Below are positions 1 through 64,000 of a stretch of 64,000 nt of DNA, in pieces. The stretch covers positions 3,844,001-3,908,000 of the forward strand of contig NC_019567.1 in the NCBI RefSeq assembly GCF_000317895.1, given 5' to 3'. The translations under genes were made by a program, and so were the position numbers. The notes under the pieces were generated by a model, which worked only from the letters and a program-made list of their open reading frames with translations, made no database searches and had not been told where the DNA came from. This DNA comes from Bdellovibrio bacteriovorus str. Tiberius. Lineage in GTDB: Bacteria > Bdellovibrionota > Bdellovibrionia > Bdellovibrionales > Bdellovibrionaceae. The first letter of the stretch is position 1. Every line of letters begins with the position of its first letter.

Positions 1-409
1 TCAGAACCTTGGCAATTGTCTGAGCCAACAAGGTCTTACCGGAACCTGTCGGACCGATCAGAAGGATGTTGGATTTTTGCATTTCAACGTCAGCGGATTT
101 TTTACCGCCGGACATCGCATTCACACGCTTATAGTGATTGTGTACCGCAACTGCCAAAGTTTTCTTGGCTTGCGTCTGACCGATCACATAGTCATCAAGA
201 TAAGTTTTGATATCGGAAGGCTTGGGAACTTTGAACGTGCCCTTGACTGCCGTCTCGCGCTCTTTTTCCTCGTCAATGATGTCATTGCAAAGATCGATAC
301 ACTCATCGCAGATGTACACGCCAGGACCGGCGATCAATTTCTTGACCTCTTTTTGGCCCTTGCCACAGAAGCTGCATCTCAAAGCACCGTTGGTATCTTT
401 AGTTGTCAT
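1..409 (-). CDS. clpX: ATP-dependent Clp protease ATP-binding subunit ClpX (partial, N-terminal part)
   Basis: This is the first 136 residues of ClpX; the rest lies beyond the left edge of the window. ClpX is the AAA+ unfoldase that feeds substrates into the ClpP chamber in the cytoplasm. The N-terminal zinc-binding domain is complete, with four cysteines at residues 12, 15, 34 and 37 in the usual C-x2-C...C-x2-C spacing. The Walker A motif GPTGSGKT is at residues 119-126. The start ATG lies six bases after the clpP stop, so the two genes form the usual clpP-clpX operon. Confidence 0.97.
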
Positions 410-415
410 CGGCTC

Positions 416-1054
416 TTATCCTTTTTTTGCCTTACGGGATTCAACCACATGATCAAGCAAACCGAACTCTTTCGCCTGATAAGGATCCATGAAGTTATCG
501 CGTTCCATGGCCGCTCTCAAGGTGTCATAGTCTCTGCCAGTGTGTGTCTCGTAGATGCGAGTCAATTTCTCTTTTGTTTTCACAAGTTCTTTGGCGTGGA
601 TTTCAATGTCCGTCACCTGACCGGATAGACCCCCGCCGGAAAGAAGCGGCTGGTGAATCATGATACGGGTGTTCGGCAGGCTGTAACGCATGCCCTTTGT
701 ACCCGCGGTCAGCAGCAACGAACCCATGCTCGCAGCCATACCCATGCAATAGGTCGCCACGTCGCACTTTACGAACTGCATAAAGTCGTAGATCGCCAGG
801 CCCGCAGACACGCTGCCCCCTGGAGAATTGATGTACAAATGAATCGGCTTTTCAGGATTGTCCACTTCAAGGAACAACATCTGGGCAATGATAGAGTTCG
901 CCACCTCATCAGTAACGGCAGTACCAAGAATGATAATGCGGTCTTTTAGTAGTCGGGAGTAAATATCGTAAGATCTTTCACCCTTTGAGGTCTGCTCGAT
1001 GACGTAAGGTATGAGGGCCACTGCTGTCTCCTGTGGTTGTGATTGAGGTGTCAT
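416..1054 (-). CDS. clpP: ATP-dependent Clp protease proteolytic subunit ClpP
   Basis: This 212-residue serine protease forms the tetradecameric degradation chamber that works with ClpX. The catalytic triad is readable: Ser109 in GMAASMGS, His134 in IMIHQP, and Asp186 in the ERDNF motif. Length is normal for the family, with a short N-terminal segment like the propeptide of other ClpPs. It is the first gene of a clpP-clpX operon. The trigger factor gene, which often precedes clpP in other proteobacteria, is instead about 9 kb away on the opposite strand. Confidence 0.97.
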
Positions 1055-1102
1055 ACTGTGCTACCTATCGGAATACTATGGCAGGACTTTATCAAAAAGC
1101 CT

Positions 1103-1130
1103 TTGACCCCCAAAACTGCTGTGCTACATC
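1103..1130 (+). promoter_or_regulatory. possible sigma-70-type promoter of pepA
   Basis: TTGACC at 1103-1108 resembles a -35 box. TACATC at 1125-1130, 16 bases later, is a modest -10 candidate. It sits about 40 bases upstream of the pepA start, in the divergent gap with clpP. This is a reading by eye without transcript data. Confidence 0.3.
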
Positions 1131-1171
1131 TATTAACGCACAACAAAACCGAATAATATTAAGGGGTTTTT

Positions 1172-2674
1172 ATGGCTTTCAACTTACTTAACAAAGACAT
1201 CGACACATTGACTTGCCCGGCTTTGGTCGTGTTTTCCAAGTCTTCTTCTCAAAAAGACAAGCTCGCAAAAGTGACTCATTCTGAAATTCACAAAGCTTTG
1301 CTGCCATCTTTGGAAGAAAAAACGATCTCCGGCAAACATCAGGAAACTGTTGTTTTCCGTGAATTCAGCTTCAATGGTTTCCGCCATGTAATCGTGGTGG
1401 GTCTTGGCAAAGAAAACGAAATCACTCACGAATCTGTTCGTCAGTCCATGGCTTCCGCTTACGAGGCGATCAAAGCTTTGAACGTGCCTGAAGCAGCCAT
1501 TCACTTCGACGGCATCACTGCTGGCAAAAAAGACGCTGCAGATTTCGCAAAAGCGGCTGCTGAAGGTCTGATCCTGACTTCATACGTATTCAACGAATTG
1601 ATGTCCGGTAAAAAAGACGCAAAAGAAATCAACGTTCACGTTGTTTCCAAATTGGGTAACGACAAAGCTGTGAAAGCTGCTTTCAACGAAGGCGCGATCC
1701 TGGGTTCTGTTGTGAACTTCTCCCGCCGTCTGGGCGATTTGCCAGGCAACCTGATGACTCCGACCATCCTTGCAGACCACGCAGTTGAAGGCGCTAAAGG
1801 CGTTGCCAACCTGAAAGTGACTGTGTGGGATAAAGCCCGCATCAAAAAAGAAAAAATGGGCGGCCTGTTGGGCGTTTCCAACGGTTCTGACCAAGAGCCG
1901 CGTTTCATCATCATGGAATACAAAGGTGCTGCCGCTTCCAAAAAGCCAGTGTGCTTCGTTGGTAAAGGCCTGACTTTTGACTGCGGTGGTATTTCCATTA
2001 AGCCAGGCGCTGGCATGGAAGAAATGAAATACGACATGTGCGGTGGCGCGAACGTTATCGGCACATTGCTGGCGATCGCAAAATTGAAATTGAAGGTAAA
2101 TGCAGTAGGCCTTGTGGCTTCCACTGAAAATCTGATCAACGGTTCTGCGACAAAACCAGGTGATGTTCACACAGCTCGCAATGGTAAAACATTCGAAGTG
2201 AACAACACAGATGCTGAAGGTCGTTTGATCCTTGCAGACGCTCTTTCTTACGCGACAGAGCTTCAACCACAAATGATCGTGGATGCAGCGACTTTGACTG
2301 GAGCGATGGTTATCGCTTTGGGCAACACTCACACTGGTTACTTCACTCGTAACTCTGCTTTGAAAACAAAAGTTGAAAAAGCGGCTGTTGAATCCGGTGA
2401 ATGGGTTTGGAACATGCCTTTGACGGACTTCCACGTTAAAGACATGAAAGGCACTTACGCTGACCTTTCCAACATCTCTTCCGGCAAAGGTGCAGGTTCT
2501 GCAACAGCAGCAGCCTTCCTTGAGCAGTTCGTGGGCGAAGGCATCCCTTGGGCGCACTTCGATATCGCGGGTACCGGCTGGGCTGTAGGCAATCGTTTGC
2601 CATATTGCCCTAAGAAAGGCGCTTCCGGCGCGATGATCCGTACCTTCGTTGAAATCGCGAAGCAGTACACATAA
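1172..2674 (+). CDS. pepA: leucyl aminopeptidase PepA (M17 family)
   Basis: This 500-residue cytosolic M17 aminopeptidase removes N-terminal residues from peptides using two metal ions. The C-terminal catalytic domain carries the metal and catalytic motifs: GKGLTFD at residues 264-270 and the family signature NTDAEGRL from Asn345. The N-terminal half is the less conserved domain. Length matches the family. An AAGGGG ribosome binding site lies upstream of the ATG, and a strong terminator follows. It is transcribed alone, divergently from clpP. Its position next to clpPX fits a role in finishing peptide breakdown, which is an inference. Confidence 0.96.
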   Translation: MAFNLLNKDIDTLTCPALVVFSKSSSQKDKLAKVTHSEIHKALLPSLEEKTISGKHQETVVFREFSFNGFRHVIVVGLGKENEITHESVRQSMASAYEAIKALNVPEAAIHFDGITAGKKDAADFAKAAAEGLILTSYVFNELMSGKKDAKEINVHVVSKLGNDKAVKAAFNEGAILGSVVNFSRRLGDLPGNLMTPTILADHAVEGAKGVANLKVTVWDKARIKKEKMGGLLGVSNGSDQEPRFIIMEYKGAAASKKPVCFVGKGLTFDCGGISIKPGAGMEEMKYDMCGGANVIGTLLAIAKLKLKVNAVGLVASTENLINGSATKPGDVHTARNGKTFEVNNTDAEGRLILADALSYATELQPQMIVDAATLTGAMVIALGNTHTGYFTRNSALKTKVEKAAVESGEWVWNMPLTDFHVKDMKGTYADLSNISSGKGAGSATAAAFLEQFVGEGIPWAHFDIAGTGWAVGNRLPYCPKKGASGAMIRTFVEIAKQYT

Positions 2675-2691
2675 GCTTCTGAAAACAAAAA

Positions 2692-2721
2692 CCCCTTCAG
2701 TGTTCCTGAAGGGGTTTTTTT
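2692..2721 (+). terminator. rho-independent terminator after pepA
   Basis: A perfect 9-bp stem CCCCTTCAG/CTGAAGGGG with a five-base loop is followed by a run of seven T. An A-run on the other side lets it also serve the convergent minus-strand gene ending at 2744. Confidence 0.93.
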
Positions 2722-2743
2722 ATGTCCAAATTTTGAAAGAATC

Positions 2744-3376
2744 TTACCAGCTGAACACAACCGGGTGACCCAGGGTTTTCGCCACTTCATCACTTTCCAC
2801 GACCAGCGCTTCAGACGCGCTTTCATTAACCAGCTTCACGGATTTCAACAACCACGTACGCGGCCATTCTTCCGGCAGGTTCGTAAAGCGCACGGTCACC
2901 TTCGGACCTTCGTTGAACTGGAATTCACCATCACCCGGATGCTCGCCCAAAATCTTTTGCACCGGAACATACAAGGCATTGATACGGGACATGTCGGAAG
3001 AAACATCACAACGCCCCTCCACTTCCATCTGTGGCTTGTCGCCACCGACAGAAACACCTTCTGCCTCAAAGCTCAAAAATACTTTCTGGAATTCCTGACA
3101 AGCAAGTTTCTTGCTGCCGTTTTCATCGATAAAGACAAAGTGGCCAAGACCGATACCTGCCCCTTGGGTGTTCTTTCTGATTTCCAAACCCGCCAGCAGA
3201 CGCTGACGTACAGCCTCTTGCAGCTGTTCCCCACGCAAGTGAGAGAAGTCGAAATTATTTCTAACCGCTGCGGGATCACGATTGATTTGATATTCGTCAG
3301 TGTTGGATTTTAAGAAAGCAAAGCCTGCCACAAAACACACGGTGAACAGACCGACCACTCCGTAGAATTTTCTCAT
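2744..3376 (-). CDS. membrane-anchored or secreted protein of unknown function
   Basis: I do not recognise this family. The start is placed at the ATG at 3376 because a Lys-rich start and a hydrophobic stretch (VVGLFTVCFVAGFAFL) follow it and AGAGGGAT lies just upstream; a longer reading to 3544 has no such support. The product is 210 residues: one N-terminal signal anchor or uncleaved signal peptide, then a soluble domain with acidic and aromatic residues and two cysteines. The sequence looks like a periplasmic domain. It ends close to the bidirectional pepA terminator and is a single-gene unit. Confidence 0.75.
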   Translation of the reverse strand: MRKFYGVVGLFTVCFVAGFAFLKSNTDEYQINRDPAAVRNNFDFSHLRGEQLQEAVRQRLLAGLEIRKNTQGAGIGLGHFVFIDENGSKKLACQEFQKVFLSFEAEGVSVGGDKPQMEVEGRCDVSSDMSRINALYVPVQKILGEHPGDGEFQFNEGPKVTVRFTNLPEEWPRTWLLKSVKLVNESASEALVVESDEVAKTLGHPVVFSW

Positions 3377-3646
3377 ATTTGCGATCCCTCTTTTATTGAA
3401 GAATAGCACGGCGTGTTTCTGACATATCCTACTTTGTGACGGGCTGGCCGTAGGTCGCAGATTTTGCCTACCAAGGTCGAGGTGAAATTCCCGTAAGAAT
3501 ACCTGAAATATTTTCCGATGTTCCGGCACTGGAACACCTGTCATCCCCTTAAAACGCGGTAATTACCAATCCGATTTTACCTCTATTTTGTCTCTGGTTT
3601 TTTCCTCTTTTAGTCTCTGGGAAAGCATGCAATAAACCCAGTCCTT

Positions 3647-4396
3647 ATGAATAAGACGTCCGAATTTCTATTAAACGAGTATCAAAGACGACGCTCTTCA
3701 GCGCCTCAATTGACCAATGCCCAATTCGCCAAGATTCTGGGTATTCCGTCCAGCCGCCTCAGTGACTATATCAATGGTCGCCGGATCATGACCATGTCGG
3801 TGGGTAAACAGGTTATCAAAGGCCTGGGTATGGGCGAAACCGACTTCGTTCATCTGAAAAATCTGATTGAGTTCGACAAACGCAAAGTCAAAACTCTGCT
3901 GCCGGAAGTACAGCTTAAAGAAGACGAGTTCGGCGTCATCTGCGACTGGTACCACTTTGCGATTCTGGCGCTGGTGCCGGTAAAAACATTCCAGCCCAAT
4001 GCCAACTGGATTGCCGACCGCCTGAACATTCCGTTTGAAGTCGCACAGGCAGCCATCGAGCGTCTGTGCCGTCTGGGTCTGTTGCAGATCGAAGAAGGAA
4101 AATTCATCGTCACTCACAAGCAACTGGAAACCAGCCACAACATCCCATCTGAATCTTTGCGCCGCTCGCACAAGCAGTCCCTGGTTCAGGTTCTGGACAA
4201 CATGGACCGTGTGCCATTGGATCTGCGTGATGTGACTTCCATCACATTCCCCATGAACCGTAAAAAAATCCCTGAGGCAAAACGCCTGATCAGAAACTTC
4301 CGCCGCAAAATGGCCACCTTGATGACCCAAGGGCCTAAAACGGACGTCTACAATCTGAACGTGCAACTGTTCCCGGTAACGAAGGTACAAAAATGA
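3647..4396 (+). CDS. TIGR02147 family protein (DUF4423-type putative regulator)
   Basis: The 249-residue product resembles the TIGR02147/DUF4423 family, which is expanded in Bdellovibrio and Fibrobacter and has no well-established biochemical function. Residues about 1-65 read as a helix-turn-helix (FAKILGIPSSRLSDYINGRR). The family-like stretch DWYHFAILALV is near residue 100, and a C-terminal segment ends in YNLNVQLFPVT. A second winged-helix-like region is plausible around residues 115-160. It overlaps the next gene by four bases (ATGA), so regulator and secreted protein are translationally coupled. A regulatory role is inferred from the HTH. Confidence 0.85.
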   Translation: MNKTSEFLLNEYQRRRSSAPQLTNAQFAKILGIPSSRLSDYINGRRIMTMSVGKQVIKGLGMGETDFVHLKNLIEFDKRKVKTLLPEVQLKEDEFGVICDWYHFAILALVPVKTFQPNANWIADRLNIPFEVAQAAIERLCRLGLLQIEEGKFIVTHKQLETSHNIPSESLRRSHKQSLVQVLDNMDRVPLDLRDVTSITFPMNRKKIPEAKRLIRNFRRKMATLMTQGPKTDVYNLNVQLFPVTKVQK

Positions 4397-5640
4397 GAAT
4401 CAGCCAACTAGTCATCACATCCCTGCTTTCGCTGATCGCGGTGTCCGCTCACGCCAACAACTGGTATGACCGCGGTAACGCCGGCTTTGCCCTGTTCTGC
4501 ACCGGCAAGGCGCCAATCGTTCTGGATCTATACGAAGTCAGCACACGTGATCTGGGTTCCATCCTTTATTCAAAAGCTGTCACTCCTGTGGATAAAGCCG
4601 TGGATCTTGCGACTCGCCTGGAACAGGTCGATCCCGCACGCGCTCGCCAGTACCGCGAGGGCGCAAAAGACTTTATGGCCTCTGCGCAATTCGTGAATGA
4701 TCTGGGCATTCGCCAGACTCCGGATCTGGGACTTGTGACCGTGCCGAAGGACTGCACTCTTGAGCAGGTGGTCTTCCAAAGAAATCCGTCCATTTTGAAC
4801 AAAGCCCGCTATGTGGTGAATGCCAACTTGTGGAATCAGCTGGATGCCGACAATCAGGCGGCTCTGATTCTTCACGAGGTTATCTATCGTGAAGTGATCA
4901 ACAGCACGGCTAACGAGCTGTTCTCTGAACGCGTGCGCCTGTTCAACGGTATTATTCATGCACACCACATGCGCAGTCTTATGAAAAAAGACTATCTGAA
5001 GATGCTGCGTGAACTGCACTTGACCACTTACGAGGAAAACGGCCTGAAGCTGTCTTTGGGTTACACCACGCCAGAGGGTTTCTGGGTGGATTCTGACGTG
5101 TTCATGGATCTAATGGGTCGTATTCTTTCTGCATCTTTGGCAGCCAACCAGTACTTCGGTTACGGCGGCATGGAGTACGCTTGTGTCGGCAGCACCGTGC
5201 CTGAAATGGGCCGTGTGACTTTGGAGGATGGCAACATCCGCACCCTGCGTGTGAACCCTGACTTTGCCCGCGACGGCGCTTGCAACCTGCCAATGCTGAT
5301 CATTCCGGAAAGCAATGGCTTTGCGATCTTTGGCAGCCTGTGGTTCTTTGATGGTGCGAAAAATGTGATTCGTGTGGACGGCACGCTGAGCAAGAAAACT
5401 CAGCTGACCTACAAGGGCACCACTTACGAACTGGTTCCGGATCTGTTCAAAACTGACGTGTACAACACCACGTTCACTTTTGATAAAAACATGAACCTGA
5501 CTGAAGTGGGCTTGGGCGGAACGCCTTGCCTGAATAAAACTGAAGGCAAAATTCAGTTTATCCAGAATCTGGCTAACGGCGAAGGCAGCGTGACTATTTC
5601 TGCCTCAGGAACACCGCAGTCTGTTCCGGCTTGTCACTAG
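4393..5640 (+). CDS. secreted protein of unknown function coupled to a TIGR02147 gene
   Basis: The 415-residue protein has a clear Sec signal peptide ending at SAHA, about residue 21. The middle contains LILHEVIYRE, near residue 158. This resembles the start of a zinc-protease helix but lacks the second histidine of HExxH. The C-terminal half contains beta-rich stretches and several cysteines. I do not recognise a named family. Its start overlaps the TIGR02147 gene by four bases, an arrangement that makes the upstream protein a likely partner or regulator. A terminator follows. Confidence 0.85.
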   Translation: MRISQLVITSLLSLIAVSAHANNWYDRGNAGFALFCTGKAPIVLDLYEVSTRDLGSILYSKAVTPVDKAVDLATRLEQVDPARARQYREGAKDFMASAQFVNDLGIRQTPDLGLVTVPKDCTLEQVVFQRNPSILNKARYVVNANLWNQLDADNQAALILHEVIYREVINSTANELFSERVRLFNGIIHAHHMRSLMKKDYLKMLRELHLTTYEENGLKLSLGYTTPEGFWVDSDVFMDLMGRILSASLAANQYFGYGGMEYACVGSTVPEMGRVTLEDGNIRTLRVNPDFARDGACNLPMLIIPESNGFAIFGSLWFFDGAKNVIRVDGTLSKKTQLTYKGTTYELVPDLFKTDVYNTTFTFDKNMNLTEVGLGGTPCLNKTEGKIQFIQNLANGEGSVTISASGTPQSVPACH

Positions 5641-5663
5641 TTCGACGTTGTCGACAAAAGAAA

Positions 5664-5696
5664 AAGGCCCGCTCTTTTCAGAGGGGCCTTTTTTAT
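5664..5696 (+). terminator. terminator between convergent genes
   Basis: The hairpin is AAGGCCCGCTC/GAGGGGCCTT with a single bulge, followed by TTTTTT. An A-run precedes it, so it may also end the minus-strand gshA operon. Confidence 0.85.
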
Positions 5697-5718
5697 TTTC
5701 AGAAACTCTAATCACTGA

Positions 5719-6975
5719 TTACTGCTTACCGCAGCCCACCGGCGTGTAGCCCTTAAAGACCGCGCCCATTTCCTGAGCCTCCATGGCAATCGCCAACAGG
5801 CCCAGCTTGGCTGTCCAGCCGTACACGTTTTCCTGCGGGCAGCCCGGCGTATTGATCGCCAGATCCGACACACACAAACGCTTATAAACCGCACCCGGAC
5901 TGTTCAGACTTTCGGTAGAGCTTTTCTCGGCGTGCGTGCGCAGGAAACCCCCGGCAAGCTCGCAGCCCAGCATATAAATCACCGGCTCTGCACTGGCGCC
6001 GTCCGCTTCCACGATGGACGGAATGCCTTCCTGTATGATGACTTCTTCAACGTCACGACCGCCCTTGGCCGCTTTCATTTTTTTGCGGGACTTGTAGGAC
6101 CAGGCTTTCACTTCTTCGCCGGAACCCACACGAATCACTGCCAAACCGTAAGTGCCGGCGTTGTTTTTCACAAACACGAACGGCTCTTGGTTGATGCCGC
6201 GTTTTTTATAGTCTTCACGCAGGCGAGCCAGCATCTGATCCACTTTTTCCGCCAAAGCATTGCGGCTGCTTTCATCCCCAATGTCGAAGTGCTCAAACAG
6301 TTCGGTTTCAACTCTTAGTAAGAAAGGATCAATCTTGGCCACTTCGGCAAATTCACTGGCAAGCTGGTTGTAGTATTTGAAGTACGTGCTTTTCTTGCGC
6401 TGATACCAGCCAAGCTCTCTTGGCGGGTTCATCGGGAATTCGCTCATTGTCGGAGCCCATTCCTCGTAGGCCTCAGAGAAGTCATTGTTGCTGATGATCA
6501 GATCCGGAGTGAAGCTTTTCAAAAGCTCCCCGCCCTTCAAAGCCGAGTGCACTGTCACTTCGTTACCGGCGGAACTGGTCAGATTCAAAGGCTCTGGCAG
6601 TTCACGGGGGATTGCGATTTTCACGACGCGACCGGTGGCTTCAATCAGCTTGCGGATGGTGTGAACGTTTTCCCAATAGAAAGCATTGTTGGTGTGCTCT
6701 TCAGTCACCAGCAAGATGTTCTTGATGCCGGCGCCGTAGTGTTTGGTGATGTACTTGTCGACCAGGGCCGGAGCGGATTCTTTGTCTGTCGGGCAGATAT
6801 TATTAAAGCCTGCCGGAAAGATATTCGCATCCACGTTGGAAATTTTGTAGCCCGAATCACGAATGTCGTAACTGGAATAAATCGGATAGGACATGTTTGC
6901 GGTTTTGGAAGCAAACCAAGCACAGATCTCGTTCATATTGGCGAGGGTTTGTTTGTGCAGAATCAGTTTCGCCAT
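5719..6975 (-). CDS. gshA: glutamate-cysteine ligase, ferrooxidans type (GshA, PF08886-like)
   Basis: The 418-residue protein matches the unusual GshA family first described in Acidithiobacillus ferrooxidans, which is unrelated in sequence to the enterobacterial enzyme. It would join glutamate and cysteine in the first step of glutathione synthesis. Seen in the sequence: the conserved N-terminal block around DIRDSGYKI...FPAGFNN (residues about 40-60), the glycine-rich KNNAGTYGLAVI block near residue 275, and a C-terminal cysteine-containing end. An AAGGAG site precedes the ATG. It is the last gene of an operon with two ArsA-like ATPases and a TPR lipoprotein, 30 bases after the lipoprotein stop. 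Confidence 0.88.
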   Translation of the reverse strand: MAKLILHKQTLANMNEICAWFASKTANMSYPIYSSYDIRDSGYKISNVDANIFPAGFNNICPTDKESAPALVDKYITKHYGAGIKNILLVTEEHTNNAFYWENVHTIRKLIEATGRVVKIAIPRELPEPLNLTSSAGNEVTVHSALKGGELLKSFTPDLIISNNDFSEAYEEWAPTMSEFPMNPPRELGWYQRKKSTYFKYYNQLASEFAEVAKIDPFLLRVETELFEHFDIGDESSRNALAEKVDQMLARLREDYKKRGINQEPFVFVKNNAGTYGLAVIRVGSGEEVKAWSYKSRKKMKAAKGGRDVEEVIIQEGIPSIVEADGASAEPVIYMLGCELAGGFLRTHAEKSSTESLNSPGAVYKRLCVSDLAINTPGCPQENVYGWTAKLGLLAIAMEAQEMGAVFKGYTPVGCGKQ

Positions 6976-7005
6976 AGTATCTCCTTAAGGCCAAAGCGAC
7001 AGAAA

Positions 7006-8118
7006 TTACAGATTAGGATCTTCCGAGGGAACCACTTTGGGAGGAAGAGGTATAGTGGCTTTCTCTTCATCAGGCAAGAGCGAGTCGGCTTTGACTCGTC
7101 CGGACCTGCGCAGACTGTTCAGTCGCTGGGATTCCTCGGTCAGTCCCATGACTTCATCGTTCGTATATACAATATTCTCGGTTTTCTTGCGCACGTCAGC
7201 CAGGAAGGTGAAGAATTCTGTTTCGTGAGAATTCATTTTTTGCCCCGTCGGCGGACGATACAATTCAGCCTGATCAATCAAACCCAAAAGTTCGGCACCC
7301 AAAGCAGACTGCAACCGGCGCTGTTCGCGCTGTGATTCCACCACGGTGAACAGATCTCGGTAAGTTTCCTGCAGGCGTGTTTTGGCGCGCACCGACCAGT
7401 TGGCGTCATTCAAGCGCACGGCTCTGAACAGATAAATCTGCACCAGCTTCTGCCCGCGCACGAAGGCTGTAAAATTCTGTACACCCAGCTGGTTAGTGGA
7501 AACCCCGCCCATTTGCACATAAGTTTTTGCCTGCCAGTCTTTGGGAAGCTCGGTGCCTTTTTCGGTCTGAACTTTTTCAATTCCGCGCTCAGCTTCATTC
7601 AAGTAAGCCACGGCATCGTCTTCACGATCCTGACGTCCATAAACGATAGCCAGGCGAGCAGGAATTTCGGCGGCCGCAGTTTCAAGTGGCAAATACTGAC
7701 CCAGTTTCTTTGCATCCAACAAAGATGAAACTGTGCGCAGATCATCGCCTTGTGCCTCATAGGCAAAGGACATTTGATACAAGGCCTGCGCGGCAATCTC
7801 GGGCTGATAGTTGCGGGTTTTTACTGCAACATCACGGTAAAGATCCAACGATTCCTGCCAGCGCTCAAGTCCCGCCAAAGATTGTGCTTCACCCAAACGG
7901 GCGGCCTGCACAAAAGTGGACTGCGGATGCAGACCCTGGAATTCCTTATACAGAATCAAGGACTGATCAAAGCTTCCCGTATTTAAAACTTTTTCCGCAT
8001 TGGATATCTGAGCAAGCTCTGTGGCGCGGACCGCCTGAGTTTCATCCGGCTGACTTCTTTGCCCCAGCAAGGAACATCCCGAAAGCAGAACCAGCGCGGT
8101 GGACAAAATCAGTCTCAT
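7006..8118 (-). CDS. TPR-containing lipoprotein
   Basis: The 370-residue product starts with a lipoprotein signal peptide; the lipobox is LLSGC with Cys15 as the lipidation site. Behind it are helical repeats consistent with tetratricopeptide repeats (roughly residues 35-240), including SFDQSLILYKEFQGLHPQS and ERWQESLDLYRDV. The C-terminal third is charged and predicted helical. The start overlaps the stop of the upstream ATPase by four bases, so it is translationally coupled to the ArsA-like pair. Function is unknown; an envelope scaffold or assembly role is an inference from TPR proteins generally. Confidence 0.85.
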   Translation of the reverse strand: MRLILSTALVLLSGCSLLGQRSQPDETQAVRATELAQISNAEKVLNTGSFDQSLILYKEFQGLHPQSTFVQAARLGEAQSLAGLERWQESLDLYRDVAVKTRNYQPEIAAQALYQMSFAYEAQGDDLRTVSSLLDAKKLGQYLPLETAAAEIPARLAIVYGRQDREDDAVAYLNEAERGIEKVQTEKGTELPKDWQAKTYVQMGGVSTNQLGVQNFTAFVRGQKLVQIYLFRAVRLNDANWSVRAKTRLQETYRDLFTVVESQREQRRLQSALGAELLGLIDQAELYRPPTGQKMNSHETEFFTFLADVRKKTENIVYTNDEVMGLTEESQRLNSLRRSGRVKADSLLPDEEKATIPLPPKVVPSEDPNL

Positions 8119-9188
8119 GCTTTCTTTTCTCCTTCGACAATCAGGGCGCTGAGTTCTTCAAGGCCCCCCAGATCGGAAATATCCTTCACCAGATCAGGGA
8201 TGCGGAAGACCCGGGCCTGATTCTTCATGCCCGACTCAAACTGCTGATACAATTGATCCCTCTGATTGTAGTAGGACCTCATCTGTGAATACAACTTCAC
8301 AAGATCCTCATGGCCTTTTCCAGGGTCCTGAGCCGAACGGAGGTCCAGCCAGTACGGGAAGACACGATTTAAAACCACCGTGCCCAGATGGTAGCCGCCT
8401 TTTTTGATTTCTCTTGAGAAGTATTCAGCTTCCTTCAGTTTCGCCTGATCAAAGGCCGTCACCAGACAGAACTGAGTCGTCGGCGCCACCAGCATACGAT
8501 GCACATCGATCGTGCGGGCCTGCAGCTTCCCCTGCCATTGCTCGATATTGACAAAGAAATCACCCAGTTCGCGGATGAAGTTTGACCCCGTCAAAGATTC
8601 CAAAACTTTCAGAACCTGGCGCGTACCGGTCTGAAGCAGGTGACCAAAGAAGCCGCCTTTTTTTCCTTCGGGATCGCGGAACCATTTCGCCACACCTTCG
8701 TTGAAAAGTGCGGAAAGCTTTTGCGGAGCATTCAGGAAATCAATTGCATGCTTCGTCGGTGGCGTATCCAGAACGATCAGATCAAACTGGCCGGATTCAT
8801 AGCAGGAATACAGTTTTTCCAAAGCGGTGAATTCCTGCGAACCACTTAAGTTCGTGGAAAGCTGCTTGTAAAGGCTGTTATTAAAGATCTTTTGAGCTGA
8901 TTCTGTTTTCTTCGCCGCGCGAGCGACAAAATCATCAAAGGTTTTTTTATGATCAATCACCGAGGCATACAGCTCGCCCTTGAAATTCTGCCCCGGAACT
9001 TTGGTGATGTCTTTGGTGCCTTCAATGCCCAGGGTCTGCGCCAGGCGCTTCGCCGGATCGATAGTCAGTACCAACACACGCTTGCCCTCTTTGGCGGCAA
9101 GCACGGCCAAGGAAGCCGCAATCGTGGTTTTACCCACGCCACCACTTCCGACACAGACTAAAACTTTGGTGTCTTTAAACAGGCTCAC
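8115..9188 (-). CDS. ArsA/Get3-like ATPase, first of a pair (no signature lysine)
   Basis: The 357-residue product belongs to the ArsA/Get3 branch of the SIMIBI P-loop NTPases. The P-loop is GSGGVGKTT at residues 14-22. The usual KGG of the deviant Walker A is SGG, so the intermonomer signature lysine is missing. The family motif VLTIDPAKRLAQTLG and the switch-like VLDTPPTKHAIDFL are present. No arsenic genes are nearby, so arsenite efflux is unlikely. It overlaps its partner ATPase (9185) and the TPR lipoprotein by four bases each. A membrane-protein targeting or envelope role is an inference. Confidence 0.88.
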   Translation of the reverse strand: MSLFKDTKVLVCVGSGGVGKTTIAASLAVLAAKEGKRVLVLTIDPAKRLAQTLGIEGTKDITKVPGQNFKGELYASVIDHKKTFDDFVARAAKKTESAQKIFNNSLYKQLSTNLSGSQEFTALEKLYSCYESGQFDLIVLDTPPTKHAIDFLNAPQKLSALFNEGVAKWFRDPEGKKGGFFGHLLQTGTRQVLKVLESLTGSNFIRELGDFFVNIEQWQGKLQARTIDVHRMLVAPTTQFCLVTAFDQAKLKEAEYFSREIKKGGYHLGTVVLNRVFPYWLDLRSAQDPGKGHEDLVKLYSQMRSYYNQRDQLYQQFESGMKNQARVFRIPDLVKDISDLGGLEELSALIVEGEKKA

Positions 9189-10054
9189 TTCAACACCTCC
9201 GCCGTTTTTTCCACCAGAGCCCAGGCGCTGGATTCAAAATACAACGGCACACGGGTGACCTCGGGGCTTAACCCTTGAGCTTGCGCCCACATTTGATTCT
9301 GACGGCGAATATGACCGTCCAGATACTCGGCAAATTTTGAAAGGTCGGAATTTTCAGACTGCACTTCCTGCAAAGTCTGCTCGGACACCGGCGCCTCGAT
9401 CATCTTGTTCATGATCAGTTCAGCCGTGACACCAAATTCGTTTTTCAAGCGAGCGATCAACTCTGAAGCTTCTTTCAGCGGAAGCTCTTCCGGCAAGGTG
9501 ACCACGTGGTATTTGCAGATTTCAGGATTGCGAATATGCGCATCGATACTGCGGCTTTGTTCACCCATGGGACCAAACTGCACGGCCTCGGCCATGCCTT
9601 TTGGAGCTTCCAGCAAAGCAATAAAGTGACCCGTGGCAAACGCATCCACCACAATACAATCAAACGGCAGCGCAGGGCCGTGTTTGCGGGGACCGCTGGT
9701 GACTTTTCCCAGGATCGCCAGTTCCGGCAAGGCAGGAGCCACATTAATGAAGGCCTTCATCACTGCATTTTCGAAGAACAGCTTCGCCAGGCTTTCCACC
9801 TTGATGAAATGACGGGCGTATTCCTGCAAACAGGCTTCGCCGGTCCACAAGGCTAAGGAAAGATTGGGTCTGATTGAAACTGGCTGAAATCCAACTTGGG
9901 GTAAATTAAAGAAATCCTTAAAGAAACTCTGATCTCCAAGTTCGACCAGAAGGGTCTTTTTACCCTCTTGGCTCTTTTTAAGCGCCAGGGCTGCGGCTAA
10001 AACCGACTTCCCCACGCCCCCTTTTCCGGTCACAAAGTGAATCTCTTGCTTCAT
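9185..10054 (-). CDS. ArsA/Get3-like ATPase, second of a pair (canonical KGG P-loop)
   Basis: I start this 289-residue protein at the ATG at 10054, just ahead of the strand that leads into the P-loop; an in-frame ATG at 10105 would add 17 unrelated residues. The P-loop is GKGGVGKSV at residues 10-18 with the signature lysine intact, unlike the partner gene downstream. CIVVDAFATGHFIALLEAP corresponds to the switch region, where the partner has VLDTPPT. The two genes overlap by four bases and probably make a heterodimer. The pairing recalls the two Get3-like ATPases of mycobacteria, from general knowledge. It heads the operon that ends in gshA. Confidence 0.85.
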   Translation of the reverse strand: MKQEIHFVTGKGGVGKSVLAAALALKKSQEGKKTLLVELGDQSFFKDFFNLPQVGFQPVSIRPNLSLALWTGEACLQEYARHFIKVESLAKLFFENAVMKAFINVAPALPELAILGKVTSGPRKHGPALPFDCIVVDAFATGHFIALLEAPKGMAEAVQFGPMGEQSRSIDAHIRNPEICKYHVVTLPEELPLKEASELIARLKNEFGVTAELIMNKMIEAPVSEQTLQEVQSENSDLSKFAEYLDGHIRRQNQMWAQAQGLSPEVTRVPLYFESSAWALVEKTAEVLK

Positions 10055-10182
10055 AGGTTCTAAGAGTGTGGCTGACCTCTGATTTATAGGCATTACGCAT
10101 GGCATTACAGTTGCCTAAAGTCGGTCCGTCTTTTAGTATCCACCAGTTTATAACGCGTTGGCGTAATCTAGGAGAAATAGAC

Positions 10183-11496
10183 ATGAAATCAAATGTAGAA
10201 AAGGTTTCCAACCTTTCCAGAAAGTTGAACATCGAAGTTCCGGCTGCGGCAGTTCAAACAGCTTTCCAAAAAATCTTCAATGGCATCCAAAAAGAAGTGA
10301 CCATCAAAGGCTTCCGCAAAGGTAAAGCTCCTTTGGCGACTGTAAAAAGCCTTTACGGCGACCGTGTAAAACAAGACGTGGTTCAGGATCTGATCCAGAA
10401 GCACTACGCTGAAGCACTGAACGAGCACAAGCTTGAACCTATCAGCTACCCAGAATTCGAATTCGCAGATCCAACAGAGAACAAAGACTTCTCTTTCTCT
10501 GCAGCATTCGATGTTCGTCCAGAGATCGCTTTGAAAAAATACGAAGGCCTGGAAGTTGAAAAAGAAAAAGCTGAATTCGATGCAAAGAAAATCGATCAGG
10601 TTCTTGAAAACATCCGCGCTTCCCGCGCAACTTTCGAAGTTGTTGCTGAAGACCGCGCTGTAACCATGAGCGATATCGCTGTTATCAACTTCGAAGGTTT
10701 CATGGGCGGTCAGCCTCTTGAAAACGGTTCCGGCACAGATCACCATCTTGAACTGGGCGCGAAACAATTCATCGAAGGTTTCGAAGACGGCATCGTAGGA
10801 ATGAAAAAAGGCGAAACTAAAACTTTGTCTTTGAAATTCCCGGATCCATACCACTCTGCAGAGCTTGCTGGTAAACCAGTGGAGTTCAAAGTGACTTTGA
10901 ACCAGATCAAAGCAAAAGTTTTGCCTGAACTGACTAACGAATTCCTGGCGACTCTGGGCGGTCCAACTGACCTTGAGACTTTGAAAAAATCCATCCAGGA
11001 AGATCTTGAGCAAACTGAAACCAAACGCATCGAAGACGCCTTCAAAAACCGTCTTTTGAAAGCTTTGGTGAAAGAAAATCCAGTTGAAGTTCCACAATCC
11101 TTGATGAAAGAACAAAAAGCATCTTTGGTTGAAGACTTCAAAAAACGCATGTCTGAACAAGGCATGGGTCCGGATGACTTCGCTTCTTACGTTGAAAAAT
11201 GGGATGGCGACTTCGAAAAGACGGCTGCTGAAATGATTCAGTCTTCTTTCCTGGTTGATGCTATTGCCAAGAAACATGACTTGTTCTGCAAAAAAGAAGA
11301 CCTGGATGCTAAATTTGCTGAGTACGCTCAACAAACTGGTATCGAAGAATCCCGCATCAAGGAATTCTATGGTCGTCCAGAGCAGGCTTCCCGCCTGACT
11401 TACATGCTGACTGAAGAGAAAGTAATCGCTTTCCTGAACAAGTCCGTGAAAGTTAAAGAAGTTCCAGCTGGTTCTTTGAAAGAAGAAAACAACTAG
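10183..11496 (+). CDS. tig: trigger factor (ribosome-associated chaperone, peptidyl-prolyl isomerase)
   Basis: The 437-residue product has all three trigger factor domains. The N-terminal ribosome-binding domain carries the GFRKGKAP signature (residues about 46-53). An FKBP-type isomerase domain lies around residues 155-245 (INFEGFMGGQPLENG, then FIEGFEDGIVGMKKGE). The rest is the C-terminal chaperone domain. The start is fixed by AGGAGAAA at 10170-10177; a longer reading to 10099 has no support. It is a single-gene unit followed by a terminator. It is not next to clpP as in many proteobacteria. Confidence 0.97.
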   Translation: MKSNVEKVSNLSRKLNIEVPAAAVQTAFQKIFNGIQKEVTIKGFRKGKAPLATVKSLYGDRVKQDVVQDLIQKHYAEALNEHKLEPISYPEFEFADPTENKDFSFSAAFDVRPEIALKKYEGLEVEKEKAEFDAKKIDQVLENIRASRATFEVVAEDRAVTMSDIAVINFEGFMGGQPLENGSGTDHHLELGAKQFIEGFEDGIVGMKKGETKTLSLKFPDPYHSAELAGKPVEFKVTLNQIKAKVLPELTNEFLATLGGPTDLETLKKSIQEDLEQTETKRIEDAFKNRLLKALVKENPVEVPQSLMKEQKASLVEDFKKRMSEQGMGPDDFASYVEKWDGDFEKTAAEMIQSSFLVDAIAKKHDLFCKKEDLDAKFAEYAQQTGIEESRIKEFYGRPEQASRLTYMLTEEKVIAFLNKSVKVKEVPAGSLKEENN

Positions 11497-11531
11497 TCTG
11501 CTGAATTTCCGTTCTGAAGTTTAAAACTTCC

Positions 11532-11566
11532 AAAGCCCGTCAGGCGATGCTTGGCGGGCTTTTTTA
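11532..11566 (+). terminator. rho-independent terminator after tig
   Basis: The stem AAAGCCCGTCA pairs with TTGGCGGGCTTT with one G-T pair, and TTTTTT follows. Confidence 0.9.
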
Positions 11567-11722
11567 TATCCAGAATGTCGCAACAGCGGCCCTATAAAGA
11601 CTGACAATCGCCCTAACATCCCTGAAATAAGTACAGACCCACCACCCCCGAGCTGCAATCCAGCCATAACAGGGATGGCCCGGGAATTGATAATGCACTC
11701 TTGGATAGCTACAGGAGTGCCT

Positions 11723-13084
11723 ATGGGTTTTAACCTCGATAATGACAAGTCAAAAGATCAGCTGAGTCTGTTCGACTACAAGCTGCCTAGTGCTGACTTT
11801 GCACCAGCAAAGAAGTCCAATGCCGATAACACGGCCATTGATTTTGATGCTTTCCTGATGGCCCACCGCGAGCCGGAACAAAGCAAAACCTCCCGCTTCC
11901 TGACGATCTCTGCCACCGTCCACGCCGCCGCACTGCTGCTGGCGATGATGGTCACGGTGCCCTTGGTTGAACAGGTAAAAACTGAAACCATCACGATTGA
12001 AATCGAAGACGTTCCTCAGCGCTTGATCACTCCGCGCGGAGCAAAAGTGCCTCCGACTCAAGGCGGAACTCCGGTTGCGGCTGATACTCCGGTTGTAGAA
12101 AAACTGGAAGACGCCGGCAGCCCTGGTGATGTGGTTATCGCCAAACCTAAAGCGGAAGCCAAAGCCAAGAATGTGGCGAAAGCTCCGAAAGCGGTTCCAG
12201 TAAAGGCCACTAAATCGGCGACTAAACCTTCCGTGGCGGCAGCCAAGGGCGGTCGCAGTGTGGCTCCGAAAACAGCGTTCAAAGCCGTTCCAATGACGAT
12301 TGATGATATTGAAGCTCCAGAGCTGGATGAAGGCCAACTGGCCAAACACGCCGTGGCCTCCAGCATGAATGAAGACTTCAATGAAGACTTCGCAAACGTG
12401 GACCGCGCTCAAGGTGCTGCGCTTGAAAATGAGAAGAAGTCGATGGATGCACTGGCGGCAGCACTTGCTTCCGAACAGGATGAATCCCTGGCGGCTTTGG
12501 ATGAAGACAACAAAGCTGAAGCCGACCAACTGGCGGCCCAGCAGGCAGATCTGCGCCAAAGAAACTCCAAAGCGATTGCTTCGGCTTTAGCAAACGAACG
12601 TGCTGCTGCGATGGCCGCGGCCGCTCGCGAAGCTGCTGAACGTGAAGCTCGCAGTAAAAAAGCCGGTCTTGGCGGCGAAGGCAATGGCCGAGGCATGGGT
12701 AAAGGCGCTGGCGCTGGGAATGCAGGTTCTCCGGGTCAGGGCACACAACTGGCGGGAACTCCGACGGGCGTTCGCAGCCTGGATCAGCTTCGTCAGATGC
12801 CGGGCAACCCACGCCCGCAGTATTCTCGCGAAGAGCGTCTTCGCGGAGACCAGGGTGCAGTAGCTTTCTATGCCTACATCACGAAAGAGGGTTATCCTCA
12901 GCAGTTTAAAATGATGAAGTCGACAGGCTTCCGTAACTTGGATTCCAAAACCCTGACGGCGCTGAAGAAATGGCGCTTCTATCCGGGTCAGGAAGGCTGG
13001 GTGGAACTGCCATTCCGCTGGGACCTCAAAGGGGGCGCGGTGGAAGATGGCGGCATGTTGCGACGCAGCGTTGGTCAGAGATAA
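11723..13084 (+). CDS. TonB-like energy transducer with long cytoplasmic N-terminus
   Basis: The 453-residue product starts at an ATG preceded by AGGAG. Residues about 1-58 are hydrophilic, a single membrane segment spans about 59-82 (ISATVHAAALLLAMMVTVPL), and the periplasmic part is Ala/Lys-rich, then Ala/Glu-rich and probably coiled-coil or extended. A Gly-rich linker precedes a TonB C-terminal domain (about 365-440) with AFYAYITKEGYPQQFKMMK and TLTALKKWRFYPG. TonB couples ExbBD energy to outer-membrane receptors, but no exbBD lies in the window. The 58-residue cytoplasmic tail is longer than in classical TonB. A gliding-type AgmX/TonB homologue is an alternative. Confidence 0.82.
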   Translation: MGFNLDNDKSKDQLSLFDYKLPSADFAPAKKSNADNTAIDFDAFLMAHREPEQSKTSRFLTISATVHAAALLLAMMVTVPLVEQVKTETITIEIEDVPQRLITPRGAKVPPTQGGTPVAADTPVVEKLEDAGSPGDVVIAKPKAEAKAKNVAKAPKAVPVKATKSATKPSVAAAKGGRSVAPKTAFKAVPMTIDDIEAPELDEGQLAKHAVASSMNEDFNEDFANVDRAQGAALENEKKSMDALAAALASEQDESLAALDEDNKAEADQLAAQQADLRQRNSKAIASALANERAAAMAAAAREAAEREARSKKAGLGGEGNGRGMGKGAGAGNAGSPGQGTQLAGTPTGVRSLDQLRQMPGNPRPQYSREERLRGDQGAVAFYAYITKEGYPQQFKMMKSTGFRNLDSKTLTALKKWRFYPGQEGWVELPFRWDLKGGAVEDGGMLRRSVGQR

Positions 13085-13100
13085 GAACAGACCAAAAAAC

Positions 13101-13128
13101 AAAAGGGCTCCAGACGGAGCCCTTTTTT
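13101..13128 (+). terminator. terminator after the TonB-like gene
   Basis: The stem AAAAGGGCTCC/GGAGCCCTTTT with loop AGAC is followed by further T residues. Confidence 0.92.
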
Positions 13129-13161
13129 CGTTTCAGCCCCTTCCCGGAGCGTTTTAAGCAT

Positions 13162-13194
13162 AAAAAAAAGCCCTTGGACGTCTCCAGGGGCTTT
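13162..13194 (-). terminator. terminator of the 42-residue basic protein gene
   Basis: Read on the minus strand, AAAGCCCCTGGA/TCCAAGGGCTTT forms a stem with one mismatch and is followed by eight T. It lies about 30 bases after the small gene's stop. Confidence 0.88.
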
Positions 13195-13222
13195 GAGCTA
13201 AGTGCTTTAATTCAGAAGACAA

Positions 13223-13351
13223 TTAGTCTTTGAAAAGAGTCTTTGCAGACTTTGTAGTGCCCTTAGTGCGGTTTGCAGCTTTACGCTTTTTGCCGCTAGT
13301 CGCTTTTTTTCTTTCGCGAATATATTCAGTCTTTTTTGTTTTTGAAGCCAT
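13223..13351 (-). CDS. small highly basic protein (42 aa), unknown
   Basis: This short reading frame encodes 42 residues, about a third of them Lys or Arg (opening MASKTKKTEYIRERKKATSG, with GKKRKAANRTKG in the second half). It starts at an ATG preceded by AGGGGAT and ends just before a convincing minus-strand terminator, which argues for a real gene. The composition suggests a nucleic-acid-binding or ribosome-associated peptide, comparable to other tiny basic bacterial proteins. I cannot name a family, and function is inferred from charge only. Confidence 0.75.
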   Translation of the reverse strand: MASKTKKTEYIRERKKATSGKKRKAANRTKGTTKSAKTLFKD

Positions 13352-13387
13352 TTTATCCCCTAGGTTTTTAACGGAATGAGTTAGTTA

Positions 13388-14215
13388 TCAAAACGGAATC
13401 CCCAAGTCAACTGAATGCCTGTAATCCCCAGACTCCTTGGGATTTCCTTCATAGGCATAGTTCAAAGCGAATCTAGGGCCATTAAAGCCCAATCCAGCCG
13501 TCAGAAGCTCCCTATTGTCGTTGGTGTCGTTATAGTACCCCAGGCGGCTGACCAAAAAATTATTCATATAAGTTTCCAGGCCCCCCATAACTTCAGATTC
13601 GGTCGTGGCATCCAGGCGGATTCGGACCATGCGATTATGGATATAGTTAAATCCCGCCCCGGCCGAGGTTTTACGACGAAGCTCTTCCGGCGCATCCTTG
13701 TCTTCTCCGAAAAGATTGTAACCCACCAAGGCCACACCGATATTCGGGCGAGGTGTGTAGATAAAGCCGATATCCGCATTGGTCTGACGGTATGAGGTGT
13801 TTGGAAGCTTTTGTTCACGATAGTGACCCGTCACACCCATCGCCCACTTTTCAGTCGCGAATTCCGCCAGAGTCAAAGCCATATCACTTTCTTCCAATTT
13901 ACCAAGCGATACATCAGAAGTCTTTTTCACGAAGGCAAAAGCCGCCGGCATCGCGCTGTCTTTTGTGTTATCGCTCAAACTGGCGGCGAACTGATTTTCT
14001 GCGAATGAAGAAAAGAAGTGACGGCCTTTTAAGTGCACCATAGTACCCGGATTCATGAATGACACATCACCAGGTTCCACCGTCGCACGTCCAGTTCCGC
14101 CTGTGGCTGCGGATGTCGAGGAATTATAAACTTGGGCATGGGCCACGTTCACGATAAGATAAAAGCAGAAAAAAACAGAAAGTTTTTTTAACAAGCTCAA
14201 AGGATGGGGCATCAT
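13388..14215 (-). CDS. outer-membrane beta-barrel protein (FadL/PorV-like)
   Basis: The 275-residue product has a Sec signal peptide ending at VAHA (about residue 27), followed by the mature start QVYNSSTSAATGGTGRATVE. This resembles the openings of FadL/OmpP1/PorV-like barrels, where an early Gly-rich stretch is followed by an NPG motif (here SFMNPGTMVHL). Alternating aromatic strands follow and the protein ends in phenylalanine, as most barrel proteins do. Transport substrate is unknown. The start codon shares the tetranucleotide CATG at 14213-14216 with the divergent peptidase gene. Confidence 0.75.
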   Translation of the reverse strand: MMPHPLSLLKKLSVFFCFYLIVNVAHAQVYNSSTSAATGGTGRATVEPGDVSFMNPGTMVHLKGRHFFSSFAENQFAASLSDNTKDSAMPAAFAFVKKTSDVSLGKLEESDMALTLAEFATEKWAMGVTGHYREQKLPNTSYRQTNADIGFIYTPRPNIGVALVGYNLFGEDKDAPEELRRKTSAGAGFNYIHNRMVRIRLDATTESEVMGGLETYMNNFLVSRLGYYNDTNDNRELLTAGLGFNGPRFALNYAYEGNPKESGDYRHSVDLGIPF

Positions 14216-15320
14216 GAATCTTCACCTCGTAACACTAGTGAGTGCATTTCTTTTGGCATTCACATCCTATCAATCGGCCCAGGCCGGAGCCAGCACATTT
14301 ACCGCAAAACCTGTTCGTCTTGGCGACAATCTGATTTCAATTCTGCGCCAGCATGGCTTTTCTCAGAGTGAACGTGAAACAGTTGTAGGCTCAAACAGCA
14401 AGCTTCGCAACCTGTTCCTTACTCTCGACACACGCTATCTGGTTCGTCAGGTGAAGGGCGAAACCGAGCTGCGCATGTTTGATTCTCAAACTTCGGATGC
14501 TTTTCGCATCGTCAAAAAATCCGGCAAGGTTCAGGCTTTTGCTTACGATCCGCAGTACAAAATCAGCCACACCCGCGTGGAAGGCAAAGTGTATGGATCC
14601 CTGCTGGGAAGCATCCTTTCCAAAATCAACAGCAACTGGGTGGCAACTCGATTTATGGATGCCTATGCCTTTGATATTGCCCCGCGAGCCGTCAGCCGCG
14701 GCGCTGATTTCTGGCTGGTGGTGGAAAGAAAGTTCGAACAGGGTCAGTTCGTAAAATACGGAGAGGTTTTGCAGACTTCACTGGATATCAATGGCCGTCC
14801 AGTTCAGAAAAAGTTTGTTCGTAATAACAAAGGTGGCGGCGTGTTTTTTGCCGCTGGCGACCTGCTTGAAAACAAGCCGTTCTATGCGCCGGTGGATTAC
14901 CTGAAAATTGCCAGCCGCTTTAAACCCAACCGCGTTCACCCAATCACCAAACGCCTGCAACCGCACCTGGGGATCGACTTTGAGCTTCCCGTGGGCGAAC
15001 CGGTGTATGCCCCCCGCAAGGGCACGGTGGTTCGTTACGGACGTAATCACGCCGCCGGGAACTATATCATCCTGCTGCACTCCAACGGGATGGAGACGGC
15101 CTATAATCACCTTCATCGCATTGATAAAAGAATCCGTCAGGGTTTGAGAGTTTCGGCCGGGGAAAGAATCGGTGAAGTGGGTTGCACAGGTTACTGCACC
15201 CGTCCGCATCTGCACTTTGCGGTAAAGAAAAAGGGCCGAATGGTCGACCCTATCAAGTACATCAAATCTTATCCATCGCACATGGAAGCGATGTTGGAAG
15301 CGCGCGTAGCTGCAAACTAG
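14214..15320 (+). CDS. M23 family metallopeptidase (LytM-type, secreted)
   Basis: The 368-residue product has a signal peptide (about residues 1-24, ending QAGA) and a C-terminal M23/LytM domain. The zinc ligands are readable in HLGID (HxxxD) and PHLHFAV (HxH), with a further histidine in AYNHLHRI. The middle of the protein matches the extended N-terminal region of periplasmic elongation-type endopeptidases such as MepM. It probably cleaves peptidoglycan cross-bridges in the periplasm, which in a predatory bacterium could concern self or prey wall; that is inference. The ribosome binding site AGGATGGGG lies inside the divergent gene. Confidence 0.92.
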   Translation: MNLHLVTLVSAFLLAFTSYQSAQAGASTFTAKPVRLGDNLISILRQHGFSQSERETVVGSNSKLRNLFLTLDTRYLVRQVKGETELRMFDSQTSDAFRIVKKSGKVQAFAYDPQYKISHTRVEGKVYGSLLGSILSKINSNWVATRFMDAYAFDIAPRAVSRGADFWLVVERKFEQGQFVKYGEVLQTSLDINGRPVQKKFVRNNKGGGVFFAAGDLLENKPFYAPVDYLKIASRFKPNRVHPITKRLQPHLGIDFELPVGEPVYAPRKGTVVRYGRNHAAGNYIILLHSNGMETAYNHLHRIDKRIRQGLRVSAGERIGEVGCTGYCTRPHLHFAVKKKGRMVDPIKYIKSYPSHMEAMLEARVAAN

Positions 15321-16570
15321 TCACGCGTGCAAACGGTCACCCAATGCATGCAACGGCTGTTGGGAACTGTGGTGGAATAGCTTCCGTTTTCGCGGAAGCA
15401 TTCTTTCGTCAGATCATATTCGGTAACGGCGGCACCATTGATGGATTCTTCCTTGTAACAGGAAACCCCGCCCTTCGGAACCACACACTTCAAAGCCACA
15501 TTCACATCCCACTGATCTGAACGCAGATGACGGCGCATCACCGCCAATTCAGAGCGGTAAGTCGCATTGCCAGAGATATCACTGTAAGACTGCGCCGGAC
15601 AAAGAGAAGACGCATCCTGAGTTCTGATCACCGCATAACGGCGACCACAGTTCCAGTTCTTGGTCACCGTCGTCGGATTCTGCAAATCATATTCAGTAAT
15701 GCTTGAAAGAATATTGTTCGGGTTGTTCACCGCCGCACCACTTACCGGAGCTGGCGTAAACACCATGGAATAACCTTTACCATACGCCGTTTTCACCGGC
15801 GCGGTTGCCGCTGGCGCACGAACCTCATAAAGTTCGCCGTTGTTCGGCATGAAAGTCAGACTTAAAATCGCCGCCGTCATGAAAGTACTGCGGTATTCGT
15901 TCGCCAGTGATTCACTTGAATTGAAATTCATCTGAGCTTCCATCACGCGGGATTCAGGTGAAAACGGGAAATAGTTCGCCGTCGTGTTTTTCTGCGCGAA
16001 AGAATCCATCACCAGGGAATCCGTCAACGGCGCCACCAGTGGAATCACATCCGTCCACAAAGTCAGTTTGTTCGTAGCCGTGTAAACATCGGTCAGACTG
16101 TTTTTCACACGAATGGCCATTGTCGCCACCGCACCGTTATTGGCCGGGGAATCTGACAGGTATTCCTTGTATTGGTTTTCAGTCAGCTCGGTGGCTGGAT
16201 ATACGGGATTAAAGTTCGTGTCAGCGTAATCAAAGAATTCATTCGTCAGCTTGACGCCACCCGTGCTGTAAGCGCCGGCCTTAATGGAAAAGAAAGCCGG
16301 ATTGTTGCGCAAATGGGTGTCCGCACAGGAGTTGTACGTGATCGTGTCAAACCCTGCATCGAAAGCAAATGGAATGGCGGATACTTTGGCTCCGGTTGTG
16401 GAGCCGTATTTCGCGGAAAGTTCAGCATCTGTCAGGCCGGCTTCCACCTCACTGCCCAGGTCGGAATCAAATCCGGCCTTTCCGCAGTTCTGGAACGACA
16501 CGATCAGCACGAAGGAGGCAAAGATGCCGCCCGCTGCACGCCAGGTCGCCTTTTTAAAACGCACTTTCAT
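15317..16570 (-). CDS. secreted lipoprotein of unknown function
   Basis: I start this 417-residue protein at the ATG at 16570, preceded by GGGGAG. The longer reading to 16642 would place 24 hydrophilic residues in front of the signal. The signal segment GGIFASFVLIVSFQNC ends in a lipobox-like SFQNC. The mature part has several cysteines (for example YNSCADT, NWNCGRR and CVVPKGGVSC), suggesting disulfides in the periplasm or at the surface. No domain is recognised. The stop codon shares the tetranucleotide CTAG with the convergent M23 gene. Confidence 0.8.
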   Translation of the reverse strand: MKVRFKKATWRAAGGIFASFVLIVSFQNCGKAGFDSDLGSEVEAGLTDAELSAKYGSTTGAKVSAIPFAFDAGFDTITYNSCADTHLRNNPAFFSIKAGAYSTGGVKLTNEFFDYADTNFNPVYPATELTENQYKEYLSDSPANNGAVATMAIRVKNSLTDVYTATNKLTLWTDVIPLVAPLTDSLVMDSFAQKNTTANYFPFSPESRVMEAQMNFNSSESLANEYRSTFMTAAILSLTFMPNNGELYEVRAPAATAPVKTAYGKGYSMVFTPAPVSGAAVNNPNNILSSITEYDLQNPTTVTKNWNCGRRYAVIRTQDASSLCPAQSYSDISGNATYRSELAVMRRHLRSDQWDVNVALKCVVPKGGVSCYKEESINGAAVTEYDLTKECFRENGSYSTTVPNSRCMHWVTVCTRD

Positions 16571-16701
16571 GGAATACTCCCCTGTACCTAGACTATCATA
16601 TCTCTTTTCGGCATATTGGCGAAAAACAGCAGTCTTTTTCATATTGAGACAGGCCTCGTTAAGGCTTGTCTTAGAATGAAACGTTTGAGATTTTATAGTC
16701 T

Positions 16702-17586
16702 ATGCCAAGAGTTAAAAAAGCCATTATTCCCGCTGCCGGCCTCGGAACCCGTTTCCTGCCTGCCACCAAGACTGTCCCGAAAGAAATGCTGACCATCGTG
16801 GACGCTCCGATCATTCTGTATGTGGTGGAAGAAGCGGTGAAAGCCGGGATCGAGGACATCATCCTGATCGCCGGCCGTGGCAAACACGCCATCGAGGATT
16901 TCTTTGATACTTCTTACGAGCTTGAAGACAAGCTGGCTAAAGACGGCAAAGAAAAACTGCTTGAGCGTGTGACCCGCATCCGTGATTCCGCCAACATCAT
17001 CAGCATCCGCCAGAAACAAGCCATGGGCCTGGGGCACGCAGTGCTTTGCGGTCTTCCGATTGTGGGTAAAGAACCGTTTGCGGTTTTGCTGGGCGATGAA
17101 ATCACCATGGGCTTTCACGGTGAACCGAATGTGACATCCCAACTGGTCAGCTCTTTTGAAGAAACCGGGACTTCCACCATTTCTGTGATGAAAGTGGAAG
17201 ACAAGGACGTTTCCAAGTACGGCATTGCTGAAATCGAGGAAAAATCCACGGGCTTTTTCAAAGTGACTTCTTTGGTGGAAAAACCCAAAGCCAATGAAAC
17301 CAGCAGCCGCTGGGCTCTTCCGGGTCGTTATGTTTTCGACAATGCGATCATGGATATTCTGCAAAATGCAAAACCAACCCTGAATGGCGAAATCCAGCTG
17401 ACCGACAGCATGAAGGTTCTTTGCGCCCAGCACGGCCTGAACGCCATGACTTTCACTGCTCAACGTTTTGATGCCGGCGACAAGCTGGGTTACCTGCAGG
17501 CCAATATCGAACTGGCCCTGCAAAGTCCGGAGCTGAATCAGGAATTGAAATCCTACATTCTAAGCCTGGCCGAAAAACTGAAGTAA
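16702..17586 (+). CDS. galU: UTP-glucose-1-phosphate uridylyltransferase
   Basis: The 294-residue cytosolic enzyme makes UDP-glucose from UTP and glucose 1-phosphate for envelope sugars. It starts with the nucleotidyltransferase signature AAGLGTRFLPATKTVPKEML, which includes the nucleotide-binding G-x-G-T-R and the conserved lysine. LLGDEITMGF holds the metal-binding aspartate, and VEKPKANETSS matches the second conserved block. Length is normal. No clear ribosome binding site is seen upstream. It is followed after ten bases by a secreted protein gene and priA. Confidence 0.95.
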   Translation: MPRVKKAIIPAAGLGTRFLPATKTVPKEMLTIVDAPIILYVVEEAVKAGIEDIILIAGRGKHAIEDFFDTSYELEDKLAKDGKEKLLERVTRIRDSANIISIRQKQAMGLGHAVLCGLPIVGKEPFAVLLGDEITMGFHGEPNVTSQLVSSFEETGTSTISVMKVEDKDVSKYGIAEIEEKSTGFFKVTSLVEKPKANETSSRWALPGRYVFDNAIMDILQNAKPTLNGEIQLTDSMKVLCAQHGLNAMTFTAQRFDAGDKLGYLQANIELALQSPELNQELKSYILSLAEKLK

Positions 17587-17596
17587 GGAGTCCCCG

Positions 17597-18454
17597 ATGA
17601 AGAAAATGATTTTCTCCGCCGCCCTTTCCACTTTGCTGCTGCCCGCTTTGGCGACAGCGTACATTCTTCCGACTCGCACGATCCTGCAAAAAACCAGCGA
17701 AAACGCAGGCTCTGGTATTTACGCCATCGAACAGGAAGTGCAGTTTTCCAATGGTGAAGAAACGACTTTGGTGAAAGAAACCTGGCTGGTCGACAGCGAC
17801 CGCACACTGCGCCTGACGGTGACTGGCGGCAAGGACCTGCAAAACTCTTTCCGTCTGCAGTTTGTCTATAACGGCGGACAAAAATGGAGCATGACCGGCG
17901 GCAACCGCAAAAGCGAAAAGCTGCCGGAAGAATTTTTGGAAAAATTCCTGAACATGCGCAATCCTGAAATCTTCGCCAACACGTTGGCGCATTTCAAAAT
18001 TGTTCCAGCGGGCGCTTTCAATAAAAAACCTCTTGCGAAAAATGCCGCGGACATCAAACACGAACCAGAAAACTGGGTGCGTTTTTCGCGCACGGGTGGA
18101 GTCGTAAACTACGCTCTGGGTGTGGCAACCCCGGTAGATCAGGAAGCAGGTTCCCCGGGCATCTGGATTCAGCAGGATGAATTCGTTGTGCGCAAACTGC
18201 GCCTGCCAAGCCAGGTTGAAATGAGCGCGAACAACTATAACAACTTCGCCAGAAATCTTTCTTATCCACGTTCCCGCACGATTCGCTGGGGCAACAACAC
18301 TGTGACCATCCGCCTGATCAGTGCTTCGGCCCGTCCTCAGACAGCCGTGGCCCTGTTCCAGCCTTCTTCTTTGGATGCGAACCTGAAATGGGACGGCATC
18401 AGCTCTTTGGCGGCGAAAGACGTTATCACGGAGTTCTACACGAGGTTTAGATGA
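17597..18454 (+). CDS. secreted protein of unknown function upstream of priA
   Basis: The 285-residue product has a Sec signal peptide (about residues 1-21, ending ALATA) and a beta-rich mature part with EVQFSNGEETTLVKETWLVD. This recalls LolA/outer-membrane lipoprotein-sorting folds, but I cannot assign it with confidence. An AAGGAG site precedes the ATG, ten bases after galU. Its stop overlaps the priA start (ATGA), so the three genes galU, this gene and priA are likely cotranscribed. Confidence 0.78.
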   Translation: MKKMIFSAALSTLLLPALATAYILPTRTILQKTSENAGSGIYAIEQEVQFSNGEETTLVKETWLVDSDRTLRLTVTGGKDLQNSFRLQFVYNGGQKWSMTGGNRKSEKLPEEFLEKFLNMRNPEIFANTLAHFKIVPAGAFNKKPLAKNAADIKHEPENWVRFSRTGGVVNYALGVATPVDQEAGSPGIWIQQDEFVVRKLRLPSQVEMSANNYNNFARNLSYPRSRTIRWGNNTVTIRLISASARPQTAVALFQPSSLDANLKWDGISSLAAKDVITEFYTRFR

Positions 18455-20496
18455 GTTCGACGCAACTTTGGAAAGTTGCGGCCGACGCTCCCCTTCCTGA
18501 GGCATTAACCTATAGCTCTGATCTGCCTCTGCAAAGAGGACAGCTTGTCACCGTGCCCTTGGGGCGTGGTGGACGAAAAGTTCATGGCCTGATTCTGGGG
18601 CCCACCGATGAAGTTCCCGAATTTGAAGTCAAAGCTGTGGATAGCATTGTGGAAGAATACGCACCACTGCCAGAGCCCTATGTAAAATGGCTTGAATGGC
18701 TGGCGCAGTATTACCTGCACCCGGTGGGTCAGGTCGTGCAATCGGCTTACCCTCCTTTGCGAAAATCTGAAAAGCAACGCGCCTCCAAACGCCCCCCGGT
18801 CATTCCACAACTGGAAGCAGATACAGCTCTTAACCTGACGGACGAGCAGCAAACCTGCTTTGAAAGCATCGCGAAGTTTTCCAACTTCTCGACTCACTTG
18901 CTTTTCGGCGTGACGGGTTCTGGTAAAACCGAAGTGTACCTGCGTCTTTTGGACAAGGTTCTTTCCGAAGGCAAACGCGGCATCGTGCTGGTGCCGGAAA
19001 TTTCCCTGACCCCGCAATTGATTCAGCGTTTTGCGCGCCGATTCGGCGACAAGATCGCAGCCCTGCATTCCCAACTGACCGATCGCGAGCGCACCAATCA
19101 GTGGTGGGATGTCGTCGAAGGACGAAAATCCATCCTGATCGGCGCCCGTTCTGCTTTGTTCTGCCCGATCGACAATCTGGGCCTGATCATCGTGGACGAA
19201 GAGCACGAACCCAGCTTCAAGCAGGATGAAAAACTGAAATATAACGGCCGTGACGCCGCCGTGATGCTGGGTAAACAAATGAACTGCCCGGTGGTGCTGG
19301 GTTCGGCAACCCCAAGTCTAGAAACGTGGAAAAACGCGGTCGAAGGCAAATATCACCTGCACCGCCTCAGCCGTCGCGTGGCCAATCGCGCTTTGCCGGA
19401 CATTGAAGTCATTGATTTAAGAAAATTGAAATCCGATGACGAAGAAAAACAAAAAGCCATCACTAAATATTCGCATCTGCCATTCTGGCTAAGCCCCGAT
19501 TTATATGAACGAATGCATCAGGTGCTGGACCGCGGTGATCAGGCCGCTTTGTTCCTGAATCGTCGCGGGATTGCCCAGATGGTGGTGTGTCCTGCCTGTG
19601 GTCACACGCGTGAGTGTCCGAACTGTGATATTTCACTGACCCTGCATGCGCATTCACACCTGATTTGTCATTACTGTGATTATCACGAAAATTTCAAAAC
19701 CAAATGTCCCGACTGCAAAGAAGGACAACTGGAAGCCATCGGCCTTGGCACCGAACTTTTGGAAACTGATTTGACTCGTCTGTTCCCGGGTAAAAAAATT
19801 GCCCGCGCGGACCGCGATGAGATTCAAAGCCGTGCCGATCTGGAAGATCTGATCGCCAATATGGAATCCGGTGACATCGACATTCTGGTCGGCACACAGA
19901 TGATCGCCAAAGGTTTGGATTTCCCGAAACTGAAACTGGTGGGACTGGTGCTGGCGGATGTGGGCTTTAATCTGCCTGATTTCCGCGCCACCGAAAGAAG
20001 TTTCCAGCTGATTACGCAGATGAGCGGACGCAGCGGTCGACACGTCAAAGACGGTGAAAGCCCGGGGCTTGTGATCATTCAGACGTTCAACACTGAACAT
20101 GACAGCATCACGTTTGCAAAGAACCATGACTTTGAAAGCTTTGCCACGCACGAACTGGAAATCCGTTCAGCACTTAACTATCCCCCCATGGGTCGCCTGG
20201 TCAGCTTCCGTATTCAGGGAACCAAACTGGGACAGGTTGAGGAAACCGCGAGACTATTGGCCAGAAGAGCGCAGGCTTTGAAAACTCAATTCCCGCAATA
20301 TGGCTCGATTGAAGTCTTGGGTCCGGCAGAAGCTCCGCTGTCAAAACTGCGAGGCCAATTCCGATATCATCTTCTAATTAAAACTACGCAGCCCGCAGCC
20401 GCAAATCCCTTTTCAAGACAGCTGTTAGGGGACCAGGATTGGGTTCCTTCAGGGGTCAAAATATTAATCGATATCGATCCAATGAGTTTGCTTTAG
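18451..20496 (+). CDS. priA: primosomal protein N' (replication restart helicase PriA)
   Basis: The 681-residue protein restarts stalled replication forks by unwinding DNA and loading the replisome. The N-terminal 3'-end-binding domain is at residues about 1-105. The helicase core has Walker A GVTGSGKTEVYL from about residue 153 and the DEEH box at 249-252. A zinc-binding insert with paired cysteines (CPACGHTRECPNC, then CHYC and CPDC) is at about 375-430. Helicase lobe 2 includes GTQMIAKGLDFP. Length is slightly below the E. coli protein. It overlaps the upstream secreted protein gene by four bases. Confidence 0.97.
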   Translation: MSSTQLWKVAADAPLPEALTYSSDLPLQRGQLVTVPLGRGGRKVHGLILGPTDEVPEFEVKAVDSIVEEYAPLPEPYVKWLEWLAQYYLHPVGQVVQSAYPPLRKSEKQRASKRPPVIPQLEADTALNLTDEQQTCFESIAKFSNFSTHLLFGVTGSGKTEVYLRLLDKVLSEGKRGIVLVPEISLTPQLIQRFARRFGDKIAALHSQLTDRERTNQWWDVVEGRKSILIGARSALFCPIDNLGLIIVDEEHEPSFKQDEKLKYNGRDAAVMLGKQMNCPVVLGSATPSLETWKNAVEGKYHLHRLSRRVANRALPDIEVIDLRKLKSDDEEKQKAITKYSHLPFWLSPDLYERMHQVLDRGDQAALFLNRRGIAQMVVCPACGHTRECPNCDISLTLHAHSHLICHYCDYHENFKTKCPDCKEGQLEAIGLGTELLETDLTRLFPGKKIARADRDEIQSRADLEDLIANMESGDIDILVGTQMIAKGLDFPKLKLVGLVLADVGFNLPDFRATERSFQLITQMSGRSGRHVKDGESPGLVIIQTFNTEHDSITFAKNHDFESFATHELEIRSALNYPPMGRLVSFRIQGTKLGQVEETARLLARRAQALKTQFPQYGSIEVLGPAEAPLSKLRGQFRYHLLIKTTQPAAANPFSRQLLGDQDWVPSGVKILIDIDPMSLL

Positions 20497-20537
20497 TGAC
20501 GGGCCTTACCTAAAATAAAAGGTTAAGGACCAATGAA

Positions 20538-21377
20538 ATGATTCAATGCCCGCGATGTGGAATACAAGTGACCGAATTGCACCCGGTGGATCCGGAGCTT
20601 ATCAGTAAGCTTCAGGCCGCTGGCGAAAGCAATTTGCCTCCACAAGTTTGTGCGGGATGCATTTCTGATCTGAAACGCACGGTTGCCACCAGCAGTGGTG
20701 GCGTGTTGATGCAGCAGGAACGTGCCCGTGAACAGCACCGCCTGCAACTTTGGAAAAGCCGTGTGATGCTGATCAAGAAAGCGCGCATGTGCATGGGCCA
20801 GAAGCTTTATTCTGAAGCCGCAATTTCCTACGAAAAATATCTGAAGATTCTGGACATCGTCTTTGACATCAAAAAAGGTGAAAAGTTAAGACCTGAAGCT
20901 TTCAAAGAAAGCGCACGCACCACCGAACTGACCGTGGTGGCTTCGGTGTACTGGGATCTGCTGCGTATCTATGACACTCACGAAAAGTATCAGGATCGCA
21001 TGATGAACTCGGCCAAGCAGCTTTCCATGTTCATCCAGTTCACCCCGATTTATCCGGACATCATCCGCAAGGCTGAATCGTTCCAGAAAACCGCCAAGAA
21101 CCCACAGATCGTAAAACAGTTCCTGAAGATGTCAGACAAAGAACGCCCTCGTTGCTTTATCGCAACCTCGGCCTTTGAAAATCCTTCCGCCTTCGAGGTG
21201 ATGCAGCTTCGCGCCTTCCGCGACACGCAACTGCGAACCCACAACTGGGGCAGAAAGTTTATCGCTGTCTACTACAGGTACTCCCCTCACATTGCTTGCT
21301 TACTCGATAAGCACTCATGGCTGAAACCCTCAGTCAGAGCCGCTCTCCGCGTTTTGATTAAATGCGTTAGCAGATAA
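20538..21377 (+). CDS. zinc-ribbon/TPR-like protein with CFI-box C-terminal domain
   Basis: The 279-residue product begins with a CPRCG...CAGC pair (residues 4-7 and about 38-41), probably a zinc ribbon. The helical middle part (about 65-165) is TPR-like. The C-terminus (about 206-279) matches the CFI-box domain: CFIATSAFENPSAFEVMQLR, then FRD, YYRYSPHIA and a final hydrophobic helix. CFI-box domains are tails of unknown function found on diverse bacterial proteins. An in-frame stop just after the upstream ATG at 20533 forces the start at 20538, with AAGGACC as ribosome binding site. Function is not known. Confidence 0.82.
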   Translation: MIQCPRCGIQVTELHPVDPELISKLQAAGESNLPPQVCAGCISDLKRTVATSSGGVLMQQERAREQHRLQLWKSRVMLIKKARMCMGQKLYSEAAISYEKYLKILDIVFDIKKGEKLRPEAFKESARTTELTVVASVYWDLLRIYDTHEKYQDRMMNSAKQLSMFIQFTPIYPDIIRKAESFQKTAKNPQIVKQFLKMSDKERPRCFIATSAFENPSAFEVMQLRAFRDTQLRTHNWGRKFIAVYYRYSPHIACLLDKHSWLKPSVRAALRVLIKCVSR

Positions 21378-21429
21378 TTCGTCCGTTTGAGGCTTGCAAA
21401 GCGGCTTCCTTATGAGGGAAGGTATTTGC

Positions 21430-22575
21430 ATGGCTCATATCTACGACTACGCAATTATTGGCAGCGGACTTACCGGACTTAGCATCGCAGCGGCACTTAG
21501 CCGTGAAACAAAGAACATCGCCCTGATCGAAGCGGCGGATGTTCCTTTTGGTTCCAACAAAAAGGTCAACTTCCCGACCGGTCCGATGAACAACGGTCTG
21601 CGTTTTATGCCGGATTCTGTGCTTTCCGAAAAAGCCCTGCGTTTCCTGAGCAGCCTGATTGACGTCAATGTGGCTCCGGAGGCTTCGGAAGAAGCTCCTG
21701 TGACCTACGAAGGTGGAAACTTCAAAACCTTCCTGGGCTTTGGTGAAAATCCACCGGCATTCTATGAAGAGTTCAGCTATTTCACTTCCAGCAAACGTCT
21801 GGATCTGGCGGTTGAGCCTCATCAGTGGACCCAGATGCTGTTTGAAAAGTTCACCGGCACTTTCCTGCCTCGTTCCTATGTGACCAAGTTCCACCAGGAA
21901 GGCGAGCGCGTGACTCACATCACGGTTAACGGTTCCAAAACTGTGCACGCTCAGAACTTTATCTTTGCCGGCACTGTGAAAGACCTGGCGTTGCTTCTGC
22001 CGGAAGACGCGATCTCGGTGCGCGCCCGCACGAAGCTTGCGAAAAACACTTACTGGACTGCTTTGTGCCTGGATATCTGCCACGCTAAACCCGTGACTGA
22101 ATCCACCGCGATGCACGTTTTAAACGGCACCACTCAGGACGAAATCGGTCCGTGCGTGGGTAAGTTCCATGCTCCGGTTGAAGTCGAAGGCGCACCTTTG
22201 CAAGCGTCCCAGTGGATGACTTTCATCGAACAGGAAGTGACTGAAGACAGCGAAGTTGTGGGTACGGCTTTGAAGAAAATCAAACGTCAGATCAAACGTG
22301 CTTATCCGGAAGCTCTGGACAACGTGAAGCTTGAAAGAATCTTCGTGACTCCGATCATCGCGGGCAACGGCGACATCAAACTGAGCGCCAACATGACGAT
22401 GCCTGAACTTGAAAATCTGTGGATTGCTTCCGCAACTGTGCACGAGCAGAAAAATCTGGTCGGCGCTCTTTTGCAGGCTGAAATGATTGTGGCTTCTTTG
22501 GGCTTCAAAGTTGAAGCGAGCGACATGCCATCAGTATCCGATGAATCCGAATCCATGACCGAGGCTGCTCTTTAA
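21430..22575 (+). CDS. FAD/NAD(P)-binding oxidoreductase (amine oxidase/protoporphyrinogen oxidase-like)
   Basis: The 381-residue product starts at an ATG preceded by GAGGGAAGG; a longer reading from 21394 is not needed. The N-terminal Rossmann fold has YAIIGSGLTGLSIAAALSR ending the first strand with GxGxxG, and an acidic residue at IALIEAAD for the ribose. A stretch around residues 325-360 (IAGNGDIKLSA, LWIASATVHEQKN) fits the FAD-binding C-terminal region of flavin oxidoreductases. I cannot name the substrate. Its stop shares TTAA with the convergent sensor kinase. Confidence 0.8.
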   Translation: MAHIYDYAIIGSGLTGLSIAAALSRETKNIALIEAADVPFGSNKKVNFPTGPMNNGLRFMPDSVLSEKALRFLSSLIDVNVAPEASEEAPVTYEGGNFKTFLGFGENPPAFYEEFSYFTSSKRLDLAVEPHQWTQMLFEKFTGTFLPRSYVTKFHQEGERVTHITVNGSKTVHAQNFIFAGTVKDLALLLPEDAISVRARTKLAKNTYWTALCLDICHAKPVTESTAMHVLNGTTQDEIGPCVGKFHAPVEVEGAPLQASQWMTFIEQEVTEDSEVVGTALKKIKRQIKRAYPEALDNVKLERIFVTPIIAGNGDIKLSANMTMPELENLWIASATVHEQKNLVGALLQAEMIVASLGFKVEASDMPSVSDESESMTEAAL

Positions 22576-23921
22576 GCCTCGTCCAGCGGCAGGGTGAAGA
22601 GGAACGTGGTTCCCTCACCCGGCGTGCTTTCCACCTTGATATCCCCGCCCATCATCTCGATCAGATTTTTACAAATCATCAATCCCAGCCCCGAGCCGCC
22701 ATAAGTGCGGGAAATCGTGACGTCTTCCTGCGAGAAGCTGCGGAAAAGCTTCGACATGTTTTCCAGACGAATGCCGCGACCGGTGTCAGACACCTTCCAC
22801 GCATAATGACCTGAACCGGGCTGTCTTTGCAGACTGATGCAGACGCGGCCCTTGTCCGTGAACTTCACCGCATTACCAACCAGGTTCATCAGAATCTGGC
22901 GCAAGCGATGGGAATCCCCCATCGCAAAAGCCGGAATACTTTCATCGATGTCGAATTCAAGCTGCAGATTTTTTTCCTGGCACTTGGCTTCGAAGATTTT
23001 AAGAATGTCCGTGTGCAGTTCTTTGACGTCAAACTTGTGCCTATCAATCTGCAAAAGTCCGTTTTCAATTTTTGAAATATCCAGAACATCATTGATGATA
23101 TGCAAAAGCGAATCCGAACAGCGCTGAATCGTCCGGACATAGTCCGTCTGATCCTTGTCCAGCGAAGTGTCGCGCAGAATATCGGCAAAACCGATAATGC
23201 TGTTTAATGGTGTTCGGATTTCATGGCTCATATTGCTTAAGAATGTGGATTTGATGGAGGATAACTGCAGAGCTTCTTCGCGCGCCTGCACAAGTTGGTA
23301 CTTGGAATAGGCCATTTCGTAAAGTTCACCGCGAATGCGCTCAATACCGATGATCAGAATAATGTCTTCAATCAGGATCCACGCAGCATGTTCCAACCAC
23401 CGCCACTGGTTGCTTTCAGCCACCCCATACAGCGAGATCGGCAGCATACACCCGCGCAGGATGTGATCCGAGATCACGATAAAGGACGCCACCCCCAAAA
23501 GCCCGACATCCTTATAAAAGGCCAGGGCGGCCAGTGAAACAAAGACATGGAAGTGGCTTTCGATCCGGCCCCCCGACAAATGGATAAACAGGATCGAAAA
23601 ACACATCTGCGAGACAGCCACCACATAACGGGTCCACTTTTCCCCGGGGCAGACATAGACGCAATAGACCGCTGGCAAACTGAAAAGCCCCCCAAAGATC
23701 AGCCCCACGAAGGCGTTTTCAACCGCCCCGGAAAAGCTTCCCAGCCACGTCGAGGGGGTTAGTACAATGCCCATGACGATAACTTCAACCCATTGAATTA
23801 AAAGAAGAATTGAAAAACCGCGATCTACGCGAATGTGGATGTCCCGGGATTGCTCCAGGAAAATTCGCTGCACCTGTCGTTGTGCTTCCGGATCGCTCCG
23901 ACCGCCCCTAGATTGGTTCAT
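22572..23921 (-). CDS. membrane-bound sensor histidine kinase
   Basis: The 449-residue protein has about five or six hydrophobic segments in residues 35-195 and no large periplasmic domain. A dimerisation and phospho-acceptor domain follows (H-box FLSNMSHEIRTPLN). The HATPase domain shows an N-box NLVGNAVKFTD, VSDTGRGI, and GGSGLGL. It has no receiver domain, and no response regulator gene lies in the window, so it is an orphan kinase here. It ends in an overlap with the convergent oxidoreductase. Confidence 0.93.
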   Translation of the reverse strand: MNQSRGGRSDPEAQRQVQRIFLEQSRDIHIRVDRGFSILLLIQWVEVIVMGIVLTPSTWLGSFSGAVENAFVGLIFGGLFSLPAVYCVYVCPGEKWTRYVVAVSQMCFSILFIHLSGGRIESHFHVFVSLAALAFYKDVGLLGVASFIVISDHILRGCMLPISLYGVAESNQWRWLEHAAWILIEDIILIIGIERIRGELYEMAYSKYQLVQAREEALQLSSIKSTFLSNMSHEIRTPLNSIIGFADILRDTSLDKDQTDYVRTIQRCSDSLLHIINDVLDISKIENGLLQIDRHKFDVKELHTDILKIFEAKCQEKNLQLEFDIDESIPAFAMGDSHRLRQILMNLVGNAVKFTDKGRVCISLQRQPGSGHYAWKVSDTGRGIRLENMSKLFRSFSQEDVTISRTYGGSGLGLMICKNLIEMMGGDIKVESTPGEGTTFLFTLPLDEA

Positions 23922-24215
23922 TTCCCACCGCTTACGTTCTAGATTAATTGGGAGATTACCCCCTTCTTATCGGCCGTTACTCAGTGCGTCTAAATATCTC
24001 TTAATCAAGTCGGCGTTTTGTAACGAAAGCGTCTCAGAAAAGAGCTCCAAAGACTGCTTGCGGTCAATGGCGCCCTGTGATATCCCGAGAGTCCAACAAT
24101 AAGCACTCACAGGCATCAACTGGTCCCCCAAGTACTGAAAAAGGGGGTCTTCCGGCGAAACAAAAAAAAGCTGGCTCTACCTGCGAGGACGATTAACCAG
24201 AAAGGAAGTACTACC
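23922..24215. other. intergenic leader region before rpsB
   Basis: No coding sequence is seen in these 294 bases. A hairpin around 24122-24150 (GTCCCCC against GGGGGTC) has no T-run, so it does not look like a simple terminator; it may be part of a leader structure of rpsB. AAAGGAAG lies 10-15 bases upstream of the rpsB ATG. Confidence 0.5.
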
Positions 24216-25157
24216 ATGGCACAAGTGACCATGAAAGAAATGCTAGACGCTGGAGTCCACTTCGGACATCAAACACAGCGTTGGAACCCAAAGATGAAAC
24301 CTTATGTATACACAGCTCGCGGCGGTATTCACATTATCGACCTGCAAAAGACTGTTGTACGCGCAAACAAAGCTGCTGAGTTCGTAAAAGAAGTCGCTGC
24401 TAACGGTGGTCGTTTGATCTTCGTTGGTACTAAAAAACAAGCGATCGAACCAATCCAAGAAGCTGCAGCAAAATGCGGTCAGTACTATGTTACTAAGCGT
24501 TGGTTGGGTGGCATGATGACGAACTTCGAAACGATCAAATCTTCTATCGATCGTCTTCGCAAAATCGACACCATGAAAGAAAAAGGCGAATTCAATTACC
24601 TTACTAAGAAAGAGCGCGCGAAGCTTGAAAAAGAATACCTTCGCCTGACTGATTTCCTGGCTGGTATCCGCGACATGAAGGAAATGCCTTCCGCTATGTT
24701 CGTAGTTGATTTGCCGAAAGAGCACATCGCAGTTGCTGAAGCAAAACGCTTGGGCATCCCGGTTGTTGCTATCGCTGATACAAACTCTGATCCAGAGTCT
24801 GTTGAATTCGCGATCCCAGGCAATGACGATGCTATCCGCTCCATCAAGTTGTTCTCCAACTTGGTAGCTGATGCTTACCTTGAAGGCGCTAAAGAGTGGG
24901 AAGGCAAACTTCGCACTATGACTGACAAGCAATCTGACGTTGCTAAAGAAGCAAAAGCAGAAGGCAAAGAAGAAGCTCCTAAAAGACGTGGTCCTGGCGC
25001 AAAAGCTGGTGCAAAAGAAGCTCCTAAAAAAGCTGCAGGCCCAGCGGTTGTTAAAGCCACTAAATCTCGCAAACTTGTTGCTGCTGGTACAGCAGAAGAA
25101 GTTGAGATCCAAGCTGAGCTTGAACAAGGCCCAGCTACTGACGAATCCGCAGAGTAA
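24216..25157 (+). CDS. rpsB: 30S ribosomal protein S2 with A/K-rich C-terminal extension
   Basis: The 313-residue product is longer than typical S2 (about 240 residues). The S2 core is readable, from MKEMLDAGVHFGHQTQRWNP through FIFVGTK and VVAIADTNSDP. From about residue 235 on there is a low-complexity tail rich in Ala, Lys and Glu. It sits at the head of rpsB-tsf-pyrH-frr-uppS-cdsA-rseP, the usual order. A hairpin terminator follows, so tsf probably has its own promoter. Confidence 0.96.
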   Translation: MAQVTMKEMLDAGVHFGHQTQRWNPKMKPYVYTARGGIHIIDLQKTVVRANKAAEFVKEVAANGGRLIFVGTKKQAIEPIQEAAAKCGQYYVTKRWLGGMMTNFETIKSSIDRLRKIDTMKEKGEFNYLTKKERAKLEKEYLRLTDFLAGIRDMKEMPSAMFVVDLPKEHIAVAEAKRLGIPVVAIADTNSDPESVEFAIPGNDDAIRSIKLFSNLVADAYLEGAKEWEGKLRTMTDKQSDVAKEAKAEGKEEAPKRRGPGAKAGAKEAPKKAAGPAVVKATKSRKLVAAGTAEEVEIQAELEQGPATDESAE

Positions 25158-25172
25158 TCTGCAGATCGTTCG

Positions 25173-25203
25173 AAAAAGGGTGGCCTAGCCACCCTTTTCT
25201 TTG
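25173..25203 (+). terminator. terminator between rpsB and tsf
   Basis: The stem AAAAGGGTGGC/GCCACCCTTTT has a three-base loop and is followed by TCTTTG. Confidence 0.85.
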
Positions 25204-25346
25204 TTCCTCCTACGCCTTTCGGCTACGGGGGACAGGCCCCGCGGAAGCTCAATGCGAAAGCGGGCATCCTACTTAAGGATTTTTTATACTTTTCTAAAAT
25301 GTTCGCTCCAGCAGATCTGGGGTGTTAAAGTTAAGGAGTCTTCCTA

Positions 25347-26988
<1,642 letters not shown>

Positions 26989-27001
26989 TAAGGAGACAGC
27001 T

Positions 27002-27562
27002 ATGGCTATCGCAGACGTTAAAAAAAATGCTCAAGCAAAAATGGAAAAGACTCTGAACTCTTTGTCTGAAGAACTTAAAAAAGTTCGTACAGGCCGTGCT
27101 CAGGTTTCTATGCTGGATAATATCCGTGTGAACTATTACGGAACTCCATCCCCTTTGTCCCAGGTGGCTTCTATTTCCACTCCGGACGCAAAATCCTTCC
27201 TGATTGCACCTTGGGAAGTGGCTATCCTTAAAGACATCGAACAAGCCATCATCAAGTCTGAACTGGGCATGGCCCCAATGAACGACGGTAAAGTGATCCG
27301 CTTGAAAGTTCCTGACCTGACTGAAGAGCGCCGTAAAGACCTGGCGAAACAAGTTAAGAAAATCGCTGAAGAAGCACGCGTGGCTGTTCGCATGGCCCGT
27401 CGTGATGCAAATGACGAAGTTAAAAAACTTCAAAAAGACAAAGCTGTCAGCGAAGACGAAGGCAAAAAAGCCGAAGCAGACATCCAAAAAGCAACTGACG
27501 ATTTCATCAAAAAAGTGGATCAGGTTGCTGACGAAAAAGAAAAATCAATCCTGACTATCTAA
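27002..27562 (+). CDS. frr: ribosome recycling factor
   Basis: The 186-residue product has the length typical of Frr. It splits post-termination ribosomes with EF-G. Motifs seen: LNSLSEELKKVRTGRA near the start, NYYGTPSPL, and VRMARRDANDEVKKLQKDK in the second long helix. The start follows TAAGGAG; an in-frame longer reading from 26960 overlaps pyrH and is rejected. Confidence 0.97.
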   Translation: MAIADVKKNAQAKMEKTLNSLSEELKKVRTGRAQVSMLDNIRVNYYGTPSPLSQVASISTPDAKSFLIAPWEVAILKDIEQAIIKSELGMAPMNDGKVIRLKVPDLTEERRKDLAKQVKKIAEEARVAVRMARRDANDEVKKLQKDKAVSEDEGKKAEADIQKATDDFIKKVDQVADEKEKSILTI

Positions 27563-27583
27563 TCAGGGTTTTTCGAAGGATTC

Positions 27584-28318
27584 ATGGATTTGCCAAAGCA
27601 TATTGCCATCATTATGGACGGGAACGGTCGTTGGGCTCAGCTCAAACGCCGTCCTCGCACGTTCGGGCATATCAAAGGCACCCGTGTCGCAAAAAAGATC
27701 ATCACGGCGTGTTCACGCCGTGGGATTAAAAACCTGACTCTTTACGCATTCAGCACTGAAAACTGGTTCCGTCCCGAGGCGGAAGTCAGCCTGCTGATGC
27801 TGATCCTGCGCCGATACCTGAAGCGCGAAACTGAAAATCTGGTCAAAGAAAACATCCGCTTCTCGGTGATCGGGGACCTTTCCCGCGTTCCTCTGGATGT
27901 TGCCAATGCCATCGAAAAATCCATCGAAGCCACATCTCAATGCACAGGCCTGAATCTGGTCTTTGCCTTGAGCTATGGTTCTCGCCAGGAAATCACTCAA
28001 GCGGTGCGTGAAATCGCGGAAAAAGTCGCTGCCGGGGAAATGTCCCCTGCGGAAATCGACGAATCCATGATCAATTCTGCTTTGAGCACTTTCCCGACGC
28101 CGGATCCGGATCTGATCATCCGCACCAGTGGTGAACAGCGACTTTCGAATTTCCTTCTGTGGCAGGCTGCGTACTCTGAATTCTATTTCACTGAAGTACT
28201 GTGGCCCAACTTCACCGAGTCTCACCTCGACGAAGCCCTTCAGGCTTTTGCGATGAGACAACGCCGTTATGGCAAGGTCTCATCCAATGACAACAACCAT
28301 GAAAAGCTTCCTAACTAG
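27584..28318 (+). CDS. uppS: isoprenyl transferase (undecaprenyl diphosphate synthase)
   Basis: The 244-residue cis-prenyltransferase makes the C55 carrier for peptidoglycan and other wall polymers. IIMDGNGRWAQLKRRPRTFGH carries the catalytic Asp and substrate-binding residues, followed by LTLYAFSTENW and, near the C-terminus, DPDLIIRTSGEQRLSNFL. Its end overlaps the cdsA start by about 30 bases. No dxr gene lies in the cluster. Confidence 0.97.
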   Translation: MDLPKHIAIIMDGNGRWAQLKRRPRTFGHIKGTRVAKKIITACSRRGIKNLTLYAFSTENWFRPEAEVSLLMLILRRYLKRETENLVKENIRFSVIGDLSRVPLDVANAIEKSIEATSQCTGLNLVFALSYGSRQEITQAVREIAEKVAAGEMSPAEIDESMINSALSTFPTPDPDLIIRTSGEQRLSNFLLWQAAYSEFYFTEVLWPNFTESHLDEALQAFAMRQRRYGKVSSNDNNHEKLPN

Positions 28319-29123
28319 ATCTGTTTCCGCACTTATTGCCCTGGCTCTGATCATCGGACTTTATGTTTCGTTGGGACTGATGGGACTTAAGATTGCGGTG
28401 GGTCTGATTGTTGTCATCGGCAACTGGGAACTGACAGCCATTTTGTTCCAGCGTGAAAAATCCCAGCTGATTAAAACATTGTTCAGAATCGCAACCTATG
28501 CGGTATTCATTGCCTCGATCACTTCCCTGAGCCTGGGATCTATTGTTTATTCTTTGGCCGTGATTGGAATGATTATCGCCGTTCTTTTGTCTTCTCACAA
28601 AGAAGGCAATCTGGAACACATGGCTGCTGTTCAGGCGAAGTCCGCCCTGGGCCTGTTCTATATGGGTCTTTTGCCTTCGTTTGCTTTCCGTTTGCTGGAT
28701 CAGGCTTACGGTCTTTACTGGTTTATCTTCCTGCTGGCCGTGGTGTTTGCGGGTGACACTTTGGCATATGTATTTGGCGTGTTGTTCGGCAAAAACAAAG
28801 TCATGCCTTCGGTGTCCCCTAAAAAAACCTGGCAGGGTTCTGTCGGTGGCATCATTGGTTCTGTCGTGGCAGGTCTGATCTGCTGGTTGTTCCTGTTCCC
28901 GGAAAACAGCGTCGGTGTCTTCCTGCTTCTTGGTGGGATCTCTGGCTTTGTGGGCCAGTTCGGAGACTTCTTCGAATCTCTGCTGAAACGTGTGGCGGAT
29001 GTGAAAGATTCCGGCAAAATCATGCCAGGTCATGGTGGCGTCTTGGATCGAGTCGACGGCGTCCTATTCGCAAGTCCTGTTGTTTTGGGCGGAGTTTTGA
29101 TTCTGTCTCATCTTTTGTCCTAA
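28287..29123 (+). CDS. cdsA: phosphatidate cytidylyltransferase
   Basis: The 278-residue membrane enzyme makes CDP-diacylglycerol for phospholipid synthesis. It has about eight hydrophobic segments. The family signature near the C-terminus is clear (SPKKTWQGSVGG, and DFFESLLKRVADVKDSGKIMPGHGGVLDR split over two blocks). I start at the ATG at 28287 because AAGGT lies eight bases upstream; ATGs at 28269-frame and 28299 are alternatives. It overlaps the end of uppS. Confidence 0.93.
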   Translation: MTTTMKSFLTRSVSALIALALIIGLYVSLGLMGLKIAVGLIVVIGNWELTAILFQREKSQLIKTLFRIATYAVFIASITSLSLGSIVYSLAVIGMIIAVLLSSHKEGNLEHMAAVQAKSALGLFYMGLLPSFAFRLLDQAYGLYWFIFLLAVVFAGDTLAYVFGVLFGKNKVMPSVSPKKTWQGSVGGIIGSVVAGLICWLFLFPENSVGVFLLLGGISGFVGQFGDFFESLLKRVADVKDSGKIMPGHGGVLDRVDGVLFASPVVLGGVLILSHLLS

Positions 29124-29199
29124 GAGAAACGTCGAGCCCCGCAGGAAAAATCCCTTAATTTTCTACCCCTTAATCCTTGGCTCACTCTAGAATGGACCA

Positions 29200-30873
29200 A
29201 TGGATATTTTCTCATACTTACAATCTGGTTTGTCTGCAATTGTTCCATTTGTCATCCTGCTGGGGATCCTGATCTTCGTTCATGAGCTGGGACACTTCCT
29301 TGTCGCCCGCTGGTGCGGAGTGCGTGTCGAGGTTTTCAGTCTGGGCTTCGGCAAAAAGCTTCTGACCTATAAAAAAGGCGACACCACGTATGCCCTGTCC
29401 CTGATCCCACTGGGTGGCTACGTGAAAATGTTCGGCGAACAAAACGGCGAAGGCATTTCTGAAGAAGACAAGAAAGTCTCTTTCACGCATAAAAATGTGT
29501 GGCAGCGTATTGCCATCGTTCTGGCCGGTCCGCTGATGAACTTCTTCTTTGCGATCCTGGTGTTCTTCACTGTCGCCCTGATCGGCGAAGACGCAAAAAT
29601 CCCGGTTCTGGGTGATGTGGCGAAAGACTCCCCGGCTTACACGGCGGGCTTCCGTTCTGGTGACCAGATTGTTTCTATCAATCAAAAACCGATCACGACC
29701 TGGGAAGACGTTCAGCGCACCCTTTCCTTAAAAGAAAGTCACGACCTGCACATCGATGTCGATGTTAAACGTGAAGGCACCGGTGAATCCCTGACGGTCT
29801 CTACGACCGCCAAGCCTGAACCAAATCCAAATGTTCTTTCCAGCTACGAATACATGGCCAATGTTGAGGGGATTTCCCCTTATTCTGCGGGCACGACCAT
29901 TGGTGTTCTGGAAAATTCTCCGTTGCATGCTTTGGGTCTGCGTACCGGTGACACCATCACCAGCATCAATGGTGTTAAAGTCGCTTACTGGAGATCTTTG
30001 GAAGACACTTTGGCAAAATTCAGCGCCAAAGAGCCTTTGACCCTGGAAGTTATGGGCATGCGCGAAGGCGACAAGGCCGACAAAGCCATCACCGTGACCA
30101 TGGCACCGATTGAATCCATCAAGGCGTTTTCACTGGCGTCTTTGGGTCTGGAAAGTTCAGAACTGTATCTGTCCCGCGTGATTGAAGGCTCTCCGGCTCA
30201 GGCCGCAGGTCTTCGTGCTGGTGATCGTCTGGTGAAAATCAACAAAATCACTTTGTCCAAATGGGAAGATGTTCTGAACAACATCAAATCCTTTGACGGC
30301 AAAAACCCGGTGGCTTTGTCCGTTCTGCGTGAAGGCAAAACCATTGATCTGGAAATCACTCCGAAAATGACCAAGCAGATGACCGCTTCGGGTGCAGAGG
30401 AAAAACGTTATACCATCGGTATTTCACCAATTCCGAACATCGCGATGCCGGAACTGATGACCCTTCGTTCTTCCAACCCGGTGGATGCTTTGATCCGCGG
30501 TACGGAAAAAACGTGGGAAGTATCAGTCATGACAGTCATGAGCTTTGTTCGTTTGTTCCAGGCCAAGATCTCTCCGAAAAATATCGGTGGTGTGATCTCT
30601 ATCGGTCAGGCGGCCAGCGAGACATTCAAGATTGGTATCACTCAGTTCCTGCAGATGATGGCAATTATTTCGGTGAATCTGTTCATCCTGAATTTGCTGC
30701 CGGTGCCGGTGCTTGACGGTGGTCACCTGGTGTTCTATGTGATTGAGCTGGTCAAAGGTGCTCCGCTAAGCATGAAGAAAATGGAAATCGCCCAGCAAGT
30801 GGGTCTGGCGATTTTGATGAGTCTTATGATCTTTGCCCTGTTTAATGACTTCACCCGCTTGTTTGGTCTATGA
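29200..30873 (+). CDS. rseP: site-2 zinc protease RseP, with three PDZ domains
   Basis: The 557-residue intramembrane metalloprotease is longer than E. coli RseP (450). The zinc site HELGH is at residues 28-32 and the third ligand Asp506 in NLLPVPVLDGGH near the C-terminus. Between them I read three PDZ-like repeats instead of two: about 136-200 (AGFRSGDQIVSIN), 233-300 (LGLRTGDTITSING) and 323-385 (AGLRAGDRLVKIN). In E. coli the enzyme cleaves RseA to release sigma-E; substrate here is unknown. The stop overlaps the tsaB start (ATGA). Confidence 0.94.
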   Translation: MDIFSYLQSGLSAIVPFVILLGILIFVHELGHFLVARWCGVRVEVFSLGFGKKLLTYKKGDTTYALSLIPLGGYVKMFGEQNGEGISEEDKKVSFTHKNVWQRIAIVLAGPLMNFFFAILVFFTVALIGEDAKIPVLGDVAKDSPAYTAGFRSGDQIVSINQKPITTWEDVQRTLSLKESHDLHIDVDVKREGTGESLTVSTTAKPEPNPNVLSSYEYMANVEGISPYSAGTTIGVLENSPLHALGLRTGDTITSINGVKVAYWRSLEDTLAKFSAKEPLTLEVMGMREGDKADKAITVTMAPIESIKAFSLASLGLESSELYLSRVIEGSPAQAAGLRAGDRLVKINKITLSKWEDVLNNIKSFDGKNPVALSVLREGKTIDLEITPKMTKQMTASGAEEKRYTIGISPIPNIAMPELMTLRSSNPVDALIRGTEKTWEVSVMTVMSFVRLFQAKISPKNIGGVISIGQAASETFKIGITQFLQMMAIISVNLFILNLLPVPVLDGGHLVFYVIELVKGAPLSMKKMEIAQQVGLAILMSLMIFALFNDFTRLFGL

Positions 30874-31574
30874 AAATACTAGCTATGGAAACCAGCACCG
30901 CCGTCGGCGGTGTTGCCATCATCGTGGATGGGAAAATTGTCGCCGAAGAAACCACTTTGCGACAAAAAACCCATAGCGAAATCATCAGCCCCTTCACCGA
31001 AAACTGCCTGCAAAAAGCCGGATTAAAACTTGAAGACATCGACGTCTTTGCCGTGGGCCAGGGTCCGGGCAGTTTTACCGGCATCCGTGTGGCCGCCAAT
31101 GCGGGGAAAACCTTTTCCTACAGCTTCAACAAACCTCTGGTTACTATCGACTCGCTGATGCTTTTGGCTGAACGCGCGCGCGGATCTGCCAAACCGGTTC
31201 TTGCCATCATCAATGCCTATAAAAACATGGTGTACACCGGTCTTTTTGATATGTCCGGCGATGAGCCGAAATATCTGAAGGGTCCCGCGGCGATTCCCGT
31301 TCGTGAACTTTCCCAGCACATCAGTCAGGACGTGCTGGTCGTTGGTGACGGGTGGGAGGCTTATCATGAGTACTTCCCCGAAGAACTTTCCAAGAAAATG
31401 CACCGCGATTCAACCCTGCCGGACTATCCGCTCGCGACCACTCTGGGTCTGATGGCGGAAGCCCGGGCAAAAAAAGGTCAAACTTTAGACTGGAAATCGT
31501 TTGTTCCTCTTTATATTCGCGCATCTGAAGCCGAAGAGACAAAAAAAGGGATTCTTATCTCACCATTGAAATAG
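30870..31574 (+). CDS. tsaB: tRNA threonylcarbamoyladenosine synthesis protein TsaB
   Basis: The 234-residue protein belongs to the ASKHA fold and partners TsaD and TsaE in making t6A at tRNA position 37. The opening ILAMETSTAVGGVAI and the AVGQGPGSFTGIRV block (about residues 62-75) are characteristic. It overlaps rseP by four bases and is followed after 15 bases by a MinD-like gene, so it belongs to the long rpsB-to-glycosylase transcription run. Confidence 0.94.
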   Translation: MKILAMETSTAVGGVAIIVDGKIVAEETTLRQKTHSEIISPFTENCLQKAGLKLEDIDVFAVGQGPGSFTGIRVAANAGKTFSYSFNKPLVTIDSLMLLAERARGSAKPVLAIINAYKNMVYTGLFDMSGDEPKYLKGPAAIPVRELSQHISQDVLVVGDGWEAYHEYFPEELSKKMHRDSTLPDYPLATTLGLMAEARAKKGQTLDWKSFVPLYIRASEAEETKKGILISPLK

Positions 31575-31589
31575 CAAGAGGATGCAACC

Positions 31590-32543
31590 ATGGATAAGGC
31601 TGTATTGGAATTCAAACCGACCCACGCAAATAAAGATCATGACACCAAACTATGGGTTGTCGCTTCCGGTAAAGGTGGCGTGGGTAAAACGTTTGTATCC
31701 TCTTCCCTGGGCATGACTCTTTCCAAATTGGGCCACTCTGTCGTGATCGTGGATCTGGATCTTTCCGGCTCCAACATCCACACGGTTCTGGGTTTGAATC
31801 CTTCCCACATGAACATCCGTCACTACTTTGAAGGTTCCAAAACCCTGCAAGAGCTGGTGATCCCGACTCCGTATCCGCATCTTTCTTATGTTCAGGGTTT
31901 CTGGGATTCATGGACACCGACTGATTTTTCCCACAACCAGATTCAAAACCTGATCCCGCAGCTGAAGAATCTGCGTGCTGATTACGTGATCGTTGATCTG
32001 GGGGCCGGTGCCTTGGAAGCCCACCTGGAGCTGTTCAAAGTCGCTGATGAAAAGTTCCTGATCACAACTCCGGAACCAACCAGCATCGAAAAGACTTATC
32101 GTTTTATTGAATCCTTCATGTGCTATTCCCTGCGTGAAAATTCCACGCCGGATGCTTACGGCAACATGATTTCCACTTTGCGCAATCACCGCCAAAGAAC
32201 TTTGAGCAAGCCGTTTTCTTTCCGCTCGTATCTGAAGGAAGAAACCGGCATTCACTATGACTTCTTTGAGGCTCTTTCCTCAACACCAGTTCGTTTGTTG
32301 GTGAATACTTCACGCAATCAGGCCAACGATGACTTGGGTCACTCGATGAAAAGTGTCTGTAACAAGTACTACGACCTTGGTATTGATTACATCGGCGCGA
32401 TCGATTACGACAATGCGGTGTGGCAGTCCGTGCGTGTGAGAGAACACGTGCTTGTCGCACAACCCTTCACTCCACTTGCAGGACAATTTTTGGCAACCTG
32501 CAAACAACTTATTGCTCCAGAGGAGCTTCGCGCCGTAGTATAA
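31590..32543 (+). CDS. MinD/ParA-like P-loop ATPase
   Basis: The 317-residue product has a canonical deviant Walker A (ASGKGGVGKT, residues 25-34) and VIVDLDLSGSNIHTVLG, a second metal-site strand. The C-terminal part is helical and lacks an obvious membrane-targeting amphipathic helix like that of MinD. FlhG-like or MinD-like functions are possible, but no flagellar or min genes are nearby. AAGAGGA precedes the ATG. The next gene encodes a J-like/HTH protein, a linkage that suggests a shared role. Confidence 0.9.
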   Translation: MDKAVLEFKPTHANKDHDTKLWVVASGKGGVGKTFVSSSLGMTLSKLGHSVVIVDLDLSGSNIHTVLGLNPSHMNIRHYFEGSKTLQELVIPTPYPHLSYVQGFWDSWTPTDFSHNQIQNLIPQLKNLRADYVIVDLGAGALEAHLELFKVADEKFLITTPEPTSIEKTYRFIESFMCYSLRENSTPDAYGNMISTLRNHRQRTLSKPFSFRSYLKEETGIHYDFFEALSSTPVRLLVNTSRNQANDDLGHSMKSVCNKYYDLGIDYIGAIDYDNAVWQSVRVREHVLVAQPFTPLAGQFLATCKQLIAPEELRAVV

Positions 32544-32551
32544 TAGCTACG

Positions 32552-33178
32552 ATGCAAGCGACGTCTAGATACAACTATTACGAAGTCCTGGAACTCACAG
32601 CCAACGCCCCTCAACATGAGGTGACGACGGCCTATGAGCGCGCTCGCTCGACTTATTCCGGGGACAATCCGGCGATCTACACTATTTTCTCTGAACAGGA
32701 AGCCCGTGAGCTTCTGGTTGTGATCGAAGAGGCCTATCAGGTCCTTGGTAACAAAATCCTTCGCAATATCTATGATCAAAGACTTTTGTCCGGCCGTTCT
32801 TCTTTGAACGATCTGACTTACGAGTCCATCCTTGAAGCCAGCAAACAGGTTTTCCCTGAAACGAAAATTGAAAAACCGGCGGTGGCTTATCAAAAGGATG
32901 AATCCTTTGAAAAAGAAATCGCGGCCCGCACGGACTGGGATGGCGCTTTCCTCAAAAAAGTTCGCGAGTACAAAAAGATCACCACTCAACGCATGAGTGA
33001 GATCACCAAAATCAATTCTTACTATGTCACAGCCATTGAAAACGTGGATCCAGGCAACCTGCCGGTGATCGTTTTCGTTCGTGGTTATGTGGTTCAAATT
33101 GCCAAAGCTTTGGGTCTGGACGAAAAAAAGGTCGCCGACTCATACATGACACACTTTAAAAACAAACTTGGAAAATAA
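32552..33178 (+). CDS. J-like domain/RodZ-like HTH fusion protein
   Basis: The 208-residue product is read from the ATG at 32552. Residues about 6-78 align with a J domain (YNYYEVLELTANAPQHEVTTAY ... VIEEAYQVLGNKILRNIYD, quoted in two parts), but the HPD tripeptide position reads SGD. Such a protein should not stimulate Hsp70 in the usual way. The C-terminal part (about 128-208) has a RodZ-type helix-turn-helix (LKKVREYKKITTQRMSEITK). No membrane segment follows. It is cotranscribed with the MinD-like gene. The function is not known. Confidence 0.82.
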   Translation: MQATSRYNYYEVLELTANAPQHEVTTAYERARSTYSGDNPAIYTIFSEQEARELLVVIEEAYQVLGNKILRNIYDQRLLSGRSSLNDLTYESILEASKQVFPETKIEKPAVAYQKDESFEKEIAARTDWDGAFLKKVREYKKITTQRMSEITKINSYYVTAIENVDPGNLPVIVFVRGYVVQIAKALGLDEKKVADSYMTHFKNKLGK

Positions 33179-34175
33179 GAACAACACGACTATTTCGGTC
33201 ACTGCCACAGCAGAGATGAGTGGACTTCGCCTTGATAAAGCGATGGCGCTTATTCCGGAAATCGGCACCCGTTCACGCGCAAGCCATCTGCTTGAAGCAA
33301 ATTCAGTTCTGCTGAACGGAAAACCCGCCAAAGCTTCTGTCACTATTAAAGAAAACGATCTGATTGAAATTCAACTGCCGGAACCCGAGCCGTCTGAGCT
33401 TCAGCCCTTTGATCTGAAGCTGGACGTGCTGTTTGAAGATGAGGATCTGATCGTCATCAACAAACCGGCGGGTCTTGTTGTTCACCCGGCCGCGGGACAT
33501 GCCCACGACACTTTGGTGAATGCGCTGATCAGTCACACCGATGATCTGTCCATGAAGTTTGGCGAAGAACGCCCTGGCATCGTGCACCGCTTGGATAAAG
33601 AAACCAGCGGCATCATCGTCGTTGCCAAAAACGACAAAGCCCATGAATCCCTGACCGCCCAGTTCAAAGAGCGCAGCACGCACAGAATATACTATGCCGT
33701 GTGCCTGGGAACTGCGCGCACGTTGTCCGGCAGCGTTCGCAGTTTTCTGGCTCGCCACCCGGTGGATCGCAAACGTTATGCTTCCGTGTTGGGTGACGAT
33801 CGTAAACCCCTGACTGATCCGAATGATGATCCGGGAATGGGCAAATGGGCGGTGACCCACTTTGAAGTGCTGCAAAGAAAAAGCGGCATGAGCTACATGA
33901 AGCTGAAACTTGAAACCGGACGGACACACCAAATTCGTGTGCACATGTCCGAAAGCGGACTGCCCATTGCCGGTGACAACCTTTATGGTGCTGACCGCAA
34001 GATCAAATCCATCGAGGCGCGCGCGACCCAGGAAGACCTTCGTGCTTTGCCAAGATTCCTGCTGCACGCAGCAGAACTGGGTTTCACTCATCCCCGCACC
34101 CAAGAGCGCATGTTCTTTACAAAGGACTGGCCTGAAGATGTTCTGGTGCTGATTAAGAAATGGGGTTTGCTGTGA
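33168..34175 (+). CDS. RluD-type 23S rRNA pseudouridine synthase
   Basis: The 335-residue product combines an N-terminal S4 RNA-binding domain (about residues 15-70) with the RluA/RluD catalytic domain. The catalytic aspartate is in HRLDKETSG; GRTHQIRVHM is a further family motif. I start at the TTG at 33168, overlapping the previous gene by 11 bases, because residues just before the S4 domain look homologous to RluD openings; an ATG at 33216 is an alternative. Confidence 0.92.
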   Translation: MENKNNTTISVTATAEMSGLRLDKAMALIPEIGTRSRASHLLEANSVLLNGKPAKASVTIKENDLIEIQLPEPEPSELQPFDLKLDVLFEDEDLIVINKPAGLVVHPAAGHAHDTLVNALISHTDDLSMKFGEERPGIVHRLDKETSGIIVVAKNDKAHESLTAQFKERSTHRIYYAVCLGTARTLSGSVRSFLARHPVDRKRYASVLGDDRKPLTDPNDDPGMGKWAVTHFEVLQRKSGMSYMKLKLETGRTHQIRVHMSESGLPIAGDNLYGADRKIKSIEARATQEDLRALPRFLLHAAELGFTHPRTQERMFFTKDWPEDVLVLIKKWGLL

Positions 34176-34873
34176 ACCTCGAAAAAACCCCACTGGGATA
34201 TGAACTAAAAACTTCGCATATCACGGCTTTCTTCGGTGGGGCCGCAGCCACCTTGGCTGACGTCAAATCCGCCTATCCACAGTTTGATTTTGTCCGTCTG
34301 AAACAAATTCACAGCGACGCGGTCATCGAAAGCAAAGACAGTTCTTTGGACTATCAGGTGCTAGGGGATGCGCATTTTTCCCGCACCAAAAATCTTGCCT
34401 TGTGTGTGATCACCGCTGACTGTGTGCCGGTGCTTTTCTATCATCACGGCACTGATTTGATTTCTGGCGTCCACGCCGGCTGGCGCGGAGTTGCCAACAG
34501 AATTATCCCCAAGACCCTCCAGCAGCTTGTTGCCACAGGTGCTGATGCTTCAGAGCTGGATGTGATCATCGGACCACATATTCAGAAAAAAAGCTTTGAG
34601 GTCGGAAACGACGTGCGCGATCAGATCCTTTCAAGCCTGGGGCCGTTAAGCCCGGCAGAACGCGCTCAATATTTCCAGAGTCTGGAAGACGGAAAATCTT
34701 TGGTGGATTTAAATCTTGTGGTTCGCACCCAGCTTCAACAAGAGGGCATCAATCTGGACCGCTTGTTTGATCTGCATATTGATACGGTCACCAACAACGA
34801 ATTTCATTCTTACCGCCGGGACAAAGAAAAGTCCGGGCGTCAGATCAGCTTTATCTGCCGGACCTCTGGATGA
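34160..34873 (+). CDS. pgeF: purine nucleoside phosphorylase/laccase-domain protein PgeF (YfiH family)
   Basis: The 237-residue product belongs to the YfiH/PgeF (DUF152) family, zinc enzymes reported to act on purine nucleosides and on peptidoglycan editing in E. coli. The ligand motifs are readable: KQIHSDAV, ITADCVPVLFY and GVHAGWRGVANRI. Two starts are possible: the ATG at 34160, or the GTG at 34172, whose GTGA would overlap the stop of the preceding gene by four bases. It overlaps the following glycosylase gene by four bases. Confidence 0.9.
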   Translation: MGFAVNLEKTPLGYELKTSHITAFFGGAAATLADVKSAYPQFDFVRLKQIHSDAVIESKDSSLDYQVLGDAHFSRTKNLALCVITADCVPVLFYHHGTDLISGVHAGWRGVANRIIPKTLQQLVATGADASELDVIIGPHIQKKSFEVGNDVRDQILSSLGPLSPAERAQYFQSLEDGKSLVDLNLVVRTQLQQEGINLDRLFDLHIDTVTNNEFHSYRRDKEKSGRQISFICRTSG

Positions 34874-35448
34874 TTCTGCCACAGGAATTTTACTTTGAAG
34901 ACACGACCCTGGTGGCTCAGTCTCTTCTGGGAAAAGTTCTGAATATCCGCACTGACGACGGCATAAATCAAGCCCGCATCATCGAAACCGAAGCCTATCT
35001 GGGGATTGAAGACCCCGCCTGTCACACATTTGAAGACCGCCGCACCGAACGCACCAAATCCATGTATCTGGATGGGGGACATTCGTATGTGTATATGATC
35101 TATGGAATGTATTTCTGTCTGAATTTTGTGACCCGCACCCATGAACATCCCGAAGCGGTTTTGATTCGTGCCGTGGAACCTCTGCCAGCACAGGAAAATC
35201 TGCGAAAAAAAGACCTAAAAACCAACGGCCCCGGCAAGCTTTGCAAACACTATGACATCACCCGAAAGCATGACGGACTGAAGCTTTGGAAGAAAAGTTC
35301 TGAGCTATTTGTGACGGATGATGACTTCAAGGTTTCAAAAAAACAGATCATTCCCACCGCGCGTGTCGGTGTCGATTATGCCGGCGAAGCAGCGAAGTGG
35401 CCCTTGCGATTTTATCTGAAAGATCATCTGTTCGTCTCAAAAAAGTGA
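34870..35448 (+). CDS. DNA-3-methyladenine glycosylase (AAG/MPG family)
   Basis: The 192-residue product matches the mammalian-type alkyladenine glycosylase family, which removes alkylated purines from DNA. The catalytic region IIETEAYLGIEDPACHTF is at about residues 37-54 and the conserved YVYMIYGMYFCLN block follows. It ends the long plus-strand run. The start overlaps pgeF by four bases. Confidence 0.93.
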   Translation: MILPQEFYFEDTTLVAQSLLGKVLNIRTDDGINQARIIETEAYLGIEDPACHTFEDRRTERTKSMYLDGGHSYVYMIYGMYFCLNFVTRTHEHPEAVLIRAVEPLPAQENLRKKDLKTNGPGKLCKHYDITRKHDGLKLWKKSSELFVTDDDFKVSKKQIIPTARVGVDYAGEAAKWPLRFYLKDHLFVSKK

Positions 35449-35547
35449 TCAGATTTACTGGACCGTGGATGAATTTTTATTCTTAGGCACTAGGTCCTTG
35501 GTGCTAAACTAAAACCATCAGGAACTTCTTGCAGCAGGTTTTAGCGA

Positions 35548-36174
35548 ATGATTCAGAAGATCGAACATGGAGAAAAGCTCAACGTCGTCACCCACGCCAT
35601 CGGAGCGTTGCTGGCGCTGATTGGGTGTGCCCTGCTTCTGGGTCTTGCCGCCAGCAAACACGACACCTGGAAAATCTTCAGCTTCGGTGTGTATGCGGTC
35701 TGCACGGTCGGACTTTACTGTATTTCAACCATCTATCACGGCACCCGTGGTGAAAGAAAAAAACTGTATCGTCGTCTGGACTATATCGGCATCTATCTGA
35801 AGATCGCCGGTGGTTACACTCCGTATGCCCTGCTGGCTTTGCGCGGAACTTTGGGTTGGGTGATTCTGGGAATCGTCTGGTCTTTGGCGGTGGTGGGAAT
35901 TTTCTGGGAACTTCTGAATCCGAAAAACCGCCTGCCTTCACTGCTTTTGTATTCAACCATGGCAGTCACGATCTTCCCGTTCATCAAATACCTGATGGAT
36001 GCGATTCCGCCGATGGGTTTTGCGATGATCATCGCGGGCTTCATCAGCTATGGCATCGGCATGTTCTTCTTCCTGAATGACGAACGCATCAAACACGGCC
36101 ACGGCGTTTGGCACGTCTGCGTGATGGGCGGAACCGCCCTTCAGTACCTGTGTCTGCTGATCTATTTCACTTAA
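35548..36174 (+). CDS. hemolysin III-like membrane protein (PAQR family)
   Basis: The 208-residue protein has about seven hydrophobic segments. The PAQR metal-site residues are readable: STIYHGTRG (His), RRLDYIGIYLKIAGG (Asp) and HGVWHVCVMGG near the C-terminus (His). The family is found in bacteria as YqfA/HlyIII; its reported haemolysin activity is limited to a few members, and its normal role may lie in membrane homeostasis. It is the last plus-strand gene before the tRNA. Confidence 0.92.
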   Translation: MIQKIEHGEKLNVVTHAIGALLALIGCALLLGLAASKHDTWKIFSFGVYAVCTVGLYCISTIYHGTRGERKKLYRRLDYIGIYLKIAGGYTPYALLALRGTLGWVILGIVWSLAVVGIFWELLNPKNRLPSLLLYSTMAVTIFPFIKYLMDAIPPMGFAMIIAGFISYGIGMFFFLNDERIKHGHGVWHVCVMGGTALQYLCLLIYFT

Positions 36175-36203
36175 AAAGCACCCAAAAATCAGGCCCCAGA
36201 AAC

Positions 36204-36230
36204 GAAAAAACCCGCTGATTAGGCGGGTTT
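36204..36230 (-). terminator. terminator of the tRNA-Phe gene
   Basis: Read on the minus strand, AAACCCGCC...GCGGGTTT forms a hairpin followed by TTTTTTCG. On the plus strand only three T follow, so it faces the tRNA. Confidence 0.85.
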
Positions 36231-36256
36231 AGTTGCTTTGAACTTTTGAAGAAAAA

Positions 36257-36332
<76 letters not shown>

Positions 36333-36394
36333 ACTGGAACATATGCGTTCAAAGAGACCAAAGGTTTATCCATTGGCCCCCTGCATGTCAACAG

Positions 36395-37558
36395 TTAAGC
36401 CTTATCAAAAGCAGTTTTAAGGTCAGCAATCAGGTCGTTCAGATCCTCTACACCCACAGAAAGGCGGATCAGGGTGTCGTCGATCCCCAAAGCCTTGCGG
36501 TTTTCAGGTGGAACGGAGGCGTGCGTCATAATCGCCGGATGCTCGATCAGGGACTCCACCCCTCCCAAACTCTCGGCCAATGAAAAGACATTCACGTTTT
36601 CCAGGAACTTACGAGCCGAATCCAGGCCCCCCTTGATGTAGAAAGTGATCATTCCCCCGAAGCCATGCATTTGTTCTTTCGCCAAAGCATGCTGAGGATG
36701 GCTTTCCAGACCCGGATAGATGACCTTGTCCACTTTTGGATGAGATTCCAAAAACTTCGCAATCGCCATGGCATTTTCCTGATGGGCCTTCATACGAAGT
36801 GGCAAAGTTTTCAAACTTCTCAGGAACATGAAGGAATCAAACGCGCCTTGAGTCGCCCCGATACCGTTGCTTAAGAATGCCATTCTTTCTGCCAGATCCG
36901 CGCGGGATACAACGACCATGCCGCCGACTGTATCACTGTGGCCGCCGATGTATTTCGTCGCTGAATGAACCACGATATCCGCACCCAGCTCCAAAGGTCT
37001 TTGGAAGTACGGGCTCATGAACGTGTTATCAACCGCAACCAGAATGCCTTTGGCTTTTGCGATGGCGGCGATCTTTTTGATATCAACCAACTTCAAAGTC
37101 GGATTGGTCGGAGTTTCCAACCATACCAGCTTGGTGTTTGGTTTTACGGCTTTTTCAAAGTTTTCAACCTTCGTCAGATCAACGAAAGAAAACTCCATGC
37201 CGTCGTGCTTAAGGATTTTGTCAAACAGACGGAAAGTGCCGCCGTACATGTCATCCATGGCAATCACATGATCGCCACCTTTTAGAAGGTGCAAAACAGT
37301 TGTCGTTGCCGCGCAACCGGAAGAAAAAGCAAAGCCATGCTTGCCACCTTCAAGACTTGCCATGCAGCTTTCGTAAGCGTGACGAGTTGGATTGTGCGTG
37401 CGGGAATATTCCCAGCCCTTATGCACACCCGGAGATTCTTGTACGTAAGTCGAGGTCAAATAAACTGGCGTCATGATGGCGCCAGTTGAAGGATCCGGAG
37501 CTTGGCCGGCATGAATCGCACGAGTGGAAAAACCAAGATTGTCGTTCATTTTTTTCAT
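36395..37558 (-). CDS. cystathionine gamma-synthase/gamma-lyase family PLP enzyme
   Basis: The 387-residue product is a Cys/Met metabolism PLP enzyme (MetB/MetC/CGL type). The PLP lysine is in HSATKYIGGHSDTVGG. I start at the ATG at 37558, preceded by AGGTG; the GTG at 37567 is the alternative. It lies 17 bases after a cystathionine beta-synthase-like gene, which points to cystathionine gamma-lyase in a reverse transsulfuration route from homocysteine to cysteine. Sequence alone does not separate lyase from synthase. Confidence 0.9.
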   Translation of the reverse strand: MKKMNDNLGFSTRAIHAGQAPDPSTGAIMTPVYLTSTYVQESPGVHKGWEYSRTHNPTRHAYESCMASLEGGKHGFAFSSGCAATTTVLHLLKGGDHVIAMDDMYGGTFRLFDKILKHDGMEFSFVDLTKVENFEKAVKPNTKLVWLETPTNPTLKLVDIKKIAAIAKAKGILVAVDNTFMSPYFQRPLELGADIVVHSATKYIGGHSDTVGGMVVVSRADLAERMAFLSNGIGATQGAFDSFMFLRSLKTLPLRMKAHQENAMAIAKFLESHPKVDKVIYPGLESHPQHALAKEQMHGFGGMITFYIKGGLDSARKFLENVNVFSLAESLGGVESLIEHPAIMTHASVPPENRKALGIDDTLIRLSVGVEDLNDLIADLKTAFDKA

Positions 37559-37575
37559 ATCATTCACCTGCTCTA

Positions 37576-38622
37576 TTATTTTTTAAGATCAGCCAGGGCT
37601 TCTTCAGCAGAAACCACGCGGTTGAAGGCGTTTTTAATGTCACCATCAGTCAGGAATTCATTTTCAGCCATCCACTTGTCGTTGAAGGCCTTGCTCAAAT
37701 AAGCGCGACCGCTATCCGGGAAGATCACAACGATGTTGGATGGTTTTTCCAGTTGTTCAGCGGCTTTCATCGCTCCTACCAAGGCCAAAGCGCTGGATGG
37801 ACCGACCAGCAGACCTTCTTCGGCCACCAAACGACGGGTCATCGCGAATGCTTCCGGATCAGAAACACGAACAAAGCCGTCATAGATGTCCAGGTGAACG
37901 TTGTCAGGGAGCATGTCCTCGCCGACACCTTCCACTTTATAAGAGCCTGGAGGATCCACGATTTTTTTATGATAGAACAAATCATACAAAATACTGCCGA
38001 TGGGATCCGTACAGATGGCTTTCACCTGCGGATTCATCTCTTTCATGTAGCGCGCAATACCGGACAAAGTCCCGCCGGTCCCTGCACCACCCACGATCAT
38101 GTCGACTTTTCCATCCATCTGCTTCCAGATTTCTGGACCTGTAGTGCGATAGTGACGCTCAGGGTTGTCAGGATTGTGGAATTGATTCACCAGGAATGCG
38201 CCCGGAGTTTCATCGGCGATCTTTTTTGATACGGAATAATGGCTCATCGGATCTTCCGGCATCACCATCGGTGTGATGACCACTTTCGCTCCGTAGGCAC
38301 GCAAGATCGCGCGTTTTTCGTCACTCATCTTTTCTGGCATCACGAAAATGCACTTATAACCCTTCACCGCGGCTGCCAAAGCCAGACCCACTCCGGTGTT
38401 TCCGGAAGTGGCTTCCACGATAGTGCCACCAGGTTTCAGTTGCCCGCGTTTTTCAGCTTCTTCAATCATCGCCACCGCTACGCGGTCTTTGATACTTCCA
38501 CCCGGGTTGAAATACTCAACTTTGGCGAAAAACTGGTGTTTGGAACCTTTGGTGACGCTGTTCAAACGCACCATCGGGGTGTTGCCGATAGCTTCTAGAA
38601 TGGAACCGTAAATTTGTGACAT
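37576..38622 (-). CDS. cystathionine beta-synthase-like PLP enzyme
   Basis: The 348-residue product belongs to the CBS/cysteine synthase fold-type II PLP enzymes. The PLP lysine is in FNPGGSIKDRVA at about residues 39-50; the substrate loop SGNTGVGLA and the phosphate-binding GGAGTGGTLSG follow. It lacks the C-terminal CBS regulatory domains of the human enzyme. Pairing with the next gene suggests it makes cystathionine from serine and homocysteine. Cysteine synthase is the alternative. Confidence 0.9.
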   Translation of the reverse strand: MSQIYGSILEAIGNTPMVRLNSVTKGSKHQFFAKVEYFNPGGSIKDRVAVAMIEEAEKRGQLKPGGTIVEATSGNTGVGLALAAAVKGYKCIFVMPEKMSDEKRAILRAYGAKVVITPMVMPEDPMSHYSVSKKIADETPGAFLVNQFHNPDNPERHYRTTGPEIWKQMDGKVDMIVGGAGTGGTLSGIARYMKEMNPQVKAICTDPIGSILYDLFYHKKIVDPPGSYKVEGVGEDMLPDNVHLDIYDGFVRVSDPEAFAMTRRLVAEEGLLVGPSSALALVGAMKAAEQLEKPSNIVVIFPDSGRAYLSKAFNDKWMAENEFLTDGDIKNAFNRVVSAEEALADLKK

Positions 38623-38626
38623 GGGA

Positions 38627-38836
38627 CTATCTTTCTAGTTCTTTTCTTCGGTTGGAACGAAGGTGGGATGTGTTCATGGACTGCAAAACCGTATTGATCT
38701 GAGTCATTGGATCCAGGGAATAAGGCATTCCCAGCTCGTTGGTCAGCTGCTTTACAAGCTGACGACTGGGTTGATCTTTCATCAACTCGTCCACCAGTTT
38801 TTCAAGTGCCACCTGCTTTTTATCAGCCTGAGCCAT
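38627..38836 (-). CDS. small protein of unknown function ahead of the transsulfuration genes
   Basis: The 69-residue product has no family I recognise. It is charged and probably helical, ending in a basic stretch (RSNRRKELER). A strong ribosome binding site (GGAGGATTCC) precedes the ATG, and it ends four bases before the beta-synthase start, so it is almost certainly a real gene of this operon. Confidence 0.75.
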   Translation of the reverse strand: MAQADKKQVALEKLVDELMKDQPSRQLVKQLTNELGMPYSLDPMTQINTVLQSMNTSHLRSNRRKELER

Positions 38837-38863
38837 AGGAATCCTCCAACAGAAGGCACTCTA

Positions 38864-39301
38864 TCACCCCCCTCCCAAAGAGTGAAAAAAATTTTGAAGA
38901 AGAGGACCAAAAAGGAGCAACAGAAATGCCGGAAACTGAAACAAAAGAAGCGGGATCAGCAATATAAACGGCAACCGCGCTATCTTTTCTGAAATTTCCT
39001 CCTGACAGGCCTCTATCAGTTCAGATTCCAGCTGCACCAGCACATTAAACACAGCTTCACCCCGCAAACCGCGCTCCAGAACCTGCAGAAGGCTGCGGCG
39101 ATAAAGGGAGGGCACTGCCTTCAACGCCTCTTTCGGATCCTGTCCCTGCTGCAATAGCGCCAACCATTGGGTTACAACGGGGACAAAGTCATCGTGCGAG
39201 GTCTTTACATAAGATAAAACACCCTGACGCACCGACTGCCCGCGCTCCACCGCACGTTTAACCTCCAATAAAAGCTTTAACGGAGGTGCTACACCGTCCA
39301 T
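38864..39301 (-). CDS. type II secretion F-domain protein, TadC-like, short
   Basis: The 145-residue product reads as one F-type domain with a run of hydrophobic residues at the end (LPFILLIPLLLFQFPAFLLL). TadC proteins are normally about 300 residues, so the N-terminal part is missing or the protein is naturally short. It overlaps the TadB-like gene by 13 bases and has its own AGGAGGATG site. The pilus ATPase and pilin partners of a tad system are not in the window. Confidence 0.72.
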   Translation of the reverse strand: MDGVAPPLKLLLEVKRAVERGQSVRQGVLSYVKTSHDDFVPVVTQWLALLQQGQDPKEALKAVPSLYRRSLLQVLERGLRGEAVFNVLVQLESELIEACQEEISEKIARLPFILLIPLLLFQFPAFLLLLFGPLLQNFFHSLGGG

Positions 39302-40026
39302 TTCATCCTCCTACCCACATAAAAAATGAAAACAAGGCCCGCGCTGAACACCAAACCGGAGCCAAAAAGCAGATTTCGATGCTTATCGAAACCAAATTGC
39401 ATAATTACAAAGACAAAAAGCGCGAGATAAAGAGCGGTGACAATTATCGCCTGCATCTTGATCTGCTGGCTTACTTGTCCGGACCTACGTCGAAAATCTT
39501 CAAGCATCTTGTAGTGTCGGCGAAGGGCTTTCACCTGTTCCACACAGCGGGTTTGCGACTGATCGATTGTGCGCATCTCTGACAGGAAATCCGCCAGCAG
39601 AGCGGATTTCACGGCGATGTCCGATTCCGGAAACTGCAGCGAATGTAACACTTCAAACATCTGCACACGCACCCAACCACTTTGTGATTCAACGGCCGAA
39701 AGGAACGAAGCACGGAAGGATTTTCCGGTTTGCAAACCCAGAATCATGCAATCAAGAAGCGGAATCAGCGCACTTCGCAGTCGTCGAATTAAGAAAAATC
39801 GCAAAATTGCCGGAAAAAACTTTAAAGTTATTAAAAGAATGCCGATGAAAAGCCAGAGCAAGGTGGGTGTCGAGGCTGCGACGGTGAGAAAGCAGATCAC
39901 AACCAGGTTCATGATCGAAAAAGATCGAACCCAGTGTTGAGAGAATGCAAAATCCCGTGCCACTGATGAAAAGATTCGGTGAACGAGCGCATGTCCGAAC
40001 AGCGAAATCGAAAAAACGATGAGCAA
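39289..40026 (-). CDS. type II secretion F-domain protein, TadB-like
   Basis: The 245-residue membrane protein has hydrophobic segments at the start, around residues 38-78 and at the end, separated by an F-domain cytoplasmic helix bundle (ALIPLLDCMILGLQTGKSFR). I start at the TTG at 40026 because AAGGAGGTG lies five bases upstream; an ATG at 40068 in the same frame is less well supported. It heads the operon with the TadC-like gene, the 69-residue protein and the two transsulfuration genes. Confidence 0.75.
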   Translation of the reverse strand: MLIVFSISLFGHALVHRIFSSVARDFAFSQHWVRSFSIMNLVVICFLTVAASTPTLLWLFIGILLITLKFFPAILRFFLIRRLRSALIPLLDCMILGLQTGKSFRASFLSAVESQSGWVRVQMFEVLHSLQFPESDIAVKSALLADFLSEMRTIDQSQTRCVEQVKALRRHYKMLEDFRRRSGQVSQQIKMQAIIVTALYLALFVFVIMQFGFDKHRNLLFGSGLVFSAGLVFIFYVGRRMKWTV

Positions 40027-40173
40027 AGGGCACCTCCTTGAACCCGGTTGCTCGCAAAAAATATGCAAGGTAAATTTTTTGTTGACGTCGGTGGTCGAAT
40101 TAGGAAAAACTTAAGTAAGTAAAGTTTTGTAAGTTAAGAAACAACAACAACGTTTGCATCCTAGGAGGAGCAC

Positions 40174-40305
40174 ATGGCAAAGAAAGCAGCTAAAAAAGCT
40201 ACAAAAAAAGCAGTTAAAAAAACTACTAAAAAAGTAGCAAAAAAAGCTACAAAAAAAGTAGCTAAGAAAGCTACTAAAAAAGCTACTAAGAAAGCTGCGA
40301 AGTAG
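40174..40305 (+). CDS. lysine-rich histone H1-like small protein (43 aa)
   Basis: This short gene encodes 43 residues made almost only of Ala, Lys, Thr and Val, built on a K-K-A-(A/T/V) four-residue period (MAKKAAKKATKKAVKKTTKK, then more of the same). It resembles the C-terminal tail of histone H1 and the H1-like proteins of some bacteria. A very strong ribosome binding site (CTAGGAGGAG) and a perfect terminator flank it. A role in nucleoid compaction is an inference. It may matter in a bacterium with distinct life-cycle phases. Confidence 0.85.
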   Translation: MAKKAAKKATKKAVKKTTKKVAKKATKKVAKKATKKATKKAAK

Positions 40306-40336
40306 TCTTTCTTAGGAACTAGTTTTTAGTTCTTGA

Positions 40337-40364
40337 ACCCCAGAGGCAACTCTGGGGTTTTTTT
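40337..40364 (+). terminator. terminator of the lysine-rich gene
   Basis: The stem ACCCCAGAG/CTCTGGGGT with loop GCAA is followed by TTTTTT. Confidence 0.93.
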
Positions 40365-40506
40365 ATGCCCAAAACCCGCCACCAGAGCGGCTTTCAAGCC
40401 GATCCGAATTTTCTAATCCCACTAAATATTTTCGATAAAAGATGTTTCAAAAACGCTCTTGCAAAGCAAGGCGCTCCCCCACGCGATTCGCGAAGCGAGA
40501 GCCAGT

Positions 40507-40543
40507 AAAAAAAAGACCAACCCAAAAAGCTTGAGGTTGGTCA
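40507..40543 (-). terminator. strong minus-strand terminator of an unassigned transcript
   Basis: On the minus strand a hairpin GACCAACC/GGTTGGTC is followed by eight T. It lies about 115 bases beyond the end of the minus-strand gene 40659-41312, and after a weaker terminator. Confidence 0.8.
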
Positions 40544-40614
40544 AAAGGGTTCAGCCGCGAGACGGAGGGTTTTTTACGAAACGGAGGCGTGCTCCAAGCA
40601 CGTCGGAGAGAAGT

Positions 40615-40648
40615 AAAAGGCCCGACAACGAAGTGGATGGGCCCTTTT
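40615..40648 (-). terminator. terminator of the outer-membrane protein gene (weak)
   Basis: On the minus strand AAAAGGGCCC pairs with GGGCCTTTT, with one bulged G. It lies just after the stop of the gene at 40659. Confidence 0.6.
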
Positions 40649-40658
40649 CACCAACCGG

Positions 40659-41312
40659 TTAGAAGTAGTACAAGGCGCCTACGGTGCCGGTTGGTAGCAA
40701 CATGCCGCGTTTTATTTCGGTCATGGCCATCAGTTCTGCATAAACTGAGACACCTCGGAAGTCGCCGGAAAGCTGATTATATTGCAGGCCAAACGACGCA
40801 TTCACAAAATCTGTGCCAAATCGGCCGGATTTCTTTTCGGCGGAGGTCAAAACACGGTCCAGAATTCCGGAATGATCAGCAGCCGAGGTGCTGCCGCTGG
40901 AATTATACCAGCGGGAATAACCTGCAGTGAAGTAAGGTGCCAGGTAATCACCTTCAAAAGCATGTTTCCACGCCAGTTGGAAAGAGTTGTAACCATGACC
41001 CGTGCCGAATCCGGCAACCGCGCCATCAGCATCTTCCACATTCAATTCCAGATTGAAGCCCATGGCACCCAGGGCTCCGCCCACGGACATGCCGGCGCCG
41101 ACTTTCAACTGCTGGCGCATGCTCAGTGTGGAGGAATAAGTGTTCATCAGTCGCTCATCGCGCATGCCTTGAGCATATTCTTGTTCGATAGAACGAGCTT
41201 TGGTGGTGATGGAGTTGGAGTCTGCACCCAGGATCACCGTGGCTGCTTGACTTTGCAGGGCTGCAAAAAACACCACGGTGGACACCGCATGACGGATAGA
41301 TAGTTTCAACAT
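40659..41312 (-). CDS. outer-membrane-like protein downstream of mlaD-type gene
   Basis: The 217-residue product has a signal peptide (about residues 1-23, ending SQA) and a Gly-, Ala- and Tyr-rich mature part that ends in YYF, as barrel proteins do. GGTC upstream of the ATG may serve as ribosome binding site. It starts 28 bases after the MCE-domain gene on the same strand, so it is the last gene of the Mla-type operon. It might be an outer-membrane component of that lipid pathway, by position only. Confidence 0.72.
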   Translation of the reverse strand: MLKLSIRHAVSTVVFFAALQSQAATVILGADSNSITTKARSIEQEYAQGMRDERLMNTYSSTLSMRQQLKVGAGMSVGGALGAMGFNLELNVEDADGAVAGFGTGHGYNSFQLAWKHAFEGDYLAPYFTAGYSRWYNSSGSTSAADHSGILDRVLTSAEKKSGRFGTDFVNASFGLQYNQLSGDFRGVSVYAELMAMTEIKRGMLLPTGTVGALYYF

Positions 41313-41340
41313 AGAGGACCTCCCTGTTCTCGAGGAGATC

Positions 41341-42117
41341 TTAGAAAACGCGGGCTTTCACACCCTCTTGCTGGAAGAATTTCTTCAAAGCCGGACCATC
41401 CAGCGGTTCGAGCCTGAAAAGAAGCTTATGAACCAGTTCATAAGTCTCTTCCGCTTTCTTCGATCTCATTTTGTCTGTCAAATATGCCATGTCATCGCTG
41501 ATTTTGACCGCATTATCCAGCAGTCTGGCCATTTCTTTATTCTTCGTCGTTTTATCCAGCAGAACCAGCGTTTTATTGAAGTTTGTCGTCAAAGAATTCA
41601 GTTGTTGGATCATATTGGTCACCGAACCTTCGTTTTTTTCGACAAGTTCGATGATTTTGCCAGCCAAACCATAACCTTGAGAGATCAATTGATCCACACG
41701 CGGAGGATCTTCACCGCGAACATAATCACCGGATGAAAATTCACCGGAATCCACCGAGCCTGGAGAGATTTCCAGAAACTTTTCCCCAATCACACCGGCA
41801 AGATTAATGAAGAATTTGGAATCTTTCCGGACACTGGTCCAGGCTTTCTTATCAACTGTGATCGTCAGGCGCAGTTTCACCTCTTCGCCGGATGGAGCTT
41901 TGTATCCCGGATCAAAAGTGATCGCTTTCACTTTGCCCACTTTGATACCCATTACACGCACCGGAGAACCTTCTTCAATCCCGCCGGCATAGTTGTACAT
42001 GACATTAAGTTCTTTGGAATTGGAGAACGGGGAAATAAATCCCATGAAGTAGGCAAACACCACAATCAGAACTACCGAGACCAGAGCCAACAGGCCCACT
42101 TTGGTTTCAACCTTCAT
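41341..42117 (-). CDS. MCE-domain protein, MlaD-like
   Basis: The 258-residue product has one N-terminal membrane segment (GLLALVSVVLIVVFAYFMGF) and an MCE domain at about residues 35-115 (GIEEGSPVRVMGIKVGKVKAI). The C-terminal half is helical and contains repeated Leu and Asn positions, as in MlaD proteins. It binds lipid in the periplasm and sits on the permease complex. AGGGGAA precedes the ATG, eight bases after the permease stop. Confidence 0.92.
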   Translation of the reverse strand: MKVETKVGLLALVSVVLIVVFAYFMGFISPFSNSKELNVMYNYAGGIEEGSPVRVMGIKVGKVKAITFDPGYKAPSGEEVKLRLTITVDKKAWTSVRKDSKFFINLAGVIGEKFLEISPGSVDSGEFSSGDYVRGEDPPRVDQLISQGYGLAGKIIELVEKNEGSVTNMIQQLNSLTTNFNKTLVLLDKTTKNKEMARLLDNAVKISDDMAYLTDKMRSKKAEETYELVHKLLFRLEPLDGPALKKFFQQEGVKARVF

Positions 42118-42125
42118 ACGTTCCC

Positions 42126-42845
42126 CTAGTAAAGATAACTAAAAGTATAGGACAAAATAAAATCAATCACAATAATTGCGATCGAAGACACGACCACCGT
42201 GTTTGTTGTCGCACGACCCACGCCCTCGGCACCTTGCTGACAACGGAATCCAAAGTAACAAGCCACAAGAGGAATCACTCCTCCGAAGCACGCACCCTTG
42301 ATCATTGCAAAGATCAGATCCTTGAAATCCACAAACCGCTGCATGGAAGTCAGGAACATACCCGGTGTGTAACCCAAGTAAAACTGACTGACCGCCATTG
42401 CCGAGAATATACAAGCCATATTGGCGACAATCGTGATCATCATGCCGCCCAGAACACAGGCCAAAAAGCGTGGCACCACCAGGTAATTGACCGGATCAAT
42501 TCCCAGCATTTTCAGCGCATCCACCTGCTCGGTGATCTGCATGGAACCGACTTCAGAAGCGTATCCCGCCCCGACGCGGGAACTGAGCAGCAAAGCTGTG
42601 ACAATCGCCCCCAGTTCACGCAGGATTAAAACGGCAGCAAAGCCCGGCACCATCGAGTCATTCTGAATGACCATCTTCATATGGAAAGAGGACTCCAGGA
42701 TCGTGACAATCGCAGCAAAACACACACAAAAAACCACGATAAAAAGGCTTTTATTGCCCACAAAATGCAGCTGCTGGAAGAATTCCTTGCGACGAAACGG
42801 CGGTGTAAACACCCCGGTCAGGGTTTCAGCGATCAATGTGATCAT
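42126..42845 (-). CDS. MlaE-type ABC transporter permease (second copy)
   Basis: The 239-residue membrane protein has five to six hydrophobic segments and the MlaE-family motif region ELGAIVTALLLSSRVGAGYASEVGSM. It is one of two adjacent permease genes here; E. coli has a single MlaE homodimer. It overlaps its neighbour by four bases. Confidence 0.93.
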   Translation of the reverse strand: MITLIAETLTGVFTPPFRRKEFFQQLHFVGNKSLFIVVFCVCFAAIVTILESSFHMKMVIQNDSMVPGFAAVLILRELGAIVTALLLSSRVGAGYASEVGSMQITEQVDALKMLGIDPVNYLVVPRFLACVLGGMMITIVANMACIFSAMAVSQFYLGYTPGMFLTSMQRFVDFKDLIFAMIKGACFGGVIPLVACYFGFRCQQGAEGVGRATTNTVVVSSIAIIVIDFILSYTFSYLY

Positions 42846-43621
42846 GGTCTAAACCCCCGCACCATTGTAAGGATAATGTCCCCGATAAAGCTGGTCATCC
42901 AGTCCATCACCACAATACAAATCATCGTCGTCACGGCCGTTGCGACCACCGCACGGCCCACACCTTTGGCGCCTCCGGTTGTGGAATAGCCCTGATAAGT
43001 ACAAATAGTCGCCAGCACCACCGCGAAAGTACCGCACTTCACCAGGCCGCTTAAAATAGATACCGGACTGACAATCAACGGAACATGGCGCAGATATTCT
43101 TCATAGTTCACACCGGCAAACAGTTCGCCCAACAGCATTCCGCCAAAGACCGACATCATCAAGCCCGCTGCCAGCAGGAAGAAACTTGAAACAATAATAC
43201 CGACAAATCGCGGAACGATGATTTCCTGAATCGGATCCGCGCCCAGACAGCGAACGGCATCGATCTGTTCAGTGACCTTCATGGTCCCCAGCTCAGCCGA
43301 AGTGAACGCCCCGACTTTTCCGCTCAGCATGAAAGCGATCAACAGCGGGCCCACTTCCCTGAAAGTCGCACTGGTGGCCAATGCCCCCAGATATCCCAAA
43401 GCACCAAATTCTTTCACCTGCATCGCAAACTGTACGGTCATGATTGCGCCCACAAAGAAGCCCGCCATCGCCGTGGTCGGGAAACTGTCGACGGTGACTT
43501 TCCAGATCTGTTCAAAAATCTCGTGGACTTTAAGTTTCTTGAACATCATTGTGCGCAGGATTTTTTGCAGGAATAAAAGTGTGGATCCGACCTGATCCAA
43601 AAGGGATGTGATCATGGTCAT
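42842..43621 (-). CDS. MlaE-type ABC transporter permease (first copy)
   Basis: The 259-residue membrane protein has the same MlaE-type motif (GPLLIAFMLSGKVGAFTSAELGTM) and additional N-terminal residues. It overlaps the MlaF-like ATPase gene and the second permease by four bases each, so all three are translationally coupled. The two permeases probably form a heterodimer. Confidence 0.93.
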   Translation of the reverse strand: MTMITSLLDQVGSTLLFLQKILRTMMFKKLKVHEIFEQIWKVTVDSFPTTAMAGFFVGAIMTVQFAMQVKEFGALGYLGALATSATFREVGPLLIAFMLSGKVGAFTSAELGTMKVTEQIDAVRCLGADPIQEIIVPRFVGIIVSSFFLLAAGLMMSVFGGMLLGELFAGVNYEEYLRHVPLIVSPVSILSGLVKCGTFAVVLATICTYQGYSTTGGAKGVGRAVVATAVTTMICIVVMDWMTSFIGDIILTMVRGFRP

Positions 43622-44349
43622 GCCTCTAACACCTCGGCCAGGAAGTCTTTTACCAATGGCTGATCAGATTTCTTCAATTCATCGGGTGTGCCCAAAGCCA
43701 CGATGTTTCCCTTATCCAGAACGACAATGCGATCGGCAATGGAAAGTGCGCAGTTCATATCGTGGCTTACCACCAAAGAGGTTGTTTTCAATTCGCGGGA
43801 AAGATCCAGAATCAACTGATTCACCGCCGTGGTGGTGACAGGATCAAGACCTGTGGTGGGTTCGTCAAACAGCAGAATTCTTGGCTCTAATGCCACAGTT
43901 CTGGCAAGACTCACTCGCTTTTGCATTCCGTAGGAAATTTGTCCGGGACGTTTTTGTTCCACACCGTGCAAATTCACCAGGCGCAGGGCCTTTGAAACCT
44001 TGGCCTGAATGACTTCTTCAGACAGTTGATAATGACGACGAAGCCCGAAGGCCACATTTTCATAGATAGTCAGGGAATCAAACAAGGCGGGATGCTGAAA
44101 AACCATGCCACATTTTTTGCGGATCGGAAGATATTGTTCTTCGCTGAACTTTGAGACCTCTTCTTCATCAATCCAGATTTCTCCTTCATCCGGAGTCAGC
44201 AGACCCACGATGTTTTTCAGAAGAACGGATTTTCCTGTCCCAGATGTCCCCAGAATAAAGATGATCTCACCCTCGCGGATTTTTAGATTTAATCCGTTGA
44301 GTACTGTCCTTGTACCGAATCTTTTCACGAGGTTTTTGAACTCAATCAC
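43618..44349 (-). CDS. MlaF-type ABC transporter ATPase (catalytically canonical)
   Basis: The 243-residue ATPase has Walker A GTSGTGKS (residues 34-41), a Q-loop VFQHPALFDSL, signature SYGMQKR, Walker B ILLFDEPTTGLDP with catalytic Glu and the H-loop VVSHDMN. The catalytic residues are all present, unlike in the second ATPase at 46095. It is followed by the permeases, MCE protein and outer-membrane protein. Confidence 0.94.
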   Translation of the reverse strand: MIEFKNLVKRFGTRTVLNGLNLKIREGEIIFILGTSGTGKSVLLKNIVGLLTPDEGEIWIDEEEVSKFSEEQYLPIRKKCGMVFQHPALFDSLTIYENVAFGLRRHYQLSEEVIQAKVSKALRLVNLHGVEQKRPGQISYGMQKRVSLARTVALEPRILLFDEPTTGLDPVTTTAVNQLILDLSRELKTTSLVVSHDMNCALSIADRIVVLDKGNIVALGTPDELKKSDQPLVKDFLAEVLEA

Positions 44350-44524
44350 TTAGCTATGTTAGTTGGGCTGAAGTTCAGGGGTCAACCGCCATTTAAATTT
44401 CTGGATTCTTGGAGAAAGTCCACATTCCGAGACATTTAAACGCCCAAAATCAATTTACCCGCAAAACAGCTGAAAAAGGATCGGCACGATCATCGCTCAA
44501 AGGAATCCCTATAAAGGAAGCCCT

Positions 44525-45847
44525 ATGAAGATTAAACAAATGACAGTATCAATTTCTATCATTCTTTCATCTCTAACGACCCATGCATCTCCAAGCCTGT
44601 CAGATGCACCTATTTCCCAGGATAACACGGTAGAACATCAAAGAAATAGAGTGATTCAGAGGCTCGAAGTGCTCTTCCCTACTGCCGACCGCAGTATGGA
44701 GGCAACTCGCCTCTTTTCAATGGCACTTATCGCTTGGAATCCAAGGCTTAACCCTAATGATGCCGAAAGATTCTTATCCCACCGAGTTGACCGAATGGGA
44801 ATGATGAAAGGCTTGGTTGAACCACTACTCACGCTGATGGACGTCGCGCATGCCGCTGGGCGGCCCGAATTTACACGCATGCTGAATCCGGTATTACAGC
44901 TTGTTGCTCCAGGCCTAGCTAGAAATCTTCACGACAAGTATCAGTTACCATTAGATGAGCCAGGCAATGACTCTTTAAATATTTCACGAATGAACGACCT
45001 TGAACTGTTGAATTTTATGAAAAATAAGCTGGGTGGAAGCCGGCCCCATTCGCAAGAGAACGGGCAAGACATCCAAGCAAATGACGACTTTTTGCCTAAC
45101 GCTTTATTCGGAAAAAGTTCTTTTTATGGAGCCGCTATAGAACGCACTCGGGAAAGGAATGACGACTTCCGGGACGAACCGAGTTTGAATGGTGAATACG
45201 CCAAGGACCCACAGGCTGGATACAGTCCAAGAAACAACCGCGGAAACACCTCGACTCCCGGATCGAAAGCAAATCAAGACGAACAACCTCGCGGCCTCTT
45301 TTCCAGAATGGATTTAATGGCCTACTCGTCAAGCTGTGCAACGAAATGCGGAAGCGACATATTTTCTGGCGCGGCATCTGGAGCAGGATTGCCTGGACCT
45401 TGGTTTGTGAAAGTCACTGGCGTAGTTACGGGCGCGATCCTCGGGGGGCTCTCTTGCAAAGACTCCGCCGAATGCAACAAGGACAAAAAGAAAGACAATA
45501 CACCCAGCGAGCCGAAGGAACCTAAAAACCCTAAAGAACCCAAAGAACCAAAGCAACCCAAGGAGCCTAAAGACCCTCAGGAGCCGAAGGCACCAAAGGA
45601 ACCCAAAGAGCCTGAAGAACCAAAGGAGCCCAAGGATCCGAAAGAGCCTAAAGAATCGCCAACCAATGAAGGTTACAGAGGCAGAAGAGACGACGTAGAC
45701 AAAGGTGGCACCAAGTCTCCCGCAGGCAAAGGCACGGACAATATTCGAATTCGTCTCGACAAAGAATTTGAGACGAAAAGAAGTATTCCTGAAATTAATA
45801 AAGGTAATTTTGGCAGAATCTCAACGCCCACTAGAAGGAACGACTAA
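44525..45847 (+). CDS. secreted protein with Cys/Gly-rich hydrophobic core and Lys-Glu-Pro repeats
   Basis: The 440-residue product has a signal peptide ending at TTHA (about residue 22). Residues about 25-260 are hydrophilic and unrecognised. Residues 271-317 hold four cysteines (271, 275, 311, 317) around a Gly-rich hydrophobic stretch that includes FVKVTGVVTGAILGGLSC. Residues 327-378 are a tandem (K/E)-P-(K/E) tripeptide repeat, with codons varying synonymously. No family is recognised. AAAGGAAG precedes the ATG. It sits on the plus strand inside a minus-strand lipid transport locus. A bacteriocin-like or adhesive role is speculation. Confidence 0.75.
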   Translation: MKIKQMTVSISIILSSLTTHASPSLSDAPISQDNTVEHQRNRVIQRLEVLFPTADRSMEATRLFSMALIAWNPRLNPNDAERFLSHRVDRMGMMKGLVEPLLTLMDVAHAAGRPEFTRMLNPVLQLVAPGLARNLHDKYQLPLDEPGNDSLNISRMNDLELLNFMKNKLGGSRPHSQENGQDIQANDDFLPNALFGKSSFYGAAIERTRERNDDFRDEPSLNGEYAKDPQAGYSPRNNRGNTSTPGSKANQDEQPRGLFSRMDLMAYSSSCATKCGSDIFSGAASGAGLPGPWFVKVTGVVTGAILGGLSCKDSAECNKDKKKDNTPSEPKEPKNPKEPKEPKQPKEPKDPQEPKAPKEPKEPEEPKEPKDPKEPKESPTNEGYRGRRDDVDKGGTKSPAGKGTDNIRIRLDKEFETKRSIPEINKGNFGRISTPTRRND

Positions 45848-46098
45848 TGAAGACACTTTCTCGTACATTACACTGGTGGATACATCCAGTATTAGTCATT
45901 TTGACCATGGCAGTTCCTCCGGAATCAAGAACTGCCGTGAGTCTTGCAGTAAGCTTGGTTGCTCTTGGAACTCAGCCTCTTACGAAGGCAGACATGCTTT
46001 CGATGAATCGCAGAGACAAAATTGGCAGCTGGGTCGTTACAGGAGTAATTATTGGAATTATCTCCGGACTTACTTACCTGCAATTTTTCACAACCTAG
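45847..46098 (+). CDS. small membrane protein coupled to the repeat protein
   Basis: The 83-residue product has two hydrophobic segments (about 13-45 and 60-80) joined by a short basic loop. The ATG overlaps the stop of the preceding gene by one base (TAATG), so translation is coupled. Its stop shares CTAG with the convergent ATPase. No family is recognised; an immunity, anchoring or export partner role for the upstream protein is speculation. Confidence 0.7.
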   Translation: MKTLSRTLHWWIHPVLVILTMAVPPESRTAVSLAVSLVALGTQPLTKADMLSMNRRDKIGSWVVTGVIIGIISGLTYLQFFTT

Positions 46099-46853
46099 AC
46101 GTTAGCTGTGGTGAGTGGACCTGCAAGCAATCCGCGAATGAACTGATGCACGCGTGGATCAGCGTGATTTTTGGTTTCTTCAGGTGTTCCGGTGATAAGC
46201 AGTTCCTGATCAACCACCATGCCGATTCGATCCGCCATTTGAAACGCACGATTCATGTCGTTGGTGATCGCAACAACTGTCGATCTCTTTTCTTTTTTCA
46301 GCGTCATGATCAGATCGATGATTTTGCGTGAAGTGATGGGATCCAAGCCTGCCGTTGGATCATCATAGAAAATGATCTCGGGATCCAGAGCTAATGCTCG
46401 AGCGATTCCCAGGCGTTTTTGCATGCCGCCGCTGATTTCATCCGGATATAAATCACGGGCATGAGGAATGCCGACCGCATCCAAGAAATACTCTGCTTTT
46501 TTTGTTATTTCCCAGTCTGAAAGACCTGTGGTTTCACGCAGCGGGAAGCTGATATTTTGAACACATGTCAGCGAATCAAAAAGTGCGTTTTTCTGAAACA
46601 GAATTCCGACTTTTTTAAGCAGCGGAAGACGCTCTTTGTTGCTCAGCGTCGACCAGTCCATTTGTTCAACAAATACTTTGCCATTACGGGGACTTACCAA
46701 CCCTGCCATGGCTTTTAACAAGGTCGTTTTTCCCTGCCCGCTGGGACCCACAATCACAAATGATTCGCCCGCCTGAATTTCCAAATTGATGGACTTCAGC
46801 ACAACAAGATCTTCAAAGGCCACTGTCACGTCTTTCAGACTGATGATGCTCAT
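46095..46853 (-). CDS. MlaF-type ABC transporter ATPase, degenerate site
   Basis: The 252-residue ATPase has Walker A GPSGQGKT (residues 36-43) and signature SGGMQKR. Its Walker B reads IIFYDDPTAGLDP, so the catalytic Glu position is Asp. The H-loop reads AITNDMN, with Asn in place of His. It is probably the noncanonical half of an asymmetric transporter with the ATPase at 43618. It is separated from the rest of the locus by two plus-strand genes. No strong ribosome binding site is seen. Confidence 0.88.
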   Translation of the reverse strand: MSIISLKDVTVAFEDLVVLKSINLEIQAGESFVIVGPSGQGKTTLLKAMAGLVSPRNGKVFVEQMDWSTLSNKERLPLLKKVGILFQKNALFDSLTCVQNISFPLRETTGLSDWEITKKAEYFLDAVGIPHARDLYPDEISGGMQKRLGIARALALDPEIIFYDDPTAGLDPITSRKIIDLIMTLKKEKRSTVVAITNDMNRAFQMADRIGMVVDQELLITGTPEETKNHADPRVHQFIRGLLAGPLTTANV

Positions 46854-46981
46854 GCGGTCCAGATTCTCTCTCTGCAGGCTTCTGCGCCCAGCGGTAATTG
46901 TTGTCTCTAAATACGATTTGATATTGAATGGGTCATCGAACGCAAGTTTTTATTTTTCGGTGGGAAATTAGGAGTTTATTA

Positions 46982-48145
46982 ATGAATATTCATGAGTATC
47001 AGGCCAAAGAAGTCTTGAGAAAGTTCGGAGTAGCCACCCTGAAAGGGAAACTGGCTCACTCTCCAGAAGAAGCAGTTGCTGCGGCAAAAGAAATCGGCGG
47101 AAGCGTTTGGGTTGTTAAAGCTCAGATCCACGCTGGTGGTCGCGGCAAAGGCGGCGGTGTTAAAGTTGCTAAGTCCCTGGACGAAGTTTCTGAATACACA
47201 AAAAAAATGATCGGCATGACTTTGGTGACTCACCAAACAGGCCCTGAAGGCAAAGTTGTTCAAAAGGTCTTCATCGAACAAGGTTGCAACATCGCTAAAG
47301 AATACTATGTTGCGTGCCTGATTGACCGTGCTACTGGCAGAGCCGCAATGATGGCTTCTTCCGAAGGTGGTATGGACATCGAGGAAGTTGCTGAACACAA
47401 TCCAGACGCGATCAAAAAAGTCGACATCGACCCAACTGTTGGTTTGATGCCGTTCCAGGCTCGCGAACTGGCTTTCCAAATCGGTATGGAACCAGCGATC
47501 GTGAACAAAGCGGTGAAGTTCTTCGCCGGTCTTTACAACGCATTCGTAGCAACTGACTGCTCTATCGCGGAAATCAACCCATTGGTTGTGACTAAAGAAG
47601 GCGACGTTCTTTGCTTGGATGCAAAAATGAACTTCGACTCCAACTCTTTGTTCCGTCATCCAGACATCGTAGAGATGCGTGACCTGAACGAAGAAGAACC
47701 GTCTGAAATCGAAGCTTCCAAGTTCGATCTGGCGTTCATCAAGCTTGATGGTAACATCGGCTGCCTTGTGAACGGTGCGGGTCTGGCGATGGCGACTTTG
47801 GACATCATCAAGTTGCACGGTGCTGAACCTGCAAACTTCCTGGATGTTGGCGGCGGCGCCAACAAAGAGAAAGTGACTGAGGCGTTCAAAATCATCCTGA
47901 AAGACAAAAACGTAAAGGGCATTCTGGTTAACATCTTCGGTGGTATCATGAAATGTGACATCATCGCTGAAGGCGTTATCGCAGCCTCCAAAGAGCTGGG
48001 CCTGAAAGTTCCATTGGTTGTGCGCCTTGAAGGTACAAACGTTGAACTTGGTAAAAAAATGTTGAAAGAGTCTGGCTTGAACATCACTCCAGCCGACAAC
48101 CTGACTGATGCAGCTAAAAAGATCGTTGCTGCGATTAAAGGATAA
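46982..48145 (+). CDS. sucC: succinyl-CoA synthetase beta subunit
   Basis: The 387-residue beta subunit has the ATP-grasp domain ([17 protein letters not shown], then [15 protein letters not shown]) and the C-terminal ligase domain with [12 protein letters not shown]. The TCA-cycle enzyme makes ATP or GTP while converting succinyl-CoA to succinate. The ATG at 46982 follows AGGAGTTT. sucD follows after six bases. Confidence 0.96.
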
Positions 48146-48151
48146 GCGAAC

Positions 48152-49024
48152 ATGGCAATTCTTATTAACAAAAACACAAAAGTAATCTGCCAAGGTTTCA
48201 CTGGTGCTCAAGGTACTTTCCACTCTGAGCAGGCATTGGCATACGGAACTAAAATGGTTGGTGGTGTGACTCCGGGTAAAGGTGGCACAACTCACATCGG
48301 TCTTCCAGTGTTCAACACTGTGAAGGAAGCCAAAGCAGCCACGGGTTGCAACGCTTCCGTGATCTTCGTTCCACCTCCATTCGCAGCTGACTCCATCATG
48401 GAAGCAGTTGATGCGGATCTGGATCTTGTCATCTGTATCACTGAAGGCATTCCAGTTTTGGACATGGTGAAAGTGAAAGAATACATGAAGGGTAAACGCA
48501 CTCGTTTGGTAGGTCCTAACTGCCCGGGCGTTATCACTCCAGGCGAATGCAAAATCGGCATCATGCCAGGCCATATCCACAAAGCAGGTCGTATCGGCGT
48601 TCTTTCCCGTTCCGGCACATTGACTTACGAAGCTGTAGGTCAGTTGACGGCACTTGGTATCGGTCAATCCACTTGCGTGGGTATCGGTGGTGACCCGGTG
48701 AACGGCACAAACTTCATCGACGTTTTGAAATTGTTCAATGAAGATCCAGACACTGACGGCGTTATCATGATCGGTGAAATTGGTGGTACGGCGGAAGAAG
48801 AAGCAGCTGAATACATCAAAGCTCACTTCAAAAAGCCAGTGACGGCGTTCATCGCGGGTGCTGCGGCTCCGGCTGGTAAACGTATGGGTCACGCCGGTGC
48901 GATCATCAGCGGCGGCAAAGGCACAGCGGAAGCGAAGTTCAAAGCGCTTGAAGCTGCTGGTTGCAAGATCTCCCGTTCCCCAGCGGACATGGGTACGACT
49001 ATGCAATCCATGCTGAAAAAGTAG
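48152..49024 (+). CDS. sucD: succinyl-CoA synthetase alpha subunit
   Basis: The 290-residue alpha subunit binds CoA in its N-terminal Rossmann fold ([17 protein letters not shown]). The phosphorylated histidine is in GHAGAII, near residue 249. It forms the enzyme with SucC. A terminator follows. Confidence 0.96.
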
Positions 49025-49050
49025 TTCTAAGTTTTTAGATACAACTTTCA

Positions 49051-49084
49051 AAAACCCACGGCAGAAATGTCGTGGGTTTTTTTG
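49051..49084 (+). terminator. terminator after sucD
   Basis: The stem AAAACCCACG/CGTGGGTTTT is followed by TTTG. Confidence 0.9.
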
Positions 49085-49227
49085 TTTTCCCGGCTGACCA
49101 TTTGCGATCCCTGTCAATTTTCAAGACACCCTGACCCATCCCAAACATCCTCTGATTGATTTCAAGCCCGCAAAGCGGTGGAACACCTCTTGTAACAAGC
49201 TTCGCGTTGATCAATTTAGGAGATTTT

Positions 49228-50997
49228 ATGAAACGTTCTGGTTTGGCTGCATTTATGGCCTTATTGTCGCTGGTTCACAACACGGCTCGCGCCGAAATCA
49301 TCGTCGATTTGCCGTTCCCGGGCGAATTCGAGGGCGATGTCGTCACCACCCCAACGACTCCTCCGGCCCCGCCAGCGGAAGACACGACTCAAACTCAATC
49401 CACAACAACACCGACGGCACCCGCAGCGCCTGTGCAGACCGAATATAAGGGTGAGCTTTCCATCACCTCGATGTCGCGCAAGTCCGGTGGCGCAACTTAT
49501 AAGATTGATCTGCAGCGCTCTGCCGTCCTGAACCGACTGGAACTGGTAGTAGAGGTCAACAAGCTGAAGATCCATTCCGCTTCCCTTATCACCGAACGGG
49601 GTCAGCAGATTTCCGTGCGTGAATTCAAGGACAGCCGCGTGCTTTCCACCTGGGAATCATTGGTGTCAGAAAATCTGAACCTGTCCGACCGTGTGGCTTC
49701 CATCGAACTGGTCGCTGAATCCTATGGCGGTGCCGCGAACATCCGCCTGCGCGCCATCGGTGCAAGCGAAGTACCACGCCTGGCCCTGCAACAGGTGATT
49801 GAGCCTGTTGCAGCAACCCCTGCGGCGCCTCCCGCACCGGGCAATTCGACTCCGGTTCAAATCCAGCCGTCTGCTCCGAACAGCCGTCCTGAGGCTATCG
49901 CCAAAGGCACAAAGATTGTGTATTCCGGATCTTACGTCGGCACCATCGTTCAGATTTTAGGTGGCGGCAAAGTGCGTGTGACTCTCGACGGTTACAGCGG
50001 CACCCACGACATTGACATTCGTGACATTGGCACCCAAACCGCGTGTCTGGATGGCTTGTGCGGCGGGCACAACATTTTGTACTCTGGCAGCTATAGTGGC
50101 GTAATCAAAGAAGTATTCTCGAACAAAAAAGCACGCGTGGTGCTGGATGGTTATTCCGGTTTGCACATCGTAAACTTGAGTGAACTTGCCAAGTCCGTCG
50201 ACTGCCATCAGAACTTCTGCATCAATCGTCAGGCGATCTATAGCAATTCCTACGATGCAACCATCAAAAAACTTTTCACCAATGGCAAAGCTCAGGTGAC
50301 TCTGGCCGGGTATTCCGGAATGCACATCGTAAACCTGTCTGAACTTGCCAATTCAATTCAGTGTTCGCGTGAACTTTGTGTCGGCGATTCTGTGATGTAC
50401 AACAACACCTCTAAAGCCAAGCTTTTGAAGGTTTATTCCAACGGCAAAGTGCAAGTGACCATCGAGGGTTATTCCGGCACTCATATGATCAGTATTTCAG
50501 AAATTTCCCGCCCGACCCGCTGCCTTGAGGGTGTTTGTGCAGGTGATTCCCTGATGTACGACCGCACCATGGAAGCCAAAGTCATTGAAGTCTATAACAA
50601 CAGACAGGCCCTGGTCACGATCGCGGGCTACAATGGCACCCACACGGTGGCGATTAGCTCTTTGAGCAAAAAAATCAACTGTGCCAGCGGCATCTGTGCG
50701 GGAGATCAGTTGATGTATGATTTCACCATGAAGGCCAAGGTCATTAAGGTCTTTAGCAATGGTCAGGCACTTGTCACGATCGAGGGTTATAACGGAACTC
50801 ACACTGTTTCCTTAAGCACCTTGACGAAGGCTGTAACCTGCTCCAAAGGAATTTGCGCTGGTGATCGCATCGTTTACGATCGAACCTACACTGGGAAAGT
50901 GATTTCGGTGTTTGGCAACGGCACCGCTCAAGTCACTTTGAACGGATACTCTGGAACTCACAACGTCCACTTAAGCAGCCTGGTAAAATCAAAATAG
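49228..50997 (+). CDS. secreted protein with seven 53-residue cysteine-containing repeats
   Basis: The 589-residue product starts at an ATG preceded by AGGAGA. It has a signal peptide (about residues 1-22), a Pro/Thr-rich linker and an N-terminal beta domain (about 70-190). From about residue 225 to the end are seven tandem repeats of about 53 residues; each holds a Tyr-rich start, a strand ending in the motif GYSG(T/L/M)H or GYNGTH, and a C-x4-C pair before the next repeat. The seventh lacks the cysteines. Small SH3-like or other beta domains are likely. Function is unknown; surface binding is an inference. Confidence 0.82.
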   Translation: MKRSGLAAFMALLSLVHNTARAEIIVDLPFPGEFEGDVVTTPTTPPAPPAEDTTQTQSTTTPTAPAAPVQTEYKGELSITSMSRKSGGATYKIDLQRSAVLNRLELVVEVNKLKIHSASLITERGQQISVREFKDSRVLSTWESLVSENLNLSDRVASIELVAESYGGAANIRLRAIGASEVPRLALQQVIEPVAATPAAPPAPGNSTPVQIQPSAPNSRPEAIAKGTKIVYSGSYVGTIVQILGGGKVRVTLDGYSGTHDIDIRDIGTQTACLDGLCGGHNILYSGSYSGVIKEVFSNKKARVVLDGYSGLHIVNLSELAKSVDCHQNFCINRQAIYSNSYDATIKKLFTNGKAQVTLAGYSGMHIVNLSELANSIQCSRELCVGDSVMYNNTSKAKLLKVYSNGKVQVTIEGYSGTHMISISEISRPTRCLEGVCAGDSLMYDRTMEAKVIEVYNNRQALVTIAGYNGTHTVAISSLSKKINCASGICAGDQLMYDFTMKAKVIKVFSNGQALVTIEGYNGTHTVSLSTLTKAVTCSKGICAGDRIVYDRTYTGKVISVFGNGTAQVTLNGYSGTHNVHLSSLVKSK

Positions 50998-51005
50998 GAT
51001 TTTTC

Positions 51006-51037
51006 AAAACCCACAATGGAAACACTGTGGGTTTTTT
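51006..51037 (+). terminator. terminator after the repeat protein gene
   Basis: The stem AACCCACA/TGTGGGTT is followed by TTTT. It also overlaps the stop codon of the convergent KH-domain gene. Confidence 0.88.
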
Positions 51038-51392
51038 ATTTGTCGGCTGGATAATAGGGAATTTCGATGACAGCGCGGGCTCCGGCCGCGCCCATGATCG
51101 CTCCCAGAACCTGGCGCAAGGACATGATCGTGGCACCTCTTTGACCGATCACCCGGCCAATGGCTTCTTTCGGGCAGCTGACGACATACTGGGTGGTCTT
51201 TTCACCAATCACGACATCCACACCGATACCTTGAGCCTCAGGTGCTAACATCTGCAAAGCCGAAAGTAAAAATTCACGGGCTTTTTCACGGATCTCGGCA
51301 ATATTGTCTGCTAATGGCGCAGCCCCGGAATCAACTCGCGATGTTGAAGAGGAACGCACTACTTTAATCACTTTAACGGACTCGGCACCCAT
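51036..51392 (-). CDS. KH-domain RNA-binding protein
   Basis: The 118-residue product has a KH domain in its C-terminal half (about residues 60-118), with the GxxG loop as GRVIGQRGATIMSLRQVL. It resembles the small KhpA family but has about 40 extra N-terminal residues. Its RNA target is unknown. It is a single-gene unit. Confidence 0.85.
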   Translation of the reverse strand: MGAESVKVIKVVRSSSTSRVDSGAAPLADNIAEIREKAREFLLSALQMLAPEAQGIGVDVVIGEKTTQYVVSCPKEAIGRVIGQRGATIMSLRQVLGAIMGAAGARAVIEIPYYPADK

Positions 51393-51597
51393 AAAACTCC
51401 TGTTAACAATTTCATGTTAACTTAGAATTTTTCTTTCACCAGATCCTGTCCGCAGATAGTGCTCCCTTCCAGATTTGTGGAACACACCATTACAATTTTT
51501 CATAAGGCCCCATTTAAAAAGCTTTGGGGGCCTGCTCTCCCCGTCAAACGACAGAATATTATTGTCTAGTAATCTTACGACATTGTAAGCATCGGGA

Positions 51598-53271
51598 ATG
51601 ACGAAGTTCTTTTTCCTTCTGACCCTGATCTCCGCAACGGCTTTTGCCCAAACCGAACCCGACTGGACTGCCGGGGTGGCCGTCCCACCGGGTGGGAGAT
51701 CTAACATCTACTTGTGGAACGATTTCGATTTCCAGACGTCTCAAAATAAGGGAAAGATCCACGCCCAAGTCTATCCGGTGACCGTCACCGGGATGTTGCC
51801 ACCCTATGAGCCCGTGCGCCGCCTGATCGAGGAAAAGAACAGCAATCCTTTGCGCAAGTGGATTCAAAGCCTGATGAAGGGAATCAGCGGTTTCAAAAAT
51901 TTTGAAGACGTTTTAGAAAACCTCGGCCTGCACAAGTACCCGCTTGAAAACGAGCGCGGGGTGTATGCTGTTCCTTATCCCAATGAAATCCGCCCTGACA
52001 CTCTGATGGGTTTTGGATTGATTGAACGAAACGGCGCTGAAGGCTTCACATTCAGCTGTGCGGCCTGCCATTCATCGAACCTGTTTGGTAAAACCGTCCT
52101 GGGCATGACCAACCGGTTCCCCCGCGCGAATGAATTCTTCATCAAGGCCAAGAAGGTCATGCCTTTGATGGATCCCCACATCTTCCAGGCCTACACCCGC
52201 GCCACCGATGCGGAAACCGCTTTGTTGGTGGAATCCAAGGCGCGCCTGACGTTCGTAGAATTGAAACAGCCCATCACTCTGGGTTTGGATACATCCCTGG
52301 CGCAAGTCAGTTTGTCACTGAATCGTCGTGCGAAAGACGGCTATGCCAACTACAGCGACAAAGCAGCAAGATCCCCGCGTGCGGATGCCTATCTGGACAA
52401 CAAGCCTGCGGATTCCAAACCGGCCGTCTGGTGGAACGTAAAATACAAAAACCGCTGGCTGTCCGACGGAAGTGTTCTGAGCGGCAACCCGATCTTCACC
52501 AACCTGATTTGGAACGAGATCGGCCGTGGCGCCGATTTGCATGAACTTGAAACCTGGCTGGCTGAAAATGATCACGTGATCAAAGAGCTGACCACCGCGG
52601 TGTTTGCCTCAGAAGCACCGCACATCACGGATTTCTATCCAGCGGAAAAAATCGATCTGGGCCGCGCCAAAGCTGGCGAGCAGATTTTTAAAAACAACTG
52701 CGCCAAGTGCCACGGTAACTATGAAAAAGCCTGGAACCAGCCGCACGCCCTGGTGCTGTCCGCCGCCGAACGCCTGAAAACCGTGGAAGTACGCTACAAA
52801 GAAAAAACGCCGGTGGTAAATGTCGGAACGGATCCATTCCGCCGTCAGGGCATGAAGTCTTTGGAGCAGCTCAATGATCTTGAAATCTCCAAAAAGAACG
52901 GCATCGTCATCAAAGCGCAGGAAGGTTATGTGCCACCACCACTGGTGGGCATCTGGGCAAGATGGCCGTATATGCACAACAACTCGATCCCGAATCTGTG
53001 TGTACTGCTGACTTCGGCAAAGAAGCGTCCGTCGATTTATTATTCCGGCGAAGCGCTGAACAAAGACACGGATTATGACTTTGCCTGCGGCGGCTACCCG
53101 ATCGGCGATAAGACTCCGAAAGCTTGGAAGACACGCGAGCACCTGTACGACACAAGAAACGCCGGCATGGGCAACATGGGTCACGATGAAGGTATTTTCA
53201 TCAAAGACGGCGTTGAGATTTTGTCTGCTGAAGACAAGTACAATCTGATTCAGTTCCTGCAGACGCTCTGA
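51598..53271 (+). CDS. secreted di-haem cytochrome c protein (peroxidase/RoxA-like)
   Basis: The 557-residue product has a signal peptide (about residues 1-18, ending AFA) and two CXXCH haem sites: CAACH at 154-158 and CAKCH at 368-372. WARWPYMHNNSIPNLCVLL near residue 460 resembles the distal-ligand region of bacterial di-haem peroxidases and RoxA-type oxygenases. It would act in the periplasm or outside the cell, but its substrate is not determined. Upstream gap of about 200 bases should contain its promoter. Confidence 0.85.
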   Translation: MTKFFFLLTLISATAFAQTEPDWTAGVAVPPGGRSNIYLWNDFDFQTSQNKGKIHAQVYPVTVTGMLPPYEPVRRLIEEKNSNPLRKWIQSLMKGISGFKNFEDVLENLGLHKYPLENERGVYAVPYPNEIRPDTLMGFGLIERNGAEGFTFSCAACHSSNLFGKTVLGMTNRFPRANEFFIKAKKVMPLMDPHIFQAYTRATDAETALLVESKARLTFVELKQPITLGLDTSLAQVSLSLNRRAKDGYANYSDKAARSPRADAYLDNKPADSKPAVWWNVKYKNRWLSDGSVLSGNPIFTNLIWNEIGRGADLHELETWLAENDHVIKELTTAVFASEAPHITDFYPAEKIDLGRAKAGEQIFKNNCAKCHGNYEKAWNQPHALVLSAAERLKTVEVRYKEKTPVVNVGTDPFRRQGMKSLEQLNDLEISKKNGIVIKAQEGYVPPPLVGIWARWPYMHNNSIPNLCVLLTSAKKRPSIYYSGEALNKDTDYDFACGGYPIGDKTPKAWKTREHLYDTRNAGMGNMGHDEGIFIKDGVEILSAEDKYNLIQFLQTL

Positions 53272-53367
53272 CAGAACATCTGCGAGCATCCTGTTTTTCA
53301 CAACGAATGCGGGCGCTTATTGGCGTCCGCTGTTCAATCTCTAAACACAAGCCATCATCGTATTTAC

Positions 53368-53390
53368 CGCGGATTTCCGGCAAATCCGCG
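53368..53390. promoter_or_regulatory. perfect 9-bp inverted repeat upstream of the sigma-54-like promoter
   Basis: CGCGGATTT and AAATCCGCG are separated by five bases. It lies 22 bases upstream of the -24 element. It could be an operator or enhancer site, or the stem of an RNA. Confidence 0.55.
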
Positions 53391-53411
53391 ATTTCCCGTA
53401 CTGAGACACCT

Positions 53412-53427
53412 TGGCACTGTTGCTGCA
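53412..53427 (+). promoter_or_regulatory. sigma-54-type promoter of the small secreted protein gene
   Basis: TGGCACTGTTGCTGCA has GG and GC separated by ten bases, the spacing needed by sigma-54, and the -24 box is perfect (TGGCAC). It lies about 54 bases upstream of the ATG at 53481. Confidence 0.65.
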
Positions 53428-53480
53428 ATACTCCCCAGCCAGTAACCAAAAACACATTAAACCCCTTTTTAGGAGTATCC

Positions 53481-53819
53481 ATGAAAAAGTCCGTTATCGT
53501 TGCATTGTTGTTGTCCGCTACTATGGCTCAAGCTACTGAGATCTCTCAGGTTTACTCTGCTTCTGTGACTTCCACTGTTGATTCCCTGCTGGCGATCCCT
53601 TTGATGACTACGGGTGGTGTGGTAGCGACGTCTGCTTCCATCTCTGGTCAGACTTTGAAATTGGCTTTGGAAGCTAAAGAAGACGCTGCAACTTTGATCG
53701 CTTCTGAAGGTGCGATCCGTGGTGTTTCCCTTGAAAAAGCTTTGGAAGCAATCCGCGCTGAAAACCCTAAACTTCAGGCTTCCGATCTTGAGATCGCTGA
53801 AGGCATCTTGAAGATGTAA
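53481..53819 (+). CDS. small secreted protein (DUF2388-like)
   Basis: The 112-residue product has a signal peptide (about residues 1-19, ending AQA). The mature part begins with Ser/Thr-rich helix-like sequence (VTSTVDSLLAIPLMTTGG) and ends in SDLEIAEGIL, which resembles DUF2388 proteins of Pseudomonas. The fit is from memory and not certain. The start follows AGGAGT; a longer reading to 53307 is rejected. A sigma-54-type promoter and an inverted repeat lie upstream and a terminator follows, so it is a monocistronic, probably condition-specific gene. Confidence 0.78.
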   Translation: MKKSVIVALLLSATMAQATEISQVYSASVTSTVDSLLAIPLMTTGGVVATSASISGQTLKLALEAKEDAATLIASEGAIRGVSLEKALEAIRAENPKLQASDLEIAEGILKM

Positions 53820-53847
53820 TTCGCGCTTTATCTCCTCCTCTTCTCTG

Positions 53848-53878
53848 GAAAAGGGCTGCCGCAAGGTGGCCCTTTTTT
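53848..53878 (+). terminator. terminator after the small secreted protein gene
   Basis: AAAGGGCTGCC/GGTGGCCCTTT with loop GCAA, with two G-T pairs, is followed by T residues. Confidence 0.88.
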
Positions 53879-53911
53879 ATTTTCAAATCAATCACTTAGG
53901 TCCCCATAGTC

Positions 53912-53927
53912 TGGCACTGAATTTGTA
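53912..53927 (+). promoter_or_regulatory. imperfect sigma-54-like site upstream of the metallopeptidase-like gene
   Basis: TGGCAC at 53912-53917 is a perfect -24 box, and TTTGTA stands where TTTGCA would be expected, ten bases after GG. One base in the -12 element departs from consensus, so this is only a candidate. Confidence 0.3.
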
Positions 53928-54001
53928 TTAGCTTTCAGAGCAGGGCTTGGATTTTCCAAAGTCCCGGCAGGTTTGTCTCATTTTGAAACAAGGAGAGACC
54001 A

Positions 54002-55936
54002 ATGAACAAAGCAGGATTGATTGTCGCCGCGATGCTGATGGCTTCCAGCGCTCATGCTTCATTCAGCTACTCTTTGACTGACGGACCTTCTGACAAACAA
54101 TTCAGACAGAACGCACAAATCCTGCTGAAACAAGCAGAACAGCTGCTGCCGGTTTCAATCAAATCCAAATTCAAAAAGCCGTTGGAAGTCCGTTTTGAAA
54201 GCTTGAAAGAAAACGGCGACAATGCCATGGGAAAACTGTCCTGGGGCAAGATCCGCATTGACCAGAAAGCCGTCCCGGAAATCCGCCGTGGCGAAAGCAA
54301 CGCCACCCGCACCAACCGCAGTCATAAAACATTCTATCGCGAAATTCTGGCCACCGTGATTCACGAAACCATTCACGCCTATGACAAGCTGAATGTTCAT
54401 GATGCGGATGAAGCCCGCATGATCCGTATCTGCAAAGAAGAAAAAGACGATCGCCAAAACAGCCAGACAAGTCCGGAATGCCGACCTTACGAAAACATGT
54501 ATCGCAGCTATTCCCAAAATCCGTATTTCACAATGATCGCGGGTTTTGTTGACAGCGATGAATCGTGGATGAAACATCGCAGTCCTGACATCTATGAACT
54601 GACCAGCGCCTTTGAATCCTTCCCGGTGAACATGGAATATTTCCTGATGGATCCGGACTATGCGTGCCGTCGTCCTTCGCTTTATCACCTGTTCCGTTCC
54701 AAGTTCAATCACACGCCATTCCCGAACAGTCGCTGTCAGGTGCCGCTAAACTATGTGATTCCGGACTTTAAAGGCAAAGACAGTCCTCTTCGCAGCATTG
54801 ATCCAAGCCGCATCTATCAGGTTCATTATCTTTTGGCCGCCGAAGGCGAAGCCATGATGAGCGGCTGGGGTCATTCCATGTTCCGTCTAGTGATGTGTGC
54901 CCCGGAAAGAAAAGTTGTCGGTCCTGATTGCCTGAAGGATCTGGATCAGCACGTGGTGCTTTCTTACCGCGCTTTTGTGAACAGCATTCAGATCAACACT
55001 TTGAAAGGTCTGACCGGGGATTATCCATCACGTCTGTTCCTGGTGCCGATGCATCAGGTGATTGATGAATACACCAAGACGGAACTGCGCGACCTTAGAA
55101 GCGTGCCAATGAATTTGTCCCGGGATGAAATCCGTCAGTTCGTGACCCGCACCATTGAAACACACTGGTCGTATGATGGCCGCTACTATTTCACCTCGAA
55201 CAACTGCGCAGTGGAATCGCTGAATCTGATGAAAGGATCCTTGTTCCGTCCAGAGCTGATCTATCTTCAAACCAAGACCCCGATTGGTCTTGAAAAGGAT
55301 CTGTTGCGTCTGAAGATTGCCGACAACAGCGTTTTTGCCAACCGCACTCAGGCCATCAACACCGGCTACCTGTTTGATTCTTACCGTGACCGCTATGAGC
55401 TGAGCTTCAAGGTTTTGAAAGCCACTATTGGCGTCAGCCAAAAGGACTTCCGCGAGTTGCTGAGCCTGACAGCGTCCCAGCGTGGCAGCCTGTATTCCCG
55501 CATCAACAAGCTGGAAGGAAAGACCCGCAAAAAAGCAGCGGCCGCAGTCCTGCTGCTTGAAAACGGGGCTCACCGCTTCCTGACAGCGGCGATCAAAGCG
55601 GATCTCACCCAGCATGTGATCAAAGAAGAAAAACAAGCCGCCAAACGTGGCGAGACCACCCGCCAGAAAGAAATCGTGACCGCGCTGACTGAAATCAGCG
55701 ACATGTTCTCGCAACCAGCGGCCTTCCTGAAGGGTGCGGATGGTTACGGTTTGCCAACTGAACAGGACTGGGAACAGGTTCAGCGCCTTTCCTCGCACAA
55801 ACAAAGCCAGGGGTCTGATATTTACGATGAAGTGCAAAAGAATGTGGAAAGCCTGATCAACTCGGCCCAGATGAAAGAAATTGATGCCATTAAAAAGAAC
55901 GTGGAATTTGCGCTTAGCTTTATGCGCTCCATTTAA
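54002..55936 (+). CDS. secreted HExxH metallopeptidase-like protein with DUF4105-like region
   Basis: The 644-residue product has a signal peptide (about residues 1-19). VIHETIHAYD at about 119-128 holds an HExxH zinc motif (His121, Glu122, His125), and Glu/Asp residues further on could supply the third ligand. A second part (about 280-430) has GWGHSMFRLVMC and TSNNCAVESLNLM, recalling DUF4105-type domains with conserved His, Asn and Cys. The C-terminal 150 residues are helical. It would act in the periplasm or outside. AAGGAG precedes the ATG. The following gene starts 24 bases after its stop. Confidence 0.82.
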   Translation: MNKAGLIVAAMLMASSAHASFSYSLTDGPSDKQFRQNAQILLKQAEQLLPVSIKSKFKKPLEVRFESLKENGDNAMGKLSWGKIRIDQKAVPEIRRGESNATRTNRSHKTFYREILATVIHETIHAYDKLNVHDADEARMIRICKEEKDDRQNSQTSPECRPYENMYRSYSQNPYFTMIAGFVDSDESWMKHRSPDIYELTSAFESFPVNMEYFLMDPDYACRRPSLYHLFRSKFNHTPFPNSRCQVPLNYVIPDFKGKDSPLRSIDPSRIYQVHYLLAAEGEAMMSGWGHSMFRLVMCAPERKVVGPDCLKDLDQHVVLSYRAFVNSIQINTLKGLTGDYPSRLFLVPMHQVIDEYTKTELRDLRSVPMNLSRDEIRQFVTRTIETHWSYDGRYYFTSNNCAVESLNLMKGSLFRPELIYLQTKTPIGLEKDLLRLKIADNSVFANRTQAINTGYLFDSYRDRYELSFKVLKATIGVSQKDFRELLSLTASQRGSLYSRINKLEGKTRKKAAAAVLLLENGAHRFLTAAIKADLTQHVIKEEKQAAKRGETTRQKEIVTALTEISDMFSQPAAFLKGADGYGLPTEQDWEQVQRLSSHKQSQGSDIYDEVQKNVESLINSAQMKEIDAIKKNVEFALSFMRSI

Positions 55937-55960
55937 CCTTAGGGACAGACAGATATAACG

Positions 55961-56767
55961 ATGAAACAATCAAAGTTGTTACTGACATTTGCAATGATGC
56001 TGACGTCCCTGGGGGCAAAGGCCAACACGCTGGATTTTCAGCAGGAAACATTTGCGCGCGGATTGATGGTCGCTGCCGACACCCGTGATCGCGTGGGATG
56101 CCAGAAAACCAAAGAGCTTGTCGGCAGCCTTATGCGCCTGGAAGAAGACCTGTGCGCCATTGATGAACTCAATCCCATCAGTGTCGTGGTAATGACGATT
56201 CCCGTGGATGAGTGGGACTTTATGGCCGAGATCGATTCATCACGCAATGCACCCCGGTCCATTCGCGACTCGAATGTGGGATTTGTTCGAGGCGGTCGCA
56301 CCAGTTTACTGTTTTTGCTGCCAAGTGCGCGGGAATCCAACAACATGATCCGCGTGGCGGTTCGCCGTGAACAAGCCACCATCGCGCAGGTGCGTGTGTC
56401 GGATCTTTCCATGCTGCAGGAAATGCAGCGGGGGCACACGTTTGTGCATTTCACACTTAGAAATATTCCGCGTGATCTGAGCGAACGCGACCGCAGCGCC
56501 GCAGAACGCATTGTTCGCCGTGTGCGCATTCGTTCTTCCAACATCGAGGGTCTCACAAAGGAAAAAACCATCCTGCAGTCCCTGAACATCGTGGACAATA
56601 TCAATTCATCGATCAACGACCCGGAAAGCCCGGACCGTTTTGAAATGGGTTTCTTTTTGCCAGAAGGCTTGTGCCTGTCATTGAAGAAGTGCCTGAATGG
56701 GGGCGATGATGAAGACGGAAGCTTCTTCCCTCTCAGTCTGGGCTTTTCGTTCAAGATCAGATTCTAA
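55961..56767 (+). CDS. secreted protein of unknown function
   Basis: The 268-residue product has a signal peptide (about residues 1-22, ending GAKA). The mature protein is charged, contains several Arg-rich stretches (IVRRVRIRSSN), and ends in a beta-like tail (FPLSLGFSFKIRF) that could be a membrane or surface strand. No family is recognised. It starts 24 bases after the metallopeptidase-like gene, so the two are probably cotranscribed and may work together. Confidence 0.72.
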   Translation: MKQSKLLLTFAMMLTSLGAKANTLDFQQETFARGLMVAADTRDRVGCQKTKELVGSLMRLEEDLCAIDELNPISVVVMTIPVDEWDFMAEIDSSRNAPRSIRDSNVGFVRGGRTSLLFLLPSARESNNMIRVAVRREQATIAQVRVSDLSMLQEMQRGHTFVHFTLRNIPRDLSERDRSAAERIVRRVRIRSSNIEGLTKEKTILQSLNIVDNINSSINDPESPDRFEMGFFLPEGLCLSLKKCLNGGDDEDGSFFPLSLGFSFKIRF

Positions 56768-56929
56768 AGACGGGGGCCCGGGTCCGGGCTGTGGGGCACT
56801 TCGATCATGGAAAAAACGCTATCCCAGGATTCAGTTCGAATATAGAAGAGCTCATAGCCCCCTGCGGCAATTTTCCATTGACAGCGCCCCCTCCCGGCCT
56901 CTATTTAAGGGCCACTCAGGAGATCTAAG

Positions 56930-57229
56930 ATGAAGAAATTATTGGTTTTTGCCTTGTTGGCAGCCAGTCCTGCATTCGCCGGCCGTGTTGATGAAATCCA
57001 GATCATGACCACCGAAGATGTCGAGTTCACTCTGAATCTTTGGCAGAACCGCGAAAGCTATCAGATCACCTACCAGAACTTCACCACCCCGTCCGAAGGT
57101 CACGATCTGGCCGTTCAGACAAAACTGGTTGTGAACACCGCAAACCAAGGAAACCAAGAGTGGACATGTGTCACTCAATTCGTTAAAACTCCTAGGTTCT
57201 TTGAGATTACTAAAACAGTTTGTCATTAA
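56930..57229 (+). CDS. small secreted protein, unknown
   Basis: The 99-residue product has a signal peptide (about residues 1-17, ending AFAG) and a beta-rich mature part with two cysteines near the end (EWTCVTQF and KTVCH), which may form a disulfide. AGGAGA precedes the ATG. No family is recognised. ndk follows after 16 bases. Confidence 0.75.
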
Positions 57230-57245
57230 TAAACAAGGAGACATC

Positions 57246-57671
57246 ATGTCTATCGAACAAACATTCTCTATCATCAAACCAAATGCCATGAAGAAAAACG
57301 CTATCGGCGATATCGTGAGCATGTTCGAAGCTAACGGCTTGAAAATCGCTGCTGCGAAAATCACCGTTCTTACAACTGCAAAAGCTGAAGAGTTCTACGC
57401 TGAACACAAAGCTCGTCCATTCTTCGGTGAGCTTGTGTCCTTCATGACTTCCGGTCCGGTTATGTTGATGTGTCTTCAAGGTGAAGGCGCAGTTTTGAAA
57501 AACCGCGAAATCATGGGCGCTACTGACCCTAAAAAAGCTAACGCTGGCACAGTTCGCGCGAAATTCGGCGACAACGTTGGTGAAAACGCAGTTCACGGTT
57601 CTGACTCTCCAGAGTCTGCTGCTCGTGAATTGGCTTTGTTCTTCGAAAAACACGAGATCTGCAACGCATAG
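57246..57671 (+). CDS. ndk: nucleoside diphosphate kinase
   Basis: The 141-residue enzyme transfers the gamma phosphate between nucleotides. The phosphorylated histidine is in [12 protein letters not shown] at about residue 116. [15 protein letters not shown] is the usual opening. The ATG at 57246 follows AAGGAGA; a longer reading from 57168 is not supported. Confidence 0.97.
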
Positions 57672-57708
57672 TCGTTTTCAGATCCAATTTTGAAATTGCG
57701 ATAATTAA

Positions 57709-58890
57709 ATGTCTGCGAAATCAAACCAAAGGGGAGCGAAAGCTCCCCTTCTTGGTTCCAAGATCAAATTGAATATAGAAAAACTCGCCATTGGCGGTGC
57801 TGGAGTCGCACGACACGAGGGCATGGTTGTCTTCGTTCCTCAAGCAGCGCCCAATGAAGAGGTTCTGGCCGAGATCACTCTGGTCAAAAAGAACTTCATG
57901 GAAGCCCGTGTGGTGGAGGTTCTTTCCGCCAGCCCTCATCGCCGTGAATCACCATGCCCGGTGGCGCATACTTGTGGCGGCTGCAACTGGCAGCACATCA
58001 CCGAGGAAGAACAGCGCCGTCAAAAACACACGCTGGTTCTGGAAACGATCAGGAAATTCAACCGCGATCTGGAATTCAATTATCTGCCGATCCAGCCAAG
58101 TCCGCGTGTGCTGCGCTATCGCAACCGTATTCAGCCGAAATTCAAAAACGGCCGCTTCGGTTTCTTTGCGCGCAATTCCCACCAAATCGTGGAAACGATG
58201 GACTGCCTGATCACGGAAGAAACCCTGACCGACAAATTTGCCGAGGTGAAAGCCTGGGCCGAAAAGAAAAATGCGAAAGATCTTCAGCGTCTTGAGATGT
58301 ACATCGCCGAAGAGGGCGACGTGCGCTATGGCCTGATCACCGACGACGACGACGGCATTGGTTTTTCTCAAGTGAACCGCTTTCAGAACGAAGACCTGCT
58401 GCGCACGGCTTTGGACTGGGCGGGCGACGGTCCGTACAAAAAAGTTTATGACCTGTATGCCGGTGCCGGGAACTTCACCTTCCCTCTGGCTGCAAAGTAC
58501 AGCGAATCCGAAATCATTGGTGTCGAGCTGAATCCGAAGCTCGTTGAGCGCGCCCGCTCCAAAATCACCGACAAGCGCATGACCTACTTCATGTCGGACG
58601 TGGAAACCTACATGCGCCGAGCCAGCATCGGTAAAGACGATCTGGTGGTCCTGGATCCACCTCGGGCCGGAGCTTCCGAATACACCATGCAGACCCTCGC
58701 CGCCGCCCAGCCACGCAAGATCATCTACATCAGCTGCCACCCAGTGTCTTTGGCGCGGGATCTTAACTGGTTCTTTGCTCAGACGCAGAAAATGGGCATC
58801 AAGTACAAACTCGACCGGGTGCAAACTTTCGAGATGTTCCCGCAGACGGATCATGTGGAAACTATTGCGGAACTCAGGGTTGACTCTTAG
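57709..58890 (+). CDS. TrmA/RlmD-type RNA m5U methyltransferase with Fe-S cluster
   Basis: The 393-residue product has a TRAM domain (about 1-75), four cysteines for a [4Fe-4S] cluster (C83, C89, C92 and C166), and a SAM-binding fold with DLYAGAGNFTFPLA. The catalytic cysteine is in YISCHPVSLARDL and the base-binding motif is LDPPRAGASEY. Family members methylate U1939 of 23S rRNA (RlmD), U747 (RlmC) or tRNA U54 (TrmA); I cannot separate these from the sequence alone, though the cluster favours RlmD. No clear ribosome binding site is seen. Confidence 0.92.
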   Translation: MSAKSNQRGAKAPLLGSKIKLNIEKLAIGGAGVARHEGMVVFVPQAAPNEEVLAEITLVKKNFMEARVVEVLSASPHRRESPCPVAHTCGGCNWQHITEEEQRRQKHTLVLETIRKFNRDLEFNYLPIQPSPRVLRYRNRIQPKFKNGRFGFFARNSHQIVETMDCLITEETLTDKFAEVKAWAEKKNAKDLQRLEMYIAEEGDVRYGLITDDDDGIGFSQVNRFQNEDLLRTALDWAGDGPYKKVYDLYAGAGNFTFPLAAKYSESEIIGVELNPKLVERARSKITDKRMTYFMSDVETYMRRASIGKDDLVVLDPPRAGASEYTMQTLAAAQPRKIIYISCHPVSLARDLNWFFAQTQKMGIKYKLDRVQTFEMFPQTDHVETIAELRVDS

Positions 58891-58913
58891 TCCTCTAATG
58901 ATACCTTTTTAGC

Positions 58914-59669
58914 ATGCGTAAATGGATTCTCGCTCTGTGCGCCCTGACCATGCTGGGTTGTGCCAGCCGCTCGGCACAGGAAAAACAAAAAGCTGAACTT
59001 CACCTCCGTTTGGGTGCCTCTTACATTGAAAGCGGCAACTATCCCTTTGCTTTGCAGGAACTGTTGAAAGCGCAGGAGCTGGATCCAAAAAATCCCGTCA
59101 TCCAAAACAATCTGGGTCAGGTGTATTTCTATCGCGATCGTTTTGATCTGGCAGAAAAACATCTTCGCCAGGCGCTGGATTTTGAGCCGCGCTACTCGGA
59201 TGCCCGCAACAATCTGGGCCGCGTGCTGATTGAAGCCGGCCGTTACGCTGACGCCGAAAAAGAAATCCGCACTGTGATCAATGACCTGACTTACGGAAAT
59301 CCGGAAAAGGCCTACATCAATCTGGGGCTGGTGAAGTTCAACCAAAAAGAGTACGGCGCCGCCCGCACCGCTTTTGGCAAAGTCATGGACACGCAAACGG
59401 ACGACTGCATCGCCAACACTTACTATGGCCGTACGTTCTTTGAAGAAAAGGACTATGGTCGTGCTGCCGAAGCTCTGGATCGCGCCATCGGGTTCTGCCA
59501 GAAGAACCTTTTTGATGAGCCTCACTACTACAGTGCGCTTTCCTACTATCGTCTGGGCGAAAAATCGAAATCTGTCGCCCGCTTTGAAGAGTTGATAAAA
59601 TATTATCCCACCGGTAAGTACCGCGACAAAGCCAAGGGAATGCTCAGTTTGATTCGAAAGGGACATTAA
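58914..59669 (+). CDS. TPR lipoprotein (PilF/PilW-like)
   Basis: The 251-residue lipoprotein has a lipobox (MLGC, Cys16) and at least four TPR motifs between residues about 25 and 215, with motifs such as NPVIQNNLGQVYFYRDRFDL and YADAEKEIRTVI. PilF-type lipoproteins support secretin assembly in type IV pili, but no secretin gene is in the window. The stop TAA overlaps the ATG of the next gene by one base. No clear ribosome binding site. Confidence 0.88.
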   Translation: MRKWILALCALTMLGCASRSAQEKQKAELHLRLGASYIESGNYPFALQELLKAQELDPKNPVIQNNLGQVYFYRDRFDLAEKHLRQALDFEPRYSDARNNLGRVLIEAGRYADAEKEIRTVINDLTYGNPEKAYINLGLVKFNQKEYGAARTAFGKVMDTQTDDCIANTYYGRTFFEEKDYGRAAEALDRAIGFCQKNLFDEPHYYSALSYYRLGEKSKSVARFEELIKYYPTGKYRDKAKGMLSLIRKGH

Positions 59670-60805
59670 TGAAAAAGACCGGAGAACTTCTAAAGAAAGC
59701 ACGCGAGGATAAAGGCCTCTCCCTGCACGAAATTGGTCTTTCTTTGAAAATCAGCAGCAAGGTTCTTAAAGCCATCGAAGAGGGTGATGAAACCCAATTG
59801 CCGGCGAAAACCTTCCTGCGCGGCTTTGTACAGAGCTATGCTAACTTCCTTCACCTGAACTCTGATGAAGTTCTTGAAGTCTTCTATGAAGAGATGGGCT
59901 CCACAAAACCGAAGCCCTACATCCGCCAGACGGAAGAGCCCAAAGCAGCTTCCACCCCTGAGACAGAATCAAAACCGGCAACAGAAAGCACCACTGAAAC
60001 AGCGGCTCCAGCAGCAGCGGCAGCACCAGTTCCGGAAGCCACCGTCACTCCGATTCGCAAGACTCCGCCACCCACCAGCTCCAATCATGGCATGCAGTCC
60101 CTGAAAGAAAACAAGAACACCAAAACCTACATCATTCTGGGTCTGGGTATTGTTCTGGTGGGATTGATTCTGTTCACAAAGAAAATGATCGACAAGTATT
60201 CCAAGGAAGCCGAAGTTCCAAGTGCGGAAGTGGCACAAACCATGGAAGGCGCAACTCCGGTTGTGGTCGACACTTCCATTGATGGCGGCACCTTGACTGA
60301 GGTGGAACCAAACACCACTCCGGGTCCTTTGGGCAACCTGACGACAACACCGACTCCCGCGGCACCAGTGACTTCCACGGCGACAACGGCAGCGTCTCCG
60401 ACTCCGGCTGTATCCACTCCAGCGACTGTGCCGACTCCTTCGGTTTCACCAACACCAACGCCGAAACCGACGGCGACTCCAAGCCCGACTCCGACGGCAA
60501 CTCCGTCGCCGACGCCAGTGGCTTCGCCATCACCAACCCCGACACCAACGCCGACTCCGAAACCAGAATCCGGCAAACCTGTCGAACTGATCGTAGAAGC
60601 TTTGGATTCAGTCGAGATCGAATACTCCGCTCCGAACGGCAAACCACAAAAGATCCGTCTTTCTGCTGAACAGGTTCACACCTTCAAAAGCAAAAGCGGT
60701 CTGAAGATTAATTTCTCCAACGGTGGCGCCGTGAATCTGATTCTGAACGGAAAAGAAATCGGCATTCCGGGTGACCTTGGTAAACCTATCCGTCTGAGCT
60801 ACTAG
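59669..60805 (+). CDS. RodZ-like HTH membrane protein with Pro/Thr-rich linker
   Basis: The 378-residue product has the RodZ architecture: an N-terminal helix-turn-helix (about 5-70), one membrane segment (about 153-170) and a periplasmic part that starts with Pro/Thr-rich sequence (about 225-300, many PTP steps) and ends in a DUF4115 beta domain (about 303-378). RodZ links MreB to the cell wall machinery in rod-shaped cells. It overlaps the upstream TPR gene by one base and the glycosyltransferase gene starts two bases after its stop. Confidence 0.92.
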   Translation: MKKTGELLKKAREDKGLSLHEIGLSLKISSKVLKAIEEGDETQLPAKTFLRGFVQSYANFLHLNSDEVLEVFYEEMGSTKPKPYIRQTEEPKAASTPETESKPATESTTETAAPAAAAAPVPEATVTPIRKTPPPTSSNHGMQSLKENKNTKTYIILGLGIVLVGLILFTKKMIDKYSKEAEVPSAEVAQTMEGATPVVVDTSIDGGTLTEVEPNTTPGPLGNLTTTPTPAAPVTSTATTAASPTPAVSTPATVPTPSVSPTPTPKPTATPSPTPTATPSPTPVASPSPTPTPTPTPKPESGKPVELIVEALDSVEIEYSAPNGKPQKIRLSAEQVHTFKSKSGLKINFSNGGAVNLILNGKEIGIPGDLGKPIRLSY

Positions 60806-60807
60806 TC

Positions 60808-62124
60808 TTGAAAGATCTATTCCGCATCTGGTGGATCAGCCTTCTGGTAAAACTTGTTCTGTCAGCACTCATTCCCTTGAGTGCTGACGAAGCTTACTAC
60901 TGGGTTTGGGCCCAGCGTCTGCAGCTAAGTTATTTTGATCATCCGCCATTAGTATCCTGGCTTTTCTATCTTGGTCACTTCCTTGAACCCTTCATGAACG
61001 CTGTCCGCTGGCCGGCAGTGATTCTGGGTCACGGTCTTTTGGCCGTGTGGTTCTATATCCTGAAAGACAGGATCGACTTTGATAAAATCAAGGTGTGGAC
61101 GTATTTGGTGCTGTTTTCCCCGCTTCTGGGGTTTGGCTCTTTGATCGTGACACCGGATCTGCCGGTGATGTTCTTCTGGTCCCTGGCCCTCTTGTTATCC
61201 CTGCAGGCAATCAATAACAAATTTCTTTCCAGCTACATCTGGCTGGGTGTGGCTTTGGGCCTGGGGTTCTGTTCAAAATATCACATCGTTTTGTTCATTC
61301 CGTGTCTGCTGGCGTACCTGACCGTGGAAAAACGCTGGAAGGATGTGCGCTGGAACGGGGTTTTGCTGACTTTGGTTTCAGGATTGATCTTCTGCACACC
61401 GGTTCTTTTGTGGAATTATCAAAATGACTTTGCGTCGTTTGAATTCCAGATCAAACACGGCCTTGAAAAAAGCTCTTATGATCCGGAATGGACACTTTCC
61501 TACATTCTGGGGCAAATCCTGATCGTGTTCCCGCTGATCTTCTGGGCGGCCTTGCGAGCAAAAGTTCCCAAGGACCTGCGCTGGCTGCTCTATTTCGGCT
61601 GGGGCCCATTGCTGTTCTTCCTGTTCACTTCCTTCCGCGCTTTGGTGGAAGCCAACTGGCCGATCATCGCTTATCCGGCGGTACTGGCATTGGCGCTGTT
61701 CCACCCCAAGGTGCAAAAGTGGACAAAGGTGTATGTGATCTTCTGGGGTGCGATTGTTGCTATTGTGCTGGCCACTTTGTTCACGCCGGCCCTGCGCAAG
61801 CTCAGTGACAAAGTCGAAGAACCCTATGTCTTCCAGGAATTAAGCAGCGTGGCCAAAGAAGTGAGTCCACTTTATGCCAGCAGCTATCAAATGGCGTCCT
61901 CACTTTGGTATTTCAGCAAAGTTCCGGTGTTTAAGCTCAAAGGAATCAGCCGTTACGACTTCTTTGACACGCTTCCTGAAGCCGAGCCGCAGGGTAAAGT
62001 TTTTTATTTAGTAAAGCGCGAGAGAAATGGTTTACCAAAGTGGATTTCCGAACAACAATGGCAGATGAAAGAGATTCGAAAAATCTCTCCTGACTTTGTC
62101 CTGTTGGAATTCACAAGACCATGA
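60808..62124 (+). CDS. family 39 glycosyltransferase (ArnT/PMT-like)
   Basis: The 438-residue membrane protein has about ten hydrophobic segments. The family motif ADEAYYWVWAQRLQLSYFDH, which holds the catalytic Asp-Glu pair in the first periplasmic loop, is clear near residue 27. Such enzymes move sugars from polyprenyl carriers onto lipid A, glycans or proteins. It starts with TTG at 60808, two bases after the RodZ-like stop. The following gene overlaps by four bases. Confidence 0.92.
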   Translation: MKDLFRIWWISLLVKLVLSALIPLSADEAYYWVWAQRLQLSYFDHPPLVSWLFYLGHFLEPFMNAVRWPAVILGHGLLAVWFYILKDRIDFDKIKVWTYLVLFSPLLGFGSLIVTPDLPVMFFWSLALLLSLQAINNKFLSSYIWLGVALGLGFCSKYHIVLFIPCLLAYLTVEKRWKDVRWNGVLLTLVSGLIFCTPVLLWNYQNDFASFEFQIKHGLEKSSYDPEWTLSYILGQILIVFPLIFWAALRAKVPKDLRWLLYFGWGPLLFFLFTSFRALVEANWPIIAYPAVLALALFHPKVQKWTKVYVIFWGAIVAIVLATLFTPALRKLSDKVEEPYVFQELSSVAKEVSPLYASSYQMASSLWYFSKVPVFKLKGISRYDFFDTLPEAEPQGKVFYLVKRERNGLPKWISEQQWQMKEIRKISPDFVLLEFTRP

Positions 62125-63332
62125 AAGTAATTGCGACTCTTTCTTTTTTGCTGGTGACCTTCTTCCTGTACGGATTTTATCTGAATCAGTACGAACTGGC
62201 TGTGGTGCCACCACAGATCACCTCACAGCATTCTTCCCGCAATCTGTATGACTATAAAGGTGTGCTGAATGTGCACACCGATCTTTCCAGCGGGTCGGCC
62301 ACTTCAAGTTTTGTCATCACTTCAGCGAAACTTGCCAACCTGGATTTTATCTTTTTCACCGACTACAACATCTTCAATATTCCGACGACGTTTGAATCCT
62401 ATCACGGGAACCTGCTGGTCTTTAATGCCGGCAAATACAGCTATCTGGATTCGCGTTTGATTTACTATTCTTTAAATCAGGAAAGTATCGGCGCAAATCT
62501 GGGTGATGCCCAGGTGAAACTGTCCGATTTGCTGTCACAAAAAACCGGCGCCAGCAAAGACACGCTGACGATCCTGGCTCATCCGTACAAAGCGGGTTAT
62601 TCCTGGTCCGGCGAAATTCCTTCAGGCCTTGATGGTTTCGAACTTTTGAACATGAAAAGTCTGATCAACCGCGCCTGGGGTGAGTCCAAGATCTCCACCA
62701 TCTGGAGTCTTCTGATTTATCCATTCAATCCGCGTCTGGCATTTGTTCGACTTTACACCGAGCCCACGGATGAAATCGCACTTTTGAACAAACTCAGCCA
62801 GCAGCGCAAAGTGGTGGTCTATGCCGGAACCGAAGCCTCGGCCCGTGCGATCCCGCTGGCGAATTACTTCATCCGCTTCCCAAGCTACAAACGCAGCTTT
62901 GAATTCATGAGCAATCACGTGCTGCTGAAATCCGAACTGACGGGAAGTTTCAACAGTGACCGCACCAAGATTTTCAATGCGATTAAAAACGGAAGCTTCT
63001 ATATCGCGCTGGACACTTTGGGTGATCCAAAAGGATTTTCAGCCACCATCGAAGACGGTAATCACAGTCACATGATGGGCTCGGAAGTGAAGTTCAGCAA
63101 AAACATGAGTCTGAAAGTGATTCTGCCTGCGAAGCCTCAGGACTTTTTTGAAATCATGATCATCAAAGACGGTGAAGTGGTGGCAAGAAAGAATGATCCA
63201 GAACCGGTATTTGAAATCAAAGAGCCGGGTACTTATCGGGTGCAGGTGCGAGTCAGCCCGATGCTGCCAATCCCGGACGCCAAAAAATGGATCACCTGGA
63301 TTTACACCAATCCGTTCTACGTTCGCCCTTAA
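62121..63332 (+). CDS. membrane-anchored PHP-like protein, probably degenerate
   Basis: The 403-residue protein has an N-terminal membrane segment (about residues 4-20) and a PHP-fold-like region. YKGVLNVHTDLSSGS and LANLDFIFFTDYN align with the PHP motifs HxH and TDHN, but the second histidine of each is replaced (HTD and TDYN), so the metal site may be lost. ILAHPYK is retained. A further beta domain lies at the C-terminus. Role is unknown; it overlaps the glycosyltransferase gene by four bases. Its stop shares TTAA with the convergent ferredoxin gene. Confidence 0.85.
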   Translation: MKVIATLSFLLVTFFLYGFYLNQYELAVVPPQITSQHSSRNLYDYKGVLNVHTDLSSGSATSSFVITSAKLANLDFIFFTDYNIFNIPTTFESYHGNLLVFNAGKYSYLDSRLIYYSLNQESIGANLGDAQVKLSDLLSQKTGASKDTLTILAHPYKAGYSWSGEIPSGLDGFELLNMKSLINRAWGESKISTIWSLLIYPFNPRLAFVRLYTEPTDEIALLNKLSQQRKVVVYAGTEASARAIPLANYFIRFPSYKRSFEFMSNHVLLKSELTGSFNSDRTKIFNAIKNGSFYIALDTLGDPKGFSATIEDGNHSHMMGSEVKFSKNMSLKVILPAKPQDFFEIMIIKDGEVVARKNDPEPVFEIKEPGTYRVQVRVSPMLPIPDAKKWITWIYTNPFYVRP

Positions 63333-63625
63333 TCCCCTGACAACGGAACTTCGACGGTGAGCCCATCCACGGGCTCAATCTGGCAGGCCAGACGCTCGAA
63401 AGGCTGAAAGCCCCGGTCTTCGGCCATCTCCTGTTCCAGCTCGTTGCGCTCAGGCAGTTTTTCCAGTCCCTTCACCACAAAAACCCGGCAGGTTCCGCAG
63501 GTCGCGTTTCCGCCACAGGTGTGGTTCAGCGCCACCTTCGCCCGCAAGGCCACGTCCAAAACGGAATGATCCTTTTGACTCACTGAGACATCAATATTTT
63601 CGGGCAAAAAGCTTATAATTTTCAC
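63329..63625 (-). CDS. 2Fe-2S ferredoxin
   Basis: The 98-residue product has the plant-type 2Fe-2S motif, C-x5-C-x2-C (CGGNATCGTC) plus a downstream cysteine in RLACQIE. The start is placed at the GTG at 63625, which gives the conserved opening KIISFLPENID; an ATG at 63655 adds ten residues. It is an electron carrier without a partner oxidoreductase in the window. Confidence 0.88.
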   Translation of the reverse strand: MKIISFLPENIDVSVSQKDHSVLDVALRAKVALNHTCGGNATCGTCRVFVVKGLEKLPERNELEQEMAEDRGFQPFERLACQIEPVDGLTVEVPLSGD

Positions 63626-63676
63626 GTGATCACTCTTTAGTTGAAACAGCCCCATCCATTTTGTATCAATGTTTTT

Positions 63677-64000
63677 ATGAGATTCATAGCTTTTGACTTA
63701 GAGACCACTGGTACAGTTCCTGGAGTAGATCAAATCGTAGAAATCGGTGCCGTTCGTTTTATCGACGGCCAGCCCGAGGCGATCTTTGCCACTTTGATTG
63801 ACCCACTTCGCCCAATCCCACCGGGAGCTTCCGCGGTGAATGGCATCTCTGACGACATGGTTAAAGGCAAACCTTTGATCGATTCTATCCTGCCGGCTTT
63901 TGCTGAGTTCTGCGGTGAGGACGTTCTGGTCGCGCACAATGCGCCGTTTGACTCCCAGTTCCTGATTGCTGACATCAAGAAGCATGAAACCACCGCGCCG
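63677..64000 (+). CDS. DnaQ-type 3'-5' exonuclease (partial, N-terminal part)
   Basis: The window ends inside this gene after 108 codons. IAFDLETTG holds the DxE metal-binding motif, and VNGISDDMVKGKP and VAHNAPFDSQFL are further conserved motifs of DnaQ-type proofreading exonucleases. It could be a polymerase III epsilon subunit or a related RNase T/exonuclease protein; the missing C-terminus would show which. It is read through to the right edge without a stop. Confidence 0.9.
   Translation, partial: MRFIAFDLETTGTVPGVDQIVEIGAVRFIDGQPEAIFATLIDPLRPIPPGASAVNGISDDMVKGKPLIDSILPAFAEFCGEDVLVAHNAPFDSQFLIADIKKHETTAP

What the first reader, a model, noticed from the sequence alone, without database searches (positions are those of the whole stretch)
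44350..46100. Two-gene secreted-repeat cassette inside the Mla-type lipid transport locus
Seen: a plus-strand pair (44525 and 45847, coupled by TAATG) sits between two minus-strand ABC ATPase genes of one lipid transport locus. The first protein has a signal peptide, a four-cysteine Gly-rich hydrophobic core (271-317) and a 52-residue Lys-Glu-Pro tripeptide repeat (327-378). The second is an 83-residue protein with two membrane segments. Neither matches a family I know. The orientation and position suggest insertion into an older operon. A secreted effector or bacteriocin with a membrane partner is speculation.
Basis: partly seen in the sequence, partly recalled or inferred. Interest (0 to 1): 0.62.

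Follow-up and report, generated by a model that had tools for sequence, protein, structure and literature searches.

The report
Mobile secreted-protein/membrane-partner gene pair, Bdellovibrio
A predatory bacterium has acquired a two-gene unit, one gene for a secreted protein with a membrane-seeking glycine-rich hairpin and one for a tiny membrane protein; related pairs sit at different chromosomal sites in other Bdellovibrio species, which suggests a toxin with its protector but does not prove it.

Summary
Genes 44525-45847 (440 aa, P1) and 45847-46098 (83 aa, P2) lie between two Mla-type ATPase genes. The pair is an acquired insertion: the slot is 24-100 bp in 12 other Bdellovibrio genomes, including the two closest, and P1 has the most atypical codon use among 56 long window ORFs.

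New result: the pair belongs to an unnamed two-gene family. P1 relatives share an invariant core, C-x3-C ... GxxxGxxxG ... C-x5-C, behind a signal-like N-terminus. They occur in 8 of 24 Bdellovibrio genomes and one other genus (10 loci in 369 phylum genomes). In Bdellovibrio a membrane-protein gene always follows directly. Sites differ: three carriers' sites are empty in the window genome. In two carriers a 45-bp direct repeat of the smpB 3' end flanks the pair. Partners fall into three apparently unrelated classes, one tandemly duplicated.

Best explanation (0.45): a membrane-inserting, bacteriocin-like effector with its immunity protein, working like Cdz or class II bacteriocins but a member of neither. 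Main rival: a trans-envelope complex. The slot is permissive, because in this genus the downstream ATPase gene has its own conserved promoter-like sequence. No activity has been shown.

The parts
44525..45847 (+). P1: 440-aa secreted protein
   Evidence: ORF; 38% identical relative in G019; family core in 10 loci
44525..44587 (+). Sec-type signal sequence of P1, residues 1-21 (cut near THA|SPS)
   Evidence: sequence; hydrophobic N-termini also in relatives; no signal-peptide predictor available
44630..45034 (+). helical N-terminal region, residues about 36-170, with conserved RVDRMGMMKGLVEP-like stretch
   Evidence: alignment A3; low-confidence helices in model
45335..45475 (+). family core, residues 271-317: C-x3-C, glycine zipper G299-x3-G303-x3-G307, C-x5-C
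   Evidence: C271, C275, G299, G307, C311, C317 invariant in 10 sequences, G303 in at least 90%; model suggests helices 270-287 and 293-312 at low confidence
45503..45658 (+). Lys-Glu-Pro triplet linker, residues 327-378
   Evidence: replaced by charged K/E/Q-rich stretches or nearly absent in relatives
45251..45259 (+). first STP short motif (NTSTP), residues 243-245
45821..45829 (+). second STP short motif (RISTP) near the C-terminus, residues 433-435
   Evidence: 10 STP in five long members against 0.63 expected in shuffles
45847..46098 (+). P2: 83-aa basic membrane protein with three hydrophobic segments, 1-nt overlap with P1
   Evidence: weak relation to partners in G006, G005, G023
44389..46094 (.). 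acquired segment (approximate limits)
   Evidence: homology with G015 ends at 44388, with G005 at 44350; right side resumes at 46092 in G005
44356..44385 (-). promoter-like sequence of the downstream ATPase: TTGACC-18-TAACAT, next to the GTG start
   Evidence: TTGAC at -34 to -37 in 21 of 21 Bdellovibrio genomes read
43618..44349 (-). Mla-type ATPase 1 (left flank)
   Evidence: PF00005 E 4e-36; MlaF model E 8e-61, below its cut-off
46095..46853 (-). Mla-type ATPase 2 (right flank); its stop codon overlaps the P2 stop
   Evidence: PF00005 E 9e-32; matches in 83 of 119 relatives at E 1e-60
42126..43621 (-). two MlaE-type permease genes (42842-43621 and 42126-42845)
   Evidence: PF02405
41341..42117 (-). 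MlaD/MCE-domain protein
   Evidence: PF02470 E 6e-18

Best explanation
The pair is one member of an accessory family of secreted effector plus immunity-like membrane protein in Bdellovibrio. P1 is exported by Sec; its cysteines probably form two disulfides that staple a Gly-zipper helical hairpin. That hairpin would insert into a target cell's membrane and damage it, with the linker and N-terminal region serving reach or targeting. P2, made from the same coupled transcript, sits in the producer's inner membrane and neutralises P1. Targets would be rival Bdellovibrio or prey. Shown: signal-like N-terminus, invariant core, coupling, changing sites, differing and in one case duplicated partners, insertion relative to close relatives. 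Inferred: disulfides, membrane insertion, toxicity, immunity, delivery route.
For: Core invariant across 10 members, with GxxxGxxxG between paired cysteines. Every Bdellovibrio member is followed directly by a membrane-protein gene, from a 1-nt overlap to 19 nt apart. Partners fall in three apparently unrelated classes and were found in the genus only next to a P1 gene. G002 has two tandem partner copies (55% identical), and G100 two tandem P1 copies. Patchy: 8 of 24 genomes in the genus; empty sites in both directions. Core is a sub-threshold match to PF10439 class II bacteriocins in four members. The organisation resembles Cdz: Gly-zipper toxins and a 3-TM inner-membrane immunity protein (PMC5380434). 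P1 core and C-terminus are mosaic between G005 and G023: dS 1.42 and 1.01 against 0.15-0.35 in neighbours.
Against: No toxicity data. No exporter gene beside it and no double-glycine leader. P2 of G005 and G023 is 98.9% identical although their P1 cores differ, which is not expected if P2 recognises the variable core. No orphan immunity genes were found. PF10439 matches are all below its cut-off and could reflect Gly-rich composition. Structure models have low confidence (pLDDT 40.7 and 39.2). The tandem partner duplication is a single case.
Confidence: 0.45

Rival explanations
1. Trans-envelope tether: P1 and P2 form a complex in the producer's own envelope. The hairpin sits in one membrane, the long linker crosses the periplasm (as in TonB/TolA), and P2 anchors it in the inner membrane, altering the envelope during predation.
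For: Strict coupling and co-occurrence of P1 and P2; long KEP or charged linker in long members; P2 conserved while P1 varies in G005/G023.
Against: Linker nearly absent in G005, G006, G023 members; present in only a third of the genus, at changing sites; unrelated partner classes serve similar P1 proteins.
Confidence: 0.22
2. Prey-interaction protein: P1 is a surface or secreted adhesin or prey-envelope modifier that diversifies with prey range; P2 helps its membrane passage or anchoring.
For: Signal-like N-terminus, low-complexity linkers, repeated STP motif, mosaic evolution, restriction to a mostly predatory group.
Against: No adhesin or enzyme domain found; 16 of 24 genomes in the genus lack it.
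Confidence: 0.18
3. Low-function cargo: an acquired pair that is kept by chance in a permissive intergenic slot, with no selected role at present.
For: The slot holds different genes in other species; atypical codon use.
Against: Purifying selection on the G005/G023 pair (dN/dS 0.12 and 0.08); invariant core across distant members.
Confidence: 0.1

Closest known systems
Cdz system of Caulobacter crescentus (CdzC/CdzD, CdzI; PMC5380434)
   Same: Secreted proteins with GxxxGxxxG motifs next to a small protein with three predicted membrane segments and no obvious sequence relatives; resembles class II bacteriocins only weakly.
   Different: Cdz toxins are 84-86 aa, two per system, exported by adjacent type I genes cdzAB. 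P1-family proteins are 224-653 aa with a Sec-like signal and four paired cysteines, and no exporter was seen beside them.
Class II bacteriocins (PF10439)
   Same: Gly-rich hydrophobic zipper segment; matches P1 residues 270-308 at E 0.0036.
   Different: Score 17.7 against cut-off 27.1; no double-glycine leader; far larger protein.
Polymorphic toxin-immunity systems, e.g. SitA toxins of myxobacteria (PMC5562445, PMC3482391; abstracts only)
   Same: Patchy, diversified secreted protein followed by a partner gene; tandem partner copies in G002.
   Different: Here the conserved part is the central core, not an N-terminal trafficking domain with exchangeable C-terminal toxins.
Ankyrin-mediated self-protection in Bdellovibrio (PMC4686830; abstract only)
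   Same: A Bdellovibrio prey-directed activity paired with self-protection.
   Different: Peptidoglycan enzymes and an ankyrin-type protector there; no sequence relation claimed or tested.

Membership tests
Class II bacteriocin PF10439 | Pfam gathering score 27.1 | tested here: not met
   17.7 bits for P1; 14.2-15.2 in three relatives
Class II bacteriocin PF10439 | double-glycine leader peptide | tested here: not met
   P1 begins with a Sec-like signal sequence; the match covers profile positions 19-57 inside the protein
Class II bacteriocin PF10439 | antibacterial activity | not testable with these tools
   needs bench work
Cdz | glycine zipper GxxxGxxxG | tested here: met
   G299, G303, G307; conserved in the family
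Cdz | adjacent type I secretion genes cdzAB | tested here: not met
   neighbours are Mla genes; none noticed by eye beside the fetched relatives
Cdz | two small toxin proteins under 100 aa | tested here: not met
   one protein of 440 aa
Cdz | small 3-TM immunity protein in the inner membrane | tested here: inconclusive
   three hydrophobic segments; location and immunity untested
Polymorphic toxin-immunity system | conserved trafficking domain with variable C-terminal toxin domain | tested here: not met
   conserved part is the central core
Polymorphic toxin-immunity system | immunity-like gene directly downstream, sometimes duplicated | tested here: inconclusive
   partner always downstream in Bdellovibrio members, tandem in G002; immunity untested
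Mla lipid transport system | pair conserved with the mla genes | tested here: not met
   absent from the slot in the other genomes examined

The most novel reading that the evidence does not exclude
An undescribed family of Sec-exported, disulfide-stapled Gly-zipper membrane toxins with exchangeable membrane immunity proteins moves between chromosomal sites of predatory Bdellovibrio and decides which predators tolerate each other, for instance when two enter one prey cell.
Probability: 0.25. Interest if true: 0.8.

Novelty: new variant of a known kind. Interest (0 to 1): 0.52.

Why it matters
No bacteriocin-like or kin-discrimination toxin of Bdellovibrio turned up in the papers searched (open-access only, titles and abstracts read). 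If the pair is one, it gives a direct test of predator-predator conflict and of how a periplasmic predator protects itself. The G005 genome, whose size is that of the model strain HD100 (from memory), carries a member, so the test needs only laboratory strains.

Tried and rejected
KEP-repeat relatives (GBS BAC protein, SrfA, Streptomyces and others) rejected as low-complexity matches. Phages, plasmids and viral contigs: no relative. Solved structures: none. PADLOC: none. AlphaFold of P1 and of the short G005 member: low confidence, so no fold search was run. Flanking direct repeats at the window insertion: none convincing. Orphan partner genes in the genus: none. Matches in G047, G139, G087, G102, G080 rejected as generic Gly-rich segments lacking the cysteine core. 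HD100 locus tags guessed from the coordinate gave no relevant paper. Genomes held are one per species, so within-species gain and loss could not be examined.

Full report
The window lies at 3,844,001-3,908,000 of a 3,988,594-bp single-contig genome. Flanking genes on the minus strand encode two ABC ATPases, two MlaE permeases and one MlaD protein.

Is it an insertion? In the two closest genomes, G005 and G023 (ATPase 2 at 97% identity), the gap between the ATPase genes is 49 and 78 bp, and it is 24-100 bp in 12 of 21 Bdellovibrio genomes where both genes could be read. The window carries 1,745 bp there. DNA homology ends at the ATPase 1 start (G005) or 38 bp beyond it (G015) and resumes at the ATPase 2 stop. 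P1 has a codon score below all 55 other long ORFs of the window (-0.131; mean 0.122, sd 0.063) and P2 has the lowest GC3. Some of those 55 ORFs may not be genes, which if anything makes the comparison conservative. No convincing flanking repeat marks the window insertion.

The slot is permissive. Other species carry unrelated genes there: by my reading of the translations a glyoxalase-like protein, a small membrane protein, a TetR-like regulator, a PolX-like protein and others (not tested by profile). In all 21 Bdellovibrio genomes read, ATPase 1 starts with GTG and has TTGAC at -34 to -37; none of the six genomes of other genera read has it at that place, and in five of those six the two ATPase genes abut or nearly abut. 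So in this genus the downstream genes appear to have their own promoter and tolerate insertions upstream of it. The promoter is a consensus match, not a measured start.

A family. P1 has a near full-length relative in G019 (38%). A profile of the core (A2, A5) finds ten loci in nine of 369 genomes of the phylum: eight of 24 Bdellovibrio genomes, and G100 of another family with two tandem copies (an eleventh match, G047, lacks the cysteine core). Six positions of the core are invariant in all ten across both alignments, four of them cysteines. Signal-like N-termini are present. The linker after the core differs: Lys-Glu-Pro in the window, Pro-rich in G019, charged K/E/Q-rich in G017, G020 and G002, nearly absent in G005, G006, G023. 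Five long members share a repeated [ST]STP-type motif, 10 STP against 0.63 expected.

The partner. In every Bdellovibrio member a membrane-protein gene follows, from a 1-nt overlap to 19 nt apart. Small proteins with two or three clear hydrophobic segments follow P1 in the window, G005, G006, G023 and G019; a 227-229-aa protein follows in G017 and G020; two tandem 119-121-aa proteins follow in G002. In G100 an 83-aa protein follows one copy, which appears frameshifted, and none was recognised after the other. Homology between small partners is weak (shuffle z 2.8 for window-G006, 5.9 for G006-G005). Profiles of the three classes find no copy away from P1 in the genus, so the orphan-immunity signature is absent.

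Movement. The G005 pair sits after smpB, flanked by a 45-bp direct repeat of the smpB end (98% identical; 100% in G023); the window genome has one copy and no pair there. The G006 site is 198 bp in the window genome against about 3.0 kb, and the G019 site 26 bp against about 4.3 kb, so those inserts hold neighbouring genes too. Conversely G005, G023 and G019 are empty at the window slot, whereas G006 has other genes there. The repeat suggests site-specific integration; no integrase is encoded, and the mechanism is unknown.

Evolution. Between G005 and G023, P1 has dN/dS 0.12 but dS rises from 0.40 in the helical part to 1.42 in the linker-core part, while neighbours have 0.15-0.35 and P2 0.06. 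This indicates recombination within P1. It is mixed evidence for toxin-immunity, since P2 did not change with the core.

Mechanism. A Gly-zipper segment between cysteine pairs fits a stapled hydrophobic hairpin; both low-confidence models give two consecutive helices there. Together with the coupled basic membrane partner this resembles Cdz (PMC5380434). The explanation is an inference from organisation; membership in Cdz, class II bacteriocins or polymorphic toxins fails on tested features. I give 0.45 to effector-immunity, 0.22 to an envelope complex, 0.18 to a prey-interaction protein and 0.10 to low-function cargo.

Noticed in passing
41341-46853: The Mla locus has two different MlaE permeases and two different ATPases with a single MlaD protein, suggesting heteromeric rather than homodimeric transporter subunits.
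   Followed up: no
44356-44385: Conserved TTGACC...TAxxAT promoter-like sequence ends about 7 nt before the GTG start of ATPase 1 in all 21 Bdellovibrio genomes read, suggesting leaderless mRNA.
   Followed up: partly
L080 5806-7035: 45-bp direct repeat of the smpB 3' end flanks a 1.2-kb insert without integrase gene; the insert ends in a terminator-like hairpin.
   Followed up: partly
L034-L041, L050, L052, L053: The inter-ATPase slot holds different unrelated genes in other Bdellovibrio and relatives: a recurrent cargo site.
   Followed up: partly
L079 7629-8651: An HNH-endonuclease-like gene (by eye) adjoins the G006 pair inside the same insert.
   Followed up: no
L078 4840-6651 and L085 2750-3712: Papain-like peptidase-type proteins (by eye) lie next to the G019 pair and to one G100 copy.
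   Followed up: no
L085 7103-8846: One of the two tandem G100 copies seems frameshifted: its C-terminal end lies in a separate overlapping ORF.
   Followed up: no
L017 1-1910: A G018 protein with very long Asn-Gly-Asn and Thr-rich repeats.
   Followed up: no

Follow-up and report, generated by a model that had tools for sequence, protein, structure and literature searches.

Secreted bacterial relatives of the chromo and Tudor domains have been described as SH3-fold barrels, nearest to Tudor, that occur in 2 to 6 tandem copies, some with cysteines likely to form disulfides, and that share a polypeptide with peptidase and other extracellular domains (Sci Rep 2018, PMC5906684). In the portions of that paper available to us, the authors suggest that these barrels bind peptides, in peptidoglycan or in the periplasm, propose such domains as forerunners of eukaryotic chromatin readers, and mention the bacterial SH3 cell-wall-binding domains; the name Bdellovibrio does not occur in its main text. 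In Bdellovibrio, proteins with the Pfam domain PF18820 ('Bdellovibrio beta-sandwich', BD_b_sandwich) have appeared in proteomics. According to the available sections of PMC12546842, the 'beta-sandwich domain' proteins Bd1044 and Bd1045 are among 31 entry candidates from empty bdelloplasts, and the BD_b_sandwich protein Bd2715 is higher during growth in prey; 12 of the 31 candidates show no rise at entry in that proteome, Bd1044 and Bd1045 being placed neither way in those sections. For empty-bdelloplast data there is a caution from the authors themselves that part of the predators had broken (Tyson et al. 2024, PMC11003981, in the part available). We analysed a stretch of 64,000 nucleotides of Bdellovibrio bacteriovorus str. 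Tiberius (the window; G000:C1:3844001-3908000, from a genome of 3,988,594 bases) and describe one of its genes, the product of which joins a PF18820 domain to seven tandem repeats predicted to be Tudor-like.

The gene and its domain architecture

The gene occupies positions 49228-50997 of the window on the plus strand, as do all of its features given below, and encodes 589 aa from an ATG at 49228 to a stop codon that ends at 50997. The program-made open reading frame begins 24 codons before this ATG, and a Shine-Dalgarno-like AGGAG lies upstream of it (49218-49222). Besides orthologues, purifying selection speaks for the gene: comparison with two close orthologues, one of them 90 percent identical, gives a dN/dS of 0.08 in both cases (dS 0.66 and 0.94), and the orthologue from kdesi gives 0.18, with dS saturated. 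On one side lies a sucD-like gene (CoA-binding and CoA-ligase domains), followed by a terminator-like hairpin upstream of the AGGAG, and on the other a convergent KhpA/B-type KH gene. Rfam gives a single gathering-level match for the window, the tRNA at 36260-36332, and sub-threshold matches within 49000-49300 fall on or around the hairpin after sucD.

Residues 1-22 (49228-49293) read by eye as a signal peptide, MKRSGLAAFMALLSLVHNTARA, with cleavage before E; the orthologues begin similarly, and the protein is probably secreted. With the secreted bacterial chromo-like/Tudor-like domains it shares a tandem arrangement, here of seven units, and it would also share secretion if the signal peptide read by eye is one. 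An acidic P/T-rich linker with 20 percent Pro (residues 23-66, 49294-49425) leads to the PF18820 domain at residues 68-191 (49429-49800), which the initial annotation had overlooked and which scores 123.8 bits (E 6e-36) against a curated cut-off of 26.1, making the protein a member of this family. A further linker, with 26 percent Pro (residues 193-226, 49804-49905), separates it from the repeats.

The repeat array proved to be as first annotated, namely seven tandem units of about 53 residues. Units start at residues 227, 280, 333, 386, 439, 492 and 545, spaced exactly 53 and abutting without spacers, and identity at lag 53 in this region is 0.50, versus 0.067 in shuffles (maximum 0.132 of 10,000). 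Its other descriptive claims were likewise borne out: the GYxGxH motif is present in 7/7 repeats, C-x4-C pairs occupy six junctions, and DNA identity among units is 44-68 percent, with R5/R6 the closest pair, in line with an array that is diverged and not recent. By periodicity, the units and their linker cysteines are repeat 1 (227-279, Cys273/Cys278; 49906-50064), repeat 2 (280-332, Cys326/Cys331; 50065-50223), repeat 3 (333-385, Cys379/Cys384; 50224-50382), repeat 4 (386-438, Cys432/Cys437; 50383-50541), repeat 5 (439-491, Cys485/Cys490; 50542-50700), repeat 6 (492-544, Cys538/Cys543; 50701-50859) and the C-terminal, cysteine-free repeat 7 (545-589; 50860-50994); the last two were also modelled. 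These 12 cysteines are all that the protein has.

There was no PADLOC match, no match to the protein in the viral contigs searched, and none in phage and plasmid records by tblastn. We rejected as chance an NCBIfam telomere resolvase match (20.1 bits against a cut-off of 800) and PDB protelomerase matches (E 0.065-0.089); a Pfam PRD1 spike match was below threshold (19.1 against 25).

Predicted folds, linker cysteines and the repeated loop

Repeats R6-R7 were modelled from five alignment rows (the window protein and its kdesi orthologue, L114) with a pLDDT of 89.4 and a pTM of 0.72. The first modelled unit has strands at 4-6, 10-17, 22-27, 33-37 and 41-45 plus a short helical turn, and the second is alike. 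In a Foldseek search with R6-R7, KOW, tandem agenet and tudor pairs were among the first matches, the best at E 3.3e-3 and none at or below 0.001. A second aligner, queried with a single unit, gave Z values near the level that it calls common: 9g0a_Z as top row (Z 8.9, 1.6 A, 51 aligned), 5oik_Z of the Pol II-DSIF complex (Z 8.4, 1.2 A, 48 aligned), UHRF1 tudor 3db3 (Z 8.3, 2.0 A, 56 aligned), KOW2-KOW3 of Spt5, 4ytl (Z 8.2, 1.1 A, 47 aligned), and SMN Tudor 4qq6 (Z 7.5, 2.0 A, 50 aligned). The structural matches also include NusG KOW and ssDNA-bound PWWP, and a sequence-profile match to the Tudor chain 4a4f is weak (E 1.1). The model thus predicts that the repeats are KOW/Tudor-type SH3-like barrels, with a five-strand barrel in units 6 and 7, to which units 1-5 align in sequence. 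The earlier idea of a string of small beta domains is therefore supported by prediction, units 6 and 7 being confident five-strand SH3-like barrels without predicted disorder. The remark that the repeat matches no named one holds at the family level, as no Pfam or other characterised repeat family scores above cut-off, and fails at the level of the predicted fold. SH3_15 reaches 17 bits against the window protein, under its cut-off of 24; it matches 9/25 members of our repeat profile A6 (best E 0.0025, 25 of 42 families being listed), and a relative in another genus, L139, passes it (37.6 against 24 bits). Among the 13 Pfam families matched up to E 10 by the window protein, none is a bacterial SH3 cell-wall-binding family; the repeats may still be kin to such domains, since 25 of the 42 families matched with A6 were listed.

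The aromatic cage of Tudor domains appears incomplete in the window protein, leaving a methyl-lysine reading unsupported: Tyr occupies columns 6 and 30 in 7/7 units and column 10 in 4/7, and column 27 is aromatic in 0/7, positions being mapped to SMN by profile alignment, aligned structural ranges and SMN numbering.

The sandwich was modelled, from a two-row alignment, as a jelly roll with a middling pLDDT of 76.4. Its best structural row is PAPP-A (Z 10.3); CBM32 (2v72) aligns with Z 8.9 (3.2 A, 105 aligned), and CBM32/CBM29 rows span Z 7.8-8.9. The match list is mixed, comprising PAPP-A, CBM32, CBM29, CBM86, neuropilin, and capsid and spore-appendage proteins, and the last two kinds score about like the CBMs. 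Because of this mixture, glycan binding is a lead only; on the model, the PF18820 head may bind sugars or a glycan.

The initial annotation took the cysteines to join the domains by disulfides, and here the results point elsewhere. Linkers of 32 non-redundant repeat proteins (n=130) have exactly two Cys in 118 cases, many of them orthologous, none in 12, and one in 0. The paired cysteines are separated by 4 (69 junctions), 5 (13), 6 (35) or 7 (1) residues. Six of the 12 Cys-free junctions are the linkers of L099, and the other six are two orthologous linkers, each found in three proteins; the 12 therefore count as roughly three events. The model places Cys47 and Cys52, five residues apart, on the paired strands of a small hairpin (DSSP 47-48 with 51-52). 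This location, together with the two-or-none pattern, argues for a clip within each linker rather than a bond between domains, and the pair most likely closes such a clip. We also observed a seven-repeat relative without any Cys and without the sandwich (L099:1706-3100, minus strand); in this family the fold would accordingly need no clips.

We then compared repeat columns within and between proteins, using 20 proteins with at least 4 units each, non-redundant at 70 percent. For columns 27-34 (L-x-G-Y-S-G-x-H here), a window noticed before its test, within-minus-between identity is 0.411 versus 0.085 elsewhere, ranking first of 39 contiguous windows. These columns form the beta3-beta4 loop, on the Tudor ligand side. 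The Tudor-cage-equivalent columns 10, 27, 30 and 32, chosen on the Tudor alignment when the column table was already known, give 0.448, a value that 54 of 100,000 random column sets reach. They give 0.347 when the Asp-loop class is left out (12 proteins; 660 of 100,000 random sets) and 0.429 for a set of 9 proteins made non-redundant at 50 percent (230 of 100,000). Tandem duplication alone would raise identity in all columns. Most relatives keep the same version of this presumed binding loop across their own units and differ between paralogues; L083, L020 and L023 are exceptions that vary among their own units. Loop classes in paralogues include GYYD, GYSD/E and DDDDGK. The last takes the place of the window protein's GYSGTH in L011:4460-5923 and in genes like it elsewhere; this Asp-rich loop could bind a cation.

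Family distribution, published proteins and the upstream element

Full-length orthologues are present in three other genomes, at 90 percent identity in G005 and 88 percent in G023 (seven units each) and at 56 percent in kdesi (G015/L114; five units). The window gene and all three adjoin sucD, that is, in 4/24 genomes of the genus, with no copy in the sucD flanks covered (about 1.5 kb) of the other 20; predation as such thus does not require the gene beside sucD. In G023 the KH gene comes next, and it was not found in the stretches of 14 kb (G005) and 10 kb (G015). As a separate observation, the genes found downstream of sucD differ among the 13 loci (within L156-L179) with listed ORFs, and sucD itself is 89-100 percent identical in the 24 genomes.

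The whole protein as query matches 23/24 genus genomes, its own included, and 1/35 others. PF18820 occurs in 25/290 genomes and 6/162 genera of the phylum and in 0/14 control genomes; one genus genome, G003, is unmatched. The genome that we take to be B. exovorus, a species that does not enter prey, has no match to PF18820 or to repeat profile A4. Repeat profile A6 (25 of 40 pairs listed; its selection lacked the first-cluster genes L003, L074 and L075, and L024) matches 66/368 genomes and 37/181 genera of the phylum, so that the repeat is spread more widely than the sandwich; at E 1e-4 it has no match in the genus genomes G003, G007, G012, G016, G017 and G019. Of 20 A6 loci examined, L150 being the one within the genus, 19 yielded a total of 20 repeat ORFs, with 0 sandwiches at E 0.01; Gln_deamidase_2 precedes the repeats in 4/7 of those proteins scanned. 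These protein glutaminase domains followed by repeats belong to other genera of the phylum and lie on minus strands at L138:1982-3658, L141:1979-3412, L137:1764-3095 and L149:1857-3143. The family is found mostly within the genus Bdellovibrio. The 88 non-redundant PF18820 ORFs collected include 27 with repeats, and five further repeat ORFs lack the sandwich. Other architectures were seen at L011:7699-9063 and 9169-10143, where the sandwich accompanies helical SYGS-x-x-YN repeats or a region that is glycine-zipper-like by eye.

The window's own genome has eight PF18820 genes, four of them consecutive at 0.999-1.005 Mb between tatD with a trypsin-family gene and a gap gene. We rejected the idea that the window gene is a recent copy from this cluster, since a sandwich tree of 83 rows (without L003, L074, L075 and L024, and with weak deeper forks) groups it with its three orthologues (100/98), not with L002 of its own genome. 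G005, which we take to be HD100, has tatD followed by a trypsin-family gene and then by two repeat genes, A and B in that order. As tatD is bd1042 (PMC3593177, in the part available), Bd1044 and Bd1045 are most likely repeat genes A and B, two repeat-bearing cluster paralogues; an unnumbered protease gene would make them B and the next, repeat-free gene. Some family locus tags were not found in the main texts of PMC2797640, PMC3627812, PMC12622784 and PMC11003981, nor was the window gene's own orthologue found in the literature; searches for Bdellovibrio with beta-sandwich, Tudor, SH3-like or tandem repeats gave no paper recognised as describing these repeats. The CASP Bdellovibrio targets, in the parts of PMC10792529, PMC8616854 and PMC12750041 available, are other proteins.

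A -24/-12-like promoter element in its loose form, TGGAACACCTCTTGT (49179-49193), ends 34 nt before the ATG and is at the same place in 3/3 orthologues; a pattern of this type with 2 mismatches is expected 1.1 times by chance, so is not rare alone. The own genome contains 18 copies of the pattern GGCACR-N3-YTTGG, versus 15 for a reversed-pattern control. Of these 18 sites, 4 lie 34-45 nt upstream of PF18820 gene starts, two more are 82 and 45 nt before genes that look lipoprotein-like by eye (C1:1497439, minus strand, and C1:3283537), and 12 are inside open frames of at least 120 codons. The element was noted before the dispersed PF18820 genes at G000:C1:999408, 1001014, 1004109 and 2784458. 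Across the family, the strict form stands 34-50 nt before the start in 26/93 genes and the loose form in 34/93 (17/32 repeat genes), versus 0/180 control ORFs of the same loci, a contrast inflated because the patterns were written after members had been seen and orthologues were counted apart; 200 shuffles of the family upstream stretches gave a mean of 0.2 and a maximum of 2 matches. The element resembles a -24/-12 site in which GG, GT or GA replaces GC. The canonical sigma-54 site TGGCACGNNNNTTGC is found 0 times in the own genome, though a sigma-54 gene is present, and we therefore call the element -24/-12-like only; it could represent the sigma-54 site as Bdellovibrio has it. A consensus promoter scan around the gene found 2, versus 1.6 expected.

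Interpretation and comparison with known systems

Our preferred reading, which we hold tentatively, takes the protein for a multivalent binder that is secreted, attaches to cell-envelope material and serves in predation. Export from the cytoplasm would be due to the signal peptide read by eye; a flexible linker would carry the PF18820 jelly roll as a possible glycan binder, and a second one seven Tudor/KOW-type SH3 barrels, with a C-x4-C hairpin clip after six of them to fix the short junction. Seven barrels would offer the same GYxGxH loop seven times, so that weak single contacts could add up on a polymer of repeating units, which may be the stem peptides of peptidoglycan, LPS or another envelope polymer, the prey's or the predator's own. 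With a constant scaffold and a loop that changes from paralogue to paralogue, the family would serve several ligands. Repeat proteins that carry signal peptides are ordinary, whereas a clipped array with mostly one loop per protein is unusual; its link to predation, like any delivery to prey, we infer. Surface binding, as first proposed, would be plausible for the window protein; the published proteomics of two probable paralogues points to prey remains. A bolder version, which we think unlikely, would make the family secreted 'envelope readers' under one promoter type, delivered to prey, with the clipped Tudor-like scaffold in four to seven copies, mostly one pocket per protein, and paralogue-specific pockets reading different envelope chemistries.

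The barrels might instead bind nothing and form a semi-rigid arm, keeping the jelly-roll head at a distance from an anchor, or fill the periplasm of the predator's envelope, a somewhat doubtful alternative with which the short, clipped linkers and the differing unit numbers of orthologues (7, 7, 7, 5), as in many stalks, would agree. A stalk, however, requires no loop that is constant within a protein yet changed between proteins, neither end shows a membrane or wall anchor by eye, and repeats stand without the sandwich in the 20 ORFs of 19 loci, mostly from other genera. Spt5 and NusG KOW and ssDNA-bound PWWP among the matches, with a pI of 8.93 for the repeat region, would suit barrels that bind DNA or RNA released by prey, for example in biofilm or nuclease digestion; the Asp-rich loop class DDDDGK is unsuited to nucleic acid, and we consider this improbable. 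Proteins for self-protection have precedent in the genus Bdellovibrio, and a multigene family with a common upstream element could coat the predator's own wall or block its own secreted enzymes during invasion. Set against this are the window neighbours, sucD and a KH-domain gene rather than an enzyme pair, and the prey-side detection of probable paralogues (PMC12546842, in the sections available), which leave such a role with only a slim chance.

A multivalent envelope binder would bear on the means by which periplasmic predators hold and mark prey of very different kinds, and a dispersed family whose proteins would each repeat a single pocket offers directly testable candidates. Prey that was killed yet left empty has already been reported to contain two of its probable members, in the available part of PMC12546842.

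Each repeat shares a five-strand SH3-like barrel with the KOW domains of Spt5/NusG and the Tudor domains of SMN/UHRF1 (Z 7.3-8.9, near the level that the aligner calls common). KOW and Tudor domains are intracellular and have other ligands, and to our knowledge they have no inter-domain Cys clips. Bacterial SH3 cell-wall-binding domains are secreted, tandem domains of the SH3 fold, accessory to enzymes. Within PF18820, the window protein is a member by score alongside Bd1044, Bd1045 and Bd2715, two of which are probably repeat-bearing paralogues; the sections of PMC12546842 available give these three as a domain name with abundance and do not mention repeats. The nearest likeness is to the domains of PMC5906684 as described in the portions available, with which the window protein has in common tandem copies and, if the signal peptide and the model hold, secretion and a Tudor-like SH3 fold, and from which it differs in its seven copies, a Cys pair at six junctions, the PF18820 head, a cage only partly kept, and a loop that varies by paralogue. 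The clipped multi-copy array would thus extend a kind already in print, the secreted bacterial Tudor/chromo-like repeats, to long arrays with Cys clips.
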